Shown: positions 1 through 64,000 of the stretch, piece after piece
Layout: the number at the start of each line of letters is the position of its first letter
Numbering within the stretch: the stretch's first letter is position 1
Source: Algoriphagus pacificus
GTDB lineage: Bacteria; Bacteroidota; Bacteroidia; Cytophagales; Cyclobacteriaceae
Reading direction: 5' to 3'
Assembly: GCF_017254845.1 (NCBI RefSeq)
Contig: NZ_JAFKCU010000001.1
Location: 248,001-312,000, forward strand
DNA length: 64,000 bases
Notes under the pieces: generated by a model
The model's input: only the letters and a program-made list of their open reading frames with translations
The model's database searches: none
What the model was told of the DNA's origin: nothing
Translations under genes and position numbers: made by a program

Positions 1-951
1 TCTTTCTTTGACCTCTCCAGCCGCCATAAAGAATCCCAAAACAGTTTCATCGGGATTGTCCAGACTAATCATATTGCCACGGATATTGGCAGGCGGCGGA
101 TCAAAAACAGAACCGCTTAACTCTGATTGTTGCTTTACCAACCTTAGGAATCTATACGCTTCCTGAGATATACTGAATTGGGAAATATCAATTCTGAAAG
201 TATTGACAAACCGTAGCCCATTGTCCAAAACAAACCCTGCTGGCAACCGAGTACTTAATCCATTGAAATTATCATCCTGAGCAATGAATATTGCAGTATT
301 GCTGGTTTTCTCTGTTTTATAACATACTTCACAGCAATCCTTTGGTGCAGGAGCACGGCTTGGAGGTGGTTCGGTATAGAGGTCTGGCCTTGTTTCTAAT
401 ACATGAACAGACTCACCCTTTTTCCAAAAATAAAAATTGTTTTCATCTGCAGGATCCTTTAAATCCACCAAGAATTGTACCCCTGAATCCTCATTGATTT
501 CACCCTCTACAGGGATCCGCTCTACTTGATAAGAAAGATTATCTATGGGAGGTACAGCACTTAATTTCTCAGGAAGAGAGGTATAAACTTTTCCATCTGA
601 CAATTGAATCTGCAAAGTGTAAGACCTTCCAACTTCACCTGAAAATGAAGCAGGAGTCAGATAATTCCCTCTATTTTCATTGTCCTCGGTCAGAAATATA
701 ACCTTTCCTGTGTCGTCCCGCACAATGACTGTAGCACCTGCCACCGGCCTAATCAATCCTTCAAAAACACTTCCATAAGTATCACTTCGGGTGAGTTTGA
801 TGTTATGTGGACCTAGTTGATCAGTAATGATACCCTCAATTGTCAGCAACTGCAATCCTTCCTCTACCGTAACTTCGTAGGGATCTATGCAGCTGGCTAA
901 CGCTAAGATTATGATGAAAATATATTTTTTCAAAAATTCTGTTTTAGGCAT
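1..951 (-). CDS. DUF4249 family lipoprotein, 3' end cut by window edge
   Basis: 317 codons are visible from the ATG at 951 and the frame is still open at base 1, so the C-terminus is missing. The start encodes a lipoprotein signal (MPKTEFLKKYIFIIILALAS then Cys, about residue 21), so the mature protein should be a lipid-anchored periplasmic or outer-membrane protein. It is clearly a paralogue of the gene immediately upstream: both share the stretches HNIKLTRSDTYGSVFEGLIR (with S for N in the other copy), DDNFNGLST, SGSVFDPPPANIRGNMISLD and a DCCxxC cysteine cluster. Only 4 bp separate the two genes, so they are one transcript. DUF4249 proteins are typically encoded next to TonB-dependent receptors in Bacteroidota; a SusD-like ligand-handling role is inference. 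Confidence 0.85.
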   Translation of the reverse strand, partial: MPKTEFLKKYIFIIILALASCIDPYEVTVEEGLQLLTIEGIITDQLGPHNIKLTRSDTYGSVFEGLIRPVAGATVIVRDDTGKVIFLTEDNENRGNYLTPASFSGEVGRSYTLQIQLSDGKVYTSLPEKLSAVPPIDNLSYQVERIPVEGEINEDSGVQFLVDLKDPADENNFYFWKKGESVHVLETRPDLYTEPPPSRAPAPKDCCEVCYKTEKTSNTAIFIAQDDNFNGLSTRLPAGFVLDNGLRFVNTFRIDISQFSISQEAYRFLRLVKQQSELSGSVFDPPPANIRGNMISLDNPDETVLGFFMAAGEVKER

Positions 952-955
952 TTAA

Positions 956-2020
956 TCAGGGATTCCAATCTGCCGGTGGATTCAATTGCGAGCCCTCAAT
1001 CACCCTACAATCGTCCGGGATAATGGTTACTGGCTGTCTAAAATCAAGTTGATTTCCGTCAATATAAACGGTCTTTCGAGTTTCTCCAGCTGCTAGAAAA
1101 TACCCTAACACCACTTCTTCTGGATTATCCAGACTGATCATATTACCTCTGATATTTGCAGGAGGTGGATCAAAAACAGAACCTGAGATTTCCACTTGCT
1201 GCTTTACCAATCTCAAAAATCGATAAGCATCTTGCGATATACTTAACTGTGATAGAACTGTTCGGTAGGTTTCTACAAATCGATTTCCATCATCCTCAAT
1301 AAACCCTGCAGGAATTTTAGTACTCAAGCCATTAAAATTGTCATCCTGCGCAAGATAAATTCCTTGATTCCCCAATAACTCTGTTCTAAAGCAAGTGATA
1401 CAGCAGTCTTTTGGTTGAGGATCACGGCTCGGATTTGTTTCAGAAGGACGAGGGGTAAAAAGATCAGGCCTGGTCTTCAAGACGTAGGTCGATTCTCCAG
1501 TTCTATAATAATAGAAATTATTCTGGTCAGATGGATCGTCAATTTCAGCTATCAATTGCACCCCAGATCTTTCATTTATTTCGCCCTCCACTGCAATTTT
1601 CAAAACATCCACAGAAATATTCTTAAGCTCTGGACCAGATTCCACCCGCTCTGGAAAGGAGGTATATACTTTTCCATCAACCAGTTGGATTTGCAAAGTA
1701 TAAGCTCTTCCTATTTCTGCAGAAAAATTTGCAGGGGTATAATAAACTCCTCTATCTTCCGCGTCCTCGCTCAGAAAAGTGACTTTCCCCAAGTCATCCC
1801 TTACAATAACCGTAGCATTTGACACTGGTCGGATCAATCCTTCAAACACGCTTCCATAGGTATCACTTCTAGTCAATTTAATACTATGAGGACCTGGAGC
1901 TGAAGAGATAAATCCATCAACAGTAAGCAATTGAGCACCCTCTTCAATTTCAGCAGAATAGGGCTCAATACAGGCCGCCAAAAGAAATAATAGAATTACG
2001 TAGTAATATTTTCTCAGCAT
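956..2020 (-). CDS. DUF4249 family lipoprotein
   Basis: This is a 354-residue protein with a short signal peptide ending in a lipobox (LLFLLAAC, Cys17), predicting lipid anchoring. An extracellular-type beta-rich region follows (LLTVDGFIS, then VSNATVIVRDDLGKV, which looks like a carboxypeptidase-regulatory-like strand pattern). A DCCITC cluster sits in the middle and the conserved block SGSVFDPPPANIRGNMISLD is near the C-terminus. The gene lies 4 bp downstream of the TonB-dependent receptor gene and 4 bp upstream of a second copy, so it is the middle of a tandem duplication within an operon. The family is known to pair with TonB-dependent receptors; its ligand is unknown. Confidence 0.87.
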   Translation of the reverse strand: MLRKYYYVILLFLLAACIEPYSAEIEEGAQLLTVDGFISSAPGPHSIKLTRSDTYGSVFEGLIRPVSNATVIVRDDLGKVTFLSEDAEDRGVYYTPANFSAEIGRAYTLQIQLVDGKVYTSFPERVESGPELKNISVDVLKIAVEGEINERSGVQLIAEIDDPSDQNNFYYYRTGESTYVLKTRPDLFTPRPSETNPSRDPQPKDCCITCFRTELLGNQGIYLAQDDNFNGLSTKIPAGFIEDDGNRFVETYRTVLSQLSISQDAYRFLRLVKQQVEISGSVFDPPPANIRGNMISLDNPEEVVLGYFLAAGETRKTVYIDGNQLDFRQPVTIIPDDCRVIEGSQLNPPADWNP

Positions 2021-2024
2021 CTTC

Positions 2025-4424
2025 TTAGAACTTAATTGAATAACTGATACTTGGTAATGGAACTCCCAAAACTGCCAACTTCAAGGCCTGAGGCGGTGCT
2101 CCTAACTCATCCACAAAGAACAAGGAGAATGGGTTTTTCCTACCATACACATTCAGAATAGAGAAGGTCCAATCGCCATCATAGAATTTGCCTTTACCCT
2201 TCAGTTTAAAATTGACTGCTAAATCCAATCTATGGAAATCAGGTAGGCGCTGTTCGTTTCTTCTGTCAAAATACGCAAGGCTATTTCCAGAATAGTCAAA
2301 TTTCGCTTCTGGGAAAGTAACCGGACGACCAGTGCTATATCCGAAAGTTGCTGACACGGAAGTATTGGTACTCACCTTATAATTACCAATTAAAGTCACG
2401 TCATGTGGCTTATCAAAATTGGAAGCATACCATTCTCCATCATTGATTATTTCCTCTTCGAATGGAGTAATAACCTGTCTTAAGCTTCTTGAGTAAGTAT
2501 AGGAAACCCAACCAGTAAGACGTCCCAAATTCTTTTTGACATATAGCTCTATCCCGTAAGCTCTGCCATTGGCTGGGACAAGTTCCGTTTCGATATGGTT
2601 TTGAAGGATCAGGTTTGCTCCGTCTTTGTATTCCACCACATTTTGGATGTCTTTGTAGTAAACCTCAACGGATGTTTCAAAAATATTCCCCTTGAAATTG
2701 TTGTAAAAACCTAAAGAAATCTGATCCACGATTTGTGGTTTCAGGTAATTATCACTCAACTTCCAAATATCGGTTGGTGCAATTGTGGCTGTGTTTGAAA
2801 TCAAATGAATGAATTGGTACATTTTATTGTATCCAACTTTAATAGAGCTGCTTTTGGAAAAGGAATATCGAAGAGATCCTCTTGGGCCTAAACCATTATA
2901 AGATTCAATTTTTTCACCATCAGCATAGGTGGTTTCACTGATAGCAGAACCATCTGAAATAGGTTCGTTTTCAGCATATTGTCTTACCACTCGCGGACCA
3001 TAGTAGTTGTACATGTCATATCTTAAACCATAAGACATCCCGAATTTTTCCCCGATTTCAAATTCATGCTGAAAGTGAACCCCTGATTCTCTACCCAATT
3101 CATCCTGTACTTTCTTCGGTAAAATTCCAGACTCTTGACCTTGAGAAGGAATCAATTCCCCTGGCTGCAATTTGACCTGCTTAATATCAGCTCCAAAAGT
3201 AATTTTATTGGTTTCACTGAACAGGTAATACATATAAGCTTTCACTCCGAAATCCTGTATTCCAGAATTCAGATCAAAATCATTGATTCCCGATCTATTG
3301 AAAATACTGTAATCATATTGGGTGTAATAGCCTAAGGCTTCAATACCCATTTTTGTGTTAAATCTGCTTTTCCACTGAAGTGAATGGCTGTTATTTTTCC
3401 AGGAAATGGTTGTATCTGAGGCAAAAGCAAAGTCATCGTAAGAGGTGTAATAACTGTAGGTAAACTCTGTGTTTTCAGAAACTGGGGCAGAGATCACCAA
3501 ATTACCATCATAGAAATTAGCTTGAGAATTTTTCAAATCCGGATTGCTCAAGGCTCCCAAGAACCAATTGATATAAGATCCCCTGAAACCTCCACGGATG
3601 GAAACTTTTTCCTTAACAAGTGGACCATTGAATCCGACTTTTCCAGAAAAATTACTCAACATCAAATCACCACCCCATCGATCGATCGAACCGGCTTTTG
3701 GTAAAATATCCAAAATACTGGAGCCTCTCCCACCGAATCTTGCAGGAATAACAGATTTGTACAAAGTAACATCGTTAACAGCATCCGCATTGAAGGATGT
3801 GAAAAGTCCGAAAAGGTGTGTTGGATTATAAATTGGAGCACCTGCAAACTGTATCAGATTTTGATCTGCTCCTCCCCCTCTGACATTCAAACCTGCTGCT
3901 GCTTCACCCACTTGGCTCACTCCTGGAAGTGTCGCCATGGACCGGATGATATCTACTTCTCCTAAAAATGGGGGCAATTCACGCATGGTATTCATGCTCA
4001 ATGTAATCGCTCCCATATCGGTAGATCGGATGTTTTTCTCAGGATCTCTTCCGTAAATCACCACATCATCCAATTGAAAATCTTCTTGGATCATCCTTAT
4101 TGCAATCCTTCCATCGCCAACGGCAGTAATTGGATAGATTATAGTTTCGTAGCCTACATACCTAAATTGGAGATTGTACTCTGCCCTTTCCAAAGTCAAT
4201 TCAAAGGCACCATTATTATCAGTGATCCTATTAATATTTAACTCAGGAACTGTGACAGTGGCTCCAACCAATGCATCTCCTGTGATCTCATCAGTAATCC
4301 TTCCACTGATTTTGATCCCCTTTAATTGACCAATATCCCGTCCAACTACTTCGCGCTTGACTTCCGTTTGCGCGAAGCTCCAATGACTGGCTAGTATAAA
4401 TAGAACTAGTAAAAGTTTTTTCAT
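2025..4424 (-). CDS. TonB-dependent outer-membrane receptor with carboxypeptidase-like N-terminal domain
   Basis: 799 residues. A cleavable signal peptide (ends SHWSFAQ, about residue 19) precedes a carboxypeptidase-regulatory-like domain (about 36-115, GRITDEITGDALVGATVTVP) and a plug domain (about 130-245) with LNVRGGGADQNLIQFAGAPI and IPARFGGRGSSILDI. The rest is a 22-strand-type beta-barrel with alternating aromatic residues, ending ISYSIKF. At about 800 residues it is shorter than classic SusC proteins (about 1000) and matches the DUF4249-associated receptor type. It is co-transcribed with the TIG-kelch lipoprotein upstream (9-bp gap) and DUF4249 lipoproteins downstream. It should import a ligand across the outer membrane using TonB energy; the ligand cannot be read from sequence. 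Confidence 0.9.
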   Translation of the reverse strand: MKKLLLVLFILASHWSFAQTEVKREVVGRDIGQLKGIKISGRITDEITGDALVGATVTVPELNINRITDNNGAFELTLERAEYNLQFRYVGYETIIYPITAVGDGRIAIRMIQEDFQLDDVVIYGRDPEKNIRSTDMGAITLSMNTMRELPPFLGEVDIIRSMATLPGVSQVGEAAAGLNVRGGGADQNLIQFAGAPIYNPTHLFGLFTSFNADAVNDVTLYKSVIPARFGGRGSSILDILPKAGSIDRWGGDLMLSNFSGKVGFNGPLVKEKVSIRGGFRGSYINWFLGALSNPDLKNSQANFYDGNLVISAPVSENTEFTYSYYTSYDDFAFASDTTISWKNNSHSLQWKSRFNTKMGIEALGYYTQYDYSIFNRSGINDFDLNSGIQDFGVKAYMYYLFSETNKITFGADIKQVKLQPGELIPSQGQESGILPKKVQDELGRESGVHFQHEFEIGEKFGMSYGLRYDMYNYYGPRVVRQYAENEPISDGSAISETTYADGEKIESYNGLGPRGSLRYSFSKSSSIKVGYNKMYQFIHLISNTATIAPTDIWKLSDNYLKPQIVDQISLGFYNNFKGNIFETSVEVYYKDIQNVVEYKDGANLILQNHIETELVPANGRAYGIELYVKKNLGRLTGWVSYTYSRSLRQVITPFEEEIINDGEWYASNFDKPHDVTLIGNYKVSTNTSVSATFGYSTGRPVTFPEAKFDYSGNSLAYFDRRNEQRLPDFHRLDLAVNFKLKGKGKFYDGDWTFSILNVYGRKNPFSLFFVDELGAPPQALKLAVLGVPLPSISYSIKF

Positions 4425-4433
4425 ATTCAGAGA

Positions 4434-5891
4434 TTATAGTCCATTTGGATCAAACTTGTAAAGATTCATAGGGAAACTACCAGCTATTGTAATGTCAGGC
4501 ATTCTCATAATATATAGGAAGCCATCTTTTTCAAAATGAGCCACAGTTATATCTTGTGCCGTTCTAGGAATATCATTTTTTGATATCCATGTCATGGTGT
4601 TCAGATTTAACTCCCACAAATCAGTCGTTCTTCTATATAAACCAACATAGGCTTTGTCCCCAATGACTTGCCCCATTCCATACCCTTGGCCTAGGTTACC
4701 TGGGTAAGTGGAAACAGAATTCCATTGCCCAGAACTCACATCATACTTCCAAAGAATCGCCTCGGAATCCACCACATAAAAATTTCCTTCGTATACGAAA
4801 TTTGCATTGGTTGCTGAAAACTCGACTGGACTTTCAGGAAGATTTTGCCAAGCCTTAGTGGATGGATTATATTTTCTTAATGCTAAAGGGTTTCCTTCTT
4901 TACTACCCAAAACGTATAAACTTCCATTGGACTCAAAAGCAATTGATTCTCTACTTTCAAATGGTAAATCCGGAAGCCTTTCAAAACCCCCTCCGTTTAT
5001 TCTCCAGAAAGACTGATTAATTGTATAGGGATTGGGAGTAAGCGCTGCAGTTCCTCCTCCGATATAATTATTTGTAAAAAATGCAAATGACCTTGAACTT
5101 CCTGGAAATGAAACTTCTTTCCATGATTTAGAGCCTAAATCAAACTGCTGAAACTTTGAATAAAAACTATTTTTTGAAACGGTCCCAAGCCCAATAATTA
5201 GACCATTGGAGGCATTATAAAAAACATTATCGTAGATTCTAACTGATTCAGGGAATTTAGAAATCAGTTCATAAGTACCTATTTGATATTCAAAGGAAGT
5301 AGGGAATTCTAGGGTTTTGTCTTGAACTACCACCCTTATTGGAACAGATACATTGCTAGCACTAGGAATTGTAACCTTAATTCTAGATTCAAAATCCAGA
5401 GAATTTATAACTGCTTCATTTTCTCCAAAAAACACTTTTGTGTCAGCTGTGAAGTTTTGACCGATTATATCTAAGGTTTGACCAACAGCTCCGAATGTAG
5501 GAGAGAAACTTTCCAAAACTGGACCAAGTGTGTTCAATTGAATTACGTTTCCAAACTGGATCTCTCCTCCTAGATCCATAAACGTCTTCGCGAAATAGCT
5601 CTTGGAATTTGTCAACCCGTTTGCCTCCCCGATGAATCTACCAGGACCATCCTTAGGACCAAGAGAAATTATAATTGGCGAAGCAAAAGCCTCATCTTCC
5701 GAAAGATAAAAACCATGATCGGCAACAGTGATTGTTTGATTTGTTATTAAGCGACCAAGAAGTCTGACATTTTCGGCACTTGTGTAAAGCACCTCTTCTG
5801 TAACCAAAACAGTTGTTTCGGATTCTTCTTCAGTACAAGCCCATCCCAAAAAAAGCACAATTAAAATGCTCAGAGATAGAAGTTTTCGCAT
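4434..5891 (-). CDS. IPT/TIG and kelch-repeat surface lipoprotein
   Basis: 485 residues beginning with a lipoprotein signal (LIVLFLGWAC, Cys19) followed by an acidic TEEESE tract, a pattern reminiscent of surface-export signals of Bacteroidota lipoproteins. Residues about 125-200 form an IPT/TIG immunoglobulin-like fold (SFSPTFGAVGQTLDIIGQNF, then ITIPSASN-like spacing). The C-terminal 280 residues contain repeated W/Y-rich kelch-like blades (SKSWKEVSFPGSSR, TKAWQNLPESP, SGQWNSVSTYPG, MTWISKNDIPR), predicting a beta-propeller. It is the first gene of the operon leading into the TonB receptor, which suggests a surface binding partner of that receptor. No catalytic signature is visible. Confidence 0.82.
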   Translation of the reverse strand: MRKLLSLSILIVLFLGWACTEEESETTVLVTEEVLYTSAENVRLLGRLITNQTITVADHGFYLSEDEAFASPIIISLGPKDGPGRFIGEANGLTNSKSYFAKTFMDLGGEIQFGNVIQLNTLGPVLESFSPTFGAVGQTLDIIGQNFTADTKVFFGENEAVINSLDFESRIKVTIPSASNVSVPIRVVVQDKTLEFPTSFEYQIGTYELISKFPESVRIYDNVFYNASNGLIIGLGTVSKNSFYSKFQQFDLGSKSWKEVSFPGSSRSFAFFTNNYIGGGTAALTPNPYTINQSFWRINGGGFERLPDLPFESRESIAFESNGSLYVLGSKEGNPLALRKYNPSTKAWQNLPESPVEFSATNANFVYEGNFYVVDSEAILWKYDVSSGQWNSVSTYPGNLGQGYGMGQVIGDKAYVGLYRRTTDLWELNLNTMTWISKNDIPRTAQDITVAHFEKDGFLYIMRMPDITIAGSFPMNLYKFDPNGL

Positions 5892-5920
5892 GAGTTTTTT
5901 CTTGTAATAAATTTATTAAC

Positions 5921-5950
5921 CAAAAATATAGAAATACTGATCACAAACAA
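5921..5950 (-). promoter_or_regulatory. Bacteroidota-type promoter of the TIG/TonB-receptor operon
   Basis: On the minus strand, TTG (5950-5948), a 19-bp spacer and TATTTTTG (5928-5921) match the Bacteroidota TTG-N19-TAnnTTTG consensus. The -7 box ends about 30 bp before the ATG at 5891. The rest of 5892-6127 is AT-rich with no gene seen. Confidence 0.5.
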
Positions 5951-6127
5951 TTTTTAGCTGGAATCAAATTCTAAAAATTCGGAATTGAAAGGTCAAAAAT
6001 TACTGATTTCACAATGAAAAAGTGTTTTAATTGAAAAATATGGGTCAAAAGCAGATAATTAATATCAAATTTTTGCACCTTTTTTTAACCTTAGGGTATT
6101 TAAAAAATCAAAACCTCGGAAACTCAA

Positions 6128-6835
6128 TCAGAACCCCAAAAGGAATCCAGAAACGACGGAACTATAGGATTCATGCGGGGATCCATCTGGGTTTTTGATG
6201 ATGATTTCTGAGACAAATAGCTCTTTTGAATGAAAGGAAAAAGAACATATCATACGAAGTATTTTCTTTTCTTGCCGATCGCGGATCAGATATTTCCTGT
6301 TCAAAAAGAAGGATTCTTTGGCAGCTACTTTCTCAAAATCCATCATTTGCCTTTCCGGTAAAATCACCCAAAATTCTCCATCTCTTTCCAATAACTTGGA
6401 TGCGGAAATCACTAAATCTTCAAATGACAATTCATCCGTATGAAGTGCCTGATTCCGCTGTTGATCCTGAGATTTGAGGTGATGTGGAAAATAAGGGGGA
6501 TTACTGACGATTAGATTAAAAAGATCAGGGGAAGAAAAGTCCTGAAACTTCCCTCTCCAAATACTCAATTGTTTGGCAAAGACACTTTCCTCAAAATTAT
6601 CCTTTGCTTGATCTGCTGCCTCTTGATCCAGCTCAACTGCTGTTATCTGCGCCTCGTCAAAACGTTGGGCTAACATCAAGGCAATCACACCTGTTCCTGT
6701 ACCAACATCAAGAATCATTTTTGGATTTTCAGCTGTCGCTAATCCTCCCAACAAAACCGCATCTGTGCTGATTTTCATGGCACATCGGTCCTGATTGATC
6801 CGAAATTGCTGAAATTGAAACCAGCTATTTGCCAT
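6128..6835 (-). CDS. trmN: tRNA1(Val) (adenine-37-N6)-methyltransferase family protein
   Basis: 235 residues with a class I SAM methyltransferase core. Motif I is ILDVGTGTGVIALMLAQRF (about 42-60), an acidic ribose-binding residue follows in ITAVELD, and the N6-adenine motif IV NPPYF is at about 112-116. NPPY is the signature of N6-adenine methyltransferases, and the length and C-terminal region (RQEKKILRMICSFSF) fit the TrmN6/YfiC family, which makes m6A37 in tRNA-Val. The start codon overlaps the stop of the upstream DUF2179 gene in a TGATG, so translation is probably coupled. Confidence 0.85.
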   Translation of the reverse strand: MANSWFQFQQFRINQDRCAMKISTDAVLLGGLATAENPKMILDVGTGTGVIALMLAQRFDEAQITAVELDQEAADQAKDNFEESVFAKQLSIWRGKFQDFSSPDLFNLIVSNPPYFPHHLKSQDQQRNQALHTDELSFEDLVISASKLLERDGEFWVILPERQMMDFEKVAAKESFFLNRKYLIRDRQEKKILRMICSFSFHSKELFVSEIIIKNPDGSPHESYSSVVSGFLLGF

Positions 6836-7485
6836 CAGGTTCTGGCTTTGCTAAAAAAGCTCATATTAAAGCGTGGCTTATCATCCATCACATTCAATTC
6901 ATCCTCTGAAACCCGCTTCACGCTTTCTATTGTATAAAAGGCCTTCTCATCCAGGCTTTTCACTTTTTCTATGAATTTTGCCAAGGCCTCTCTTTTCATC
7001 ACTGTAAAGGTCAACTGAACTTTGCCATACCTTCCTTCCGCTCCTACATTGGTAAATCTAAAGTCTTCATTTTTCATGTATTCCATGAGCTCAGGGTTTG
7101 GCTTAGGAGTGATAATTCGTACTAAAACTCGACCTAACGCTAATTTTTCTTCAAAATACATCCCAACGTAAGTTCCTGTTCCAAAACCTGCAGCATAGGC
7201 GACATAAGACATGGGATTATTGATATTCTGAAAAATCTGCCCGATGGCCAACAACCAAATTAATGCCTCAAAAAACCCAAGAAACGGAGCAATATTCTTT
7301 TTCCCATTCATCATAAACATGATTCGAAGGGTATTGATCGAAACATCGCCAACACGTGCACAAAAAATCAAAAGCGGCATTATCAGATAGTTGAATAAAT
7401 TTTCTGAAATCCCCAGTGAAAGCATGAAATCTTGCATTTTTTTCGGTTTTGGTTGTCCAGGCAAAATTACATGGTAATCCTCCAT
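6835..7485 (-). CDS. DUF2179/UPF0316-type membrane protein
   Basis: 216 residues. About three hydrophobic segments lie in residues 30-110 (LIMPLLIFCARVGDVSINTL, APFLGFFEALIWLLAIGQIF, MSYVAYAAGFGTGTYVGMYF). A soluble C-terminal DUF2179-like alpha/beta domain follows (RVLVRIITPKPNPELMEYMK ... QLTFTVMKREALAKFIEKVK). The order membrane domain then DUF2179 matches the UPF0316 family, whose biochemical function is not established. The C-terminus overlaps the trmN start by one base and the MFS gene lies 33 bp upstream, consistent with one transcript. Confidence 0.78.
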   Translation of the reverse strand: MEDYHVILPGQPKPKKMQDFMLSLGISENLFNYLIMPLLIFCARVGDVSINTLRIMFMMNGKKNIAPFLGFFEALIWLLAIGQIFQNINNPMSYVAYAAGFGTGTYVGMYFEEKLALGRVLVRIITPKPNPELMEYMKNEDFRFTNVGAEGRYGKVQLTFTVMKREALAKFIEKVKSLDEKAFYTIESVKRVSEDELNVMDDKPRFNMSFFSKART

Positions 7486-7518
7486 AAAAGAAGGAAAGAA
7501 GAGGATATTGGCAAATAC

Positions 7519-8685
7519 TTAGATCTTCCTGTCTCTACCTGCGGCCATCCCAAATCCAGTGAACAATACGGAGAAAAAGACCAAAAACCAGATTAAAATA
7601 TTCCAGGAACCGAAAAGGTCCAAAGAAATGCCAAAAAGCATGGGACCCAAGGCGGCTAAATAATATCCAGAAGATTGAACCATTGCCGATAATTTGGCTG
7701 TAGTCTGATCTTCTGAAGTCCGCAATGAAATCAAAGTATAGGCAATACTTAAACTTGCTCCCATACCAAGTCCAATAATAGTCAGGGACAAATAGGTGAT
7801 CCATTCGGTCTCGAAAAAGAGCCCAAGAAATCCAAAAATATAGGCTATACCTACAATCAGAACAACTCCTGATTGTTGTCTGAGTCTGATCAAAACCGAA
7901 GGTGCAAAATAAGACCCTATTAAAGAAACCAGCTGCATGATGGATGAAACAGCTCCGGCTTCTACTGGCGACCAACCTCTAGCTACCAACATATCTGGCA
8001 ACCAAGCTGTCAGTGTGAAATACATTACGGATTGGCAACCCATAAAAATCGTTATTTGCCAAGCCAATTTTGATTTCCAGACGTTTTTTGCTGGTTTGGA
8101 TTGAGTGTCCATTCCTGCTTTTGGACGACTTAGTTGAGGAATCCAGATAAGTAATGCCAAAACCATGAAGATTGCCCAAAAGGCTAAGGAGCCTCTCCAA
8201 CCGAAATTCAAATCAACAGCGATTGGTACGGAAGTTCCAGCAGCAATAGCAGCAAATAAAGACATCATTGTTGCCAATAAAGCTGTCATTAATCCCAGCT
8301 TTTGGGGCAGTCGAACTTTAATTAAAGGGATCAATAGGACATTCGCGATCACTATTCCTATCCCAGTCATAGCTGTCCCAAGCAACAACAATTCAATTCC
8401 TCCTACTACACGAAGTATGACTCCAGCGGTCAAAATAGAAATGCCTAAAAAAACGGCTCTTCCCATTCCCATTTTCTTTCCGATAGCCGGAGCAAAAAGG
8501 GAAAAAGTAGCAAAGGTTAATAAGGGTAAAGTTGTCAGGAATCCGGCCAGCCCATTTGATAATCCTAAATCCTCACGAATAAATGGAATCAAAGGCCCAA
8601 CGGAGGCTATTGAAGTCCTCAAATTAATGGAAATCAATAAGATCCCTGTAATTAAGAGAGACTGGGAAGATGGAGATTTTATCAA
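7519..8685 (-). CDS. Major facilitator superfamily transporter, CynX/NimT-like
   Basis: 388 residues with about 12 hydrophobic segments and the two-halves arrangement of MFS carriers. The N-terminal stretch LRTSIASVGPLIPFIREDLG followed by GLAGFLTTLPLLTFATFSLF is typical of the CynX/NimT (cyanate / 2-nitroimidazole) group, with ALGPMLFGISLDLFGSWN at the end of the second half. It acts in the inner membrane, but the substrate cannot be deduced. It lies between hemH and the DUF2179 gene on the same strand with short gaps. Confidence 0.83.
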   Translation of the reverse strand: MIKSPSSQSLLITGILLISINLRTSIASVGPLIPFIREDLGLSNGLAGFLTTLPLLTFATFSLFAPAIGKKMGMGRAVFLGISILTAGVILRVVGGIELLLLGTAMTGIGIVIANVLLIPLIKVRLPQKLGLMTALLATMMSLFAAIAAGTSVPIAVDLNFGWRGSLAFWAIFMVLALLIWIPQLSRPKAGMDTQSKPAKNVWKSKLAWQITIFMGCQSVMYFTLTAWLPDMLVARGWSPVEAGAVSSIMQLVSLIGSYFAPSVLIRLRQQSGVVLIVGIAYIFGFLGLFFETEWITYLSLTIIGLGMGASLSIAYTLISLRTSEDQTTAKLSAMVQSSGYYLAALGPMLFGISLDLFGSWNILIWFLVFFSVLFTGFGMAAGRDRKI

Positions 8686-8726
8686 GATCGGAATTGAAAA
8701 CTGGAGATGGAATATATAAAATTATC

Positions 8727-9755
8727 TCAAGCTCTAGACTCGACAAGCTCTTTTACGCATGCCACCCAAGTATCTCCTGAATTCAAGCTTGGTACCAAAT
8801 CCCAATGCTCTCCTCCCATTTCCTCGAATTGCTCTTTGTATTCTTGGCCTACCTCGACAGTGGTTTCCAAGCAATCTGCCACAAAAGCAGGAGAGAAAAC
8901 AAGAACTTTCTTAACTCCTTCAGAAGCCAGTTTTTTGATCATATCCTCTGTGTAAGGTTGGATCCAAGGATCTTTACCAAGTCGGGATTGAAAGCAGGTC
9001 ATTACTTTATCCTCTGGCAAACCTAGCTTTGCAGCAATAAGTCTGGTCGTTTGGAAGCATTGTGCCCGGTAACAAAACTGATTAGATGGGCCATATTTAT
9101 TACAGCATGCACCCAACTGACAGTAATTATCAACCGACCCTTTTCTGATCTGGCGCTCTGGCAATCCATGGTATGAAAAAAGGAATCGATCGTATTCTTG
9201 TTTTTCCATCATTTCCTTGCCAAGCTCTTCCCAAGCTTTAAGGAACAGAGGATGATCAATAAAATTGCTGATAAAGGAAATTTCAGGGATGATCTGCCAT
9301 CTTTTCACAATTTCCATCACCTTGTCAATCACTGATCCATTGGTTGCAGAGGCGTACTGCGGAAAAAGTGGCAAGACAATAATCTTCTTGACCTTTGCCT
9401 TCATCAATTCTTCCAAAGCTGATTCTATAGACGGGCTTTGATAGCGCATCCCCATGGTAACAACAAACTGGGTTGGATCTAAGACCTTTTCCACTTTGGC
9501 TTTTAAATCTTCGGTATGAAAAAGTAGAGGAGAACCTCTGTCCGTCCAAAGTTTGCGATACTCTCCGGCTGATTTTGGGGATCTGAAAGGAGCTATAATG
9601 AGATTGACCAATAACCATCGCGGAAAGGAAGGAATGTCAATCACTCTTCCGTCCATAAGAAATTCGCGAAGATATTTTCGTACATCCCCAGTAGCGGTAC
9701 TATCGGGAGTTCCCAAATTCACCAGCAGGACGCCGGTTTTTCCGGATTTGATCAT
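8727..9755 (-). CDS. hemH: Ferrochelatase
   Basis: 342 residues, a normal bacterial length. The N-terminus GVLLVNLGTPDS and the block SYHGLPERQI with the metal-handling His196 are ferrochelatase hallmarks, and FVADCLETTVE carries the conserved glutamate (about 297). The enzyme inserts Fe2+ into protoporphyrin IX in the last step of heme synthesis. Cysteines 212, 217, 218, 228 and 233 cluster just after the active-site His (YCQLGACCNKYG ... FCYRAQC). Some bacterial ferrochelatases carry a [2Fe-2S] cluster, but whether these residues bind one is inference. A consensus promoter precedes the gene. Confidence 0.93.
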   Translation of the reverse strand: MIKSGKTGVLLVNLGTPDSTATGDVRKYLREFLMDGRVIDIPSFPRWLLVNLIIAPFRSPKSAGEYRKLWTDRGSPLLFHTEDLKAKVEKVLDPTQFVVTMGMRYQSPSIESALEELMKAKVKKIIVLPLFPQYASATNGSVIDKVMEIVKRWQIIPEISFISNFIDHPLFLKAWEELGKEMMEKQEYDRFLFSYHGLPERQIRKGSVDNYCQLGACCNKYGPSNQFCYRAQCFQTTRLIAAKLGLPEDKVMTCFQSRLGKDPWIQPYTEDMIKKLASEGVKKVLVFSPAFVADCLETTVEVGQEYKEQFEEMGGEHWDLVPSLNSGDTWVACVKELVESRA

Positions 9756-9789
9756 TTTCTTTTGATTGTGGGTAATTCCAAAGACAACC

Positions 9790-9821
9790 CAAAATTACAT
9801 CCCTTTGTTAACTTAAGCCAA
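9790..9821 (-). promoter_or_regulatory. Promoter of hemH
   Basis: On the minus strand TTG (9821-9819) is followed by 21 bp and TAATTTTG (9797-9790), an exact TAnnTTTG -7 box, about 35 bp before the hemH ATG at 9755. This separates hemH transcription from the antiporter gene upstream. Confidence 0.55.
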
Positions 9822-9854
9822 TTGATCTGACAAATGAGCCATTGAAAAAAGCAT

Positions 9855-11090
9855 TTATATTTTGAGTTTTTGTGCCCAGTTCATCAATGGGCCTGAACTG
9901 ATACTAGAGATCAAAGCCAAAATTACCAATCCTATAAATAAGGATTCAGATACTAAGCCTGTTTCTAAAGCAATCAATCCCAAAATGATATCCATACTTC
10001 CTCTGGTACTCAAGCCAAAGCCAACGATTATCGACTCTTTCCTTGGAATTCCCGCATACCTGCCTCCCAGATAAGCACCAAAGTATTTGGTCAATAGACC
10101 AAGGATAACCACGACTCCGGTCACTCCCGGATCAAATGCCTCCACGAAATTCACTTTCAAACCTATGGAAACAAAGAAGATCGGGGCGAAAATATTATTG
10201 ATAAACTGGTGCAGGATTTCTTTTGCTTTTTCTGTCAAATACTCAGAATCACCCAAAGCAACACCTATAATAAACGCACCAAAAATGGCGTGAATCCCGA
10301 TAAACTCTGTAAACGAAGCTGCCAAAAAACAAATCGCAAGTGAGAGGGACAATAACCCACCCGGCCAAGCCAGATTCTTATTGATCCAGGGTAAAACTCG
10401 ATTGATTAATCCCTTGCCTAAGGTCAACATAAAGAAGGTAAAGAACAGAGTCAGGCCTATAGTCGGCCATACTCCCAACCCTTCACTACCAGATTCGGAA
10501 AGAGATAAAATGACGGAAAACACAATCCATCCAAGAATGTCCACAATCATCGCCGCTGCGATAATGAGCAAGCCTGTTTGGGTTTTGAATATCCCTAAAT
10601 CCATGAGGATCCTAGCAACTACAGCTAATGCCGTAATCGAAATCGCCAAACCAAAAAACGTGGATGCTACCGCCCTGTCATGGATATTTACTCCCAAAAA
10701 CTCAGGGAAAGCATACGCCAATACAAAGCCTGCTATGATGGGGAGAGCCATCGAAGCTGCGGCTATTTTCAGGGCATTTTTACCTTGATTCCATACCACC
10801 TGAAGCTCGACTTCCAATCCTGCGATAAACAATAAGAGGACTACAGAAATCTGGACAAAGCCGTCCAAGGCAACATTTGACAATTCATGGGAGCCAAAAA
10901 GATATTCTTGAGCTCCTGGGAAAAGCGTTCCGAGTATTGTTGGTCCAAGAATAATCCCAGCAATGATTTCACCTACCACAGCGGGTAACTTAAATCTTCT
11001 GGCTAATTCTGAAAAAACGCGGGCCATGATCAGCATGGCTGCGAGTTGGAGGAGTAGATTAATAACCTCCTTATGGTTTAAAGTTTCCAT
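9855..11090 (-). CDS. Cation:proton antiporter (CPA2 / Kef-type membrane subunit)
   Basis: 411 residues with about 12 transmembrane segments. The N-terminal block LARRFKLPAVVGEIIAGIIL and LGPTILGTLFPG is the classic monovalent cation:proton antiporter-2 signature, and GLSTRGSMDIILGLIALETG is the conserved late helix pair. There is no TrkA-N/RCK regulatory domain at the C-terminus, so this is the membrane part only. The universal-stress gene lies 6 bp upstream on the same strand, a frequent pairing that suggests nucleotide or stress control of transport. The ion (Na+ or K+) cannot be assigned. Confidence 0.87.
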   Translation of the reverse strand: METLNHKEVINLLLQLAAMLIMARVFSELARRFKLPAVVGEIIAGIILGPTILGTLFPGAQEYLFGSHELSNVALDGFVQISVVLLLFIAGLEVELQVVWNQGKNALKIAAASMALPIIAGFVLAYAFPEFLGVNIHDRAVASTFFGLAISITALAVVARILMDLGIFKTQTGLLIIAAAMIVDILGWIVFSVILSLSESGSEGLGVWPTIGLTLFFTFFMLTLGKGLINRVLPWINKNLAWPGGLLSLSLAICFLAASFTEFIGIHAIFGAFIIGVALGDSEYLTEKAKEILHQFINNIFAPIFFVSIGLKVNFVEAFDPGVTGVVVILGLLTKYFGAYLGGRYAGIPRKESIIVGFGLSTRGSMDIILGLIALETGLVSESLFIGLVILALISSISSGPLMNWAQKLKI

Positions 11091-11096
11091 GGGAGA

Positions 11097-11927
11097 TTAT
11101 TTTTTTACGATTAACAGATTACAAGGAAGAGTACTTAAAAGGTCTTCAAGATCATGAGGAAATATACGGTCAAAGAAATTCAGCTTGTGTTCATCTCCCA
11201 CTACCAACAAGTCTGCTCCGATTTTTTCACTGAATCTTGCCAATTCTATGGCCCATCTTCCTCCGGTTACTTTGATGCTTATTTTCAATTCGCCTTTATC
11301 CAATTTGCTTAAAATCCCCTCCACATATTTGATTTCGTCCTGCACCAATTGCCTTCTGGTATGTGCTACTTCTTGTTCTGAATCTTCCGAAGCAGTCCCC
11401 ATTTGTAGGCCATACATCTTGATTTCGTTCAAAATGAAAATCTGATCAGCATGTACTTTTTTGGCGAAATCAATCCCATGCTCAATCAAGTAAGGGGTGA
11501 TGGGAGTTTGTGTTCCATTAAAAACTATCTGGGAAAAACCTGTGGTTTCTATTTTTGGTTCAATTAAAGTCAAAACCGAGCAAGGTGCTTTTCGGATTAT
11601 TTTTCTCCCCACGGATCCCAGGTAGTAGGTCAAAAAGCTTTCATTCTTTAATGCACCAGCTACCAACAAATCCACTTTTTCATCCCGGCAAGCCTCAAAG
11701 ATCATTTTCGCTGGCTTTCCTTCTTTCCAGATAATTTGTGTTCGAGCCTGATCTAGCGCTGCAGCCTCAATAATTCCATTCAATTTAGCTTCAAGCTCAT
11801 CCGTTTTTTTTCCGATATGAATCAAAATCAGATCTGCATCAAAAAGTGAAACCAGTCTTTTCGTTTCAGAAATCAACGCCTCCATTCTAGGAGAAAACGC
11901 GATGGCAAGGGCTATTTTGTGGTACAT
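11097..11927 (-). CDS. Tandem universal stress protein (two UspA domains)
   Basis: The preferred start at 11927 begins MYHKIALAIAFSPRMEALI, the normal first strand of a Usp domain. An in-frame start 72 bases further upstream would add 24 residues that look unrelated, so it was not chosen. At 276 residues the protein holds two Usp folds. The first ends VDLLVAGALKNES ... RKIIRKAPCSVLTLIEP. The second ends DLLVVGDEHKLNFFDRIF ... LLSTLPCNLLIVKK. The G-2x-G-9x-G(S/T) ATP motif is imperfect in both halves, so nucleotide binding is uncertain. It precedes and is probably co-transcribed with the cation/proton antiporter. Confidence 0.83.
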   Translation of the reverse strand: MYHKIALAIAFSPRMEALISETKRLVSLFDADLILIHIGKKTDELEAKLNGIIEAAALDQARTQIIWKEGKPAKMIFEACRDEKVDLLVAGALKNESFLTYYLGSVGRKIIRKAPCSVLTLIEPKIETTGFSQIVFNGTQTPITPYLIEHGIDFAKKVHADQIFILNEIKMYGLQMGTASEDSEQEVAHTRRQLVQDEIKYVEGILSKLDKGELKISIKVTGGRWAIELARFSEKIGADLLVVGDEHKLNFFDRIFPHDLEDLLSTLPCNLLIVKK

Positions 11928-12141
11928 GGCAAAAGTGCTATTTGCCTGAAATAAGCGAATTTTCCCGATGTGTACAACAACTAGAAGTATCTTCCCCACT
12001 TATCCCGAGCAATGTCCATTTAAGTGGCATTTAAGCAAGCGAAAAAAGTACTTCCTGAAAAATGAATAAATTATGACAAAATTTAATGAAAGTTAGGGCT
12101 TAAGGCCCCTCCGAAAACACCATGTATAACCCTAGAATTTT

Positions 12142-13734
12142 ATGAGAAAATTATTACTAACCGGCTTACTCATGGGTAGCTTAGGTTGGTCAGTAAGTGC
12201 ATTTGCACAAGCTGATTATCCGACGCTCGCTCAGGTAAACCAAAGGCTTCAAAAGCTTGGTTCCGGTGCTTCTGCGGAACTCAAATCACTTACCAAAACT
12301 GAAGGTGGAAAAGACATCTGGGTTCTTAAAGTGGGAACAGGCGCACTTGATGAAAAACCTGCGATTGCTGTTGTGGGCGGAGTAGAAGGATTTCATGTTT
12401 TAAGCGTGGAATTAGCACTACAATTCGCAGAAAAACTGGTAGCTGACCATTCAGAAGCATTGGAAACTACCACATTCTATGTGTTTCCAAACATGTCTCC
12501 AGATGCATATGAGCAATATCATGCAGCATTAAAATATGAAAGAAGAGGAAATGCAGTAGCGGTAGACCATGATCGGGATGGAACTCCAGGAGATAATGGA
12601 TACACTGACCTCGATGGAAATGGGATGATCACTTGGATGCGAGTTGAGGATCCAATGGGAGAATATGTAATCTCTAAAAAGGATGAGCGCGTGATGCAAA
12701 AAGCGGATCGAAGCAAAGGTGAAGCTGGAAAATACATTCTTTTGAAGGAATCAAAAGATGATGATAAAGACGGCAAATTTGCGGAAGATCTAAAAGAAGG
12801 GATTGCTTTCAATAAATCCTTGACTTACAAATTCCCTGTTTTTGAACCGCTAGCTGGAGATATCCCTGTTTCGCAAAAAGAATCCAGAGCTCTTTTGGAC
12901 TACCTATTTGACCAATGGAACATTTTCGCTTTTGTTACTTTTTCACCGGCAAACAACCTGTCAACACCTTTGAAATACAATGCAGGGGATGCAAGAAAAC
13001 GTATCGTAACCTCAATTTTGGAAAAGGACCAAGCGATCAACGCGATGGTTTCTGGAGTTTATAACGAGACCATCTCTGAAAAAGCCTACCAACAAACCAA
13101 CCAGGGAACTGACGGGGACTTTTTCCAGTGGGCTTACTTCCACTTTGGTAGACTGAGTTTCGGTACGCCTGGCTATTGGACACCTGAGTTTAAAGGAAAG
13201 ACAAACCCTGAAGAAAACTACCTTGCATGGGCAGATTCACTTGGCTGGAACAATGTCTATACTCCTTGGAAAGAAATCCAACATCCTGATTTCCCAGGCA
13301 AAAAAGTAGAAGTCGGTGGGATCAACCCATTTGTAATGGTCAACCCTCCTTTTGAAAAAGTAGGAGAAATTGCTGAGGAACACACAGATTTTATTTTGAA
13401 GCTGGCAGAGATGCAGCCGAAATTAGAAATGCACAACATCAAAATTGAAAGCATTGGAAATGGATTGACTAGAATTTCAGCAGACTTGTTTAACAATTCG
13501 CCAATCCCTACCCATTCTCAAATGGGAGAAAGATCCAGATGGCTGCGTAAAGTCCGAGTCGATCTGAATGTACCTGCTGAAAGGATCATTTCCGGAAATA
13601 AAATCGAGCTCATTGATGTGATTGGAGCTTACGAAAAAGTGGAATTGAGCTGGATCGTAAAAGGAAACGGAGATGTACCGGTAAAAGCTGGAGCTTCTCA
13701 CGTAGGTTTTATCAATGCTAATTTCAAACTCTAA
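12142..13734 (+). CDS. Secreted M14-family protein with degenerate zinc site (predicted pseudopeptidase)
   Basis: 530 residues with a signal peptide (ends SVSAFAQ, about residue 23). The overall architecture follows the M14 carboxypeptidase in the next gene, including the acidic calcium-type insertion (DHDRDGTPGD ... DLDGNGMITWMR, about 142-167) and the C-terminal beta domain. The catalytic residues do not survive. The HxxE zinc motif reads E82-G-F-H85 (reversed), the third zinc ligand His is replaced around VTFSPANNL (about 265-273), and the catalytic-Glu segment reads LSFGTPGYW (about 338-346). I infer a non-catalytic partner of the downstream enzyme; the gap between them is 12 bp, so they are co-expressed. 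An unconventional active site cannot be excluded. Confidence 0.85.
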   Translation: MRKLLLTGLLMGSLGWSVSAFAQADYPTLAQVNQRLQKLGSGASAELKSLTKTEGGKDIWVLKVGTGALDEKPAIAVVGGVEGFHVLSVELALQFAEKLVADHSEALETTTFYVFPNMSPDAYEQYHAALKYERRGNAVAVDHDRDGTPGDNGYTDLDGNGMITWMRVEDPMGEYVISKKDERVMQKADRSKGEAGKYILLKESKDDDKDGKFAEDLKEGIAFNKSLTYKFPVFEPLAGDIPVSQKESRALLDYLFDQWNIFAFVTFSPANNLSTPLKYNAGDARKRIVTSILEKDQAINAMVSGVYNETISEKAYQQTNQGTDGDFFQWAYFHFGRLSFGTPGYWTPEFKGKTNPEENYLAWADSLGWNNVYTPWKEIQHPDFPGKKVEVGGINPFVMVNPPFEKVGEIAEEHTDFILKLAEMQPKLEMHNIKIESIGNGLTRISADLFNNSPIPTHSQMGERSRWLRKVRVDLNVPAERIISGNKIELIDVIGAYEKVELSWIVKGNGDVPVKAGASHVGFINANFKL

Positions 13735-13746
13735 ACTCTAAAAATC

Positions 13747-15480
13747 ATGAAAACAACAAAATTAATCGTTGGGCTGGCTTTTAGTGCTTTGAGTCTGACT
13801 ACACTACCCACACAGGCTCAGGAGAAGTTCTTCCAAGCAGTGGGAACTCCATACAATCCGAAGGTAGAAATAGCTTTCAACCGCTATTATACTTACGAGG
13901 GTTTAGTGGACAACATGAAAAAAATTGCGGCTGCCCACCCTGATATCGCCAAGATCGAATCGATTGGTAAATCCTATCAAGGAAGGGATATGATGACTTT
14001 GACTATCACTGATTTTTCAGCTGGTAAAGACACAGACAAGCCTGCCATGTGGATTGATGGAAACATTCATTCCAACGAAATTCAAGGTGGAGAATTCGCG
14101 CTTTATGCTGCTTGGTATTTGACAGAAATGCATGCTGACAATGCTTTTATCCAACAATTATTGAAGGATAAGACATTTTACATCACACCTTCTATCAACC
14201 CAGATGCTAGAAATGATTTCTTTAACGAACCAAATACTGCCAATTCGCCAAGATCTGGTATGATGGTTTTGGATAATGATGGAGATGGCCAAAACGGAGA
14301 AGATGGCATGGATGATCTAGATGGAGATGGACATATCACGATGATGATCAGAAAATCCCCAACCGGTAGATTCATCAAAGATCCTCAAGATCCAAGGAAA
14401 CTGATCATGGTAGGTGCTGATAAAGTAGGCGAATATGAAATGCTAGGACAAGAAGGAACTGATGGAGATGGAGACGGCAGAGTCAATGACGATGGCGTAG
14501 GTTATTATGACCCGAATAGAGACTGGGGATGGAATTGGCAACCTGATTACATCCAAAGAGGTGCCTTGCGTTATCCTTTCACACTTCCGGAAAATCGCAA
14601 TATCATGGAGTTTGTAATGAAGCATCCAAATATCGCCGGAGCTCAAAGTTTCCATAATTCAGGAGGTATGATCCTGAGAGGTCCTGGAGCAGAAGAAGAT
14701 GTGAGTACTTATAACAGAGAAGACATCAGAATCTACGATGCCATCGCTTCTAAAGGAGAAGAAATGATTCCGGGATACAGATATTTAACAGTTTACAAAG
14801 ATCTTTATTCTGTGTTTGGAGGAGAATTGGATTGGTTTTATGGCACCAGAGGTGTTTTCACTTATTCCAACGAGCTCATGAATTCCTATTTGTATTTCCA
14901 CAAACAATCGGAAGGAAGAGGTCAGGATGAAATGTATAAAGTGGATGAGTTATTGACCATGGGAGATGCCTTTGTGATGTGGCATGAATACGAGCATCCT
15001 CAGTTTGGAACAGTAGAAATCGGGGGTTTCAAAAAGACATTTGGAAGAGCACATCCTGGTTTCTTATTGGAGCAAGATGCGCATAGAAATGCAGCATTCA
15101 CGATTTATCATGCCTATCATACTCCAAAACTATCTGTCATGGATGTGAAAGAAGAAGATTTGGGAGGAGGATTGAAGTCTATTACAGCGACTATCTTCAA
15201 TGAAAGACTAATGCCAACGCATGCAAGTCAGGATTTGAAATACAAGATTGAAAGACCAGACTATGTTACAATCTCTGGCGCTAAAGTGGTAGCTGGATTT
15301 GTAGTGGAAGATGAGGATTTCAATAAGTATACTGAACAAAAAATGAATCCTGAAAAAATCGAAGTAGCAAATATTCCTGGAATGACAGGCGTAAAAGTGA
15401 AATGGATTGTTTCTTCTGGATCTAACTATTCCATCTCAGTAGATTCTGCCAAAGGCGGAAAAGCAAGCTGGAAAAAGTAA
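13747..15480 (+). CDS. Secreted zinc carboxypeptidase, peptidase family M14
   Basis: 577 residues with a signal peptide (cleavage after PTQAQ, about residue 25). Zinc ligands H108 and E111 (DGNIHSNE), the third ligand His303 (AQSFHNSGG) and the catalytic Glu376 (FTYSNELM) are all present. Two acidic, calcium-type loops interrupt the domain: DNDGDGQNGEDGMDDLDGDG at about 176-195 and TDGDGDGRVNDDG at about 238-250. The enzyme should cleave C-terminal residues or peptidoglycan-type peptides outside the cytoplasm. It follows a degenerate paralogue by 12 bp and ends in a strong terminator, so the two form a bicistronic unit. No T9SS C-terminal sorting domain was recognised. Confidence 0.9.
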   Translation: MKTTKLIVGLAFSALSLTTLPTQAQEKFFQAVGTPYNPKVEIAFNRYYTYEGLVDNMKKIAAAHPDIAKIESIGKSYQGRDMMTLTITDFSAGKDTDKPAMWIDGNIHSNEIQGGEFALYAAWYLTEMHADNAFIQQLLKDKTFYITPSINPDARNDFFNEPNTANSPRSGMMVLDNDGDGQNGEDGMDDLDGDGHITMMIRKSPTGRFIKDPQDPRKLIMVGADKVGEYEMLGQEGTDGDGDGRVNDDGVGYYDPNRDWGWNWQPDYIQRGALRYPFTLPENRNIMEFVMKHPNIAGAQSFHNSGGMILRGPGAEEDVSTYNREDIRIYDAIASKGEEMIPGYRYLTVYKDLYSVFGGELDWFYGTRGVFTYSNELMNSYLYFHKQSEGRGQDEMYKVDELLTMGDAFVMWHEYEHPQFGTVEIGGFKKTFGRAHPGFLLEQDAHRNAAFTIYHAYHTPKLSVMDVKEEDLGGGLKSITATIFNERLMPTHASQDLKYKIERPDYVTISGAKVVAGFVVEDEDFNKYTEQKMNPEKIEVANIPGMTGVKVKWIVSSGSNYSISVDSAKGGKASWKK

Positions 15481-15504
15481 GATTTCCTAAATTTAATATC
15501 ATTA

Positions 15505-15535
15505 AGCCTCGGGGAAACTCGAGGCTTTTTTGTTT
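15505..15535 (+). terminator. Intrinsic terminator after the M14 pair
   Basis: A 7-bp stem AGCCTCG/CGAGGCT encloses an 8-nt loop and is followed by TTTTTT. It lies 25 bp after the M14 stop codon. Confidence 0.85.
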
Positions 15536-15559
15536 TAAAGCTTTGGCATGGCCTGCTGC

Positions 15560-15589
15560 TTGCGGGAATTAAGGCATCAAATAAGTTTT
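15560..15589 (+). promoter_or_regulatory. Likely promoter of the SAP-like small protein gene
   Basis: TTG (15560-15562), a 19-bp spacer and TAAGTTTT (15582-15589) match the Bacteroidota promoter consensus in seven of eight -7 positions, 23 bp before the ATG at 15612. Confidence 0.45.
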
Positions 15590-15611
15590 CAATTCATAAA
15601 ATCATAGCATT

Positions 15612-15860
15612 ATGTCTAAAAAACATGGCCCAAGTATCAAAAACAGCGATCAATACGAAGCTTTGCTTGACAAAGGAATGAGTAAAGAGAAAGCTGCCAG
15701 AATATCCAATGACCCCAATTCGGGTAAAAAGGGTGGCAAAGCCCAAACTTATGAAGAGCGAACCAAAAAAGAACTCTATCAAAAAGCCAAAGAAGTCGGA
15801 ATCGAAAATCGCAGTAAAATGACGAAGGCTGAATTGATCGAAGCCTTACGGAATAACTAA
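15612..15860 (+). CDS. Small basic Rho-N/SAP-like protein (DUF7218-type)
   Basis: 82 residues, very rich in Lys and Glu. The N-terminal half (DKGMSKEKAARISN ... SGKKGGKAQTYEE) is flexible and basic. The C-terminal half (TKKELYQKAKEVGIENRSKM then TKAELIEALRN) is the helix-extended-helix pattern of Rho N-terminal or SAP domains, which bind nucleic acid. It is a single-gene unit with its own promoter. Similar small proteins are widespread in Bacteroidota, and the cellular role is not known. Confidence 0.8.
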   Translation: MSKKHGPSIKNSDQYEALLDKGMSKEKAARISNDPNSGKKGGKAQTYEERTKKELYQKAKEVGIENRSKMTKAELIEALRNN

Positions 15861-15893
15861 AAAAAAGTCCCGCACCTTTGCAGGAGCGGGACT
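15859..15893 (-). terminator. Intrinsic terminator of the secreted-protein gene
   Basis: An 8-bp stem AGTCCCGC (15866-15873) / GCGGGACT (15886-15893) is followed on the minus strand by a T-run (15866-15860). The plus strand has no T-run after the hairpin, so it mainly serves the minus-strand gene. Confidence 0.8.
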
Positions 15894-15917
15894 CGGATAA
15901 ATAATAGCTGGTTTCAA

Positions 15918-16481
15918 TTATAGGCTGGAAACGTAAGTTTCAAAACCACTAGCGGTTGATACTTTGAAAGTAATGCTTTCGCTAGGCTTAGCAATTGAAT
16001 AGATTTTATGAAGTCCTTGAGGATTATCGATTCTTTCAGTGTGGATCAAGTGACCACCATCGTAAATAGAAACCAATACTTCTTTTGCTTCCAAGTTGCT
16101 AACTAGCAATCTGTACTTGTTATCTGCCATTTTAGAAACTCTTGAGAATACTGCTGGAGCTTCTGCAACGAAAGTATCGAAAGTAGCTGTTCTCAAAACA
16201 CCTGACTCATCCAATACTTCTACTGAATAAGTACCTTCTGGAAGCGCATTTAGATCATATCTCTTAGCGAAAGCTTCCTCTTTGTTGATTTTATCTCTCA
16301 TCACCAATCTGTCTTCAGAGTCAGTGATTTTAACGATAACTGTTCCTTGTGGAACCGCAGTGTAAGTAACTGCTACCTTTTTAGCTTCAGTCTGTCTGAT
16401 GCTTACAACTTTGTCTTCGTCTGTTGCGAATGCTCCTGTCGCGATCCCCGCAGCAAAAAGCAATGTGAATAATTTTTTCAT
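15918..16481 (-). CDS. Secreted beta-rich protein of unknown function
   Basis: 187 residues from the preferred ATG at 16481, which gives a standard signal peptide (MKKLFTLLFAAGIATGAFAT); the in-frame ATG at 16541 would place 20 unrelated residues in front of it. The mature part has repeated strand-like segments (KKVAVTYTAVPQGTVIVKIT, LPEGTYSVEVLDESG, RLLVSNLEAKEVLVSIYDG, SITFKVSTASGFETYV), resembling two immunoglobulin- or fibronectin-like folds. No enzymatic motif is visible. It is monocistronic with an exact consensus promoter, a leader of roughly 115 nt with inverted repeats and its own terminator, suggesting strong and possibly regulated expression. Confidence 0.78.
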   Translation of the reverse strand: MKKLFTLLFAAGIATGAFATDEDKVVSIRQTEAKKVAVTYTAVPQGTVIVKITDSEDRLVMRDKINKEEAFAKRYDLNALPEGTYSVEVLDESGVLRTATFDTFVAEAPAVFSRVSKMADNKYRLLVSNLEAKEVLVSIYDGGHLIHTERIDNPQGLHKIYSIAKPSESITFKVSTASGFETYVSSL

Positions 16482-16516
16482 TTTAATAATTGGTTTAATA
16501 GGTTTTAGATTCTGTT

Positions 16517-16592
16517 TGTAACCTCTGGATGGCTGTTCCATCTAGGGGGGATATTTTGGGGTTACAGGGTCTCCGAGATCATGTCCGGACAT
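16517..16592 (-). promoter_or_regulatory. Structured 5' leader with 12-bp palindrome
   Basis: Between the promoter and the start codon lie a perfect palindrome ATGTCCGGACAT (16581-16592) and a nested hairpin. The outer stem is TGTAACC/GGTTACA (16517-16523 with 16560-16566); the inner stem is GATGG/CCATC in the transcript. It may be a regulator site or an RNA stability element. It matches no riboswitch class that I know. Confidence 0.45.
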
Positions 16593-16603
16593 TGTTTACT
16601 CTA

Positions 16604-16634
16604 CAAAGGTACCTAACGGAATCTATTTTGCAAA
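16604..16634 (-). promoter_or_regulatory. Consensus promoter of the secreted-protein gene
   Basis: TTTG (16634-16631), exactly 19 bp, then TACCTTTG (16611-16604) is a perfect Bacteroidota sigma-factor promoter. The same -35-like/-7 pair and spacing precede tRNA-Phe in this window, which suggests a strong housekeeping promoter. The 16635-16943 stretch upstream is AT-rich and I see nothing else in it. Confidence 0.75.
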
Positions 16635-16943
16635 TGTTTCAACAAAAAATACTTTTCATTGTTGAATTCGTAAGAATTTTAATGATTTGTTAACGATAAC
16701 ATATTTTTCTTCCGCTATCGATTGCGGAACTCGCTTCATTTGGACTTTTGACCCTTCTGCAGAATTTTATATACTAATTATCAATTTAAACCAAATGATG
16801 TTGCCACACTAAATTCTATTTACGGCTGAAAAAAAATTGTTCTTTGGATAAAAAAAAATTTAAAAAAGTTTTTCAATCCCCGTAAAACCTACTGTTAAAT
16901 ATGTAGTTATCCCGATTTTCATAAGGATTTGCCACATGATTTT

Positions 16944-16974
16944 AAAAAAAATACCAGCTTTTTGAGCTGGTATT
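16944..16974 (-). terminator. Intrinsic terminator of the DUF4252 operon
   Basis: A 10-bp stem AATACCAGCT (16950-16959) / AGCTGGTATT (16965-16974) with a 5-nt loop is followed on the minus strand by a T-run. It lies 30 bp after the last gene of the sigma-factor operon. Confidence 0.8.
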
Positions 16975-17003
16975 TTCATTATTCTTTAAGAAATGAAGCT
17001 ATT

Positions 17004-17486
17004 TCAGTGAATCCCTTTACTTGTAGCTTTTGCTATAGTTTCAGAATCAAACTCACCTTTCAACTCAACTACCATCAGGTCTCCCTCATCACCACCTACC
17101 AAAACCACTAGGTCGGAAATGGTTTTTCCACCTTTTGAATAAACCAAAACTCCGCCTTTGCCTTCTGAAGCTTCCATTAGCAATTCATATCTTTCTTTTT
17201 CCAATCCCTTTTGAAGCGCCTTAAACTCTGCTCTTTGATAATCCGCATTATCAGGAAGTGTGAAGAAATTTAATTTCTCTACGGATTTTGCCACAGTTGC
17301 CATGTCATTTTTGTCCATGTCAATTTTAAATCCGTCAGCAAAATTCATAAAGTTGCCTCCCAGCTCCAGGTGAAAAAAATCATCATCACTTTTATATTTA
17401 TCATAAAGTGCCTTGACGCTTTTACTTTGTGCCTGAACCGCCATCACCGATCCGATGAAGGCTAGTGTTAAAATCAATTTTTTCAT
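17004..17486 (-). CDS. DUF4252 secreted protein
   Basis: 160 residues with a cleavable signal peptide (ends VMAVQAQ). The core pattern LYDKYKSDDDFFHLELGGNF, then VVLVGGDEGDLMVVELKGEF at the end, is that of DUF4252 proteins of unknown function found in Bacteroidota. It is the last gene of an operon headed by an ECF sigma factor, and its upstream neighbour is a diverged homologue (shared pattern KY..DD.F..., LSGDSDGDFTLLSMLGTF). A periplasmic or surface role in the response controlled by that sigma factor is inference. Confidence 0.83.
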   Translation of the reverse strand: MKKLILTLAFIGSVMAVQAQSKSVKALYDKYKSDDDFFHLELGGNFMNFADGFKIDMDKNDMATVAKSVEKLNFFTLPDNADYQRAEFKALQKGLEKERYELLMEASEGKGGVLVYSKGGKTISDLVVLVGGDEGDLMVVELKGEFDSETIAKATSKGIH

Positions 17487-17509
17487 GTGTAATAAGGTTT
17501 AGTTTTCTT

Positions 17510-18058
17510 TTATTTATTTCCTTTTGGCCCCTTGCTCCCTTTACTATAGGAGTCCATTCCAGGGATATCTGTTTTTTCTGCCAACAAATTCAAATCTTCA
17601 TAAGTGAATGTCCCAAGCATGGAGAGCAAAGTAAAATCCCCATCACTGTCTCCTGAAAGCATCAAGAGCTCACGCACCAGACCTCCCTCTTCCCTCACCA
17701 TGAACTTGAGATTGGAGCCCTTGTCTTGAACGTCCATCAGCTCTTCGTATTTATTTTTGGTCAATGTGCTCATCGCTTCCTTATAGAGTGATTGTCCATT
17801 TACTTCATCCGAACTCAAGATCCGAATGCCCTTTACTTTCTGGATCAAAGCTCCCAAGTCTTCGGCATCCTTGTCATTTTCTGCGTTGCTTTTCAAAAAC
17901 CCTCCAGCCATCTGCATCATTTTTGGAGAGATATAAACTCTCGAAAATCTATCATCCTCCATATACTTGGAGAAGAATTTCTGAATAGCGTCATCTTGTG
18001 CATGGGCTTTGAAAACCAGTGCCATCAGGATTATTGGTAGTATTAATAATTTTTTCAT
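17510..18058 (-). CDS. DUF4252 secreted protein, second copy
   Basis: 182 residues from the ATG at 18058 (MKKLLILPIILMALVFKAHA, a clean signal peptide); an in-frame start 24 bases upstream is possible but would overlap the preceding gene. The body (FFSKYMEDDRFSRVYISPKM ... LLMLSGDSDGDFTLLSMLGT) matches DUF4252. The C-terminus ends in a low-complexity basic tail SKGSKGPKGNK. The neighbouring 17004-17486 gene is a diverged tandem copy. It sits 4 bp after the anti-sigma-like gene, so both follow the sigma factor in one transcript. Confidence 0.82.
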   Translation of the reverse strand: MKKLLILPIILMALVFKAHAQDDAIQKFFSKYMEDDRFSRVYISPKMMQMAGGFLKSNAENDKDAEDLGALIQKVKGIRILSSDEVNGQSLYKEAMSTLTKNKYEELMDVQDKGSNLKFMVREEGGLVRELLMLSGDSDGDFTLLSMLGTFTYEDLNLLAEKTDIPGMDSYSKGSKGPKGNK

Positions 18059-18062
18059 GTCT

Positions 18063-18491
18063 TTATTTTTTAACCGTTCCAAACATTTGGTTGGTTGTAT
18101 TCAAATACTTGATTTCATTCATGACTTGCATTTGCTCCTGACCTTTGGCCATATTGGATTGAATCAGGGCAAAGGCCTGCATTACTTCTACATAAGCTTC
18201 CCGCTCTTCTTGCTTTTGCTCATATACTCTCCATCCTACAAATGATGCTGTGAAAATCGCCACCGAAGCTGCCCAACTCATCCACATAGTATCGATTTTT
18301 CTCACCTTGGTTTTTGGAATCACTAAGTTCACAGGCTCTTCTTTCTTGAAAGATTCGAAAGCGCCAAAAAAGGCTTTCTCCTCTTCAAAATCTGATTGGG
18401 ATGATAAGAGCGATTTCAATTCCTGCTCTTCTTGCAGTGAAGTCTCTCCTTCCCAGTATTTTTCAAGCAATTGTTCTATTTTCTCTTTCAT
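18063..18491 (-). CDS. Single-pass membrane protein, probable anti-sigma factor
   Basis: 142 residues. The N-terminal cytoplasmic part KIEQLLEKYWEGETSLQEEQ followed by ELKSLL is typical of anti-sigma-like proteins in Bacteroidota. One transmembrane segment lies at about 70-88 (MSWAASVAIFTASFVGWRVY) and is followed by a Gln/Met-rich helical tail outside. No zinc-binding His/Cys triad of classic ZAS domains is present. Its position directly downstream of an ECF sigma gene is the main reason for the anti-sigma call, which is therefore inference. Confidence 0.7.
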   Translation of the reverse strand: MKEKIEQLLEKYWEGETSLQEEQELKSLLSSQSDFEEEKAFFGAFESFKKEEPVNLVIPKTKVRKIDTMWMSWAASVAIFTASFVGWRVYEQKQEEREAYVEVMQAFALIQSNMAKGQEQMQVMNEIKYLNTTNQMFGTVKK

Positions 18492-18573
18492 GGCTTAATA
18501 CTTTTTTTGACCAAATGAAATCTCCTATGATTTCTTCCCCTCTTCTTTCCTATCATTTTCATACCTGATTCCA

Positions 18574-19062
18574 TCATCCGGCCTTCATCGCAATCATTTT
18601 TTCCCTGATCTTAGTTCTGGCCCGATGCAAATTGACTTTCACCTGCTCCATGCTTATTTCTAAATAATCAGCGATCTCTTCATAACTCATACCCTCCACT
18701 TCTCTCAGTTGAAATATTTCCTGCTGTTTCAGTGGCAAGTCCTTCATGAGGATCATCACTTTTCTCACCGATTCTTTTGTCTCTTCATTGACAGGTTCAT
18801 TTACCTGAATTTCTTCGAGGCCATCGAGATCTTCCCATCGCTTCGAGGATCTGTAATGCATCAGAACTTCATTTTTCAAACTCTTGACTAGCCAGCCGGA
18901 TAAATTGGGATGGTTCTTCAATTCCCCTTCCTTTTGAAAGGATTTTTCGAAAACATTTTGAATCAGGTCTTCAGCCAAAGCTCTATCCCTAATCCAGAGA
19001 TAGACCAAGCGGTAAAGCTTTGATCGCTTGGGCCAAATATGTGTTTCAAAAAATGACTTCAT
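18574..19062 (-). CDS. ECF-type RNA polymerase sigma factor
   Basis: 162 residues containing sigma region 2 (LYRLVYLWIRDRALAEDLIQ NVFEKSF, about 17-45) and region 4 (LPLKQQEIFQLREVEGMSYE then EIADYLEISMEQVKVNLHRA, about 108-150), with no region 1 or 3. It should direct RNA polymerase to a specific regulon and probably its own operon. The next gene encodes a membrane protein likely to sequester it and two DUF4252 proteins follow, so this is a trans-envelope signalling operon. No consensus housekeeping promoter is visible upstream, which would fit autoregulation. Confidence 0.9.
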   Translation of the reverse strand: MKSFFETHIWPKRSKLYRLVYLWIRDRALAEDLIQNVFEKSFQKEGELKNHPNLSGWLVKSLKNEVLMHYRSSKRWEDLDGLEEIQVNEPVNEETKESVRKVMILMKDLPLKQQEIFQLREVEGMSYEEIADYLEISMEQVKVNLHRARTKIREKMIAMKAG

Positions 19063-19308
19063 TTTCTTAGGTGATGCATTAAAAACGGGATTGTTACAGA
19101 TTCACAGAAAAAAAATTAAAATAATTTGAAATTGGTGATTTCTTGGGTTTTAGCCAAAGGACAGAATGGCGATTCGCATATAACAAAAGTCAAAAACAGC
19201 AGGCGAGGGATTTAATTTTCTAAAGAAATTTAGTATGCATGCAGAGTATTTATTACTTTGCTTCTGCAAAATCCAGAAAAAATGAACAATCTTCTTAATC
19301 AAAAAGTC

Positions 19309-19338
19309 ATAAAAAAAGCCCTGTCTTTCAACAGGGCT
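19309..19338 (-). terminator. Terminator of tRNA-Phe
   Basis: An 8-bp stem AGCCCTGT (19317-19324) / ACAGGGCT (19331-19338) with a 6-nt loop is followed on the minus strand by seven T residues, immediately after the tRNA 3' end. Confidence 0.85.
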
Positions 19339-19340
19339 TG

Positions 19341-19413
19341 TGGTGATGAGTGGATTCGAACCACCGACTCACGGATTTTCAGTCCGATGCTCTACCAACT
19401 GAGCTACATCACC
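19341..19413 (-). tRNA. tRNA-Phe (GAA anticodon)
   Basis: A 73-nt cloverleaf on the minus strand: acceptor GGTGATG/CATCACC, D-loop AGTTGGTAGA, anticodon loop CTGAAAA giving GAA, T-loop TTCGAAT and discriminator A. CCA is not encoded, as usual in Bacteroidota. It has its own perfect promoter and terminator. Confidence 0.96.
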
Positions 19414-19429
19414 TTTTCTTAAAGTGATG

Positions 19430-19460
19430 CAAAGGTAGGTATTTGAATATTTGAAGCAAA
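19430..19460 (-). promoter_or_regulatory. Consensus promoter of tRNA-Phe
   Basis: TTTG (19460-19457), 19 bp, TACCTTTG (19437-19430) followed by C match the full Bacteroidota consensus including the TTTGC extension, 17 bp before the mature tRNA 5' end. Confidence 0.75.
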
Positions 19461-19516
19461 TCATTTGAAGAAAAAAATAAAGGTATTATTCCAAGAAAAT
19501 AGCTAATCTCATCAAT

Positions 19517-20851
19517 ATGAGCTTTTTACCACAACTAGTATTTCTAATAATTTTAATAGGAGCGGGTTGGTTCCTGAGCAAAAGGGTGAAATTCTTACGC
19601 AGAAATATCCTTTTAGGGAAAAACACCAGCAGAAATGATCAACCAGATGCCCGCTGGAAAACCATGCTACTTGTCGCTTTTGGACAACAAAAGATGTTTA
19701 AGCGTGTCATTCCTGCCCTACTCCACTTTTTTGTGTATATAGGTTTTCTGGTGATCAACTTGGAGGTTCTTGAATTTGTATTAGATGGGATTTTGGGGAC
19801 ACATCGTCTATTTGCTCCTTTCTTAGGTGGAGTTTATGTGGCTGCAATGAATTTTTTCGAATTCTTGGCAGTAGCCGTTCTGGTTTCCTGTGTTGTTTTT
19901 CTGATAAGAAGAAACGTGATCAAAGTTCCACGATTCACCAAACCGGAAATGAATGGCTGGCCAACAATGGATGGAAATCTGATTTTGATTATCGAAATCA
20001 TATTAATGGTTGCGATTCTTACTATGAATGCTACCGATCAGATTCTTGCAGAAAGAGGCGTAGGGCATTATTTAGCTTTGGGTGGCCTAGCATTCAGTGG
20101 GCTCATCAAACCGCTTTTTGAAGGAATGGGCGATGGTGCCCTCATTTTCATTGAGCGATTTGCCTGGTGGTTCCATATTGTTGGGATTTTGGCTTTTGCC
20201 ATTTATGTCACTTATTCCAAGCACTTACATATTTTCTTGGCCTTCCCAAACACCTGGTATTCCAACCTGAAGCCAAAAGGGGAAATGCCCAATATGCCTG
20301 AAGTGACAAATGAAGTGAATATGATGTTGGGAATCCCGACAGATACACCAGCCGACCCTCCTGCTGAAATTGGTAGATTCGGAGCTAAAGACATCAATGA
20401 CCTTTCTTGGGTAAATATCCTGAATGCTTATTCCTGCACGGAATGTGGCCGCTGCACTTCGGAATGTCCAGCAAATATCACTGGCAAAAAACTGTCTCCT
20501 CGAAAAATCATGATGGATGTCCGAGACAGGGCTGAAGAAGTTGGAAAGAGCATCGATGTAGGAGGCGCTGGACTTGAAGATGGCAAATCTTTATTGGGAG
20601 ATTACATCAGCAAAGAAGAACTGAATGCCTGTACCAGCTGCAATGCCTGTGTGGAAGCTTGTCCTGTCAACATTGATCCATTGTCCATTATCCTTCAAAT
20701 GAGAAGGTATGTTGCCATGGAAGAGTCGGGGACACCTGCACAATGGAACGCGATGTTCCAAAACATGGAAACCAGTTTCTCTCCGTGGAAATTCAGCCCT
20801 TCGGATCGATTTAACTGGGCAGAAAAAGTTAAGGATGAAGAAATGAAATGA
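19517..20851 (+). CDS. Membrane-bound dicluster Fe-S protein, heterodisulfide-reductase C/E-like
   Basis: 444 residues. The N-terminal half has five or six transmembrane segments (first at 3-18, others to about 240) with histidines in a pattern resembling cytochrome-b-type HdrE/NarI subunits. The C-terminal half is a ferredoxin-like domain with two 4Fe-4S motifs, CTECGRCTSECP (about 312-323) and CTSCNACVEACP (about 373-384). With the next gene, which has two CCG domains, it forms an HdrB/HdrCE-like electron-transfer pair, probably passing electrons to menaquinone. The physiological donor (for example an electron-transfer flavoprotein) is inference. A heptanucleotide repeat begins at the stop codon. 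Confidence 0.82.
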   Translation: MSFLPQLVFLIILIGAGWFLSKRVKFLRRNILLGKNTSRNDQPDARWKTMLLVAFGQQKMFKRVIPALLHFFVYIGFLVINLEVLEFVLDGILGTHRLFAPFLGGVYVAAMNFFEFLAVAVLVSCVVFLIRRNVIKVPRFTKPEMNGWPTMDGNLILIIEIILMVAILTMNATDQILAERGVGHYLALGGLAFSGLIKPLFEGMGDGALIFIERFAWWFHIVGILAFAIYVTYSKHLHIFLAFPNTWYSNLKPKGEMPNMPEVTNEVNMMLGIPTDTPADPPAEIGRFGAKDINDLSWVNILNAYSCTECGRCTSECPANITGKKLSPRKIMMDVRDRAEEVGKSIDVGGAGLEDGKSLLGDYISKEELNACTSCNACVEACPVNIDPLSIILQMRRYVAMEESGTPAQWNAMFQNMETSFSPWKFSPSDRFNWAEKVKDEEMK

Positions 20852-20884
20852 TTTCAGATTTCAGATTTCAGATTTCAGATTTCA
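20850..20884. repeat. Five tandem GATTTCA heptamers
   Basis: Five exact copies of GATTTCA run without interruption from inside the stop codon of the Fe-S gene into the 94-bp gap before its partner gene. Related GATTTCAGAT words recur near 32060. Such a repeat can change copy number by slippage. Confidence 0.9.
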
Positions 20885-20945
20885 GATAACGGAACTTGAA
20901 TAAAGTCTTCAGGTTTCATTTTAAGTGAAAAAATAAATTAAAAAT

Positions 20946-21737
20946 ATGTCTACCTATAAAGTCCCAACCATGGCCGAAATGGCCGGAAAAGGTGAAAGCC
21001 CTGAAGTATTGTTCTGGGTAGGATGTGCCGGATCTTTTGATGAACGATACAAAGCCGTCACACAGGCTTTTGTCAAAATTCTAAATAAAGTCGGCGTAAG
21101 TTTCGCTGTTTTGGGTCCTGAAGAAGCCTGTACTGGCGATCCAGCAAGAAGAGCTGGGAATGAGTTTTTATTCCAAATGCAAGCTGTTGCCAACATTCAG
21201 GTCATGAATGGCTATGAAGTCAAAAAAGTAGTGACTGCTTGCCCTCATTGTTTCAATACGATCAAAAACGAATACCCGGCTTTAGGAGGAAACTACGAAG
21301 TTATCCATCATTCCCAATTCCTTCAGCAACTGATCAATGAAGGCAAGGTAACCTTGAAAGGAGGCGGAGAATTTAAAGGTAAAAAGATCACTTTCCATGA
21401 CTCTTGCTATTTAGGACGTGCCAATAATGTCTATGAAGCCCCTCGAGAAGTAATCCAGGCACTTGATGTGGAATTGGTAGAGATGAAGCGTTGCAAAACT
21501 AAAGGGCTTTGCTGCGGTGCAGGGGGAGCTCAGATGTTTAAAGAACCTGAGCCGGGCAAAAAAGACATCAACATCGAGCGAACTGAGGAAGCTCTGGCTA
21601 CAGGAGCGAGCACGATTGCGGTGGGATGTCCTTTCTGTCTCACCATGATGACTGATGGAGTGAAAAACAAGGAAAAAGAAAATGAGGTAAAAGTATATGA
21701 CCTCGCAGAGATGATTGCCAAAGAAATGGGAATTTGA
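20946..21737 (+). CDS. HdrB-like Fe-S protein with two CCG domains
   Basis: 263 residues made of two cysteine-rich CCG (DUF224) domains. The first contains WVGCAGSFDERY (Cys about 28), EEACTGDPARR and TACPHCFNTIKNEYP. The second contains HDSCYLGR, KGLCCGAGGAQMF and VGCPFCLTMM. These bind a non-cubane or 4Fe-4S cluster in HdrB, GlpC and LutA-type proteins. The gene follows the membrane dicluster subunit by 94 bp and ends in a hairpin terminator, so the pair is probably one complex at the inner membrane. Confidence 0.84.
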   Translation: MSTYKVPTMAEMAGKGESPEVLFWVGCAGSFDERYKAVTQAFVKILNKVGVSFAVLGPEEACTGDPARRAGNEFLFQMQAVANIQVMNGYEVKKVVTACPHCFNTIKNEYPALGGNYEVIHHSQFLQQLINEGKVTLKGGGEFKGKKITFHDSCYLGRANNVYEAPREVIQALDVELVEMKRCKTKGLCCGAGGAQMFKEPEPGKKDINIERTEEALATGASTIAVGCPFCLTMMTDGVKNKEKENEVKVYDLAEMIAKEMGI

Positions 21738-21760
21738 TGATTCCGGATTGAATCAATTTG

Positions 21761-21792
21761 ACCCTTTTTGCCGTTAGGTAGAAAGGGTTTTT
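21761..21792 (+). terminator. Probable terminator after the HdrB-like gene
   Basis: ACCCTTT (21761-21767) pairs with AAAGGGT (21782-21788) across a 14-nt loop and is followed by a short T-run, 24 bp after the stop codon. Confidence 0.55.
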
Positions 21793-21816
21793 CTTTGTCT
21801 ATCTAATAACAGAAAA

Positions 21817-22302
21817 ATGTACGTTGACTTTAATAAAATGCCTGAACATTCCAGAATCTGGGTTTATCAGGCGGAAAGAGCACTCAATGAGCAAGAAGCT
21901 GCTCAAGTCAGAGCAAAAATGAAAGCCTTTTGCGAAGGTTGGAATACCCATGGCAATTTGATGCCCACTTCATTTGAGCTCTTGGACAACCAAATTATCC
22001 TTCTGGCAGTAGATGAAAGCAATCTTGGGGCGAGCGGTTGTTCGATTGATAGTTCTGTCAGGACTCTTCGAGAGCTGGAGTCCCAACTGGGAATAGACCT
22101 AACAAACCAAGGCAAAGTAAGTTATAAAAACCAGTCTCAAATCCATGTTTCCCCAGCTTTAGGAATCAAATCAAAAGTCCTTGCCGGAGAAATTTCCGTA
22201 GATACTGAAGTAATCAACCCTTTGATCAAGGAAAAGTCCGACCTAAATAAATTATGGATTCCTGCAAAGTCTAGTTGGTTAAACAAATATTTCCCAAATT
22301 AA
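21817..22302 (+). CDS. Conserved Bacteroidota protein of unknown function
   Basis: 161 residues, soluble, with no signal peptide. Visible blocks are RIWVYQAERALNEQEAAQVR, FCEGWNTHGNLMPTSFELLD, ASGCSIDSSVRTLRELESQLG and a C-terminal LWIPAKSSWLNKYF. Homologues are sometimes labelled ABC transporter ATPase, but no Walker A, Walker B or signature motif is present, so that name should not be used. It sits alone between the Hdr-like pair and the OmpA-family lipoprotein gene. Confidence 0.75.
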   Translation: MYVDFNKMPEHSRIWVYQAERALNEQEAAQVRAKMKAFCEGWNTHGNLMPTSFELLDNQIILLAVDESNLGASGCSIDSSVRTLRELESQLGIDLTNQGKVSYKNQSQIHVSPALGIKSKVLAGEISVDTEVINPLIKEKSDLNKLWIPAKSSWLNKYFPN

Positions 22303-22433
22303 TTAGTAATATTCAGCATAGATCGATCATCAATAGCCCTTTCAAATGAAATCGAGCATCTCTAGAAAGTCTTCAATTGACTTCATCAAAATGCGAGATT
22401 CCGTGTGGCCATAGAAAATCAAATAATACACAC

Positions 22434-24365
22434 ATGAAAAACCATTTTTTGTGGATCACTTTTCTTCTCATTTTGAGCTTGAATGCCTGCAAAAGTATTC
22501 AGGAAAAAGCCAATGACCAGTTCCTTTCAGGACAATACCAATACGCAATCAATTCCTATTCTCAGATTTTAGAAGAGGATCCAGATAATCCTGAAGCCAA
22601 TTTGGCTATAGCGGAGAGTTATAGATTGTCTAATAGAATCGAAAAAGCTGGTCCATACTATGAGAAGCTAGCTGAAGAAGATCCAAGTTTTGAAACGCTG
22701 TATCGTTTGGGTTTGAGTCTGAAGGCACAGGAAAAACCTGAAGAAGCGAAAGCAGCTTTCGAAAAAGCTAAAGGCTTTACCCAAGAAGAAGAATATCTAG
22801 CCGAAACTCAGCGTCAAATCGAAGCTATCAACCTTGCGAAGGGAATTGATAATTACTTTCCAAATCATGTTTTGGTCAATTACAAGGACCTAAATACTCC
22901 TGGCGCTGATTATGCACCGGTTACCAGTGAAAATTTCATTTATTTCACCAGTGGCAGACAGGCATCTGGCTTATATCCAGCGGATGGAACTCCATACACA
23001 AAGTTGTTCAGAACCAGAGCTGAAGGAATCAGAGTTGATGTTGGCAGCATCCAATCTTTACCGGAGTTCCAGAATGAGGAAGGTTTGAATCAGGCAGCCA
23101 TTGCAATCAGCCCTGATGGAAATACCATCATTTATGCGAGAGGAAATTCAACCTCTCCGAAAGACATTCCTGAAACAGCCCTATTCGCCTCCTATTTTAG
23201 AGGAGCAGGATTTACCCAGCCGATCTGGATGCCAGTGAATGAAGATGAAACTTGGTGGAACTCTACTCCAGCATTTTCACCTGATGGATCTGAACTTTAC
23301 TTTGCTTCAAATAGACCTGGAGGATATGGTGGAATTGACCTCTATAAAGCCACAAAACTAGCCAATGGGGATTTTGGAAATGCAGTCAATCTTGGCCCGA
23401 ATGTAAATACACCAGGTAATGAAATGTTTCCTAGGCCAGCAGCAGATGGGAAATTCTTCTTCTCTTCTGATGGGCACCCTGGTTATGGAAAATTAGATCT
23501 GTTTGTTGCGGAAAATGATGCTTCAGGCAAGCAAGTGATCAAAAATCTTGGCGAGAATTTCAACTCACCAAATGATGATTTTGGTATTTTCTTCACAGAA
23601 TATCCTAAAACTGGATTTATTTCATCCAATCGCGAAGGTGGTGTTGGAGATGATGATATTTATTTCTTTGAAGACAAAACTCCTAAGCCGAAAATCGTCA
23701 ATGTGCTCTTGAATGTTTATACCAAACAGCGAGTGGCTGGTGAGCCAGATGCAGTTTTGGAACAAGCAAGGGTAGTGCTTTACGATAGTGCCAACAAGCA
23801 AACAGGTGGCGACTTTTCCAATACCAATGGTCGTGTGAGATTTACGCTAAAGCCAGATGCTGACTTCACTATTATCGCTTCAAAGAGCGGATATTTTTCC
23901 AAATCAATCCCTTATACGACAGTTGGAAAAACTCCAAGACCAGAGGACTTGGTTCAAGAGGTTACCAACATAACTTTGGATACAACCATTGTTCTGGATC
24001 AGTTGATTTTGGAGAAGTCAATCGTACTTGAAAACATTTATTACGATTTGGATAAGGCTGATATCCGACCAGATGCAGCAAAAGAGCTTGATAAATTGGT
24101 TCAGATCCTGAAAGACAATCCTTCTATTAGAATCGAATTGAGTTCGCATACAGATGATAGATCTTCAGATCAGTACAATCAGGATCTTTCTCAAAGAAGA
24201 GCTCAATCGGCAGTTGACTACATCGTTTCACAAGGAATTGATCCGAGTCGACTGGTGGCAAAAGGTTATGGAGAAAGTCAGTTGATCATCAAAAATGCTC
24301 AAACAGAAGAAGAGCATCAGGTCAATAGAAGAACAGAATTTAAAGTCATAGAAATCCGGGAGTAA
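22434..24365 (+). CDS. OmpA-family lipoprotein with TPR, PD40 propeller and CRD domains (PorE-like)
   Basis: 643 residues from the ATG at 22434, which gives a lipoprotein signal ending LSLNAC (Cys19); an in-frame ATG at 22377 would bury it. Domain order: TPR-like helices (about 20-130), a WD40/PD40 beta-propeller with repeated ISPDGNTI, FSPDGSELYFASNRPGGYGG and ADGKFFFSSDGHPGYG (about 155-420), a carboxypeptidase-regulatory-like domain (about 430-520) and a C-terminal OmpA peptidoglycan-binding domain (NIYYDLDKADIRPDAAKELD ... LSQRRAQSAVDYI). This is the architecture of PorE, which anchors the T9SS to peptidoglycan. Paralogues with the same layout exist, so assignment to the T9SS is likely rather than certain. 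Confidence 0.82.
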   Translation: MKNHFLWITFLLILSLNACKSIQEKANDQFLSGQYQYAINSYSQILEEDPDNPEANLAIAESYRLSNRIEKAGPYYEKLAEEDPSFETLYRLGLSLKAQEKPEEAKAAFEKAKGFTQEEEYLAETQRQIEAINLAKGIDNYFPNHVLVNYKDLNTPGADYAPVTSENFIYFTSGRQASGLYPADGTPYTKLFRTRAEGIRVDVGSIQSLPEFQNEEGLNQAAIAISPDGNTIIYARGNSTSPKDIPETALFASYFRGAGFTQPIWMPVNEDETWWNSTPAFSPDGSELYFASNRPGGYGGIDLYKATKLANGDFGNAVNLGPNVNTPGNEMFPRPAADGKFFFSSDGHPGYGKLDLFVAENDASGKQVIKNLGENFNSPNDDFGIFFTEYPKTGFISSNREGGVGDDDIYFFEDKTPKPKIVNVLLNVYTKQRVAGEPDAVLEQARVVLYDSANKQTGGDFSNTNGRVRFTLKPDADFTIIASKSGYFSKSIPYTTVGKTPRPEDLVQEVTNITLDTTIVLDQLILEKSIVLENIYYDLDKADIRPDAAKELDKLVQILKDNPSIRIELSSHTDDRSSDQYNQDLSQRRAQSAVDYIVSQGIDPSRLVAKGYGESQLIIKNAQTEEEHQVNRRTEFKVIEIRE

Positions 24366-24385
24366 ATAAACAAAACCCGGAAAAG

Positions 24386-24427
24386 ATGGCCTGCAAGAAG
24401 TAAAAGACTTTGCAGGCCATTTTTTAT
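24386..24427 (+). terminator. Terminator after the PorE-like gene
   Basis: An 11-bp stem ATGGCCTGCAA (24386-24396) / TTGCAGGCCAT (24410-24420) is followed by TTTTTAT. Confidence 0.85.
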
Positions 24428-24486
24428 GGGCTTAACTTTTCCCAAACATCCTCCTGATTTAGGAGGGAATACTTAACTTTGTACCC

Positions 24487-25650
24487 ATGAACGAGCGATA
24501 CATGCAGCGCGGGGTTTCCGCCTCCAAAGAAGATGTACATCAGGCAATTTCCAAGCTTGATAAGGGGCTTTACCCAAAAGCATTCTGCAAAATTGTCGAG
24601 GACACTCTTGGCAACGATCCCGATTATTGCAACATCATGCATGCCGATGGTGCAGGTACCAAGTCATCTCTGGCTTATTCCTACTGGAAAGAAACCGGGG
24701 ATTTGAGCGTATGGAAAGGTATTGCCCAAGATGCAATCATCATGAATACAGATGATTTGCTTTGTGTAGGAGCGATCAACAATATCCTCGTTTCATCCAC
24801 TATTGGCAGAAACAAAAACCTGGTTCCAGGAGAAGTTATTTCTGCGATAATCGAAGGAACTGAAGAGGTTCTTCAAATGCTTCGTGACAATGGCGTCAAT
24901 GCTGTTTTAACCGGAGGTGAAACTGCAGATGTGGGCGACTTGGTTCGAACCATCATCGTGGACAGCACAGTCACTTGCCGCATGAGAAGAGATGAAGTCA
25001 TTTCCAATGATAAAATCCAAGCAGGAGATGTAATTGTAGGTTTGGCTTCATTTGGTCAAGCTAAATACGAAACTGCTTACAATGGAGGCATGGGAAGTAA
25101 TGGTTTGACTTCTGCCCGCCACGATGTTTTCAATAAAGTTTTGAAAACTAAATACCCTGAAAGTTTTGATCCTTCTGTTCCTGAAGCGTTAGTGTATTCA
25201 GGAAAATACAATTTGACGGATGCAGCACCTGGTTCGCCCGTCAATATCGGCAAACTCGTTTTATCTCCTACCCGAACCTACGCTCCGATCATGGTCGATG
25301 TATTGAATTACATGAGACCTAGGGTTCACGGCTTGGTTCATTGCAGCGGTGGTGCCCAAACGAAAGTCCTACATTTTGTAGACGACGTGCATGTTATCAA
25401 AGATAACTTGTTTGAAACTCCTCCTTTGTTCAAGATCATCCAGGAGGAAAGCGGTACAGATTGGAAAGAAATGTACAAGGTTTTCAACATGGGTCATCGA
25501 ATGGAAGTTTATTTGGATGAGCGATACGCGGAAGAGATCATCGATATCGCGGAATCCTATGGAGTTGAAGCTCAGATTATCGGAAGAGTTGAACCGCATG
25601 AAGGCAAAAAAGTAACCATCAATAGTCCATACGGCACATTTGAATATTAA
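24487..25650 (+). CDS. purM: Phosphoribosylformylglycinamidine cyclo-ligase (AIR synthase)
   Basis: 387 residues, with the extended N-terminus typical of Bacteroidota PurM (YMQRGVSASKEDVHQAISKL). The ATP-grasp-unrelated PurM fold is indicated by MHADGAGTKSSLAY (about 51-64), the metal site region DAIIMNTDDLLCVGA, GGETADVGDLVRTI and the C-terminal FNMGHRMEVY. It converts FGAM to AIR in purine synthesis. A TAACTTTG -7-like box (24474-24481) lies only 5 bp before the ATG and no good upstream TTG exists, so either the leader is very short or the box is coincidental. The ceramidase-like gene follows after 4 bp. Confidence 0.88.
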   Translation: MNERYMQRGVSASKEDVHQAISKLDKGLYPKAFCKIVEDTLGNDPDYCNIMHADGAGTKSSLAYSYWKETGDLSVWKGIAQDAIIMNTDDLLCVGAINNILVSSTIGRNKNLVPGEVISAIIEGTEEVLQMLRDNGVNAVLTGGETADVGDLVRTIIVDSTVTCRMRRDEVISNDKIQAGDVIVGLASFGQAKYETAYNGGMGSNGLTSARHDVFNKVLKTKYPESFDPSVPEALVYSGKYNLTDAAPGSPVNIGKLVLSPTRTYAPIMVDVLNYMRPRVHGLVHCSGGAQTKVLHFVDDVHVIKDNLFETPPLFKIIQEESGTDWKEMYKVFNMGHRMEVYLDERYAEEIIDIAESYGVEAQIIGRVEPHEGKKVTINSPYGTFEY

Positions 25651-25654
25651 TTGA

Positions 25655-27004
25655 ATGTCTGCTAAAAAGCTGTTTAAGATACTCGGGAAAATCCTTTTGG
25701 GGGTTTTCCTTTTTATTTTTCTAGTCGGTATTCTGACCCTGACTACGGTGGATAGAACGCCTATTCAAGAGCAGGAATTCTACAAGAACACCATGGCTGA
25801 ATTGTCTGGTATTAAGCTGAAGGAAAGCGAAGCATCTTTTTGGCTGGCTGGCTGGGGCAAAGCAAATATGACCCCCTCTCATCCCGTGGAACTGGTAGGC
25901 TATGCACCAAGAGGGAATTATGAGTTTGTTCAGGACAGCAGTTACGTCAAAGCGCTTTCTCTAAGCAATGGGAAGACTACTGTTGCGTGGCTGAGTTATG
26001 AACTGCTGATCGTCCATCCGCATTTGGCAGCAGCCGTAGAAAAAGCAATCCAAGAGGCAAAACTTCCCGTCGATCAGGTGATTTTTACAGCTACCCACAC
26101 ACACGCCGGAATGGGAGGATATATGCCAGGGCCCTTGGGTGAAATGGCTTTTGGTGGATACAATGAAGAGACAGTGGAACTGATAGTGAAGCAGTCTCTA
26201 ATTGCTTTGGGAAGTTCAATTCAAACGCAGGACACGGTTTCTATTCAATACAAAAAAATCGATGCAAGTGAGTTTGTTGCCAATAGATTCATCAAAGACG
26301 ATCCTATTGAGCCTTCGATCCGTCAATTGATTTTCACCAAAAACTCTGGTGAAAAGGCGACTTTCTTCACCTATTCGGCACATGCAACAATACTCAGCTC
26401 TAAATTCATGGGGCTTTCAGGGGATTACCCTTTTTATTTGATGCAGGATCTGGAAAAGGAGGAGTTTGATTTTGCCATGTTTGCGGCAGGAACAGTCGGT
26501 AGTCACAAGCCATTAGCTTCAGGTAATTCACCCGAGCAAATTCAGCAATATGCCCATAGCCTAGACTCGATCATGCAGGTAAAAATGACCTATTTTTCCA
26601 CCATCAATCGTCACCGGATTGCCTACGGAAAACTCCCTTTGCAATTGCGGGAGCCACACCTTAGGATTTCTGATGGCATTCGACTTCGCCCTTGGTTATT
26701 CAATTACCTTTTGGGTGAGACAAATGTGCATTTTGACATTACCTTGATTGGAAACACCTTGATGATTGCTTCCAGTGGTGAAATCTCTGGCGTCTTTTTT
26801 AAAAAATGGGAAGACTTGGCAAAAGCTGAGGGTTTAAATCTGATCATTACCACTTTTAATGGTGGTTATATGGGCTATATTACTCCAGATGAATACTATG
26901 ATCGGAATTTCCATGAAGTGCGGGAAATGAATTGGTATGGGCCAGGCAACGGTTCTTATTACGATGATTTGATTACCTCATTAATTCAAAAAGTAGCTAA
27001 TTGA
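25655..27004 (+). CDS. Membrane-anchored neutral/alkaline ceramidase-like hydrolase
   Basis: 449 residues with an N-terminal signal anchor at about 10-31. The domain starts LAGWGKANMTPSHPVELVGY, and TATHTHAGMGG (His148 and His150) matches the zinc-binding THTH signature of neutral ceramidases. The C-terminal immunoglobulin-like domain of full ceramidases is missing (they are usually over 600 residues), so the substrate may be different. It would act on the periplasmic side of a membrane. The gene is only 4 bp from purM and is probably co-transcribed, though a metabolic link is not obvious. Bacteroidota make sphingolipids, which is a plausible substrate context but inference here. Confidence 0.8.
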   Translation: MSAKKLFKILGKILLGVFLFIFLVGILTLTTVDRTPIQEQEFYKNTMAELSGIKLKESEASFWLAGWGKANMTPSHPVELVGYAPRGNYEFVQDSSYVKALSLSNGKTTVAWLSYELLIVHPHLAAAVEKAIQEAKLPVDQVIFTATHTHAGMGGYMPGPLGEMAFGGYNEETVELIVKQSLIALGSSIQTQDTVSIQYKKIDASEFVANRFIKDDPIEPSIRQLIFTKNSGEKATFFTYSAHATILSSKFMGLSGDYPFYLMQDLEKEEFDFAMFAAGTVGSHKPLASGNSPEQIQQYAHSLDSIMQVKMTYFSTINRHRIAYGKLPLQLREPHLRISDGIRLRPWLFNYLLGETNVHFDITLIGNTLMIASSGEISGVFFKKWEDLAKAEGLNLIITTFNGGYMGYITPDEYYDRNFHEVREMNWYGPGNGSYYDDLITSLIQKVAN

Positions 27005-27066
27005 CCTTGGTCAGTTTTGTCCTGATTTAAGTTCGATTTGTCCTAACTGATTCGCTAAGGCTAGCT

Positions 27067-27074
27067 TACTTTTG
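27067..27074 (+). promoter_or_regulatory. Possible -7 box of the DUF983 gene
   Basis: TACTTTTG matches TAnnTTTG exactly, 14 bp before the ATG. The nearest TTTG lies 26 bp upstream, longer than usual, so support is partial. Confidence 0.35.
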
Positions 27075-27088
27075 TTAAAAAAAGAATC

Positions 27089-27487
27089 ATGAAAATTCTA
27101 AGTCAAGATTCCTACCTAAAAAGCATCAGCACTTGTAAATGTCCAAGATGTCACCAAGGTGATATGTTTGAACCTATGAGTCTAAAAAAGCCTTCCAGTT
27201 TATTTGAAATGAAAAAGAACTGTGAGGTTTGTAACCAAAGCTTCGAACCTGAGCCAGGTTATTATTTTGGGGCCATGTTCATCAGCTATGGCTTAAATAC
27301 AGCACTTTTTATTGCCATTTGGGTGGGATTGGAATTATTCTACAGTGAATATTCATTGACATTACTGCTGGTTCTAATTTCTATTTCAGCCATTTTACTT
27401 TTGCCGCTTTTCTTTCGAATCAGCCGCTCTTTATGGATCGCCATATTTATTCCCTATCGGGCAAAGGAACCCAGCAATCAATCCTAA
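27089..27487 (+). CDS. DUF983 zinc-ribbon membrane protein
   Basis: 132 residues. Two CxxC pairs (CKCPRCHQGDMF, about 17-28, and NCEVCNQSF, about 46-54) form a zinc ribbon. They are followed by EPGYYFGAMFISYG and two transmembrane helices (about 69-86 and 92-111). This is the standard layout of DUF983, a family without an assigned role, sometimes found near respiratory genes. Here it lies between the ceramidase-like gene and an AraC-type regulator. Confidence 0.85.
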   Translation: MKILSQDSYLKSISTCKCPRCHQGDMFEPMSLKKPSSLFEMKKNCEVCNQSFEPEPGYYFGAMFISYGLNTALFIAIWVGLELFYSEYSLTLLLVLISISAILLLPLFFRISRSLWIAIFIPYRAKEPSNQS

Positions 27488-27532
27488 ACTAGATTCCTGA
27501 GGAATTCTGCAGGTTTTTTAGGAAATTCCCAA

Positions 27533-28417
27533 ATGCCTGAGAAAACCTTACCCATCTATCAGATTCCGGATTTTGAGACGGAGAAAATCAGCAGTTCTGA
27601 ATTTTATTATTCCAAACTGGACTTTCATCTCCAAAAACATCTTTTTATCCAGAAGCCTCACAAGCATGATTTCTACATTCTCTTGCTAATCTCGTCGGGT
27701 ACAGGAACTCATACCATTGATTTTAAATCTTATCCTGTAATGCCCGGTTCTGTGTTTTTCTTATCCCCTGGACAGGTACACTCCTGGCAGCTTTCGGCAG
27801 ATACAAATGGCCATATTCTGTTTTTTAAAGGCTCTTTCTACAGTGCCTTGTTTACTCAAAGAAAGTTGATGAGCTTTTCTTTTTTTCATTCAAACCATGC
27901 AATTCCTGTGATGGAAATAGAGGCTGAAAAGGTGAGGGAGTTGACCTTTTATTTTGAGCGGATCGATAAGGAAATCACAGATCCAGGTTGGTCAAGCATC
28001 ACTCAACTGGCATCGTACACAGATCTACTTCTCACCAACTGCTATCGCTACTATTTGGAAAAAAATCTTAATTCTAGCGCTTCAACTATGCAGCTTGATT
28101 TATTTCAAAAAATTGAAGTTTTGATCGAATCAAACTTTTTAGAAAACCGGGAAGTCTCCTTTTATGCTGACCAAATGAATATGAGTATCAAACAACTCAA
28201 TTCGGTTACAAAGAAAGCTGTCGGAAAACCTATCTCACAACTGATTCTGGAGAGGGTGATCCTAGAATCTAAAAGGCTTTTGATTAATTCCAGCTTAACG
28301 ATTTCAGAAATCGCCACACATTTCAACTTGGATGATCCCTCTTATTTCAGCCGTTTATTCAAAAGAAAAACCTCCTATACACCAGAAGAATTTAGGAAAA
28401 GTGTGCAATCAGAATGA
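27533..28417 (+). CDS. AraC-family transcriptional regulator
   Basis: 294 residues. The N-terminal cupin-like sensor (about 30-150) contains KPHKHDFYILLLISSGTGTH and PGSVFFLSPGQVHSW, a typical ligand pocket. The C-terminal AraC DNA-binding domain (about 190-290) contains ISQLILERVILESKRLLINS, LTISEIATHFNLDDPSYFSR and LFKRKTSYTPEEFRKS. It is a one-component regulator, and a bound small molecule would control DNA binding. Its 3' end overlaps the convergent methyltransferase gene by 9 bp. Targets are unknown. Confidence 0.9.
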   Translation: MPEKTLPIYQIPDFETEKISSSEFYYSKLDFHLQKHLFIQKPHKHDFYILLLISSGTGTHTIDFKSYPVMPGSVFFLSPGQVHSWQLSADTNGHILFFKGSFYSALFTQRKLMSFSFFHSNHAIPVMEIEAEKVRELTFYFERIDKEITDPGWSSITQLASYTDLLLTNCYRYYLEKNLNSSASTMQLDLFQKIEVLIESNFLENREVSFYADQMNMSIKQLNSVTKKAVGKPISQLILERVILESKRLLINSSLTISEIATHFNLDDPSYFSRLFKRKTSYTPEEFRKSVQSE

Positions 28418-29014
28418 TTCCGGAATCCATATTTGGGCTTTGACCCAGCCTTTCCTAAAGAGTTTTTCAGAAGTTTTTTTCAGGTCATTCCGTTGGAAAA
28501 TTTGCTCATAATTAGGAATATCTTCCCGCTTATGTGCCGTTACTATTCTAAAGAATTGAATCATTGCTAATGACACAAACCGCTGATATCCGGTTTTCGC
28601 TTCAAAAAAATCAGCCAAATAAATCCTCCCATTTTGATTCAGGCTTTTTTTACAAAAGACTAGCAGGGCATCGATTTCTTCATCACTTAGCGTATCCAAA
28701 ACAAAATGAAGCCAAATTTCATCAAATCGGATTTCCGGTCGAAAATGATAGACTCCAAGATGAAAACTCAAGCGACTATCCTTCAGATTACTTTTAGCCA
28801 AAGAAAGCATGGATTGCGAAAGCTCCCAGTATTCTCCCTGCAGTTGTTTTTGAAAAGCCTTGTAATCCAGGCCGTCTCCTCCACCAATTATTAGTATCTT
28901 TTTAGCAGAAAGCCCTTCCAAAAAGCAGGTTTTAGAAAGCTTCAACTGCGAACCAAAGACCAGTTTGGCTAGGGTATTGTAAATAGGTGATATAAAACTA
29001 TAGTGATCTTTCAT
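28409..29014 (-). CDS. Class I SAM-dependent methyltransferase
   Basis: 201 residues. The motif I segment KILIIGGGDGLDYKAF (about 39-54), the aromatic YWELSQSMLSLAKSNL region (motif II), and the FDEIWLHFVLDTLSDEEI and GRIYLADFFE segments follow the class I methyltransferase order. The N-terminal YSFISPIYNTLAKLVFG resembles ubiquinone/menaquinone-type methyltransferases, but substrate assignment is not safe. It is transcribed convergently with the AraC gene (9-bp overlap of 3' ends) and divergently from the acyl-CoA dehydrogenase gene. Confidence 0.82.
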   Translation of the reverse strand: MKDHYSFISPIYNTLAKLVFGSQLKLSKTCFLEGLSAKKILIIGGGDGLDYKAFQKQLQGEYWELSQSMLSLAKSNLKDSRLSFHLGVYHFRPEIRFDEIWLHFVLDTLSDEEIDALLVFCKKSLNQNGRIYLADFFEAKTGYQRFVSLAMIQFFRIVTAHKREDIPNYEQIFQRNDLKKTSEKLFRKGWVKAQIWIPESF

Positions 29015-29145
29015 TAGTTTAAACCCTAATTAACTTTCAACCCAAAACACTTTTTATGATTTCGAGCATGGCAGGATATGAGAAGCTTTGGGGCGACTAA
29101 AATTATTTTGAGAATCCTTTTGTCCATAAAATAACAAGCTAACAG

Positions 29146-30504
29146 ATGAAAAATATATTTAAATCCATCTCGGGATTACGTCAGATTTTATCCAGTGTAG
29201 ATCTTGATCAGATTTCCAAGCTATCTCAAAAAGTCGATTTAGCCAAAATGGTAGGCCTTGTCTCAAAAATGAGTGAAGAGGATCTTTCCAAAATGATGGG
29301 AATGCTAAAAGGTGGTAGTAAACCAAAAGTAATTCCTCCAGTCAATGGAGATTTCTACGAACTTGGAAAAAGTCTCCCCCATCACGAGCGCGAAATCCAA
29401 TTGCGGGTTCGGGAATTTATGGAGCGGGAAATCAAACCCATTGCCAATCATTATTGGAATCGAGCGGAATTTCCGATGCAGATTATCCCAAAAATGGCTG
29501 AATTGGACATCGCGGGATTGACCTATCAGGGTTATGGTTGCCCTGGACATTCTGCACTCTTAGAAGGATTTATAGCCATGGAAATGGCAAGAATAGATAC
29601 CTCAATTTCCACATTTTTCGGAGTCCAAAGTGGTCTAGCTATGGGTTCTATTTACCTCTGCGGTTCTGAGGAGCAAAAGAAAGAATGGCTTCCAGCGATG
29701 CAGAAATTAGAAAAAATCGGTGCTTTCGGTCTGACAGAACCTGAAGTAGGTTCTGGAGTTGCTGGTGGATTGACTACTACCTGCAAACGGGAAGGCGATG
29801 TCTGGGTCTTGAATGGGCAGAAAAAATGGATTGGGAATGCAACTTTTTCGGATATCACTATTATTTGGGCTAGAGATCTGGACGATCAGCAAGTGAAAGG
29901 TTTTATTGTGAGAAAAGACAATCCTGGGTTCAAAGCTGAAAAGCTGGAGGATAAAATGGCCCTTCGAACAGTTCAGAATGCATTAATCACCATGACGAAT
30001 TGCGAAGTCCCTGAATCTGATCGTCTGCAGGAAGCAAATTCATTCAGAGATACTTCTAAAGTGCTTCGGATGACCCGTGCAGGTGTAGCCTGGCAGGCAG
30101 TTGGCTGTGCCCGAGGTGCATACGAACTAGCTTTGGCCTACACCAATGAAAGAAAGCAATTCGGAAGACCTATTGCTTCATTCCAGCTGGTACAGGATAT
30201 TTTGGTAACGATGCTGGGTGATTTGACAGCCATGCAGACAATGGTTTTTCGACTTTCAGAGATGCAAGATTCTGATTTATTGAAAGATGAACATGCTTCC
30301 TTGGCAAAGGTTTTCTGCACACTGAGAATGAGATCGATTGTGGATCATGCGAGAGAATTATTTGGAGGAAATGGGATTTTGCTAAAGCATGATATCGCCA
30401 GATTTGTGGCAGATGCGGAAGCAGTCTATAGCTATGAAGGCACCAAAGAAATCAATTCCTTGATTGTCGGCAGAGCCATTACTGGGCACAGTGCTTTCGT
30501 CTAA
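29146..30504 (+). CDS. Acyl-CoA dehydrogenase, glutaryl-CoA dehydrogenase-like, with helical N-terminal extension
   Basis: 452 residues, longer than the usual 380-400. Residues 1-58 form an extra, Lys/Ser/Met-rich helical extension (DLDQISKLSQKVDLAKMVGL ... SKMMGMLKG). The flavin domain follows, with GAFGLTEPEVGSGVAGGL, WVLNGQKKWIGNA, the helical domain TNERKQFGRPIASFQLVQDI and the catalytic base in AVYSYEGTKEI (Glu431). The C-terminal LIVGRAITGHSAF resembles the equivalent region of glutaryl-CoA dehydrogenases. It should oxidise an acyl-CoA with FAD and pass electrons to ETF; glutaryl-CoA is possible but not proven. The tail-to-tail neighbour begins at the next base. Confidence 0.88.
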   Translation: MKNIFKSISGLRQILSSVDLDQISKLSQKVDLAKMVGLVSKMSEEDLSKMMGMLKGGSKPKVIPPVNGDFYELGKSLPHHEREIQLRVREFMEREIKPIANHYWNRAEFPMQIIPKMAELDIAGLTYQGYGCPGHSALLEGFIAMEMARIDTSISTFFGVQSGLAMGSIYLCGSEEQKKEWLPAMQKLEKIGAFGLTEPEVGSGVAGGLTTTCKREGDVWVLNGQKKWIGNATFSDITIIWARDLDDQQVKGFIVRKDNPGFKAEKLEDKMALRTVQNALITMTNCEVPESDRLQEANSFRDTSKVLRMTRAGVAWQAVGCARGAYELALAYTNERKQFGRPIASFQLVQDILVTMLGDLTAMQTMVFRLSEMQDSDLLKDEHASLAKVFCTLRMRSIVDHARELFGGNGILLKHDIARFVADAEAVYSYEGTKEINSLIVGRAITGHSAFV

Positions 30505-31344
30505 TCACCAGAAAAGCAGCAGCCAGGGTATAAAAAAGGTGGCTTCCATTCGGAATCTGATTTGGGAAGCTGTCAGTTTCTTATCGTAAAAGGTCAAGTA
30601 ATGGATCAATGCCATTAGAAGAAGTAAACTGGCAAATACTCTGTAGAAAGAAGGAAAAAAGACAAGGCAAAGTAGGAAAGCAGCAATGAGAAAAAAGGCA
30701 AGTCTGCGGATCAGGCTGCCTACTTTTTCTTTGGAAAGTACGCTAAGCAACGAGCCAAAACCTGAAGCTTGATCTTTCCCTGAATCCAGCCAGGAAAGCA
30801 TGATTAAATTCAGGTAAGCCAAGCCGATATAACCGGTCATAAGCAGGCCTATTTGCCATTCCCAATCTTCAAAAGAAAATCTAAGGAAAGGGAGCAAAGC
30901 AATTCCCAAAACATAAAAAATCGCGGTATTTGCCTCCTTCAGCCAGTGAAAAGAAATTGGCAACATTCGGATCAAAAGCATCAGGAGAAGAATCATTCCT
31001 CCCAAAACTGAAGCAACCAAGAGTTCCTTTCCAATTCCAAAGGTGACATAGGCTCCATAAAGACCGATCACAGAATTGATGATTAAGAGAAACCAAAGCG
31101 CAAGTGCATGCTTTTGATGGAAAGTATGGCGATCCATATTCGTTCCTTTTGAAAGCTTGCGGGAATCCATCAAATGGTCAAAAGTATAAATCACCCAAAC
31201 GGCCATCCCCAACAAAGCATAAATCGTCCAAGGCAAGGGAACTCTCAAAAGCTTGGAAAAGAACAGCAGACCTCCCATCGCACCAAAAACAACATCTAGG
31301 GAAAGCCAAGTAAACCGCTGGTATAATTCTTCAACTGAAATCAC
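30505..31344 (-). CDS. Multi-pass membrane protein, possibly UbiA prenyltransferase-like
   Basis: 279 residues, very hydrophobic, with about eight transmembrane segments. VWVIYTFDHLMDSRKL (about 50-65), followed by HTFHQKHA, resembles the first Asp-containing active-site loop of UbiA-type prenyltransferases, though the full NDxxDxxxD motif is absent. A second loop GLAYLNLIMLSWLDSGKDQA contains another acidic pair. I therefore give the UbiA relation as possible only. Its stop codon abuts the acyl-CoA dehydrogenase stop with no gap. Confidence 0.65.
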   Translation of the reverse strand: MISVEELYQRFTWLSLDVVFGAMGGLLFFSKLLRVPLPWTIYALLGMAVWVIYTFDHLMDSRKLSKGTNMDRHTFHQKHALALWFLLIINSVIGLYGAYVTFGIGKELLVASVLGGMILLLMLLIRMLPISFHWLKEANTAIFYVLGIALLPFLRFSFEDWEWQIGLLMTGYIGLAYLNLIMLSWLDSGKDQASGFGSLLSVLSKEKVGSLIRRLAFFLIAAFLLCLVFFPSFYRVFASLLLLMALIHYLTFYDKKLTASQIRFRMEATFFIPWLLLFW

Positions 31345-31369
31345 ACTTAAAGATACCCATGCATTCGGA

Positions 31370-31398
31370 TTTGGTAGATATTGCCTATTTTAAATTTG
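31370..31398 (+). promoter_or_regulatory. Promoter of the SGNH hydrolase gene
   Basis: TTTG (31370-31373), a 17-bp spacer and TAAATTTG (31391-31398) match the Bacteroidota consensus, 16 bp before the ATG. Confidence 0.6.
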
Positions 31399-31414
31399 AC
31401 AAAAACCCATTGCA

Positions 31415-32050
31415 ATGAAAAAAACCTATTTCATCCTACTTCTCATGCTATTGAGCGGCTTATCCTATGCCCAGAACCCCATTAAAATTGCCTGTGTGGG
31501 CAACAGTATCACCCAAGGACCGGGGAGAGATAATCCCGACAGCTATCCCCTGCAGATGCAAGCGCTTCTGGGAGATGCCTACGAAGTGGTGAATTTTGGA
31601 GTGAGTGGCAGAACCTTGCTTCGAAAAGGAGATTACCCCTACTGGAATGAGCCACAGTTTCAACAGGTCAAAGACTTTGCTCCGGATATTCTGGTAATCA
31701 TGCTGGGAACGAATGATTCCAAGCCTCAGAACTGGCAATATGCTTCTGAATTCAGACAGGATTACCTGGATATGATTGCTGAGTTTAAGAAAACAATGCC
31801 GGTAGATGGAAAAGTCTATGTGGTCATGCCTGTACCGGTGACAAAGGATAATTTTAATATCAGGGCTGAAGTGATGAACAATGAACAGCGGATGATGATC
31901 ATGGATATAGCGAGAGATTCTGGTTCAGAAATGATAGACCTCTATACTCCCTTGATGAATAAAGGCGAATTGCTACCCGATGGAGTCCATCCAAATACCG
32001 AAGGTCTGGGCATTATGGCCAGTGTGATAGCGAGAGCGATACGGCTTTAA
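31415..32050 (+). CDS. Secreted SGNH/GDSL hydrolase
   Basis: 211 residues with a signal peptide (ends GLSYAQ, residue 20). The four SGNH blocks are visible: GNSIT with Ser31 (GDS-like), FGVSGRTLL for the oxyanion Gly, LGTND with Asn100, and LPDGVHPN with Asp189 and His192. It is a single-domain esterase/lipase or acetylesterase acting outside the cytoplasm; similar enzymes deacetylate glycans. It has its own promoter and terminator and is monocistronic. Confidence 0.9.
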   Translation: MKKTYFILLLMLLSGLSYAQNPIKIACVGNSITQGPGRDNPDSYPLQMQALLGDAYEVVNFGVSGRTLLRKGDYPYWNEPQFQQVKDFAPDILVIMLGTNDSKPQNWQYASEFRQDYLDMIAEFKKTMPVDGKVYVVMPVPVTKDNFNIRAEVMNNEQRMMIMDIARDSGSEMIDLYTPLMNKGELLPDGVHPNTEGLGIMASVIARAIRL

Positions 32051-32090
32051 GATTGTTGATGTCAGATTTCAGATATCAGATGTTTTCCAT

Positions 32091-32131
32091 AAACCCTTCA
32101 GATGTTAGAAATCTGAAGGGTTTTGTTTTTT
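32091..32131 (+). terminator. Strong terminator after the SGNH hydrolase gene
   Basis: A 13-bp stem AAACCCTTCAGAT (32091-32103) / ATCTGAAGGGTTT (32111-32123) with a 7-nt loop is followed by a T-rich run. It argues against a gene start upstream of it for the next protein. Confidence 0.85.
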
Positions 32132-32196
32132 CCTATTATCAAGAACCTTTATTTTTTATGAGGAAATCACTTTATTTCCTGCTAAAGACGGTTAAA

Positions 32197-32610
32197 ATGA
32201 TGCTAAATAAAAAGCTACTAATTGCTTTCGTGCTTTATCAATTTTCAGTGGATTTTGTTTTTGGACAAAATAAATCAGATTTGGATAGCCTAAGGACTTA
32301 TTACCAGAAGTGTCTAGATAAAGGTCAGTTTATGTCTGACTGTGCTCGAAACTATTTTTATACAATTAATTCAATGGATTCAATCATTTATAATAAACTA
32401 TATAATTCCTTGGATTTGAATAATAGACAAAATTTAAAAAAGGAACAGAATGATTGGCTTAAGAAAAAGGAAGAATTCCTAGAAATGGGACAAAAAAAAT
32501 ACGAAGCAAGCAATGGAGGTTTGGATGAATTGATGTTCATGTACGATAATAATGCAGCTTTTATTGAAAAACGAATCTTAGACTTGATAAATCGGATGAA
32601 AAATAAATAG
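32197..32610 (+). CDS. Secreted LprI/DUF1311-like protein
   Basis: 137 residues from ATG 32197, which gives a signal peptide (MMLNKKLLIAFVLYQFSVDF then VFGQ); longer in-frame starts would cross a terminator. The mature protein has the DUF1311 pattern: an early Cys (YYQKCLDKG), a second Cys (MSDCARNYFY), then NKLYNSLDLNNRQNLKKEQN and DWLKKKEEF. LprI-type proteins include lysozyme inhibitors, but many members are uncharacterised. The base composition is AT-rich like the following module, in contrast to the SGNH gene upstream, so it may belong to the accessory region. Confidence 0.72.
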   Translation: MMLNKKLLIAFVLYQFSVDFVFGQNKSDLDSLRTYYQKCLDKGQFMSDCARNYFYTINSMDSIIYNKLYNSLDLNNRQNLKKEQNDWLKKKEEFLEMGQKKYEASNGGLDELMFMYDNNAAFIEKRILDLINRMKNK

Positions 32611-32744
32611 GATTAGCTTGCTACAGTTAAAATGCTTTTAGTTTTCGTGGTAAATGATATCTTTAGGAATGAATTTTTATCTGCTTTACCAAAATACATC
32701 TTTTTCAAAGTTCCATTCTCAAAAAAAAAGTGCCGTTCATTTTC

Positions 32745-32762
32745 CTGCTTCTCAAGAAGCAG
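32745..32762. repeat. 8-bp inverted repeat in the gap before the protease gene
   Basis: CTGCTTCT (32745-32752) and AGAAGCAG (32755-32762) are exact inverted copies separated by CA. It is short and lies in AT-rich non-coding DNA (32611-32876) where I see no gene or consensus promoter. It could be an operator. Confidence 0.4.
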
Positions 32763-32839
32763 CGAATAAAAAATGCAAAATGTGTATTTATCCAGCTTAT
32801 TTTGACAGATATATAAACCAAAGGCATATAAATAAATAA

Positions 32840-32846
32840 GTTAGGT
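32840..32846 (+). other. GTTAGGT, attC R'-like left end of the accessory module
   Basis: GTTAGGT fits the integron recombination core GTTRRRY (R' box), in the orientation in which a cassette would begin at 32841. The remaining elements of an attC site (R'', L'', L') are not recognisable upstream, so this is at most a boundary remnant. Confidence 0.35.
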
Positions 32847-32876
32847 GCAATGCGAAAACATAAATATTGATTCATC

Positions 32877-33674
32877 ATGTATCAAGAAGAAAAATGGAAA
32901 GAATTATGTAACGATACACTAGTACGGATGAAGGATCATGTGGAGCCATTCATTACACCAATTTGGAAATATAATGATGTAGATGAAAAAGACATTAAAC
33001 TGCATGGCTCAGGTTCATATTTCGAAAATCCTTATGGACAGTTTATCATTACAAATGAACATGTAGCAAAATACAACCAAGGTTTTCGACTAACTCATTC
33101 ATTCAAGGGAAGCCAAGACATTTTAAATATCCGTAATCCATTCCTTAGCGAGTTACCACCAATTGATACAGCTATAAGTAGAATTGATAATGATATATGG
33201 TTAGATCATAAATGTGAAGGAGAGGCTATTCCATTAAAAAGATTCGCAACTAAGCATTCTCCTGTTGAGAACGAATTACTTTTTTTTGCCGGCTTCAGTG
33301 GAGAAAGATCTCGAGTATTATTTGAAAATTGTTTCAGTCGTGGAACACCATTTTTAACGCAAGAATGTCCATTTCCTGTTTCCATAGAGAAGCAGGCTGA
33401 TCAAACTTATCACATGTCTATTCCTTATCCACCTGAATTAGCAGAAACTAGTGATTCTTCTGAACCACTTCCTGACCCACACGGGTTTAGTGGGTCCTTG
33501 TTGTGGAATACTAAACGCATTGAATGCAAAAAAAAAGAAATTGAATGGTCTCCATCGATGGCAGAAGTTACTGCAATAATCTGGGGATGGCCATCCTCTA
33601 GTGTTTGCATTCTAGCAACAAAAATTGAGCATATCAACCTGGAAGAAATGACTCGAGAATATCAAAAGTTATAA
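32877..33674 (+). CDS. Trypsin-like serine protease
   Basis: 265 residues, no signal peptide, so cytoplasmic. The chymotrypsin-fold triad is visible: His62 in GQFIITNEHV, Asp97 in PPIDTAISRID and Ser205 in PHGFSGSLLW (GFSGS in place of GDSGG). There is no PDZ domain or transmembrane anchor, unlike housekeeping DegP/HtrA. The gene sits 10 bp upstream of a HEPN-domain gene in an AT-rich block, and the two are almost certainly co-transcribed. Proteases next to HEPN effectors suggest an immune or toxin module in which proteolysis could control the effector; that role is inference. Confidence is high in the fold and low in the function. Confidence 0.8.
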   Translation: MYQEEKWKELCNDTLVRMKDHVEPFITPIWKYNDVDEKDIKLHGSGSYFENPYGQFIITNEHVAKYNQGFRLTHSFKGSQDILNIRNPFLSELPPIDTAISRIDNDIWLDHKCEGEAIPLKRFATKHSPVENELLFFAGFSGERSRVLFENCFSRGTPFLTQECPFPVSIEKQADQTYHMSIPYPPELAETSDSSEPLPDPHGFSGSLLWNTKRIECKKKEIEWSPSMAEVTAIIWGWPSSSVCILATKIEHINLEEMTREYQKL

Positions 33675-33684
33675 ATCGAATACA

Positions 33685-34545
33685 TTGGAATTCATAACTA
33701 GAGGGACATATTACATTTTAGGTAACGGAATTGATTTCGAGGGTGACGAAATTGAGATATTACCTTATTTGAAGATTAGAAAAGTAAAAAAACTATCTGT
33801 TTTCGAACTTGCGAGTTTAGGAGCAAAAGGTTTTAGCCAGTGGTCATTAATTGAGCCTTTTTGCTATCTAAAAAACAATTTTGAAATAATAAGTTCCGAA
33901 AACGAATCCACATTTGGATATGACATTCTCAATAGAGCTTGGCTCTTAAATACATTACTAGTTCTTAGAAAAAAAACAAACGTTAATTCAGTTGCTCTTC
34001 TTAATCAATCTTGGAATAATTTAAAGAATGTAAATGATGTCAAAGCTAACCTTTGCGATTATCATGTCAAAATGCTGAAAACAGAAAGCTTAAATGAATT
34101 AAAAGTTGAAAGTGCTGATCTTAAATGGATAAAAGTCCATTATGAAAATGCAAATACTTTGGCTTTTGAAAATGAAAAATTCAGATACGCTTTGGAAGTA
34201 ATCAACTCTTGGCGATACTCTGTAGATATTAAGAGTGCAATTGCAATTTTATGGGCTGCAATAGAAAGTATAGTGGATGTATCGATTGAAATTAGTTATA
34301 GATTATCATTAAGCATTTCATCTCTCTTATGTGAAAGAGGAGATGAAAGATTTAAGAAATTTAAGGAAATAAAAAAATTATATGGATTACGCTCTAAAGT
34401 AGTTCACGGTGCAAATTTAAAGGAGTCCGAAATTGAGAAAGCCCTAGTTGAATCTTTCAAGTTACTTTCTGAATTGATAGTTCATATGATTGAAAAGAAT
34501 AAATTGGTTAAATCTTCGGATTTTGAAAATGCAATATTTAAATAA
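33685..34545 (+). CDS. HEPN-domain protein (ApeA-like), predicted RNase effector
   Basis: 286 residues if translation starts at the TTG at 33685; no in-frame ATG occurs before residue 130, so the start is uncertain (ATC or ATA codons just upstream are alternatives). The C-terminal 115 residues form the HEPN four-helix pattern: AIAILWAAIESIVDVSIEIS, then KEIKKLYGLRSKVVHGANL carrying R236 and H241, i.e. the RxxxxH motif of HEPN ribonucleases, followed by EKALVESFKLLSELIVHMIE. The first 160 residues have no recognised fold. HEPN proteins with this motif are commonly RNA-cleaving toxins or abortive-infection effectors. The upstream trypsin-like protease gene is its likely partner. Confidence 0.8.
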   Translation: MEFITRGTYYILGNGIDFEGDEIEILPYLKIRKVKKLSVFELASLGAKGFSQWSLIEPFCYLKNNFEIISSENESTFGYDILNRAWLLNTLLVLRKKTNVNSVALLNQSWNNLKNVNDVKANLCDYHVKMLKTESLNELKVESADLKWIKVHYENANTLAFENEKFRYALEVINSWRYSVDIKSAIAILWAAIESIVDVSIEISYRLSLSISSLLCERGDERFKKFKEIKKLYGLRSKVVHGANLKESEIEKALVESFKLLSELIVHMIEKNKLVKSSDFENAIFK

Positions 34546-34549
34546 AAAC

Positions 34550-34556
34550 ACCTAAC
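34550..34556 (-). other. ACCTAAC, attC R''-like right end of the accessory module
   Basis: ACCTAAC matches RYYYAAC (integron R'') and is the exact inverted complement of GTTAGGT at 32840. It is followed by AAGGTGTATAGTGCATAC, but no second GTTRRRY is found in the next 500 bp, so a complete attC is not present. Confidence 0.35.
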
Positions 34557-34600
34557 AAGGTGTATAGTGCATACCCCCACTGGGAGTAGGAACTTTGACT

Positions 34601-34646
34601 AAGCGTAGACCTCGATAGCAATCGGGTGCATCTACGCTTTTTTTTC
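34601..34646 (+). terminator. Terminator of the protease-HEPN operon, REP-like hairpin
   Basis: The outer stem AAGCGTAGA (34601-34609) / TCTACGCTT (34631-34639) encloses an inner stem CTCGAT-AGCA-ATCGGG and is followed by a T-run to 34645. The inner CTCGATAGCAATCGGG resembles palindromes that I recall as repeated in Bacteroidota genomes. From 34647 to 34748 I see no feature. Confidence 0.75.
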
Positions 34647-34748
34647 ATGGAATTATAGAAGAAATTATTGAGCCTTTGCGTCTTCGGGGGAGTCTTTTTA
34701 GCCTTTTGCGTTATTTTTGGCAACAAAGAAACACTCCAACACTCTCCC

Positions 34749-35042
34749 GAATGTGTTCAACACATTAATTATCAACTCAATCACTTAACGGAATGTGTTT
34801 ACCACTTTAATTAAAGTCTCAAAGAGTCTCGGGAATGTGTTCAACACATTAATTAATATCCCAATGACTTAAAGGAAGGTGTTTATCACATTAATTATCC
34901 TCTCAAACACTTTACGGAATGTGTTCATCACTATAATTAAGGACTCAATGACTCTCCGGAATGTGTTCAACACATTAATTAATGTCCCAAAGACTCAAGG
35001 GAGAGTCCTAAACACTTAAATGAGGGAAGCAAGGAATTTCCG
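34749..35042. repeat. Array of seven 42-bp units built on a 17-bp palindrome
   Basis: Units start at 34749, 34791, 34833, 34875, 34917, 34959 and 35001 with no indel; the seventh is strongly degenerate. Each of the first six begins GAATGTGTT. Units 1, 3 and 6 carry the perfect palindrome AATGTGTTCAACACATT; units 2, 4 and 5 differ at a few bases in the right arm. The second half of each unit follows a CTCAA.GACT.-like pattern. All three forward frames and the reverse frames contain stops within one or two units, so it is not coding. It lies between two converging terminators, so it is probably not transcribed. 42 bp equals four turns of B-DNA, placing all palindromes on one face. Confidence 0.9.
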
Positions 35043-35056
35043 GAACTTTTGAGCAT

Positions 35057-35085
35057 AAAAAAGCCGGAACTTTCGTCCCGGCTTT
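35057..35085 (-). terminator. Terminator of the 35104-35583 gene
   Basis: An 8-bp stem AAAGCCGG (35060-35067) / CCGGCTTT (35078-35085) is followed on the minus strand by a T-run. It bounds the right side of the palindrome array. Confidence 0.8.
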
Positions 35086-35103
35086 CGAGCGTTAAGCAAC
35101 TTA

Positions 35104-35583
35104 TCAGGCTGCTGCGGGGTCACCGCCCCGACGTTTGGACCGCTTCTCGTAGCGAACCCGCAGGTCCTCATAGATAGGCTTGGCATTCGGTAAATTCGCT
35201 TTTACTGCCTGCTGAACAGAGGCATAATAAATATTGCCTTGGTCCAGAAGCTCGGCTCCTGCTTCCATCAGCGTATCATCCAAGTTGGTGACTATCTGAT
35301 TTAGAATATTATACAATGGCCCAAGCTGGTTGATCAATGTCCAATCTTTTTTCATTTCATCCACCTTATTAAAAGGCGAAATCAACTCGGGATTGGTGTC
35401 TAGGTAATCCATGACCTTTCCTACAAAAGGTCTGGACGCTTCCCCCATCTTATTGAGCGATCTTCGCTCATCTACTGTCAGGGAAATTAGATTAGGGTCC
35501 AACTTGGCCACTAATACGGCGATCGCATCTTTGATCGCTTGGAGATCTGCCGGTGAGATCTCTACGGAAACTTTGTTATCCAT
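35104..35583 (-). CDS. Conserved helical protein of unknown function
   Basis: 159 residues, soluble, mainly alpha-helical. Visible segments are SVEISPADLQAIKDAIAVLV, LTVDERRSLNKMGEASRPFV (a conserved-looking block), VMDYLDTNPEL, LGPLYNILNQIVTNLDDTLM and a basic C-terminus RYEKRSKRRGGDPAAA. Base composition is more GC-rich than the neighbouring accessory block. I do not recognise a family with known function. It is monocistronic and ends in a good terminator next to the palindrome array. Confidence 0.75.
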   Translation of the reverse strand: MDNKVSVEISPADLQAIKDAIAVLVAKLDPNLISLTVDERRSLNKMGEASRPFVGKVMDYLDTNPELISPFNKVDEMKKDWTLINQLGPLYNILNQIVTNLDDTLMEAGAELLDQGNIYYASVQQAVKANLPNAKPIYEDLRVRYEKRSKRRGGDPAAA

Positions 35584-35969
35584 AAAAAAAGAAGTTAATA
35601 ATGAAAGAATAGTTAAAAACGTACTAAAAGCTAAGTAGAAGAAATATAAATACCAAGCATTTAGTCGAAAAATATTAAGCCTCTAGTTAAGATTTATTTC
35701 ACTGGCTATAAATGACTTACACTTACTCTCTGCAGGAGTATTAGTGTTCTTCGCGGTAAAAAAGAAAATTTGATAGTATAAAAATCTCCTGTTCTGTGAG
35801 ATCCAGACCACAGCGACATTGGTTTGAAGCTGAGCGACTTAGCCTCTGAAACCCTAAAAAATAAAGTTCAAAGGGGGTATTGTATTATGTCTGCAAAATG
35901 AATAAATAGCGCGATGTTTACCCAAAGAAAAAAATTGGAGGGTAACAGCTAACTCAATCATTTAGCAAA
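35584..35969. other. 386-bp gene-free interval
   Basis: This lies between divergently transcribed genes and must hold promoters for both, but neither strand shows an exact TAnnTTTG box at a suitable distance. There is no RNA gene, repeat or hairpin that I can support. It is AT-rich near the edges and more balanced around 35800-35870. Confidence 0.5.
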
Positions 35970-36557
35970 ATGCTGAAACACTTAATTTTATCCTGGCTGT
36001 TACTCACTCTTGCTGGGTATTCCTTTGCTCAAACCACTGCACCTGGTTACTATATTACTTTGAATAATGACAGTATTCCAGCGCAAATCAAAATGCCAAA
36101 ATCTGTTTTTGGATCCGTTGACTTTTCAAAATTCCTATTCAAAGTAGATGTACAGGATAGTAACAACAGCATGAAGAAATTTAAACCTGAGGATATCAAG
36201 CGCTTTGGATTTATTTATAATGATGAGAATTTCACCCTCTATTCAAAACCAATTTTTACAGAAACTACCTTGAGGTTTTTACAGCCGACAGTCCTTGGAG
36301 AAAAGTCTAGTCTCTATCAATTTCAGACATACGACCAAAATGGGGTTCCACTTGGCATTTTTTATACATTAGAAAAAAGTGACGGCACCTACGCATTCCT
36401 TACTACCGGATTAAAAAGCTTAGATAAATTTAAAGAATTGCTAAAAGAATTTTACGAGGAAAATCCTGACCTACTCCAACTGATCGATTCTAGATTTACA
36501 GAGCGAAAGTCAGTTCAGGCAGACATGGTCGAGCTTGTCGAAACGGCAAATAAATAA
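35970..36557 (+). CDS. Secreted protein of unknown function
   Basis: 195 residues with a signal peptide (ends AGYSFAQ, about residue 21). The mature part begins PGYYITLNNDSIPAQIKMPK and includes KKFKPEDIKRFGFIYND, a pattern seen in several uncharacterised Bacteroidota secreted proteins. The last codons (VELVETANK) are encoded by GTCGAGCTTGTCGAAAC, which resembles a widespread short repeat in this phylum, so the C-terminus may have been extended by repeat insertion. No catalytic motif is visible. It is convergent with the sulfatase gene. Confidence 0.7.
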   Translation: MLKHLILSWLLLTLAGYSFAQTTAPGYYITLNNDSIPAQIKMPKSVFGSVDFSKFLFKVDVQDSNNSMKKFKPEDIKRFGFIYNDENFTLYSKPIFTETTLRFLQPTVLGEKSSLYQFQTYDQNGVPLGIFYTLEKSDGTYAFLTTGLKSLDKFKELLKEFYEENPDLLQLIDSRFTERKSVQADMVELVETANK

Positions 36558-36582
36558 CCTGTTTTTCGAAGAAGCTTCTCTA

Positions 36583-38151
36583 TTATTCCCCTATAAAACT
36601 AATTTGCTTCCATTCTCCCTCAATGGGATCATTTTGCTGAGCAGCGCCTGGAGTACTTCTACCTTCTTTGATGTATTTGATCAAAAGAGCTTTCATTGCC
36701 GCTACTTTTTCAGGATTTTCGGCATAAACATTTGTCTTCTCACCCGGATCGGAAGCTAAAATATAAAGTTGAACATCCGGAAGTTCTTCCTCTGCTGGAT
36801 CCCCTGGTTTCGGAAAACTCCAACCCCCAGAACCTTTAGCCATAATCAGTTTCGAGTCACCTTGACGGATCGCAAAACTTCCATTGATGGAGTGATGAAC
36901 CGTCGCTTCTCTGAATTCTTCAAGCGGATCATCATAATCAAACAGCCTCATTAGACTATAGCTATCTTCCCCTTCATTATCTTTTAATTGATAACCAGTA
37001 ATCTCGGCACTAGTTGCCATCATATCAGTGAGGCATATTGTGTGAGTTCGGGTGGTTCCTGCTTGGATTTTTGAAGGCCATTTTGCGATAAATGGAACGC
37101 GATGACCTCCTTCGTAGGTATCTGCTTTATGTCCTCTATAAATGTAACTTGAAAAATGCCCTGCGGCTTGCATCACATCTAAGCCAGCTGCTGGTGAGCC
37201 ACCATTATCTGAAGTAAAAATCACCAAGGTATTTTCTTCAATCCCAGCTTTTTTAATGGCTTCATTTACCTGACCGACATAATCATCTATCATCATCATA
37301 AAATCCCCAAAAGGTGCCAATCCGCTTTTTCCTTGCCATTCGGCTGGAGGTAAAATTGGTGTATGTGGAGAAGGCAATGCCAAGTAAAGGAAGAAAGGCT
37401 TCTCCTCTTTCGCTTGCTCTTCGATGTACTGAATGGATCTTTGGAAGAAATTGGGAGTAACTTTCTCATGGTCAAAATCCGGAGAAGTCGGACCCTCCCT
37501 CCACCAAGAATACTTGCCCGTATTTACAGTTACCGTGTCAGGAATGGCTGTGGCAGTTCCGTTCTCTACATAGACATAAGGTGCCATATCTAGCGAACCT
37601 GAATGTCCATAGGCATAATCGAAGCCCAGATCATTAGGGGTATGGGTGACAGTTTTGGAAAAATCAATCGCATCAAAATCCTGTGGTTCCCAGCCTTCGC
37701 CTTGATTTTCCTCCCCTTCTTTGATTCCCCAATTCCAACCTAAATGCCACTTTCCAATAAAAGCAGTATGGTATCCCGCATTTTTCATCACATCCGCAAT
37801 CGTGGTCCGCTCGTCTTCGATTAAAGCAGGTGATTTGCCAGTGAGAACCCCACTTTTTAGAGTACTTCTCCAATTATATCTACCCGTCAAAAACCCATAG
37901 CGAGTCGGCGTACAAACAGCTGATGGCGTATGTGCATCCGTAAACTTCATTCCCTCCGCTGCCAATTGATCGATATGTGGAGTTGGGATTTTTCCTTCGG
38001 GATTAAAAGCATGAATGTCTCCATAGCCAAGATCATCTGCCAAGATCACGATGATATTAGGATGATTTGTTTCAGCTTTTTTTTCTTCCTCACAGGAAAA
38101 AAGACCTAAAAGAAATAAAAAAAACAAAGAGAAATTCCACTTTCGGTTCAT
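36583..38151 (-). CDS. Sulfatase lipoprotein (formylglycine-dependent)
   Basis: 522 residues from ATG 38151, which gives a lipoprotein signal ending LLGLFSC (Cys20); a start 33 bases upstream would add a non-signal extension. The sulfatase domain begins PNIIVILADDLGYGD with metal ligands Asp39/Asp40, and AVCTPTRYGFLTGR carries the CxPxR motif in which Cys80 becomes formylglycine. GKWHLG and FTSDNGG are further active-site blocks. It desulfates a glycan or aryl ester in the periplasm or at the surface. The GH76-type gene lies 71 bp upstream on the same strand, suggesting joint polysaccharide degradation. Maturation requires a sulfatase-modifying enzyme that is not in this window. Confidence 0.92.
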   Translation of the reverse strand: MNRKWNFSLFFLFLLGLFSCEEEKKAETNHPNIIVILADDLGYGDIHAFNPEGKIPTPHIDQLAAEGMKFTDAHTPSAVCTPTRYGFLTGRYNWRSTLKSGVLTGKSPALIEDERTTIADVMKNAGYHTAFIGKWHLGWNWGIKEGEENQGEGWEPQDFDAIDFSKTVTHTPNDLGFDYAYGHSGSLDMAPYVYVENGTATAIPDTVTVNTGKYSWWREGPTSPDFDHEKVTPNFFQRSIQYIEEQAKEEKPFFLYLALPSPHTPILPPAEWQGKSGLAPFGDFMMMIDDYVGQVNEAIKKAGIEENTLVIFTSDNGGSPAAGLDVMQAAGHFSSYIYRGHKADTYEGGHRVPFIAKWPSKIQAGTTRTHTICLTDMMATSAEITGYQLKDNEGEDSYSLMRLFDYDDPLEEFREATVHHSINGSFAIRQGDSKLIMAKGSGGWSFPKPGDPAEEELPDVQLYILASDPGEKTNVYAENPEKVAAMKALLIKYIKEGRSTPGAAQQNDPIEGEWKQISFIGE

Positions 38152-38222
38152 GGCTTTTGGGTTTAAAAGATCGCTTTCTTTCAATATGGAATTTTTATTC
38201 TAGGCTAAATAAAAACTGAGCA

Positions 38223-39665
38223 CTATTTCTCCAAATCAAATCGGGACAAAACCGCATATTCCGCAGCAAATGTAAAATTAAACATCCCCTCAGTATTGTT
38301 TTTGGCTTCCTCACTGTCCCAACCTTTCAATAAATCGGTTGGAAGCATTCCTTGGTGTAAAAAATTCTCGTATCCAAAGTCCAGATTTTTTTGAAACGAA
38401 GTGATATAAGTTTCAGCTTTCGGATAGTATGGATACACATCCACAAATGCCCGCATCAAGACGCCATTAAACCAATTTCTGAAGCCATTAACTTCATAAG
38501 TGTAATAACCGGGAATAGTCTGATCTCGTTTTGCAAAGAACTTAAAGCTCGCATCAGCCAATTTTTTGGCATCTTTCAAAAACCGCTTTTCACCGGTGGC
38601 TCTATATAGATCAGCAGCTCCAGAAAGCATTGTCCCACTGTTATAGGTAAACTCGGTTCCTACTGCATCTTTACAGCTTATCCCAACTCGGTATTCCACC
38701 CCATCGATGATTTCTGTTTGTGGTTTACCAGGCGTACATCCTCCCATCATATCCACATAGACACCTTGTTCACCCAGTAATTCTTCCTTTTGCCAATCAT
38801 AGATCTTCTTGGCAAACTCTAGGTAATACTCACTCTTTTTGACCTGCTTTGACTTCCTTGTTACTTTGTCAGTGGGATCGATAAATCTTTGCGTGATCTG
38901 ATCATTTTTTCCTTCGTAGATTTCATGAAGCCAAACCAGTGGACTGATCATCGGTCCATTACTACAGGAATGTTTGGTGACATATCCAGGGCCCCAAGTA
39001 ATCCCTCCACGCTCATTTCCATCTTCGTCACGTGTAGTATCCCAACCATCCAAGACATAATCTGTAAGGTATTCTGCCTTTTCAAGGTAGTCTTCATTAC
39101 CGGTAATTTTATAAGATTCCAGCAATTCACGAATCAACCACATTTGATCATCGTAGACATTTTCTATCCCCTCAACTTTAGCAGTACCTTTACTTTTCCC
39201 CCTATTTACTCCATAGACTGTCCATTCCTTTGTCTGAGTGTAGGAAGTCAATTCAAAAGTCCCCTGATAGAAATCAATGTTCTGATAAAGGTCCTGTAGT
39301 AATCCTGCATATTTTTCATAATTCTCCTCATAAAGAAGAGTATTCCCATGTTCCTTCTGCTTTTGTAAGCCATGCAAAACCGCATTTACAGCCTCTATCG
39401 CTGAAGAATACATCCATACACTGCCTGTTTCCTCAGACTTGGTTTTGGTAAAAGGATTGTAAAATCTAGCCATGGCCATGTCCTGACCTACAAAATGAGA
39501 ATTGGTTGTATGGTCCAAAATCTCCATGGCTCGGTTCAGATTTTCTTCTGCTAAACTTTCTTTTTTGGAAGCCCCATCAGAAACATTATCGGTGCTGTGA
39601 GGCTGGTAATTGGTAAGCCCATAGACATGGATGAACAAGAAAAGTGAAGTTGTCAAAAATTTCAT
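38223..39665 (-). CDS. Glycoside hydrolase family 76-like protein (alpha-1,6-mannanase type)
   Basis: 480 residues with an N-terminal signal-like segment (MKFLTTSLFLFIHVYGLTNY). The (alpha/alpha)6 barrel is indicated by EAVNAVLHGLQK, NVYDDQMWLIRELLESYKIT with the catalytic-type Asp172-Asp173 pair, GGITWGPG and TYNSGTMLSGAADLYRATGE. These are the core GH76 blocks; known members are endo-alpha-1,6-mannanases. Several cysteines (CSNGP, GGCTPG, SCKDA) could stabilise a secreted fold. The downstream sulfatase in the same orientation suggests degradation of a sulfated mannan-like glycan, which is inference. Confidence 0.8.
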   Translation of the reverse strand: MKFLTTSLFLFIHVYGLTNYQPHSTDNVSDGASKKESLAEENLNRAMEILDHTTNSHFVGQDMAMARFYNPFTKTKSEETGSVWMYSSAIEAVNAVLHGLQKQKEHGNTLLYEENYEKYAGLLQDLYQNIDFYQGTFELTSYTQTKEWTVYGVNRGKSKGTAKVEGIENVYDDQMWLIRELLESYKITGNEDYLEKAEYLTDYVLDGWDTTRDEDGNERGGITWGPGYVTKHSCSNGPMISPLVWLHEIYEGKNDQITQRFIDPTDKVTRKSKQVKKSEYYLEFAKKIYDWQKEELLGEQGVYVDMMGGCTPGKPQTEIIDGVEYRVGISCKDAVGTEFTYNSGTMLSGAADLYRATGEKRFLKDAKKLADASFKFFAKRDQTIPGYYTYEVNGFRNWFNGVLMRAFVDVYPYYPKAETYITSFQKNLDFGYENFLHQGMLPTDLLKGWDSEEAKNNTEGMFNFTFAAEYAVLSRFDLEK

Positions 39666-39773
39666 TGAATGGAAGTTTAATAGGATGATTAAAGATTCGA
39701 TAAATGCATTGCTAAAAAAGTGAATTTTGATCTATTCAGGAAAGAGTATTTGATCTGCGGAATCCCTTAAAAC

Positions 39774-39804
39774 AAAAAAACCACAACTCTAAAGAACTGT
39801 GGTT
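39774..39804 (-). terminator. Terminator of the atp operon
   Basis: A 7-bp stem AACCACA (39779-39785) / TGTGGTT (39798-39804) is followed on the minus strand by a T-run, 26 bp after atpG. Confidence 0.7.
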
Positions 39805-39829
39805 GGGTTGGATCTATTGCAATTAATAA

Positions 39830-40696
39830 TTACCCAAGTGCTTCCGCACCGGCAACAATCTCTAGGATTTCGTTGGTGATAGCAGCTTGACGGGTTCTAT
39901 TATACATTAATCGAAGTTCTTTCAGCAATTCTCCGGCGTTTTCAGTTGCCTTATCCATTGCTGTCATTCTTGCTCCATGCTCAGAAGCATTGCTTTCCAA
40001 AACAGCTTTGTAAAGCTGGATTTTCAAAGATGTTGGCACCAATTCTTCAATGATATAAGCTCTTGATGGTTCCAAGATATAATCAACTTCAGAAGTCTTT
40101 TCTTCAGCTGAATCTTCTTTTGCCATTGGCAGGAATTGCTCAGTTCTTACAATCTGAGTAGCCACGTTTTTGAATTCGTTGAATACCAAAAACACTTGGT
40201 CAAAATCTCCAGCCACGAATGAACTCATTGCATATTCGGCAGCTTGACGAACATTGGCAAAATTCAAATCCTGGAAAATCTGGAAGTAATCAGATACTAC
40301 AGGAAGTCCAGACTTTTTGAAATACTCATGAGCCTTTTTCCCTAGTGGAAGAACTGTAATCTCAGTACCAGCCAACTGATCTTTGATGGCAGCGTTGGTA
40401 GCTTTGATAATATTGGTGTTGAAAGCTCCACAAAGACCTTTATCCGAAGTAACTGGGATCAAAAGCACCTTTTTTACTTCACGCTTTTCCGCATATACAA
40501 TGTCAGCTGCACCTTCAGATGCCGCAGAAACATTGTTCAGGATATTCGTCAACTTCTGAGAATAGGGACGCATCTGAACAATTTTATCCTGCGCTCTTCT
40601 CAGTTTTGCCGCAGACACCATTTTCATTGCTTTGGTGATCTGCTGGGTAGAGACTACCGAGTTAATTCTTTCCTTTACTTCCTTGAGGTTAGCCAT
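39830..40696 (-). CDS. atpG: F-type ATP synthase gamma subunit
   Basis: 288 residues. The N-terminal helix ANLKEVKERINSVVSTQQIT followed by KAMKMVSAAKLRRAQ and the C-terminal helix MTAMDKATENAGELLKELRL ... YNRTRQAAITNEILEIVAGA are the paired coiled-coil of the rotor stalk. The subunit rotates inside the alpha3beta3 head. It is the last gene of the cluster; atpD and atpC do not follow, as is usual in Bacteroidota. Confidence 0.96.
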   Translation of the reverse strand: MANLKEVKERINSVVSTQQITKAMKMVSAAKLRRAQDKIVQMRPYSQKLTNILNNVSAASEGAADIVYAEKREVKKVLLIPVTSDKGLCGAFNTNIIKATNAAIKDQLAGTEITVLPLGKKAHEYFKKSGLPVVSDYFQIFQDLNFANVRQAAEYAMSSFVAGDFDQVFLVFNEFKNVATQIVRTEQFLPMAKEDSAEEKTSEVDYILEPSRAYIIEELVPTSLKIQLYKAVLESNASEHGARMTAMDKATENAGELLKELRLMYNRTRQAAITNEILEIVAGAEALG

Positions 40697-40724
40697 CAGT
40701 GATTGCTTTGTAAGCTATAGAAAT

Positions 40725-40751
40725 TCCGATAGGCTATTTCAGCCTACCGGA
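40725..40751 (-). other. Intercistronic hairpin between atpA and atpG
   Basis: TCCG-a-TAGGCT (40725-40735) pairs with AGCCTA-c-CGGA (40741-40751) across a 5-nt loop and one internal mismatch. No T-run follows, so it is more likely an RNA processing or stability element than a terminator. Confidence 0.55.
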
Positions 40752-40765
40752 TTTTGAATATTTAA

Positions 40766-42340
40766 TTATGCGTATTTAGGAGCTAATTCAGATGCTGCTT
40801 TTGCAAGAATCTTACCTGCACCATCGATATCACCTTTTTTGATCAAATCAAGAGCTTCTGGGTAAGAAGCGTCAAGAAGCACATAGAATTCTTTCTCGAA
40901 TGCTCTTGCTTTCTCTACAGGAACAGTATCCATCAAACCTTTTGTAGAAGCATAGATGATCGCTACCTGATGCGCTACAGATACTGGAGAGTACTGAGGC
41001 TGCTTCAAGATCTCCTGGTTTCTTCTACCTCTTTCGATTGTTCTCTTAGTAGTTGCATCCAAGTCAGAACCGAACTTAGCAAATGCTTCCAATTCACGGA
41101 ATTGAGCCTGATCTAGCTTCAAAGTACCTGCAACTTTCTTCATGGATTTGATCTGCGCGTTACCACCTACTCGTGATACTGAGATACCCACGTTAATCGC
41201 TGGACGGATACCAGAGTTGAAAAGGTTTGTTTCCAAGAAGATCTGACCATCTGTAATCGAAATTACGTTTGTCGGAATGTATGCAGAAACGTCACCTGCC
41301 TGAGTTTCGATAATTGGAAGAGCGGTCAAAGAACCACCACCTTTTACCAAATGCTTGATAGAATCAGGCAAATCGTTCATTTGAGAAGCGATTTTATCAG
41401 ACTTGTTGATTTTCGCAGCTCTTTCTAGCAATCTTGAGTGAAGGTAGAATACGTCACCTGGATAAGCTTCACGTCCTGGAGGTCTTCTCAAAAGAAGAGA
41501 AACTTCACGATACGCTACAGCTTGCTTAGACAAATCATCATAAACAACCAAAGCTGGACGTCCTGTATCTCTGAAGAATTCACCGATAGCAGCACCAGTA
41601 AATGGAGCAAAGAACTGCATTGGAGCTGGATCCGAAGCTGGAGCAGCTACAACCACAGTGTAAGGAAGTGCACCACCTTTTTCAAGGGCTGCTACCACGT
41701 TTGCAACAGTAGAAGCTTTCTGACCAATCGCAACGTAGATACAGAATACTGCTTCTCCTCTATCGTAGAATTCTTTTTGGTTCAAAATAGCATCAATAAC
41801 TACAGCAGTTTTACCTGTCTGACGGTCACCGATAACCAATTCTCTTTGTCCTCTACCGATAGGAATCATGGCATCGATAGATTTGATACCAGTCTGAAGA
41901 GGCTCAGTTACTGGCTGTCTGTAGATTACACCTGGTGCTTTACGCTCCAAAGGCATTTCATACAATTCACCAGTGATAGGTCCTTTACCGTCGATTGGGT
42001 TACCCAAGGTATCCACAACTCTTCCCAACATTCCTTCACCTACTTGTAGGGAAGCAATCTTTTTGGTTCTTTTTACGGTATCTCCTTCTTTGATTTCTTT
42101 AGAGTCACCGAAAAGTACGGCACCCACGTTGTCCTCTTCAAGGTTAAGAACCATTGCTTTCAGACCATTGTCGAACTCAATCAATTCACCGGCCTGAGCC
42201 TTAGAAAGTCCATAGATACGTGCTACACCATCCCCCACTTGAAGGACTGTACCCACTTCTTCAAGTTCCGCTTGAGTTCTTGCTCCTGAAAGCTGCTCCC
42301 TCAAGATCGCTGAAACTTCATCTGGTCTTACTTCTGCCAT
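40766..42340 (-). CDS. atpA: F-type ATP synthase alpha subunit
   Basis: 524 residues. The Walker A segment is [18 protein letters not shown] (about 171-188), the alpha-subunit signature [14 protein letters not shown] is near 380, and [20 protein letters not shown] is the conserved catalytic-interface block. N-terminal [13 protein letters not shown] binds the delta subunit. It forms the non-catalytic nucleotide sites of F1. Confidence 0.97.
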
Positions 42341-42373
42341 GATATGATAAGATTATGATTATTGCTTATTGAT

Positions 42374-42937
42374 TTAAAACTGTTTTTCGTAATGATTTTG
42401 AATAAACTGAGATTTCAAAGTTCTCAATTTGCTACTCAAGGAATCATCAAGCTGACGATCGTTTACTTTCAAAACGAATCCACCAATAATGGCAGGATTG
42501 ATTTTTTCTACCAGCTGTACGTCAGTCATGCCGGAAATTTGTTTTACCACATCCATAAATGCTGCTCTTTGTTCTGCAGTAATCGGAGTGGTAGTAGTCA
42601 ATTCAGCTACCTGAATAGACTTATAAGTATTGTATTGAACTTCAAATTCCTTTGCTACATCTATTAAAATTTCCTCTCTGTTTTTTCGGGAAATAATCTC
42701 GAAAAAGGTCAAGGTCATTTTTTGAGAAGTCTTTTCTGGAAAAAGAGCCTTCAATACATTCAGCTTCTTTTCTGAATTGACAATTGGATTTTTCAACAAC
42801 AACACCAAGTCATAATTGCTCTTGGACATTGCAGTCAATTTTTGAAAATCCGCATGAACCTCCTCCAGCTGTCCCTTTTCAAGGGCTAGCTCCATAATAG
42901 ACTTGGCATAGCGGGATGCTACTCTATGATTTGACAT
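42374..42937 (-). CDS. atpH: F-type ATP synthase delta subunit
   Basis: 187 residues. The start VASRYAKSIMELALEKGQLE and the C-terminal INPAIIGGFVLKVNDRQLDD are the conserved ends of the OSCP/delta family. It links the b-subunit stator to the top of the alpha3beta3 head. It is located between atpF (9-bp gap) and atpA (33-bp gap). Confidence 0.94.
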   Translation of the reverse strand: MSNHRVASRYAKSIMELALEKGQLEEVHADFQKLTAMSKSNYDLVLLLKNPIVNSEKKLNVLKALFPEKTSQKMTLTFFEIISRKNREEILIDVAKEFEVQYNTYKSIQVAELTTTTPITAEQRAAFMDVVKQISGMTDVQLVEKINPAIIGGFVLKVNDRQLDDSLSSKLRTLKSQFIQNHYEKQF

Positions 42938-42946
42938 GGAGGTAGA

Positions 42947-43441
42947 TTAGTTTAGCTTAAGATCTTTGATGAATTCATCCACAAGCTCTTTCTGAGCTTT
43001 GTCTTCTGACAAATTCTTTCTCAATAATTTCTCTGTTACTTCAAGTGTAAGTGTTGCCACCTGAGTTTTCACATCTGCCAAAGCAGCTTTCTTTTCAGTT
43101 TCGATTACTGCTTTCGCATTTTCGATCATCTGAGCACCTGTTTTCACAGCTTCAGCTTTTGCTTCTTCAATCATCTTTGCAGAAGCATCATGCGCTTTTT
43201 TCAGAATTGTATCTCTTTCCAATCTAGCCTCAGCAAGAAGTTTTTCATTCTCAGCTTTCAAATTGGCCATTTCATTTCTAGCAGTTTCAGCTGCTTTCAA
43301 GGCATTTTCAATGCTGCTTTCTCTTTCGTCTAGCGCTGCAAGCATCGGCTTCCAAGCAAACTTGATCAGAATGAAAAGAAGGCCTAAAAAGCCAAATAAT
43401 TGCCAGAAAATAAGACCGGAACCTGGTGTGATTAAATCCAT
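42947..43441 (-). CDS. atpF: F-type ATP synthase b subunit
   Basis: 164 residues with one N-terminal transmembrane helix (about 9-28, LIFWQLFGFLGLLFILIKFA) followed by WKPMLAALDERESSIENAL and a long charged helix to the C-terminus, the stator coiled coil. No second b-type gene (b') is present, so it should homodimerise. Confidence 0.95.
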   Translation of the reverse strand: MDLITPGSGLIFWQLFGFLGLLFILIKFAWKPMLAALDERESSIENALKAAETARNEMANLKAENEKLLAEARLERDTILKKAHDASAKMIEEAKAEAVKTGAQMIENAKAVIETEKKAALADVKTQVATLTLEVTEKLLRKNLSEDKAQKELVDEFIKDLKLN

Positions 43442-43479
43442 GGTGGTATAATTTATTTCGGATTGTTCAATAATAGAAA

Positions 43480-43512
43480 GAAAAGGGAAAGGCCTAACGC
43501 CGATCCCTTTTC
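43480..43512 (-). other. Stem-loop between atpE and atpF
   Basis: A 9-bp stem GAAAAGGGA (43480-43488) / TCCCTTTTC (43504-43512) lies just after atpE in the transcript, with only a weak T-rich tail. It could stabilise the atpE portion or partly terminate, raising c-subunit output relative to downstream subunits. Confidence 0.6.
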
Positions 43513-43520
43513 AAGATAAA

Positions 43521-44848
<1,328 letters not shown>

Positions 44849-44865
44849 CTCTTCTTTTTGAGGGG

Positions 44866-45249
44866 CTACTTCGAAATCGGGCGCAAATTAGCTAGAAAGG
44901 CGTAGATATCAAAAACTAAGTAGAATAAAAAAATGATAAAGAAATCCGCGATAAACAGAATAATATTCTCCATTCCGGGCCAAACCTCTATTCCTATGAA
45001 TACTAAGGAGGCAATAAATCTTAAAATCATTGCCAGAACCATGATATTAAAGAAATTTTCAGCGAAGGATTTTAGCAGAAATCCATTCAGTAAACTGATC
45101 AAAAATGAAATGATCAGCATGAAAAAATATATTTCCCAAATTTTCTCATGAATTACCTGAGGTAAGACCAGGCCTAAAATGAAAATTAAACCAGCAACAG
45201 ACAGAGACAAAATCAGAAATTTGAAATGGATATTTTTTGTGAGTGACAT
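44866..45249 (-). CDS. Small four-helix membrane protein in the atp operon (AtpI-like position)
   Basis: 127 residues with four hydrophobic helices (about 11-30, 38-58, 66-86 and 96-118). AVLAMILRFIASLVFIG-like helix 3 with one Arg resembles ATP synthase protein I, but similarity is too weak to name it firmly. Its position between the AtpZ-like gene and atpB, on one transcript (17 bp to atpB), supports a role in c-ring or Fo assembly; that role is inference. Confidence 0.7.
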   Translation of the reverse strand: MSLTKNIHFKFLILSLSVAGLIFILGLVLPQVIHEKIWEIYFFMLIISFLISLLNGFLLKSFAENFFNIMVLAMILRFIASLVFIGIEVWPGMENIILFIADFFIIFLFYLVFDIYAFLANLRPISK

Positions 45250-45292
45250 CTACTGTTTTTTTTGCAAAACTACCTCTTTTCCCAAAAAGCAC

Positions 45293-45529
45293 CTATCGAT
45301 CCTGCTTCATACTTTGCCAAAGTTGATAAAAAGCAATTCCTATTGAAAGAAAGCAAAAAAGCAGGAGCCAGACTGGAAACTTTATACTACTTCTTTGCTG
45401 AATCAACAATCCTAAATAAGTCCCGCCTCCTATCACACCAAAAAGTTGAAAAGAAAGCCCGATGTACTTCACATAGACAGGGGTTCCATTAGTCTTTTGT
45501 TTATCCTTTTCGGGGGTTTCTTCTGACAT
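45293..45529 (-). CDS. atpZ: AtpZ/AtpI family protein
   Basis: 78 residues with two transmembrane helices. The core YIGLSFQLFGVIGGGTYLGL then LIQQRSS and FPVWLLLFCFLSIGIAFYQL matches the AtpZ (ATPase gene 1) family that heads F-type ATPase operons and assists Fo assembly or Mg/Ca transport. It is the first gene of the cluster, and no other gene lies between it and the divergent sprE promoter region. Confidence 0.85.
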   Translation of the reverse strand: MSEETPEKDKQKTNGTPVYVKYIGLSFQLFGVIGGGTYLGLLIQQRSSIKFPVWLLLFCFLSIGIAFYQLWQSMKQDR

Positions 45530-45558
45530 TTAGTAGGTGAGTTAATTGTTAAAACTAG

Positions 45559-45587
45559 CAAAAATTTTAGGGAGTAAACCGCTCAAA
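45559..45587 (-). promoter_or_regulatory. Tentative promoter of the atp operon
   Basis: On the minus strand TTTG (45587-45584) is separated by 17 bp from AATTTTTG (45566-45559), which matches TAnnTTTG in seven of eight fixed positions, about 30 bp before the first ATG. Confidence 0.35.
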
Positions 45588-45675
45588 ATGACTTCAGAAA
45601 ATATTTGAATGCGAACATCGTTCGGTAAGTAAGCCAAAAAACCTATTTTGGTACTTTAATTGGGGTAAGAGATCT

Positions 45676-48300
45676 ATGAACAAATTTTCAAAGTTAGGGT
45701 TGGCCGTATTGCTTTTTGCCAGTGCTTGTTCATCCGAGCGGGATACTTTTACCAATCGTACTTTCCATAACCTTACTGCACATTACAACGCGTATTATTT
45801 AGCGGATCTCAAAATCAAAAATGTAGAGGAAATAGTAAAGACTAATTACAAGGAGGATTACACGCAAGTGCTTCCGGTTTTTATTCCAATCGACTCTGCA
45901 AGTATTCAGGCGGGTGTTGACACGCTGCAATCAGCAAGAGAACTAGCCTCCAAAGCAGTGGAATGGCATAAAATCAGTAAATGGGTAGATGACAGCTATT
46001 ATTTGCTAGGCAAAATAGATTACCTGCAAGCCCAATTTGACGATGCCCAAAACACCTATAAATATGTCAATGTAAATAGCAAAGACAAAGACCTACGACA
46101 CAAAACCCTGATTTCGCTGCTTCGATTGTATGTCGATTTACAGGAGTATGAAAACGCGAATTTCACCATTGATTACTTGAGTAAAGAGTCTGGAATCAAT
46201 GAGGAAAACCGCTATGAGCTTTACAGAACCCTAGCCTATTATTATGAATCAAGAGGCGATGAAAATGGAGTTATTGGGGCCTTAGTTAAAGCTTTAGAAT
46301 ACGTAAATGACAAAAAAGAAGAATCGAGAATCAACTTCATCTTGGCGCAGCGCTATCAAAGAGAAGGACTCGATGCTCTTGCCTATGATTTCTACAATCA
46401 GGCCTTGGCAGGAAATCCACCTTACGAAAGAAGTTTCTTTGCGCAGTTATTTGCGCAGCAGGTAGCCGAATTGAATGCTTCCAAGGATTTGAAAAAAGTC
46501 AGAAACTACTACGAAGACTTATACAAGGATCCAAAAAACAAGGATTTGAAAGATGTGGTCGTGTATGAAATGGCGCTCTTTGAAGAAAAACAAGGTGAAA
46601 TAGAAAAGACCTTGGCGCTTTTGCATCAAGCAGCCAAAGAACCTGGAAGCAATCCACGTCAAAAAGGATATATCTATCAAAAGCTGGCAGAAATCAATTT
46701 GGCCAAATTCAAAGACTATCGGGCGACTAAATATTATTTGGACAGTGCCTTGACCTTTATCAAGGAAGCAGATCCCGTAGCAATTCAGATTCAAGAACAA
46801 AAAGAGACACTAGATCAATATGTCTTTCACGTCGAGAGAATCCAGGGAAATGACAGTCTTATCAGCCTTTCCAAATTGAGTCCAGAGGAGCAGCAGCTGA
46901 TCGCAGAAAACTTCATTAAAGATGAAGAAGAGCGATTATTGGCTGAGGCAGCAGCTCAGGAACAACCCAAAAGCACGAGCATTTTTGACAATTTGCTAGC
47001 CTTTAATGACCGAGGATCAGGTTCAACTTTTTACTTTGACAATGCAGTTGCCATGCAGCAAGGAGCGATTGACTTTTACAGAACCTGGGGAAACCGACCA
47101 TTACAAGATAACTGGAGAAGAAGTGCGGTAAGTTTTCAAAGTACGGAGCCAACCATAGCTGAGCCAAGTGAATCGGATTCCACTGCTACAGACGACAGTT
47201 CAAATCCATTAAATCAATTACCTGATTTGGAAACACTATTGGATCAGATTCCAGATTCTGAGGAAGAGATTGCCACTCTTAATTTGGAGCTTGAAGAATC
47301 TTATTTCGAATTGGGAAAATTGCTCTATTTCGACTTGGCAGAACTGGAACAAAGTGTAGATAATCTTGAGACCTTGGTTCGGGAATATCCCACTTCCACT
47401 CGAAAACCTGAGGCATACTACTTGCTTTATTTAGCGCAAAAAGATCTTGGAGGGAACTTTCAGCAATACATTACACGTCTTAATAATGAGTTTCCTGACT
47501 CTCAATACACTTATTCGGTCAATAACCCGGATGCTGCATCAGGAAACCTTGCCTATTTAGCCTCTTCAAAAAATTACGAACAAGCATATCAGGCTTATTA
47601 TCAATCAAACTATCGAGAGGCAAGATCTATCATCCAGAAAACACTGGAAGAATATCCGCTTACCAGAAATACTGAGAGATTACTGCTGCTTGATATCATG
47701 GTCACAGGCAAGCTGGAAAGCAGGCAGAGATATAGGGAACGACTGGAAGCCTATATTCAAAACAGCAAGGAAGAGGATTTGGTAGAATTGGCAAGAAATA
47801 TGCTACGACCCATGATGTCTAGCGAAGAACTTGCCGAGCTCAACAAATCAGACAGTACAGCTTTAGATTCTGCTGATTTAGCAAATCCAGATTTAGTTGA
47901 AAATCAAGGAGAAGATGAACTTCCGGAATCACCTTATAAAATAAATGATTCCAATACGCACATCTTTGTGCTGGTTATGGCTCCCGAGGAAATGGAAAAC
48001 GCTCCGAATTTGTTAAGTGATCTGGATAATTTTCATGCTAAAAATTTCCAGAATGCTAGACTACGAACAGGGAATATGAATATGAATCCTCAAAATTCGA
48101 TTTACATCATATCACCTTTTGGAGATGCTGAAAAGGCAAAAGAGTATTACAAACAGTTTTTGAATGATTTCAAATCAGAAGGTATAAGTGAAGAAATCAA
48201 GAATAAATCTTTTGTGATCTCTATAGAAAACTTTCAGCAATTGAATAAGACAAAAAATTTAGATGAATACAGGACTTTCTTTAAGTCAGTTTATAAGTAG
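45676..48300 (+). CDS. sprE: T9SS lipoprotein SprE/PorW
   Basis: 874 residues with a lipoprotein signal (LLFASAC, Cys18). The block TFTNRTFHNLTAHYNAYYLA right after it is typical of SprE/PorW. Long TPR-like helical arrays fill about 90-390 (WVDDSYYLLGKIDYLQAQFD, ESRINFILAQRYQREGLDAL) and 530-720, separated by a low-complexity acidic region (about 430-530). A C-terminal beta-rich domain (HIFVLVMAPEEMENAPNLLS) ends the protein. SprE in Flavobacterium and PorW in Porphyromonas are needed for type IX secretion and gliding. PBP1A follows after 2 bp. Confidence 0.88.
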   Translation: MNKFSKLGLAVLLFASACSSERDTFTNRTFHNLTAHYNAYYLADLKIKNVEEIVKTNYKEDYTQVLPVFIPIDSASIQAGVDTLQSARELASKAVEWHKISKWVDDSYYLLGKIDYLQAQFDDAQNTYKYVNVNSKDKDLRHKTLISLLRLYVDLQEYENANFTIDYLSKESGINEENRYELYRTLAYYYESRGDENGVIGALVKALEYVNDKKEESRINFILAQRYQREGLDALAYDFYNQALAGNPPYERSFFAQLFAQQVAELNASKDLKKVRNYYEDLYKDPKNKDLKDVVVYEMALFEEKQGEIEKTLALLHQAAKEPGSNPRQKGYIYQKLAEINLAKFKDYRATKYYLDSALTFIKEADPVAIQIQEQKETLDQYVFHVERIQGNDSLISLSKLSPEEQQLIAENFIKDEEERLLAEAAAQEQPKSTSIFDNLLAFNDRGSGSTFYFDNAVAMQQGAIDFYRTWGNRPLQDNWRRSAVSFQSTEPTIAEPSESDSTATDDSSNPLNQLPDLETLLDQIPDSEEEIATLNLELEESYFELGKLLYFDLAELEQSVDNLETLVREYPTSTRKPEAYYLLYLAQKDLGGNFQQYITRLNNEFPDSQYTYSVNNPDAASGNLAYLASSKNYEQAYQAYYQSNYREARSIIQKTLEEYPLTRNTERLLLLDIMVTGKLESRQRYRERLEAYIQNSKEEDLVELARNMLRPMMSSEELAELNKSDSTALDSADLANPDLVENQGEDELPESPYKINDSNTHIFVLVMAPEEMENAPNLLSDLDNFHAKNFQNARLRTGNMNMNPQNSIYIISPFGDAEKAKEYYKQFLNDFKSEGISEEIKNKSFVISIENFQQLNKTKNLDEYRTFFKSVYK

Positions 48301-48302
48301 CT

Positions 48303-50609
48303 ATGAGTAAAAATACAAAACCTGAATCTACCGACTGGGCCAAGAAAACAGTCAAATTTATATGGCTTGCCTTTTTGGCTGGATTTTTCGGTTTCATCCT
48401 TTTCGTGTGGATGGTCAGTATAAACTTCTTGGGTTTATTTGGCTCTTTGCCGGATTTCAAGGCACTTGAAAATCCGGAGAGTGAATTAGCTTCAGAATTA
48501 TATTCATCTGATGGAGTCTTATTAGGTACTTATTTCAGAGAAAATAGAAGCCCGGTAAATTACGAAGAGCTTTCTCCAAATTTGGTCAATGCTTTGATTT
48601 CCACCGAGGATGTGAGATTTGAGGATCACTCAGGCATCGATATGATCGCGATGATGCGTGTTTTTGTGAAGTCAATTTTATTGGGACAAGATGCCGGCGG
48701 TGGATCAACTTTGAGTCAGCAGACTGCCAAAAACCTTTTTAAAACCAGAACAGATGCTTCTCAAGGAGCCCTGAGCTCAGTACCTGGACTTCGGATGTTG
48801 ATCATCAAAACCAAGGAATGGATTGTAGCTACTCAACTGGAAAAAGCTTACACCAAAAACGAGATTTTGACTTTATATCTCAATACCTCAGAATTTGGTT
48901 CCAATGCATACGGTATTAAAACTGCCGCAAAAACCTTTTTCAATAAAACTCCAGCAGAGCTTGAAGTACAAGAAGCAGCTGTTTTAGTGGGTTTGTTTAA
49001 AGCTCCTACTTATTACAGTCCAGTTTATAATCCAGAGAATTCTTTGAGAAGAAGGAATACCGTTTTGAATCAAATGGTGAAAAACGATGCACTGACACGA
49101 GAGGCATATGACTCCCTGTCTAAACTTCCGATCGAGTTGGATTACAATGTTGCAAACCAAAACAAAGGTTTAGCTACTTATTTCCGGGAAGTTGTTAAAG
49201 CCGATTTATTACGCTGGGCAAAAGAAAACCTAAAATCAGATGGTTCTTCTTATGATCTATACGGCGACGGTCTTAAAATTTATACAACCATAGATAGCCG
49301 AATGCAGCGCTATGCAGAAGAAGCAATTTCGGAGCACATGGCTACCCTTCAAAAGAAATTTTTTAAAGAAATGGGAGATCGTGATCCTTGGATTGATAGC
49401 GATAGAAGAGTTATTCCGAATTTTATTGAGGATGCAGTAAAGAGAACTGAAGCTTATCGTCTTCTTAAGATCCGATATGGGACAGACACTGATTCCATTG
49501 ATCTGAAGCTGAATGAGAAGAAAAAAATGAAAGTCTTTTCATGGGAAAAAGGTGAAATTGACACCTTGATGAGTACCATGGACTCCTTAAGATATTATAA
49601 AAAGTTCCTACAAACAGGTTTCATGAGTATGGATCCACATACTGGTCAAATCAAAGCTTGGGTAGGTGGAATGGATCATAAATACTTCAAGTTTGATCAC
49701 GTCAAAAATGGTAAAAGACAACCAGGATCTACATTCAAACCATTTGTTTACGCCGCAGCAATTGAAAACGGCTATAGCCCTTGCTACTCTGTAATCGATC
49801 AACCTGTTGAGGTTTATATCCCTGGACAACCAGCATGGAGCCCATCAAATGCAGATGGCAAATTCTCCTATGAAAAAATGACCATCCGAAAAGCAATGGC
49901 TCAATCTGTCAATTCGATTACCGCTTACATGATGAAAAAGCTGAGTCCAAAAATCGTGGTAGAAACAGCTAGAAGATTGGGGGTAACAAGTGATTTAGAA
50001 GAGGTCCCTGCTTTGGCACTCGGGGTAAATGATGTTAGTATCTATGAAATGGTAGGAGCATTTGGAACCTTCGTCAACAAAGGTGAACATACCACACCTT
50101 TCTATATAGATAGAATTGAAGATAAAAATGGAAATGTAATTCAGCAATTTACCGCTAAAAAGCGTCCTGCAATGAGCGAGGAGCATGCTTATTTGATGAC
50201 TTACATGCTCCGAGGTGGATTTGAGGAAGAAGATGGTACTAGCCAGGGTGTTCCATGGTCTTTAAGAGAAGGAAATGAATTAGGTGGAAAAACTGGTACT
50301 ACTCAAAACGCATCTGACGGATGGTATATGGGAATCAGTAAAGACCTTGTTAGTGGCACATGGGTTGGAGGAGACGACCGAGCCATTCACTTTAGAAGTT
50401 GGATTGACGGCCAAGGCGGTAGAACTGCTAGACCTATCTGGGTAAAATTCATGGAAAAGGTGTATGCTGATAAAAGTTTAGGATACACTAAAGGTCCATT
50501 CCCTAGACCAGAAAGACCATTGAGTATAGAAATCAATTGTGATGTTTATGAAAAAGAAAGTCAGAGATTTGCAGACTTTGATTACGATGCAAAAAAGAAT
50601 GATTTCTAA
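48303..50609 (+). CDS. Penicillin-binding protein 1A (bifunctional transglycosylase/transpeptidase)
   Basis: 768 residues. One transmembrane anchor lies at about 19-44. The GT51 transglycosylase domain (about 60-240) has STEDVRFEDHSGID with catalytic Glu102 and GGGSTLSQQTAKNLF. The transpeptidase domain (about 440-730) has GSTFKPF with catalytic Ser476 and Lys479, AQSVNSI as the SxN motif, and GGKTGTTQNASDGWY as the KTG motif. The 115-residue linker between the domains is longer than in E. coli. It polymerises and crosslinks peptidoglycan at the inner membrane. It overlaps almost directly with sprE (2-bp gap) and ends in a terminator. Confidence 0.95.
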   Translation: MSKNTKPESTDWAKKTVKFIWLAFLAGFFGFILFVWMVSINFLGLFGSLPDFKALENPESELASELYSSDGVLLGTYFRENRSPVNYEELSPNLVNALISTEDVRFEDHSGIDMIAMMRVFVKSILLGQDAGGGSTLSQQTAKNLFKTRTDASQGALSSVPGLRMLIIKTKEWIVATQLEKAYTKNEILTLYLNTSEFGSNAYGIKTAAKTFFNKTPAELEVQEAAVLVGLFKAPTYYSPVYNPENSLRRRNTVLNQMVKNDALTREAYDSLSKLPIELDYNVANQNKGLATYFREVVKADLLRWAKENLKSDGSSYDLYGDGLKIYTTIDSRMQRYAEEAISEHMATLQKKFFKEMGDRDPWIDSDRRVIPNFIEDAVKRTEAYRLLKIRYGTDTDSIDLKLNEKKKMKVFSWEKGEIDTLMSTMDSLRYYKKFLQTGFMSMDPHTGQIKAWVGGMDHKYFKFDHVKNGKRQPGSTFKPFVYAAAIENGYSPCYSVIDQPVEVYIPGQPAWSPSNADGKFSYEKMTIRKAMAQSVNSITAYMMKKLSPKIVVETARRLGVTSDLEEVPALALGVNDVSIYEMVGAFGTFVNKGEHTTPFYIDRIEDKNGNVIQQFTAKKRPAMSEEHAYLMTYMLRGGFEEEDGTSQGVPWSLREGNELGGKTGTTQNASDGWYMGISKDLVSGTWVGGDDRAIHFRSWIDGQGGRTARPIWVKFMEKVYADKSLGYTKGPFPRPERPLSIEINCDVYEKESQRFADFDYDAKKNDF

Positions 50610-50630
50610 ATTTTAATAAACTCAAAAAAT

Positions 50631-50661
50631 AAAAACAGCCTAAAACCAAGGCTGTTTTTTT
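50631..50661 (+). terminator. Terminator after PBP1A
   Basis: An 11-bp stem AAAAACAGCCT (50631-50641) / AGGCTGTTTTT (50649-50659) with a 7-nt loop continues into a T-run. It ends 11 bp before uvrC. Confidence 0.85.
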
Positions 50662-50672
50662 AATTTTAAGCC

Positions 50673-52478
50673 ATGCAGGCATCATCGTATAAACCCGAAG
50701 AACATTTATCTCTCCCAGACCAGCCAGGCGTCTACCGTTACTACAATGCGGACAATGAATTGATTTACGTTGGCAAGGCAAAAAGCCTTAAAAAGCGAGT
50801 CAGTAGTTATTTTAACAAGAATACGGGGGTCAATCTCAAAACCCGAAGAATGGTGAAAGAGATTGTCAAAATCGAGATTACTATTGTAAACTCTGAGTTT
50901 GATGCTTTGCTGCTTGAAAATAATCTGATCAAGAAAACCCAACCGAAATACAATATTCTTCTGAGGGATGATAAAACCTATCCCTACCTCCTTTTGACCA
51001 AAGAGAACTTTCCTAGGATTTTTCAGACAAGGAAAATGATTCCTAAAAGGGGTACTTATTATGGGCCTTTTGCAAGTGTCAAGGCTATGAATAACGTTTT
51101 GGATTTGATTCGGAGTCTATTCACAATCCGCACATGCAATCTCGATCTTTCCCCTTATAAAATCGCTGAGGGGAAGTATAAAGTCTGTTTAGAATATCAT
51201 ATAGGGAACTGCCAAGGTCCTTGTGTGGGGCTACAAAAGGAAAGTGATTATTTGAAAGATCTAGAACACGCCAAACACATTTTAAAAGGAAATCTAGGGA
51301 TTGCAAAATCGCATTTCAAACTTGAAATGCAGCAACACGCGGAGAATTTAGAATTTGAAAAAGCCCAAAAAGTCAAAGAGAAACTAGATCTACTTGAGAA
51401 GTACCAGGCCAAATCTTTGATCGCAAGCCCAAGCATTGTGAACTTGGATGTCTGTACAATTGTAACAGATGAAAAAGACGCCTATGTAAACTATCTCCGC
51501 GTAAAAAACGGAGCTATGATAGTTTCCAAAAATGTAGAGCTTAAAAAGCGATTAGATGAAACTGAAGAAGAACTCTTGCTAACAGCATTAGTAAGACTTC
51601 AAGACCAATTCCAAAGCGATGCAACCGAAGTTTTGATCAATATTGATTTGGAAGAACCAATAGAAGGGCTTAATCTGACCCTACCGAAAATCGGGGATAA
51701 GAAGAAACTGATAGAACTGTCTCTTATGAATGCCCTATTCTACAAAAAAGAGAAAGCTCTTCTAAAAGGTCTAAATGAGGATAAAAAAGACAGGGTCATC
51801 AAACAACTTCAAAAAGATCTAAGTTTACCTGAAATCCCAGATCATATTGAGTGCTTTGACAACTCAAACATACAAGGAACAAGTCCCGTGGCTAGTATGG
51901 TATGCTTTCTAAATGGAAAACCTGCCGTCAAAGAATATAGGCACTACCATATTAAAACGGTGGTTGGTGCCAATGACTTTGCAAGTATGAAGGAAATCGT
52001 CACTAGACGATACCAGCGCTTATTAGACGAGAATAAGCCTATGCCTAAGCTCGTTGTCATAGATGGTGGGAAAGGCCAGCTATCGTCAGCTGTAGAGGCT
52101 TTGCAAGAACTTGGAGTATATGGCAAAATGCCTATTATAGGAATAGCCAAAAGGTTAGAGGAAATCTATTTCCCTGGAGATTCCTATCCTATTCACATCG
52201 ATAAAAAATCTGAAAGCTTAAGGCTTTTGCAAAGAATACGAGATGAAGCCCACCGCTTTGCCATTACTTTTCACAGGAAAGTAAGAAGTAAAAATGCTTT
52301 TGGAACTCAGCTTACAGCCATACCTGGAATCGGAGAAAGCACAGCTGAGAAATTATTGTCGCATTTTAAATCTGTAAAAAAATTGAAAGAGGCTTCTATC
52401 GAAGAAGTCAGTGAGGTAATCGGAGCCAGTAGAGCAAATGCTTTTTTCGAATGGATAGAAAAAAATAAAGGGGCTTAA
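50673..52478 (+). CDS. uvrC: Excinuclease ABC subunit C
   Basis: 601 residues. The N-terminal GIY-YIG nuclease domain starts DQPGVYRYYNADNELIYVGK and AKSLKKRV. A UVR helical segment binds UvrB (EFEKAQKVKEKLDLLEKYQ-like, about 225-250), the RNase H-like endonuclease domain contains IECFDNSNIQGTSPVASMVC and VVIDGGKGQLSSA, and a C-terminal helix-hairpin-helix tandem reads LTAIPGIGESTAEKLLSHFK. It makes the dual incision in nucleotide excision repair. Its stop codon is inside the terminator hairpin. Confidence 0.97.
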   Translation: MQASSYKPEEHLSLPDQPGVYRYYNADNELIYVGKAKSLKKRVSSYFNKNTGVNLKTRRMVKEIVKIEITIVNSEFDALLLENNLIKKTQPKYNILLRDDKTYPYLLLTKENFPRIFQTRKMIPKRGTYYGPFASVKAMNNVLDLIRSLFTIRTCNLDLSPYKIAEGKYKVCLEYHIGNCQGPCVGLQKESDYLKDLEHAKHILKGNLGIAKSHFKLEMQQHAENLEFEKAQKVKEKLDLLEKYQAKSLIASPSIVNLDVCTIVTDEKDAYVNYLRVKNGAMIVSKNVELKKRLDETEEELLLTALVRLQDQFQSDATEVLINIDLEEPIEGLNLTLPKIGDKKKLIELSLMNALFYKKEKALLKGLNEDKKDRVIKQLQKDLSLPEIPDHIECFDNSNIQGTSPVASMVCFLNGKPAVKEYRHYHIKTVVGANDFASMKEIVTRRYQRLLDENKPMPKLVVIDGGKGQLSSAVEALQELGVYGKMPIIGIAKRLEEIYFPGDSYPIHIDKKSESLRLLQRIRDEAHRFAITFHRKVRSKNAFGTQLTAIPGIGESTAEKLLSHFKSVKKLKEASIEEVSEVIGASRANAFFEWIEKNKGA

Positions 52479-52488
52479 AAGCCCCTTT
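52468..52488 (+). terminator. Bidirectional terminator shared by uvrC and gldN
   Basis: AAAGGGGC / GCCCCTTT stem with a TTAAAA loop, flanked by A-run on one side and T-run on the other, so it can end transcription from both converging genes. It overlaps the uvrC stop codon (52476-52478) and lies 6 bp from the gldN stop. Confidence 0.8.
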
Positions 52489-52493
52489 TATTA

Positions 52494-53309
52494 TTACCAC
52501 TCCCAAAGAGTGTTTTCGTATTCTAATAGTTTGTATTCAAACGCCAGTGAATTAATATAGGCCTGGACTTCTGGATTCGGACTATCCGCATCCACTAAGT
52601 CAGCAATCAATGCTTCATCTGGGTTTGTGAACCTTCTCACTACAGATCTAAATAATCTTGCGTCAAAAGCCTCATCGTAAGTCAAGCTTTTTGCAATATT
52701 CTTGTAATTGATCCAACGCGCTTCTGGATGATCCTTGAAGTAATTATAGAAATCTTTATAGCGAATGTAAGCGATTGTCTTTTGACCAGCATTTGCATTA
52801 GTCTGAGAAGGCATCACAAGTTCGATATACTTGATATCAAATACCATATCAGAATGATGCTTGTCAAAAACAAAGTCTTCTTTGAAATCAAGATAATAAA
52901 GTTGCTTTACGAAAATACTGTCTCCAATTGCGTTTAACCAGAAATTATCCTGGAATTCTGCAATTGAAAGTGGCTCAGTAAAGTCTTCATCAGCAAAAAC
53001 CTCCAATGCATTTTCATCTACTACGGCTTTGTAAATGTGGGTGATGATTCCATTGTCTTTGGCATCACCAGAACCGTAAAGAGAAAGATTGTACTTTTCT
53101 CGAAGGTCAATTCTTCTCCAAACTGCTACTTGGTACATCTTATCATCTTCGCGAATTCTTTTCGCAGAGAAGACAGTATCCATGTCAAATGTTCTATCCC
53201 CATAACCTGAAGGATTTAAACTTGTACCAACCTGTGCCTCACTTGAGAATGGAGCAAAAGCTGCTGCCATCAGAAGAGACAAGATTATTTTTGGAAGAAA
53301 CTTTTTCAT
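52494..53309 (-). CDS. gldN: T9SS/gliding protein GldN (PorN)
   Basis: 271 residues with a signal peptide (ends APFSSEAQ, about residue 26). The core begins FDMDTVFSAKRIREDDKMYQ then VAVWRRIDLREKYN, the GldN/PorN hallmark, and continues with ITHIYKAVVDENALEVFADE and FWLNAIGDSIF. GldN forms the periplasmic outer-membrane-associated ring with GldK. It is the last gene of the gldKLMN operon. Confidence 0.95.
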   Translation of the reverse strand: MKKFLPKIILSLLMAAAFAPFSSEAQVGTSLNPSGYGDRTFDMDTVFSAKRIREDDKMYQVAVWRRIDLREKYNLSLYGSGDAKDNGIITHIYKAVVDENALEVFADEDFTEPLSIAEFQDNFWLNAIGDSIFVKQLYYLDFKEDFVFDKHHSDMVFDIKYIELVMPSQTNANAGQKTIAYIRYKDFYNYFKDHPEARWINYKNIAKSLTYDEAFDARLFRSVVRRFTNPDEALIADLVDADSPNPEVQAYINSLAFEYKLLEYENTLWEW

Positions 53310-53338
53310 AATATTTTTATCTTGATTCTAATCAGGAA

Positions 53339-54946
53339 TTATTTCACTCCGATTCGAATAACTCTGTTCAATGTCGAAGGAATTTTATTTCCTCTGAAGT
53401 TGGTTCTTGTAACTTGGGTTACCACAATTACAATATCATCACCAGCTCTAGCACTTTCCATCAATGAACGCATCGCAATGCTATTTCCATTGGAGATTGG
53501 AACTGTCTGACGTGGTACGTCATTTCTCAACAGTCTGACTTCTCCTCCAGTAACATCAAAGTTCGCATCTTTAGCCATGGTTCTACCGAATGTTGCTTCA
53601 GGCTTAGCCAAAACTTTTAATCCAGTTAAAGATCCAATAGCCTGTGCTTGTGCTTGATCGATTTCAGAACCATTTGATAATGTAGGAACCAAAGTTGGCT
53701 CTGGAACTGGTTTAATATCATACGTCACATCTCCAATTTTATTGCCTCCGGAGCTAACGCCAATCGTAACTTTTCCAGAAGCTCCTGGAACTACTGTCAA
53801 TTGTCCAGGTCTATTCCCTTTAATGGATTGACCATTGCTAACTGCAAAATCAGGAGAATAGGTATTTCCTAAAGCTGGAACTTCAATTAATAATTCATTT
53901 GCACAATCAGCATAAAGCTGCTGAACTACCTCAGAAGATACTTTAATTACAGGCTGGGCTACATAATATTCATATTCTACTGGAAGAACTTTATCTTCTC
54001 CACCAACATTGGTTACGATTTCACCTTTCAGCACTCTTTTCGCAAGTCCTCTGTCATCATATTGACCAGCTGGAGTTACAGTAAATTCAATTTTACCAAA
54101 GCCGTTTTCTACAGGTACAGATCTTCCATCAATACTCATTGCTGGAGCTGCAGCCGAAGAACTGGAAGCGATAAACATATCTCCTTCAAATTTGGTACCG
54201 GCAGCCACCACATTGGAAGTAGCAGCAATTCTTGCTTCTACGATATCAGCCTTGAAATAGAATGTACCAATTGAACTTGTAATTTGAGACAATGCCTCAC
54301 TTTCAATGTTCAACACTTCATTTTGATACTGAGAAATCAAAGCCATTACAGCTCCAACTGGAGATTTCACAAAATTCAAAGCAACGAAGTCTTTATTTCT
54401 AACTTCACTGTCATTTGCAAACAAAGGAATCTCGCCAGCATCTTTAGCGATAGGCTGGAAAGTCATATCAATCCCAATTCCACTTAAAATCTGAGAAATT
54501 TGAGTAGGATAAGCATTTAACTTTGCTTTCATTTCCTCACCTTTTCCATTGTTGGCAAACATGTTGCCTGGAATCTCAGTGTTTTTCAAGCTTGAACTCA
54601 CGAAGTTTCCTTCCTCGTTTATTGCATTTGATTGAGTAATCAATTGCTGCTTTAATTCCTCTAGGTAAGTGAAAATCTCTTTAGAAGCGTTTCTTACTTC
54701 TTCAGCTGCACCTACTTTAGGAACATCTTTTTCATTATTTCCTTGCTGCTCAACGGTTGACTTAATAGAGCTTACTGTAAACTCATTTTTGGAAATATAA
54801 TTCCTGGAGGTACGCTCCATGCCATCGTTTAACAATACAAATTTCTGGAGAATCTGGTTACTTACCTGGAGGGCCAATAGGGCCGTCAATACCAGGTACA
54901 TCATCCCGATCATCCGCTGTCTAGGTGTCTCTTTAGCTCCTGCCAT
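53339..54946 (-). CDS. gldM: T9SS motor protein GldM (PorM)
   Basis: 535 residues. One N-terminal transmembrane helix (about 13-33, IGMMYLVLTALLALQVSNQ) is followed by a long periplasmic rod. The first periplasmic domain is helical (TSRNYISKNEFTVSS ... EIFTYLEELKQQLITQSNAI). The later ones are beta-rich (RSVPVENGFGKIEFTV, YYVAQPVIKVSSEVVQQLYA), consistent with the D1-D4 layout of the known structure. With GldL it forms the proton-driven rotary motor. It lies 38 bp after gldL. Confidence 0.95.
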   Translation of the reverse strand: MAGAKETPRQRMIGMMYLVLTALLALQVSNQILQKFVLLNDGMERTSRNYISKNEFTVSSIKSTVEQQGNNEKDVPKVGAAEEVRNASKEIFTYLEELKQQLITQSNAINEEGNFVSSSLKNTEIPGNMFANNGKGEEMKAKLNAYPTQISQILSGIGIDMTFQPIAKDAGEIPLFANDSEVRNKDFVALNFVKSPVGAVMALISQYQNEVLNIESEALSQITSSIGTFYFKADIVEARIAATSNVVAAGTKFEGDMFIASSSSAAAPAMSIDGRSVPVENGFGKIEFTVTPAGQYDDRGLAKRVLKGEIVTNVGGEDKVLPVEYEYYVAQPVIKVSSEVVQQLYADCANELLIEVPALGNTYSPDFAVSNGQSIKGNRPGQLTVVPGASGKVTIGVSSGGNKIGDVTYDIKPVPEPTLVPTLSNGSEIDQAQAQAIGSLTGLKVLAKPEATFGRTMAKDANFDVTGGEVRLLRNDVPRQTVPISNGNSIAMRSLMESARAGDDIVIVVTQVTRTNFRGNKIPSTLNRVIRIGVK

Positions 54947-54984
54947 CTTTAATTTTTTAGTCTATTCTAGATGATTGAGTATAA

Positions 54985-55782
54985 TTAACCTTTCATAGCG
55001 GATAACATTCCACCATAGATTTTATTCAATGAACTTACGTTTTGATTAAGCTTAGCCAATTCATTCTTGAAAGCTTCTGTTTCTTTTCCGGCTTCAGTAA
55101 GACCTTCCATAGCAGCAGTCATATTTGAATAGAACTTATTCAAAGTTTTCACATGGCTATTTGCGTCCTGAAGTTCCATCTCATATACTGCATTCAATGC
55201 AGAAAGATTTTTAGTTACCGTCTGAACTTGAGTATGATATTCTTTAGCATCCTGAGAAGCAGAAGACATTTCTGTCAAGGCTGCAGCAGTCTTGCTATAA
55301 GAGGCATTCATGTCGATCAACGTTTTAGCAGCTGACTTCACATTCGTAGCATATTCATTGGTAGCTACAGCTGCGTCAGATAAATTACCCATTTTCTCAG
55401 CTGAGGTAGCAAGATTTTGCATTCCTTTACCCAAGCTTTCGATCAATTCAGGACCTACTTTAGCTTTAGCTAGCATATCGTCCAATTTTTGAGAAACGCT
55501 ATCTCCAGATGCTACTGCAGTTTTTCTGCCTGTTGGCTCTCCACCAGCTAATTCTGGATAAACTTTTGACCAGTCTACTTCCTCATGACGAGGCTCGAAA
55601 GCTGAAAGGAAAAAGATTGCAGCTTCCGTAGTAAGACCGATGGTGATCATCAAGTTACCTCCAGCCCAATCCAAAATCTTGAACATTGCTCCGAGAATAA
55701 CTACTGCTGCACCGATACCATAGATTTTTGGCATGATGCTGCCGTAAAATTTTGACTTAAATGAATTGCTGTTGCTAGCCAT
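54985..55782 (-). CDS. gldL: T9SS motor protein GldL (PorL)
   Basis: 265 residues. Two transmembrane helices (about 17-37, PKIYGIGAAVVILGAMFKIL, and 43-63, NLMITIGLTTEAAIFFLSAF) lead into the signature FEPRHEEVDWSKVYPEL. A long cytoplasmic coiled coil rich in Asn/Thr/Met fills the rest. The conserved Lys and Glu in the helices are the proton-pathway candidates. It is the stator of the T9SS/gliding motor and is encoded between gldK and gldM. Confidence 0.95.
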   Translation of the reverse strand: MASNSNSFKSKFYGSIMPKIYGIGAAVVILGAMFKILDWAGGNLMITIGLTTEAAIFFLSAFEPRHEEVDWSKVYPELAGGEPTGRKTAVASGDSVSQKLDDMLAKAKVGPELIESLGKGMQNLATSAEKMGNLSDAAVATNEYATNVKSAAKTLIDMNASYSKTAAALTEMSSASQDAKEYHTQVQTVTKNLSALNAVYEMELQDANSHVKTLNKFYSNMTAAMEGLTEAGKETEAFKNELAKLNQNVSSLNKIYGGMLSAMKG

Positions 55783-55839
55783 GAGTAAATTTGTAATTAA
55801 GGTGTTAGGTTTTTTATCGTTGGATTTTACTGTTTGGTA

Positions 55840-56934
55840 TTATCTTTTTCTTCTTTTTGCTGATTTAACATCCATTGAACCAGATCTACCAATAAATGTC
55901 ATCACTGTTCTGAATCCGATGTGTGCTTGAGCTACATCTTCATATTCGTATGTTCTTGTACTTGTCTCTAGGTAATGTGCGATATCTTTCCAGCTACCAC
56001 CACGTACAATTTTTCTTGGTTCGTTTGGATCATCATAGACTGGGTTCAAATCCCATGTGATAGAGTTAGAAGTTGCTGCATATGCATCAAGCACCCATTC
56101 CGCCACATTTCCAGACATATTATATAGTCCAAAACCATTTGGAGCAAAAACGTCAACTGGTGCAGTGTAAGGGAATCCATCATCTATGTAATTTCCTCTA
56201 CCTGGCTTAAAGTTTGCCATCAAGCAACCTCTCTTATTTTTAAGGTAAGGACCACCCCATGGATACTTAGCCACATCTTTGCCACCTTTTGCTGCGTATT
56301 CCCACTCAGCTTCCGAAGGTAATCTAAATGGAGTCATGTCATACTCAGATTCGTCATTTGCTCTCATGTGATAGGTTCTCCATTCACAGTACTGCTTTGC
56401 TTGGTCCCATGAGATCCCAACTACTGGATAATTATCAAATGCTGGATGATCAAAATAGAATTCCATCAAAGGGTCTCCATAGTGATAAGAAAAGCTCGTC
56501 GACCACACAGTGGTATCAGGCTTTAGCTCATCAAGATTGAATGTAGGTGGTTCTTTAAGTGTAGTAGGAGTACCTGTTTCTAATTGACCGTTTTTCACAG
56601 CCTCTAAAAATTGTCTGTATTTATTATTGGACACCTCGTACTTGTCCATAAAAAATTCAGAAATGGTAATCTGCTTGTTCATTGAGGATTGAGTGTAAGC
56701 AATATCTTCATCAGATTGCCCCATCCAAAAAGTACCTGCCTTAACGGGCACCATGTCAATTGGTAGGTTTTGTTGCCAACTTTCCCTCTTAGGAACTCCG
56801 GTTACTTCTCCTCTTCTATTAGCCTTTTCGCTAGCAGTTCCCTTCTTGTTAAAGAGACCGCAGCCTGGTAATAGTGTCGCAACCGCCAACCCTAGAGTGA
56901 TCGGCAAAATGCGAAAATTCATTTTTTTATACAT
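55840..56934 (-). CDS. gldK: T9SS lipoprotein GldK (PorK), formylglycine-generating-enzyme fold
   Basis: 364 residues from ATG 56934, giving a lipoprotein signal that ends LLPGC; ATGs at 56955 and 56922 and a TTG at 56970 are alternatives. The body is an FGE-sulfatase-type fold: KAGTFWMGQSDEDIA, YEVSNNKYRQFLEAV, YPVVGISWDQAKQYCEWR, FRLPSEAEWEYAAKGG, GNVAEWVLDAYA and IVRGGSWKD. GldK is a structural ring component with GldN and is not known to make formylglycine. It is the first gene of the gldKLMN block, 143-180 bp downstream of porP. Confidence 0.93.
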   Translation of the reverse strand: MYKKMNFRILPITLGLAVATLLPGCGLFNKKGTASEKANRRGEVTGVPKRESWQQNLPIDMVPVKAGTFWMGQSDEDIAYTQSSMNKQITISEFFMDKYEVSNNKYRQFLEAVKNGQLETGTPTTLKEPPTFNLDELKPDTTVWSTSFSYHYGDPLMEFYFDHPAFDNYPVVGISWDQAKQYCEWRTYHMRANDESEYDMTPFRLPSEAEWEYAAKGGKDVAKYPWGGPYLKNKRGCLMANFKPGRGNYIDDGFPYTAPVDVFAPNGFGLYNMSGNVAEWVLDAYAATSNSITWDLNPVYDDPNEPRKIVRGGSWKDIAHYLETSTRTYEYEDVAQAHIGFRTVMTFIGRSGSMDVKSAKRRKR

Positions 56935-57113
56935 AAATGACGTTTTTGAGTTCATCAAATTAGTGCCCAATATAAATTAGTCTCAAGCAGCGAAATTTAG
57001 CTGAATTTCGCACAATAATGCAAATAACCTGCCAAATTTCTCGGCTACGAAATTGTTGGGTTTATAGTTCAAAAATTGGGCTTTTTTAGGAAATTTTCAC
57101 AATTCAGAAATTT

Positions 57114-58094
57114 TTAAAATCTGAATCTTGGAGTTCTTTGTATCACTCTTTCCACTTGCCTGCTTACGTCTGATAACGTGTAACGTAGCATTAGTTCATG
57201 ACTTGTAGGAGCCTTTGCTTCCACTCCGCCAACGACTAAATCAAATGCATATCCCAATTTTAGTGAATTATCTCTTAAAATACTGTATCCTAGTATAAAA
57301 GAAATAGATTCTTCTCCTCTATAGGCCAATCCTCCGCTAATTTTATTCTGATGTGTAGCAATAACGCTTACATCGTATGAAAAATTATTAAATGAAACTG
57401 ACTTTATTAGAAAACTTGGTTCTATAGCTAATTGCCCTACAGGTCTCAACCTATAACCAAATTGTAAATAGGTATGATTTTTTAACTGATTCGCATAGGA
57501 GCCATCTCCAAAGTCAAAATTAGGCTCGTTTAGATGCCGACTGCTTAATCCTATGTAATAATCTCCCCTATCAAATAAAATTCCGGCACTGAAGTTAATA
57601 TTCATTTGATTTTCCTTCCCCAATGTAGGCAAGTTCGGCTCTGGGTTTACCACAATGAGCTCACCATAATCAATAGAACTTGAAAACATTCCAATAGAAG
57701 CACCAAAGCTTAAGGTGGATCTCCTGATTTGTTTATGATATGCGCCTTGTAAGTTGATTTCAAGATTGGAACTTGCACCGATATTATCATTGACGATAGT
57801 AAGACCATAGCCAATGTTTTTTGCATCAAGTCTTCCTTGTGCAGTCAAAAGCTGACTTACAGGCGCTCCTCTCTGACCAGAGGAGGTACTGTAATTTGCC
57901 CATTGTGATCTATGGAGTGCTGAGAACCTAAAGCCACCCTCTTTCCCTGCATAAGCAGGATTATAATACATGCCATTGTACATGTATTGGGTAAACTGGG
58001 CGTCTTGCTGAGCTAAAACCGGAAACGATCCGGCAAAAAGCATCAAGCAAATAAGACTTTTAAAAAAGTAATTCCATTGGCCGCTTTGAATCAT
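57114..58094 (-). CDS. porP: PorP/SprF-family T9SS outer-membrane protein
   Basis: 326 residues with a signal peptide (ends GSFPVLAQ, about residue 29). The start of the mature region QFTQYMYNGMYYNPAYAG is the PorP/SprF signature, followed by a beta-barrel of about 14 strands with alternating aromatic residues. It is encoded upstream of gldKLMN as in the Porphyromonas porPKLMN operon. PorP-type proteins link surface-exposed substrates or the ring to the outer membrane. The gap to gldK is about 150 bp, so a second promoter is possible. Confidence 0.92.
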   Translation of the reverse strand: MIQSGQWNYFFKSLICLMLFAGSFPVLAQQDAQFTQYMYNGMYYNPAYAGKEGGFRFSALHRSQWANYSTSSGQRGAPVSQLLTAQGRLDAKNIGYGLTIVNDNIGASSNLEINLQGAYHKQIRRSTLSFGASIGMFSSSIDYGELIVVNPEPNLPTLGKENQMNINFSAGILFDRGDYYIGLSSRHLNEPNFDFGDGSYANQLKNHTYLQFGYRLRPVGQLAIEPSFLIKSVSFNNFSYDVSVIATHQNKISGGLAYRGEESISFILGYSILRDNSLKLGYAFDLVVGGVEAKAPTSHELMLRYTLSDVSRQVERVIQRTPRFRF

Positions 58095-58170
58095 TATGGC
58101 GTGGTTTGGTCTAATCTGAAAACTATTGTAATGATTTAAACTGAAAAACCACAGATTTTGATTCTAAGAT

Positions 58171-58944
58171 TTACAAATTATTCGCTTTTTTAATGTAGAG
58201 CTCCAATGCACCAGTCATACTAGGGGCATTTGGAAGTGGTGCCTCTATATCTAAAATCAAATCCAAATCTCTTACAGCTTGAGCTGTGGTAGGACCAAAA
58301 GCTGCAATCCTTGTTTTACCTTGTACAAAATCCGGGAAATTTTGTTTCAAAGATTTTATACCAGATGGACTGAAAAAAGCTAAAATATCATATTTGACAT
58401 CCGCTAAATCAGATAAATCTGCAGCCAAAGTATGGTAGATAATTGCCTCAGTGAAAGCAATTCCATTCTTTTCCATGTATTCTGGAATCACATCCTTGCG
58501 GATATCAGAGCATGGAAACAAATATTTTTCGCTTTTGTGTTTTTTGAAGTAATCAAATAAATCTTCAGCAGTCTTTTGACCTACGAATAATTTACGCTTA
58601 CGGATTACAATATATTTTTGAAGGTAATGTGCTGTCTGATCGGAAATACAGAAGTACTTCATTTCTGCAGGCATTTCAATTTTGAAATCCTTGCAGATGG
58701 CAAAGAAATGATCAATAGCATTTCGACTGGTAAAAATAATTGCGGTATGCTTTAGGATATCGATTTTCTGCTTTCTGAATTCCTTCGGTGGAACTGGCTC
58801 CACCTTGATAAACTGTCGGAAATCAATCTTCAACTTATACTTCTCTGCCAATTGAACATAGGGAGAATTTTCACCCGCAGGTTTTGGTTGAGAAACAAGA
58901 ATACTTTTTACTGGTCTAAACCTGTCTTTGCTATTCGCACTCAT
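58171..58944 (-). CDS. hemD: Uroporphyrinogen-III synthase family protein
   Basis: 257 residues from ATG 58944 (MSANSKDRFRPVKSILVSQP); a start 93 bases upstream would overlap the next gene and add an unusual His-rich leader. The two-lobed HemD fold is suggested by AIIFTSRNAIDHFFAIC, YFCISDQTAHYLQKY, ILAFFSPSGIKSLKQNF and RIAAFGPTTAQAVRDLDL. HemD cyclises hydroxymethylbilane, but sequence identity across the family is low and the enzymatic role is not proven. It lies next to the T9SS genes. Confidence 0.78.
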   Translation of the reverse strand: MSANSKDRFRPVKSILVSQPKPAGENSPYVQLAEKYKLKIDFRQFIKVEPVPPKEFRKQKIDILKHTAIIFTSRNAIDHFFAICKDFKIEMPAEMKYFCISDQTAHYLQKYIVIRKRKLFVGQKTAEDLFDYFKKHKSEKYLFPCSDIRKDVIPEYMEKNGIAFTEAIIYHTLAADLSDLADVKYDILAFFSPSGIKSLKQNFPDFVQGKTRIAAFGPTTAQAVRDLDLILDIEAPLPNAPSMTGALELYIKKANNL

Positions 58945-58973
58945 GCTGATTTTATCCTTTGAATGTCTAAATC

Positions 58974-60107
58974 TTATTGACCCAAAACCATGATCCACTT
59001 GGCCATGATCAAAAAGGGCACTAATTCCGCGATGCAAAGGTAAGTAAATAAATGATATTTCTTAAAGCTCAATCTATTCATCATAATTAAGAATAGGCCT
59101 AAGACACCTGCAATGTAAACCCAGAAAAAAACTGATAATGAAACACCTATCGCTGATTTGGCAGAGGAAAAATCATTGACTAAAAAAAATGCTATCACGA
59201 GAACCAATCCCGCAATTGTAATTACCACAAGGCGTAAAAGGTAGAAGAAATGAGCGAACTCCAATTTCCCCAAATCAAATAAATAGGCAATGACCCGAAT
59301 GCCAATAAATTTGATCATTGTAAGTAATAGTAACCCTACTGCTCCAAACAACCATAGCAACATCAGGGAATTAAAATCTACTCCAATCCAAGTCTCCAAC
59401 CATTCTTGACGGTTAAAAACTAACCCAATTACCGCCACCAATGAAGTCATCAGATTGACCATCAAGATGTAAAAAAGCACATCCACCGAAAAAAACTTCT
59501 GCAAACTTCCCGAGTCCGAAAAATCTTCAGCTGTCAGCAAAGATTCTGGTCTGATCATGGATGCAAAGAGGTATGGGTAAATCACTTTATAAATCGCCAG
59601 GATCACTAAAACGATTAATACACCTACGAAGAAAAAGTCTCTCAGATCCTGCCGGTTAAAGCGTCTATTTTGACTGACAAAATCTTTTACTTCAGCACTT
59701 TTTGTTGGTTTGTCAAAATCTGAAGAAAGAACCTTTAGCACTGAAGCGTCCCCAACACTTATCCCCTTTTTGAAAACTGTAAGCGTGACTTGATCTTCTC
59801 CAAATTCTTTGGATAAATCCTGAATATTTCTGGCAAATGAGGTATCGTTTTCTGCGTAAATCCAAAGCTTCTCTCCTATGAAAACCACAGACTTACCCGG
59901 AAACTCAAAGGAAATATTTGCTAAAGGGAAAGTTTGAAGATCCAGTGGAAGCACCAAACGGTCATTTGGGCGGATCAAAGACTCATCCATTCCTTTTTCC
60001 CACGAACTGTTAAAATCCTGAAGAACTTGCGCTTTAGCAAAAAGGCAAAAGGAGTTGACAGCTATGAAAAAAACAAAAATTTTAAACAAAGGATGCTTCA
60101 TGCTCAA
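58974..60107 (-). CDS. DUF4271 membrane protein
   Basis: 377 residues. A signal peptide (ends FCLFAKAQ, about residue 27) precedes a periplasmic N-terminal region of about 120 residues, then about six transmembrane segments (from DFFFVGVLIVLVILAIYKVI to AELVPFLIMAKWIMVLG). This matches DUF4271, often encoded beside uroporphyrinogen-III synthase in Bacteroidota. Its start overlaps the Omp85-like gene stop by 4 bp, so translation is probably coupled. Function is unknown. Confidence 0.82.
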   Translation of the reverse strand: MSMKHPLFKIFVFFIAVNSFCLFAKAQVLQDFNSSWEKGMDESLIRPNDRLVLPLDLQTFPLANISFEFPGKSVVFIGEKLWIYAENDTSFARNIQDLSKEFGEDQVTLTVFKKGISVGDASVLKVLSSDFDKPTKSAEVKDFVSQNRRFNRQDLRDFFFVGVLIVLVILAIYKVIYPYLFASMIRPESLLTAEDFSDSGSLQKFFSVDVLFYILMVNLMTSLVAVIGLVFNRQEWLETWIGVDFNSLMLLWLFGAVGLLLLTMIKFIGIRVIAYLFDLGKLEFAHFFYLLRLVVITIAGLVLVIAFFLVNDFSSAKSAIGVSLSVFFWVYIAGVLGLFLIMMNRLSFKKYHLFTYLCIAELVPFLIMAKWIMVLGQ

Positions 60108-61825
60108 AATCTGGCCAAGTAGCCAAAATGTATTTTGGAATAAGAGAATGACAAAGGTTGCAAATTTGATTTTCCCAATCCATAAATAAATCTAAAAACT
60201 CCTGTGCCTGTTTCTAGATTGACTCCTGCTCCAAAGGAAATCGGGAAATCTCTTGAAGGAGCAAAGTACAGGTTTTCTAAGACACCAAAATCAGTGAAGG
60301 CCATCAAGTAAGAATTTTCACCGAAAAATAAGCGTTGCTCCATATTGATAAAACCATATGATCTAGCAAAGAAAAAGTTTTCGTTAAATCCTCTGATACT
60401 TTTTAATCCGCCAATTCGAAAAATGTCATTTTGAAGTAAATTCTTATTTCGAATCAGCCCAGTGCTACCTCGCAGCCACATTCCCCAATTTTGCTTGATG
60501 AAAAGATGTTTTTCTAATTCCAGTTTGGATGTTATTTGAGGGGAGTTTAAATCCAAGTTTGTATACACTTCTTCTGGAATCCCTGTATTTTGAATAATGC
60601 GTTTGTTTCCTGCAGCAAATTCTCCCTGAAATAAGAATCCTCTTCTCGGGAAGAAAGGAGAATCCAATCGATTCACTTGGATACCAATTCCATATAAGTT
60701 CCATCGGTAATCAGCAACTTCCGGGAGCTCGGTAGCCTCTCGATAAGAATAAGTTGAGATCAAATCACTTGCTTGGCGTCTAGTGAAAAATCGAATGGCT
60801 CCATATTTCGAAAAATCATAAGAGAAATCAAGCGAAATAAACCTACTGATAAAGGTGCTATCCTGCTTCAAAAGACTAAAGCCACCCATGATACTCAAAG
60901 GTGATCGAAAAACGAAGGATTCCTTAGCCTGAATTGCAAGTGATTGAGTTTCTGGATTCATCCGCTGCCAATGGACTTCAAAATCCCGTCCTTTCCCTCC
61001 CAAATGATACAATTCAAGATCTAATTGCCCTGTAATCAAAACTTTTCCAGGCTCATTTTCATTGGGCAACAAACCAATTACTCCATCAATCAGATTGACA
61101 TTCCTATCACGAAGGAAATACGTTGGCCGAGCATTTTTAGTTTGGAAACTCAAGTTGGGTGCCTGCGAAAGTTCTACATACGGCGATCTCCGAAGAGCTT
61201 CCGTTGCCTCCTCAAATTCTTTTTGTGAAAAAGCTTCTCCAGGTTTCAATCTGCTGACCTGCTGAACATACTGGGCTTTGGTTTTTGTATTACCCGCTAC
61301 CTCCACACTATCCCAAGTAATAAATGGTCCTTTTTCAAGCTTTGCTGCTGCAGTTAAATGCTCACCTTCCCTTTCCAAGCTATCGAGCTGAACTTGAGCA
61401 AATGGATATCCGGAATTCTCCAATTCCTCCAAAACAGTGGCAGTCCATTTATTCCAGTCTAAAAATCCTTCTTTTGGAAGGAAAGTGCTAAAGGCAAAAT
61501 CCTCTGGGACATTTCCTTTTCTGATTTCAATTAATTGATACTTCTGGCCCGCGATGAGTTCATATTCCAAGGAATCTTGGTTTTCTAAGTTTTTCACCCA
61601 AAAGGCAGTTAGATAACCTTGCGAACTGATTTCGTTTTTGACAGCCTCAAGCTTTTCATCCACCAATTCTCTATTTTCATAGAAACTCCAACCCTCCTCT
61701 AATTTGGGACTTTCACATTCCCATTTCATCCAATAGCCGCTTTGCCCCAATCCAGGGAACGAAAACAGCAAAGTTGACAAGAGGATAAGTAAAATTGACT
61801 TTCTCAAGAGTGAAATGGGATTCAT
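60104..61825 (-). CDS. Omp85/BamA-like outer-membrane protein
   Basis: 573 residues, shorter than full BamA (about 800). After a signal peptide (ends FSFPGLGQ, about residue 28) come two or three POTRA-like segments (SFYENRELVDEKLEAV, EFEEATEALRRSPYVELSQA). A beta-barrel follows, with FPRRGFLFQGEFAAGNKRI, FRIGGLKSIRGFNENFFFA (the GxxxxRG loop-6 motif RGF) and a terminal FGYLARF. This is the D15/Omp85 pattern. It could insert or translocate outer-membrane proteins as a TamA-like paralogue. It is divergent from hemW and its 5' end is close to that gene. Confidence 0.85.
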   Translation of the reverse strand: MNPISLLRKSILLILLSTLLFSFPGLGQSGYWMKWECESPKLEEGWSFYENRELVDEKLEAVKNEISSQGYLTAFWVKNLENQDSLEYELIAGQKYQLIEIRKGNVPEDFAFSTFLPKEGFLDWNKWTATVLEELENSGYPFAQVQLDSLEREGEHLTAAAKLEKGPFITWDSVEVAGNTKTKAQYVQQVSRLKPGEAFSQKEFEEATEALRRSPYVELSQAPNLSFQTKNARPTYFLRDRNVNLIDGVIGLLPNENEPGKVLITGQLDLELYHLGGKGRDFEVHWQRMNPETQSLAIQAKESFVFRSPLSIMGGFSLLKQDSTFISRFISLDFSYDFSKYGAIRFFTRRQASDLISTYSYREATELPEVADYRWNLYGIGIQVNRLDSPFFPRRGFLFQGEFAAGNKRIIQNTGIPEEVYTNLDLNSPQITSKLELEKHLFIKQNWGMWLRGSTGLIRNKNLLQNDIFRIGGLKSIRGFNENFFFARSYGFINMEQRLFFGENSYLMAFTDFGVLENLYFAPSRDFPISFGAGVNLETGTGVFRFIYGLGKSNLQPLSFSYSKIHFGYLARF

Positions 61826-61851
61826 TATATTCGCAAAATAATAGAATTACA

Positions 61852-62973
61852 GTGGCAGGCATCTACATCCATATCCCATTTTGCAAACAAGCTTGTCATT
61901 ACTGTGACTTTCATTTCAGTACCAATCTGAAATCCATGGAGGACATGGTGGAAATGATCCAGCAGGAATTGATCCTGCGCAAGAATTACCTTGGGACTGA
62001 AACGATCGAAACGGTTTATTTTGGAGGTGGAACTCCCTCTCTTCTAAAACCGGAAATGATCCACTCCATCCTTGATCAAATCCAATCTACCTTTTCCAAC
62101 CAATGGAAAGAAGTAACAATTGAGGCAAATCCGGATGATCTGACTGATTCAAATTTAAAGGCTTGGAAAGAGCTTGGCTTTGATCGATTAAGCCTTGGAG
62201 TTCAAAGTTTCAATGCAGAAGTTTTGAAATTTTATAATCGGGCTCATACATCAGAGGAGTCTAAAATTGCCATTGACAAAGCAAGAGCAATCGGATTCGA
62301 GAAATTCAGTTTGGATTTGATTTATGGTTATCCTTCTGACAATCATAAGATTTGGGAGAATGACTTAAAAGAAGCACTGATTAGGGATCCAGGGCACATT
62401 TCGAGTTATGGGCTGACCGTAGAACCCAAAACCGCTTTGGGGAATTGGGAAAAAACGGGAAAGTTCACCCAAGCAAATGAAGAGTTTGTTTCCCAACAAT
62501 TTGAAATGCTACAGGAAGCCATGGATCAAGGGGGGTATATCCAGTATGAGATTTCAAATTTTGGGAAGCCTGACAATTTTGCCCTCCACAACACGAATTA
62601 CTGGAAAGGAATCCCTTACCTTGGAGTAGGGCCAAGTGCTCATTCATTTGACGGGAAGCATCGCGGATTTAATCCGAGAAGCAATTCAAAATACCTGAAT
62701 TCATTGAAGGCTGGAGTCATTCCTTTTGAAATCGAGGAACTTAGCCCTGAGGATTCCCTCAATGAGTATATTTTAACTGGATTAAGGACCATTTGGGGTA
62801 TTGACCTAGATTTGATTGAGGAAAGACATCAAATAAATCTCCGAGCGGAGAAATCCTCGGTTTTAGAAAAAATGAATGATCAAGGCTGGCTGTTATGGAA
62901 AGACAATCAACTATCTTTGAGCAAAAGCGGAAAGCTCCTAGCCGATTGTATCGCAGCAGCGCTTTTTATTTGA
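61852..62973 (+). CDS. hemW: HemW / oxygen-independent coproporphyrinogen-III oxidase-like radical SAM protein
   Basis: 373 residues if translation begins at GTG 61852 (VAGIYIHIPFCKQACHYCDF). An ATG at 61795 would add 19 non-homologous residues and overlap the divergent Omp85-like gene, and a TATATTCG box at 61826-61833 also favours the GTG. The radical SAM CxxxCxxC is Cys11, Cys15 and Cys18. Downstream YFGGGTPSLL, IEANPDDLT, LGVQSFN and SLDLIYGYP are HemW/HemN blocks, and VGPSAHSFDG follows. The family includes heme chaperone HemW; a true coproporphyrinogen oxidase role cannot be excluded. Confidence 0.9.
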   Translation: MAGIYIHIPFCKQACHYCDFHFSTNLKSMEDMVEMIQQELILRKNYLGTETIETVYFGGGTPSLLKPEMIHSILDQIQSTFSNQWKEVTIEANPDDLTDSNLKAWKELGFDRLSLGVQSFNAEVLKFYNRAHTSEESKIAIDKARAIGFEKFSLDLIYGYPSDNHKIWENDLKEALIRDPGHISSYGLTVEPKTALGNWEKTGKFTQANEEFVSQQFEMLQEAMDQGGYIQYEISNFGKPDNFALHNTNYWKGIPYLGVGPSAHSFDGKHRGFNPRSNSKYLNSLKAGVIPFEIEELSPEDSLNEYILTGLRTIWGIDLDLIEERHQINLRAEKSSVLEKMNDQGWLLWKDNQLSLSKSGKLLADCIAAALFI

Positions 62974-62985
62974 ATCATCCAAACC

Positions 62986-63300
62986 ATGAATAACAAGTAC
63001 AATCCTTTAAGTCGAAAAAAAGAAGCCGCTCCGTTGGAATCTGCCTTCAAGGATTTGCTAAAAGCATATCGCATCGAGGATAAATTTCAGGAAAAAAGTC
63101 TGGTGCAGGCTTGGCCGAAATTAGTGGGAAAAACCATCGCAGATAGAACCACTTCGGTATTTGTAAAAGAAAAAAAACTTTTTGTTAAACTGAGCTCTGG
63201 ACCCATCAAAAAAGAACTGATGATGAATAAAGGGAAGGTAATGGCTTTGATAGAAAACCAATTCGGCAAAGGAGTCGTTGACGACTTGGTATGTTTCTGA
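62986..63300 (+). CDS. DUF721 / DciA-like protein
   Basis: 104 residues with a basic flexible N-terminus (NNKYNPLSRKKEAAPLESAF) and a compact domain LVQAWPKLVGKTIADRTTSV then KLFVKLSSGPIKKELMMNKG. These are the DUF721 landmarks (W at the first helix end, LxSxxxxxEL). The family includes DciA, the DnaB-loading factor, though many members are uncharacterised. It lies 12 bp after hemW and is probably co-transcribed. Confidence 0.85.
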   Translation: MNNKYNPLSRKKEAAPLESAFKDLLKAYRIEDKFQEKSLVQAWPKLVGKTIADRTTSVFVKEKKLFVKLSSGPIKKELMMNKGKVMALIENQFGKGVVDDLVCF

Positions 63301-63416
63301 TTGAAAAGTAGTTCTTCTGTCAAAAGTTTACTTTTTTTAACATTCATTCCCAATAGCTATCTTTTAGTCCTACTCTTAATTTATTTCAGTTTGAGTATTA
63401 TTGTGGGACCGAATCC

Positions 63417-64000
63417 ATGATCAAACTACCAACCATTCATATAGGTAAACTCAGCATGCTCCTGGCCATTTTGGTCTGGCTATCGCTCCTTTTTGTGGAT
63501 TTGGTTCGTTTGTTTGGGATTCTCAATGAACTTGAGTCCGGTATCGCTCAGGAATTCACCTGGACACTTGAAATCCTTTTCTTTTTGACCGTTTATCTCT
63601 TTTACAATTATTCGATAAACAAAAACAGTCAAAATGATTTTTTAAACCTGATTTGGAGGGCAGCTTCTACTGGAATAATTGCAGTATTTGTCTCGATCAT
63701 CATCGATATTTTCTATTCGCTCTTAGGAGACAGTAGCCTATTGAATGAGCCATTTTTAAGGAATTTCTTCTACCATGTCAACTTCGCACTGATCTCGATC
63801 TTTTTGATTTCTGGGGCCTTGCTCTGGAAGCATCTGATCCTTTATCAGAAAAACAAAAGAGTGGTCAAGCAGTGGCAAGCCTATGAGTTTGCTATGCTGA
63901 TAGCCATGCTTTTTATTTATTTCAATAAAAACTCGCTAGATTATAGTTTTCTGTTTGGCTTTGTCCTCTTAGTGGGATTGGGAATTATCCTGTCGGGAAA
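63417..64000 (+). CDS. N-terminal multi-pass membrane domain, cut by window edge
   Basis: 194 codons are visible and the frame is open at the window end. The N-terminus has six or more transmembrane helices (GKLSMLLAILVWLSLLFVDL, LEILFFLTVYLFYNY, STGIIAVFVSIIIDIFYSLL, VNFALISIFLISGALLW, AYEFAMLIAMLFIYF, DYSFLFGFVLLVGLGIILSG). No soluble domain is reached. Such domains often precede phosphatase or histidine-kinase output domains in this phylum, but nothing visible decides this. Confidence 0.7.
   Translation, partial: MIKLPTIHIGKLSMLLAILVWLSLLFVDLVRLFGILNELESGIAQEFTWTLEILFFLTVYLFYNYSINKNSQNDFLNLIWRAASTGIIAVFVSIIIDIFYSLLGDSSLLNEPFLRNFFYHVNFALISIFLISGALLWKHLILYQKNKRVVKQWQAYEFAMLIAMLFIYFNKNSLDYSFLFGFVLLVGLGIILSG

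Follow-up and report, generated by a model that had tools for sequence, protein, structure and literature searches.

A trypsin-fold protease gene and a HEPN-motif gene side by side at a variable site of Algoriphagus pacificus

In a stretch of 64,000 nucleotides from the genome of Algoriphagus pacificus (hereafter the window), a gene for a trypsin-fold serine protease lies immediately upstream of a gene whose product carries a HEPN-type motif near its C-terminus. As explanation of this arrangement, we give about an even chance to a recent juxtaposition of two independently mobile anti-phage genes, one a Tha-like single-gene HEPN RNase and the other a standalone defence protease. The first-pass annotation had regarded them as one module, in which the protease activates, inhibits or is guarded by the HEPN protein, and the gene neighborhoods of the relatives lend this idea no support; judged from sequence comparisons, a two-gene protease-HEPN system is not supported.

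Arrangement of the locus

Both genes are on the forward strand, 10 bp apart, at the positions already given by the first-pass annotation. The protease gene (32877..33674, 265 aa, ATG start, catalytic triad H62/D97/S205) is followed by a 10-bp spacer (33675..33684, from the protease stop to the TTG start of the next gene) and by the HEPN-motif gene (33685..34545, 286 aa, TTG start, R236-S-K-V-V-H241). In frame upstream of this TTG, only an ATC and no ATG, GTG or TTG is present back to the stop at 33649. That the genes are AT-rich relative to their neighbors was correctly noted: the GC content is 36.2% for the protease gene and 29.8% for the HEPN gene, against 39.5% for the whole window and 41-45% in most flanking segments. 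The difference between the two genes themselves (36.2 versus 29.8%) speaks for their juxtaposition.

The strong terminator proposed after the gene pair is also found. The segment 34546-34650 has a folding energy of -32.5 kcal/mol (z = -3.09), with 0/200 shuffles as good, and the stem at 34601-34639, 3' of the HEPN ORF, is followed by a T run, giving an intrinsic-terminator-like structure at 34601..34646 on the forward strand. Because this hairpin is absent from the list of a simple terminator scan and promoter-like sites are at the chance level (10 found versus 9.5 expected), we only infer that the protease and HEPN genes are on a single transcript. Just past the terminator, a 42-bp unit is repeated in tandem about six times, imperfectly, at 34734-34996, and a repeat array 75% identical to it occurs once more in the genome (G000:C49:91290-91527), with flanking genes that are not defence-like by eye. 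No Rfam family matches in the window, and its sole tRNA is 13 kb away from the variable site described below.

The gene pair is located in a strain-variable segment (32051..36594, unstranded) between an SGNH-hydrolase and a sulfatase gene (names assigned by eye), and this site was compared across eight congeners. The flanking genes are separated by about 80 bp in G305 and about 590 bp in G327, and by 2-3 kb of other sequence in G335 (locus L098) and G326 (locus L099); L098 has the window's stretch from 35823 on. The sulfatase match is missing in G322 and G308 with the next block kept, and G324 and G306 have no downstream match within the stretch taken. At this same site, G335 has a gene for a 480-aa ApeA-like HEPN protein (L098:8130-9572), which matches PF18739 at E=4.2e-4 with 21.2 of the 24.4 bits of the cut-off, i.e., under it, and the site in congeners also has AAA-ATPase-like and transposase-like ORFs (by eye). 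Two genes (159 and 195 aa) occupy 35104-36557 of the variable segment in the window, and similar-looking ORFs were seen in L098 (6958-7428 and 5868-6455).

The protease and its relatives

The product of 32877-33674 is, according to its structure model, a trypsin-fold protease with a double beta-barrel. The AlphaFold model, obtained with alignment A6 (29 of the 34 rows of alignment A5), has a pLDDT of 92.9 and a pTM of 0.92, and DegS, HtrA and urokinase were found by Foldseek at a probability of 1.00. There were 327 PDB matches at E<=0.001; among the best 50 of these 327, which are mostly DegS, urokinase and HtrA, the TM-score is about 0.5-0.6 by query length and the rmsd 4-9 Å. A PDB search with the sequence profile gave serine proteases again, weakly (best E 0.0022). 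H62, D97 and S205 are identical in all 34 rows of A5, the window protein among them, and together with the confident model this upholds the trypsin-like protease with a His62/Asp97/Ser205 triad that the first-pass annotation had proposed. A5 consists of the 34 full-length protease rows, window included; absent from it are L032, L033, L038, L055 and L058 (partial, interrupted or with an uncertain start) and L060 and L061 (identical to L048 and L053), L017 is present in alignment A1 only, and L016 and L018 (interrupted protease genes) as well as L056 (short match) were excluded from the alignments. The L017 copy (4941-5525), on the Ti plasmid NC_002377, is missing the stretch with the catalytic Ser, unlike the copy of L014.

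In the model, the protease domain fills the 265-aa protein as one domain, and no fused sensor or enzyme is seen. Hydrophobicity gave neither a signal peptide nor a transmembrane segment; since the N-terminus has no hydrophobic stretch (best 12-aa Kyte-Doolittle mean of 0.1 in the first 36 residues), the cytoplasmic location assigned earlier is reasonable.

The window protease matches no Pfam, PADLOC or NCBIfam model at E<=1. Relatives L026 and L035 match Pfam Trypsin_2 under its cut-off (19.0 and 22.2 of 27.6 bits), and L052 has no Trypsin_2 match. Among the 34 family members, PADLOC gave weak LmuA matches in two (best E 6e-5), PDC-S45 in two, PDC-M35A in one, and two RT-Protease_XI models in one each.

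Relatives of the protease were found in 21 plasmid records, 33 genome-contig loci and 3 viral contigs, two of the last being identical to L048 and L053. The 33 loci came from the alignment-based scan of the genome contigs; a scan of these contigs with the single protein gave no relative. No match was found in the phages searched or in the 290 other genomes sampled in the order, and in the phylum sample (395 genomes) the window's own protease is the only full match; weak partial matches to the profile in 5 of the 394 other phylum genomes (E 1e-5 to 1e-3) are taken as generic trypsin-like proteins. The closest kin found, at 47-52% identity, are L026, L027, L028 and L059, with which the window protease groups in the tree (support 98/96). 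Since the source of these nearest kin is either Pseudomonadota or a viral contig, the window protease gene was probably acquired.

Gene neighborhoods of the protease

Neighboring ORFs were tabulated in 37 protease loci and in L011. A Pfam scan of 24 selected neighbors gave matches in 6/10, 6/10 and 4/4, with eight having none; the matches to Hjc (L035) and DUF2971 (L047) are under the family cut-off. The neighbors found include SIR2_2 (L027, and L033 with a HerA-type ATPase in between), DUF4917 (L040), ThsB_TIR (L043), Mrr_cat (L039), AbiJ_NTD3 (L034), Peptidase_M78 (L053), and HEPN_Toprim_N plus Toprim (L052, with a Toprim_2 match), the last also occurring in L011 by annotation. DUF6988 (L011), GAP1-N1 (L037), DUF3800 (L055) and DUF4238 (L013) neighbors are also present, and in L028 a SacI-type endonuclease is the second gene on, past an apparent methylase (by eye). 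In several loci, e.g., L026, L030, L036, L045, L049 and L057, there is no clear partner. Together with the variable insertion site, the defence-type neighbors bear out the defence context proposed by the first-pass annotation.

The neighbors in L031 and L014 bear RNKVAH and RNRMFH motifs (by eye), and the one in L031 matches Pfam HEPN_RiboL-PSP at just E=0.059. The HEPN_Toprim_N neighbors of L052 and L011 were kept out of the HEPN count because this N-terminal domain is described as being also fused to Toprim and Mrr (PMC3710099) and the L052 protein matches Toprim_2.

The five-member clade which holds the window protease has five different gene contexts, and proteases 70-93% identical to each other (L039/L040, L031/L035, L045/L050 and L042/L044) yet have different neighbors. 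In L042 (5870-7917), from the cyanobacterium Synechococcus, the protease gene (7004-7834) stands alone, resembling an integron cassette, between attC-like sites at 6899-6987 and 7829-7917, of which the second overlaps its stop codon, and a further site is at 5917-6008; these sites were called by a consensus core and fold without an attC model, and none was found in 5 shuffles. This arrangement implies that the protease gene can move by itself. An integron-cassette origin for the protease in general was rejected, as attC-like sites at the protease were found in only one of 15 loci, L042, and in none of the other 14 scanned; L034 has two attC-like matches distant from the protease (0.2 per shuffle), and a stricter attC scan of 40 loci, L042 included, gave none. 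Integron-integrase-like ORFs (by eye) were seen upstream of the protease in L044 (13-594) and L052 (1946-2917), with no attC-like site there.

The HEPN-motif gene

The 286-aa protein consists of an N-terminal part of about 165 aa with no recognised fold and a C-terminal HEPN-type region of approximately residues 165-286. Its C-terminal Y-x2-RS-x3-H motif is invariant in all 13 wider relatives, in which E194, Y233, R236, S237 and H241 are identical. When the window HEPN protein is shuffled, an R-x4-H pattern arises by chance 13% of the time, so it is conservation, and not the motif alone, that counts, and from the invariant motif the protein is likely to be a HEPN protein. Of the HEPN assignment made in the first-pass annotation, the part concerning RSKVVH (R236/H241) thus stands, and a profile match and a good model were not obtained.

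The window protein matches no Pfam family. Among the 13 relatives, HEPN_Apea (E=0.039), Abi_C (0.067) and HepT-like (0.085) matched weakly, in one relative each, and the best match of all was to the unrelated DNAPKcs_CC3 (E=0.035); because an unrelated family scores best, these weak HEPN-family matches are at the chance level and carry little weight. HEPN_Apea was accordingly rejected as the family of the window protein, which does not match it, with just one of the 13 relatives doing so weakly and below the unrelated family. The single-sequence model of the HEPN protein has a pLDDT of 35.8, and searching PDB with profiles built from the HEPN alignments yielded no match. In the hhalign comparison with the ApeA-like set, L110 was used minus its first 72 residues. 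L129 and L130 were excluded from alignment A7.

Close homologues of the HEPN protein were found in three other genomes, G652 (73% identity), G442 (37-43%, depending on the method) and G074 (29%). In the order sample, 8 of the 290 other genomes match it, with the best match in G074 and the others confined mainly to the C-terminal part; the phylum sample has matches in 2 of the 394 other genomes, and the genus of G652 in 2 of 199 genomes, i.e., G652 itself and one weak match. No HEPN relative was found in viral contigs (with the single protein or alignment A4), and neither plasmids nor phages matched the window protein, nor plasmids the G652 protein. In L020 (3767-9429), a distant HEPN relative of 333 aa was observed between type III restriction mod-like and res-like ORFs (by eye), 5 and 18 bp from its neighbors.

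Adjacency of the two genes in other genomes

The window was compared with 41 other protease loci (L011-L015 and L026-L061), of which 39 are distinct, L060 and L061 being repeats of L048 and L053. Among the ORFs of these 41 loci, none is related to the window HEPN protein at E<=0.01, nor does any place in them show a relative of this protein or of five further HEPN homologues at E<=1e-4. In the opposite direction, no protease was found within the 12-14 kb around the three other close HEPN homologues or six wider ones. Recurrent adjacency therefore amounts to 0/41 other protease loci and 0/3 other close HEPN homologues, homologues of the two genes are never neighbors in this sample, the outcome that the first-pass annotation had named as refuting its proposal, and a conserved protease-HEPN pair was rejected. 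This absence of pairing has little power because only three other close HEPN homologues were found; in addition, 5 of 38 protease loci have a flank shorter than 1 kb on one side. Functional coupling is possible, given that the genes are tightly spaced here and HEPN homologues are few.

In G652, the HEPN gene lies 9 bp downstream of an AbiH gene (L109:6549-8687; Pfam PF14253 E=1.7e-24, PADLOC AbiH E=6.1e-7), near a resolvase-like gene (by eye), and the protease profile found nothing in that genome. At the DNA level, 655 of 842 aligned bases are identical between the window and G652, and the alignment (33694-34547) covers practically the HEPN ORF alone. Around G442, G074 and the six wider HEPN relatives, neither protease nor AbiH is present within 12-14 kb. 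Six other loci with AbiH relatives (one on a plasmid, five in genomes) have no HEPN relative within 3.3-8.5 kb, and a conserved AbiH-HEPN pair was also rejected on this basis.

Discussion

The nearest functional model for the HEPN gene appears to be Tha, a tail-activated HEPN anti-phage protein of Staphylococcus aureus prophages, described as an RNase of 301 aa with a C-terminal HEPN R-x4-H (PMC11087260). As far as its description there goes, Tha is alike in layout (301 versus 286 aa, no recognised N-terminal domain, C-terminal R-x4-H), whereas it is prophage-borne and triggered by a tail protein, and the window HEPN gene is preceded by a protease gene. An ApeA-like HEPN protein (PF18739) has a C-terminal motif of the same type, and in a congener (L098) the syntenic site holds such a gene, while the window protein has no match to the PF18739 model. 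In G652, the slot before the 73%-identical HEPN gene is filled by AbiH (PF14253), which was not noted to resemble the protease and is not beside the window HEPN gene.

For the protease family, or for a trypsin-HEPN pair, no description was found in literature titles and abstract openings, a scope with most subscription papers outside it, and the nearest published case is that of Tuck et al. (2025; PMC12799240). As presented there, trypsin-like proteases activate gated metallo-beta-lactamase (MBL) pro-nucleases in Hachiman and AVAST, with the protease fused to another immune protein and co-occurring with the nuclease. The nuclease-protease pairs of Hachiman, AVAST, Lamassu and DRT resemble the window in having a trypsin-like protease beside a (predicted) nuclease gene, and they are said to have been acquired repeatedly by defence loci (PMC12799240). 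They differ in that the protease is fused to HamA, Avs1 or LmuA and its partner is an upstream MBL nuclease, whereas the window protease is standalone and upstream, its partner has a HEPN motif with no Pfam match, and the pairing is not recurrent. Fused and EAD-based systems with trypsin domains have also been reported (Kaur et al., 2020, PMC7159879; 2021, PMC8195603). These NTP-dependent conflict systems (Trypco1/2, EADs) likewise combine trypsin-fold peptidases with effector or signalling domains (TIR and GAP1-N1 contexts), but, in the parts of these papers covered, the peptidases are mostly fused to or beside VMAP, iSTAND, EAD or vWA, none of which was recognised in the window. In the phage-defence papers found, trypsin-like proteases mostly occur as fused domains whose partner is fixed.

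If the two genes are a recent juxtaposition, they would have been joined at the variable insertion site, with one terminator. The HEPN protein would work as a single-gene RNase of abortive infection, much like Tha; an infection cue would be sensed by its N-terminal half, and a dimer of the C-terminal HEPN domain would then cut RNA through R236/H241, so that growth stops. The protease would probably stay latent until a phage-derived cue and then cleave a host or phage protein. Expressed together, the two would add up to a two-layered defence in which the HEPN protein need not be a substrate of the protease. The HEPN fold, RNase activity, sensing, defence function and independent action are what we infer here, and neighbor exchange is read as suggesting independent action. 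Within this joint reading, and with the same even chance, the protease would represent an uncatalogued standalone cytoplasmic trypsin-fold family moving on its own through defence islands, plasmids, prophages and at least one integron-like array. Against juxtaposition, the 10-bp same-strand spacing with one terminator looks like a functional operon, and the HEPN gene may need some partner, as it has an upstream partner at 9 bp in G652 too.

A protease-activated pro-RNase is the rival that takes this spacing at face value: on infection, the protease would cut an inactive HEPN protein and free its RNase, as in the activation of HamM or Avs1a, with HEPN replacing the metallo-beta-lactamase nuclease. 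The published activation of pro-nucleases by trypsin-like proteases (PMC12799240), the effector-type genes that often adjoin protease relatives (SIR2_2, DUF4917, ThsB_TIR, HEPN_Toprim_N, Mrr_cat, AbiJ_NTD3, M78) and the weak PADLOC matches (LmuA in 2/34 members, RT-Protease_XI in 1/34) fit such a mechanism, but the 73%-identical HEPN protein has AbiH as its neighbor in G652, for which the protease profile found nothing, neither protease nor AbiH accompanies two HEPN homologues (G442 and G074), the 265-aa protease has no fused sensor domain, and proteases 70-93% identical have unrelated neighbors, and we regard it as rather doubtful. We take independent action to be more likely than obligatory gating, because neither a protease fusion nor co-occurrence was seen here and a 73%-identical HEPN protein exists without the protease. 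The case also cautions that, at a variable defence site, a distance of 10 bp says little about whether two genes form a functional pair. The occupation of one position, 10 and 9 bp before 73%-identical HEPN genes, by two unrelated genes would also suit a HEPN protein acting as the constant sensor or adaptor of a swapped upstream effector (the protease here, AbiH in G652). We think this unlikely: there are only two such cases, the HEPN genes of G442 and G074 have neither partner, AbiH relatives exist without a HEPN gene, and the invariance of RS-x3-H points to a HEPN domain with catalytic activity of its own.

In a toxin-antitoxin-like arrangement, the protease would degrade a HEPN toxin, and inhibition of the protease by a phage would free the toxin. 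Antitoxin genes often come first, as the protease gene does here. HEPN domains are described as common toxins (PMC3710099), but because HEPN homologues exist without the protease, it is not a needed antitoxin, which makes this arrangement highly unlikely. It is also very unlikely that the two are not defence genes at all but accessory genes, unrelated to each other, caught at a variable site between genes; the AAA-ATPase-like and transposase-like ORFs (by eye) at the site in congeners would agree with this, but G335 has its ApeA-like HEPN gene (under the cut-off) at the same place and protease relatives adjoin defence-type genes.

Even beside the preferred reading of a recent juxtaposition, the partner-exchanging standalone protease family is a more interesting object than the gene pair. 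That this family is a mobile plug-in activator gating varied latent toxins (HEPN, SIR2, TIR, Toprim, Mrr, AbiJ), with partners exchangeable on both sides, is an improbable but attractive idea. A standalone, single-domain protease with a kept triad beside SIR2, TIR, Toprim, Mrr and HEPN-motif genes would extend the theme of defence proteases.
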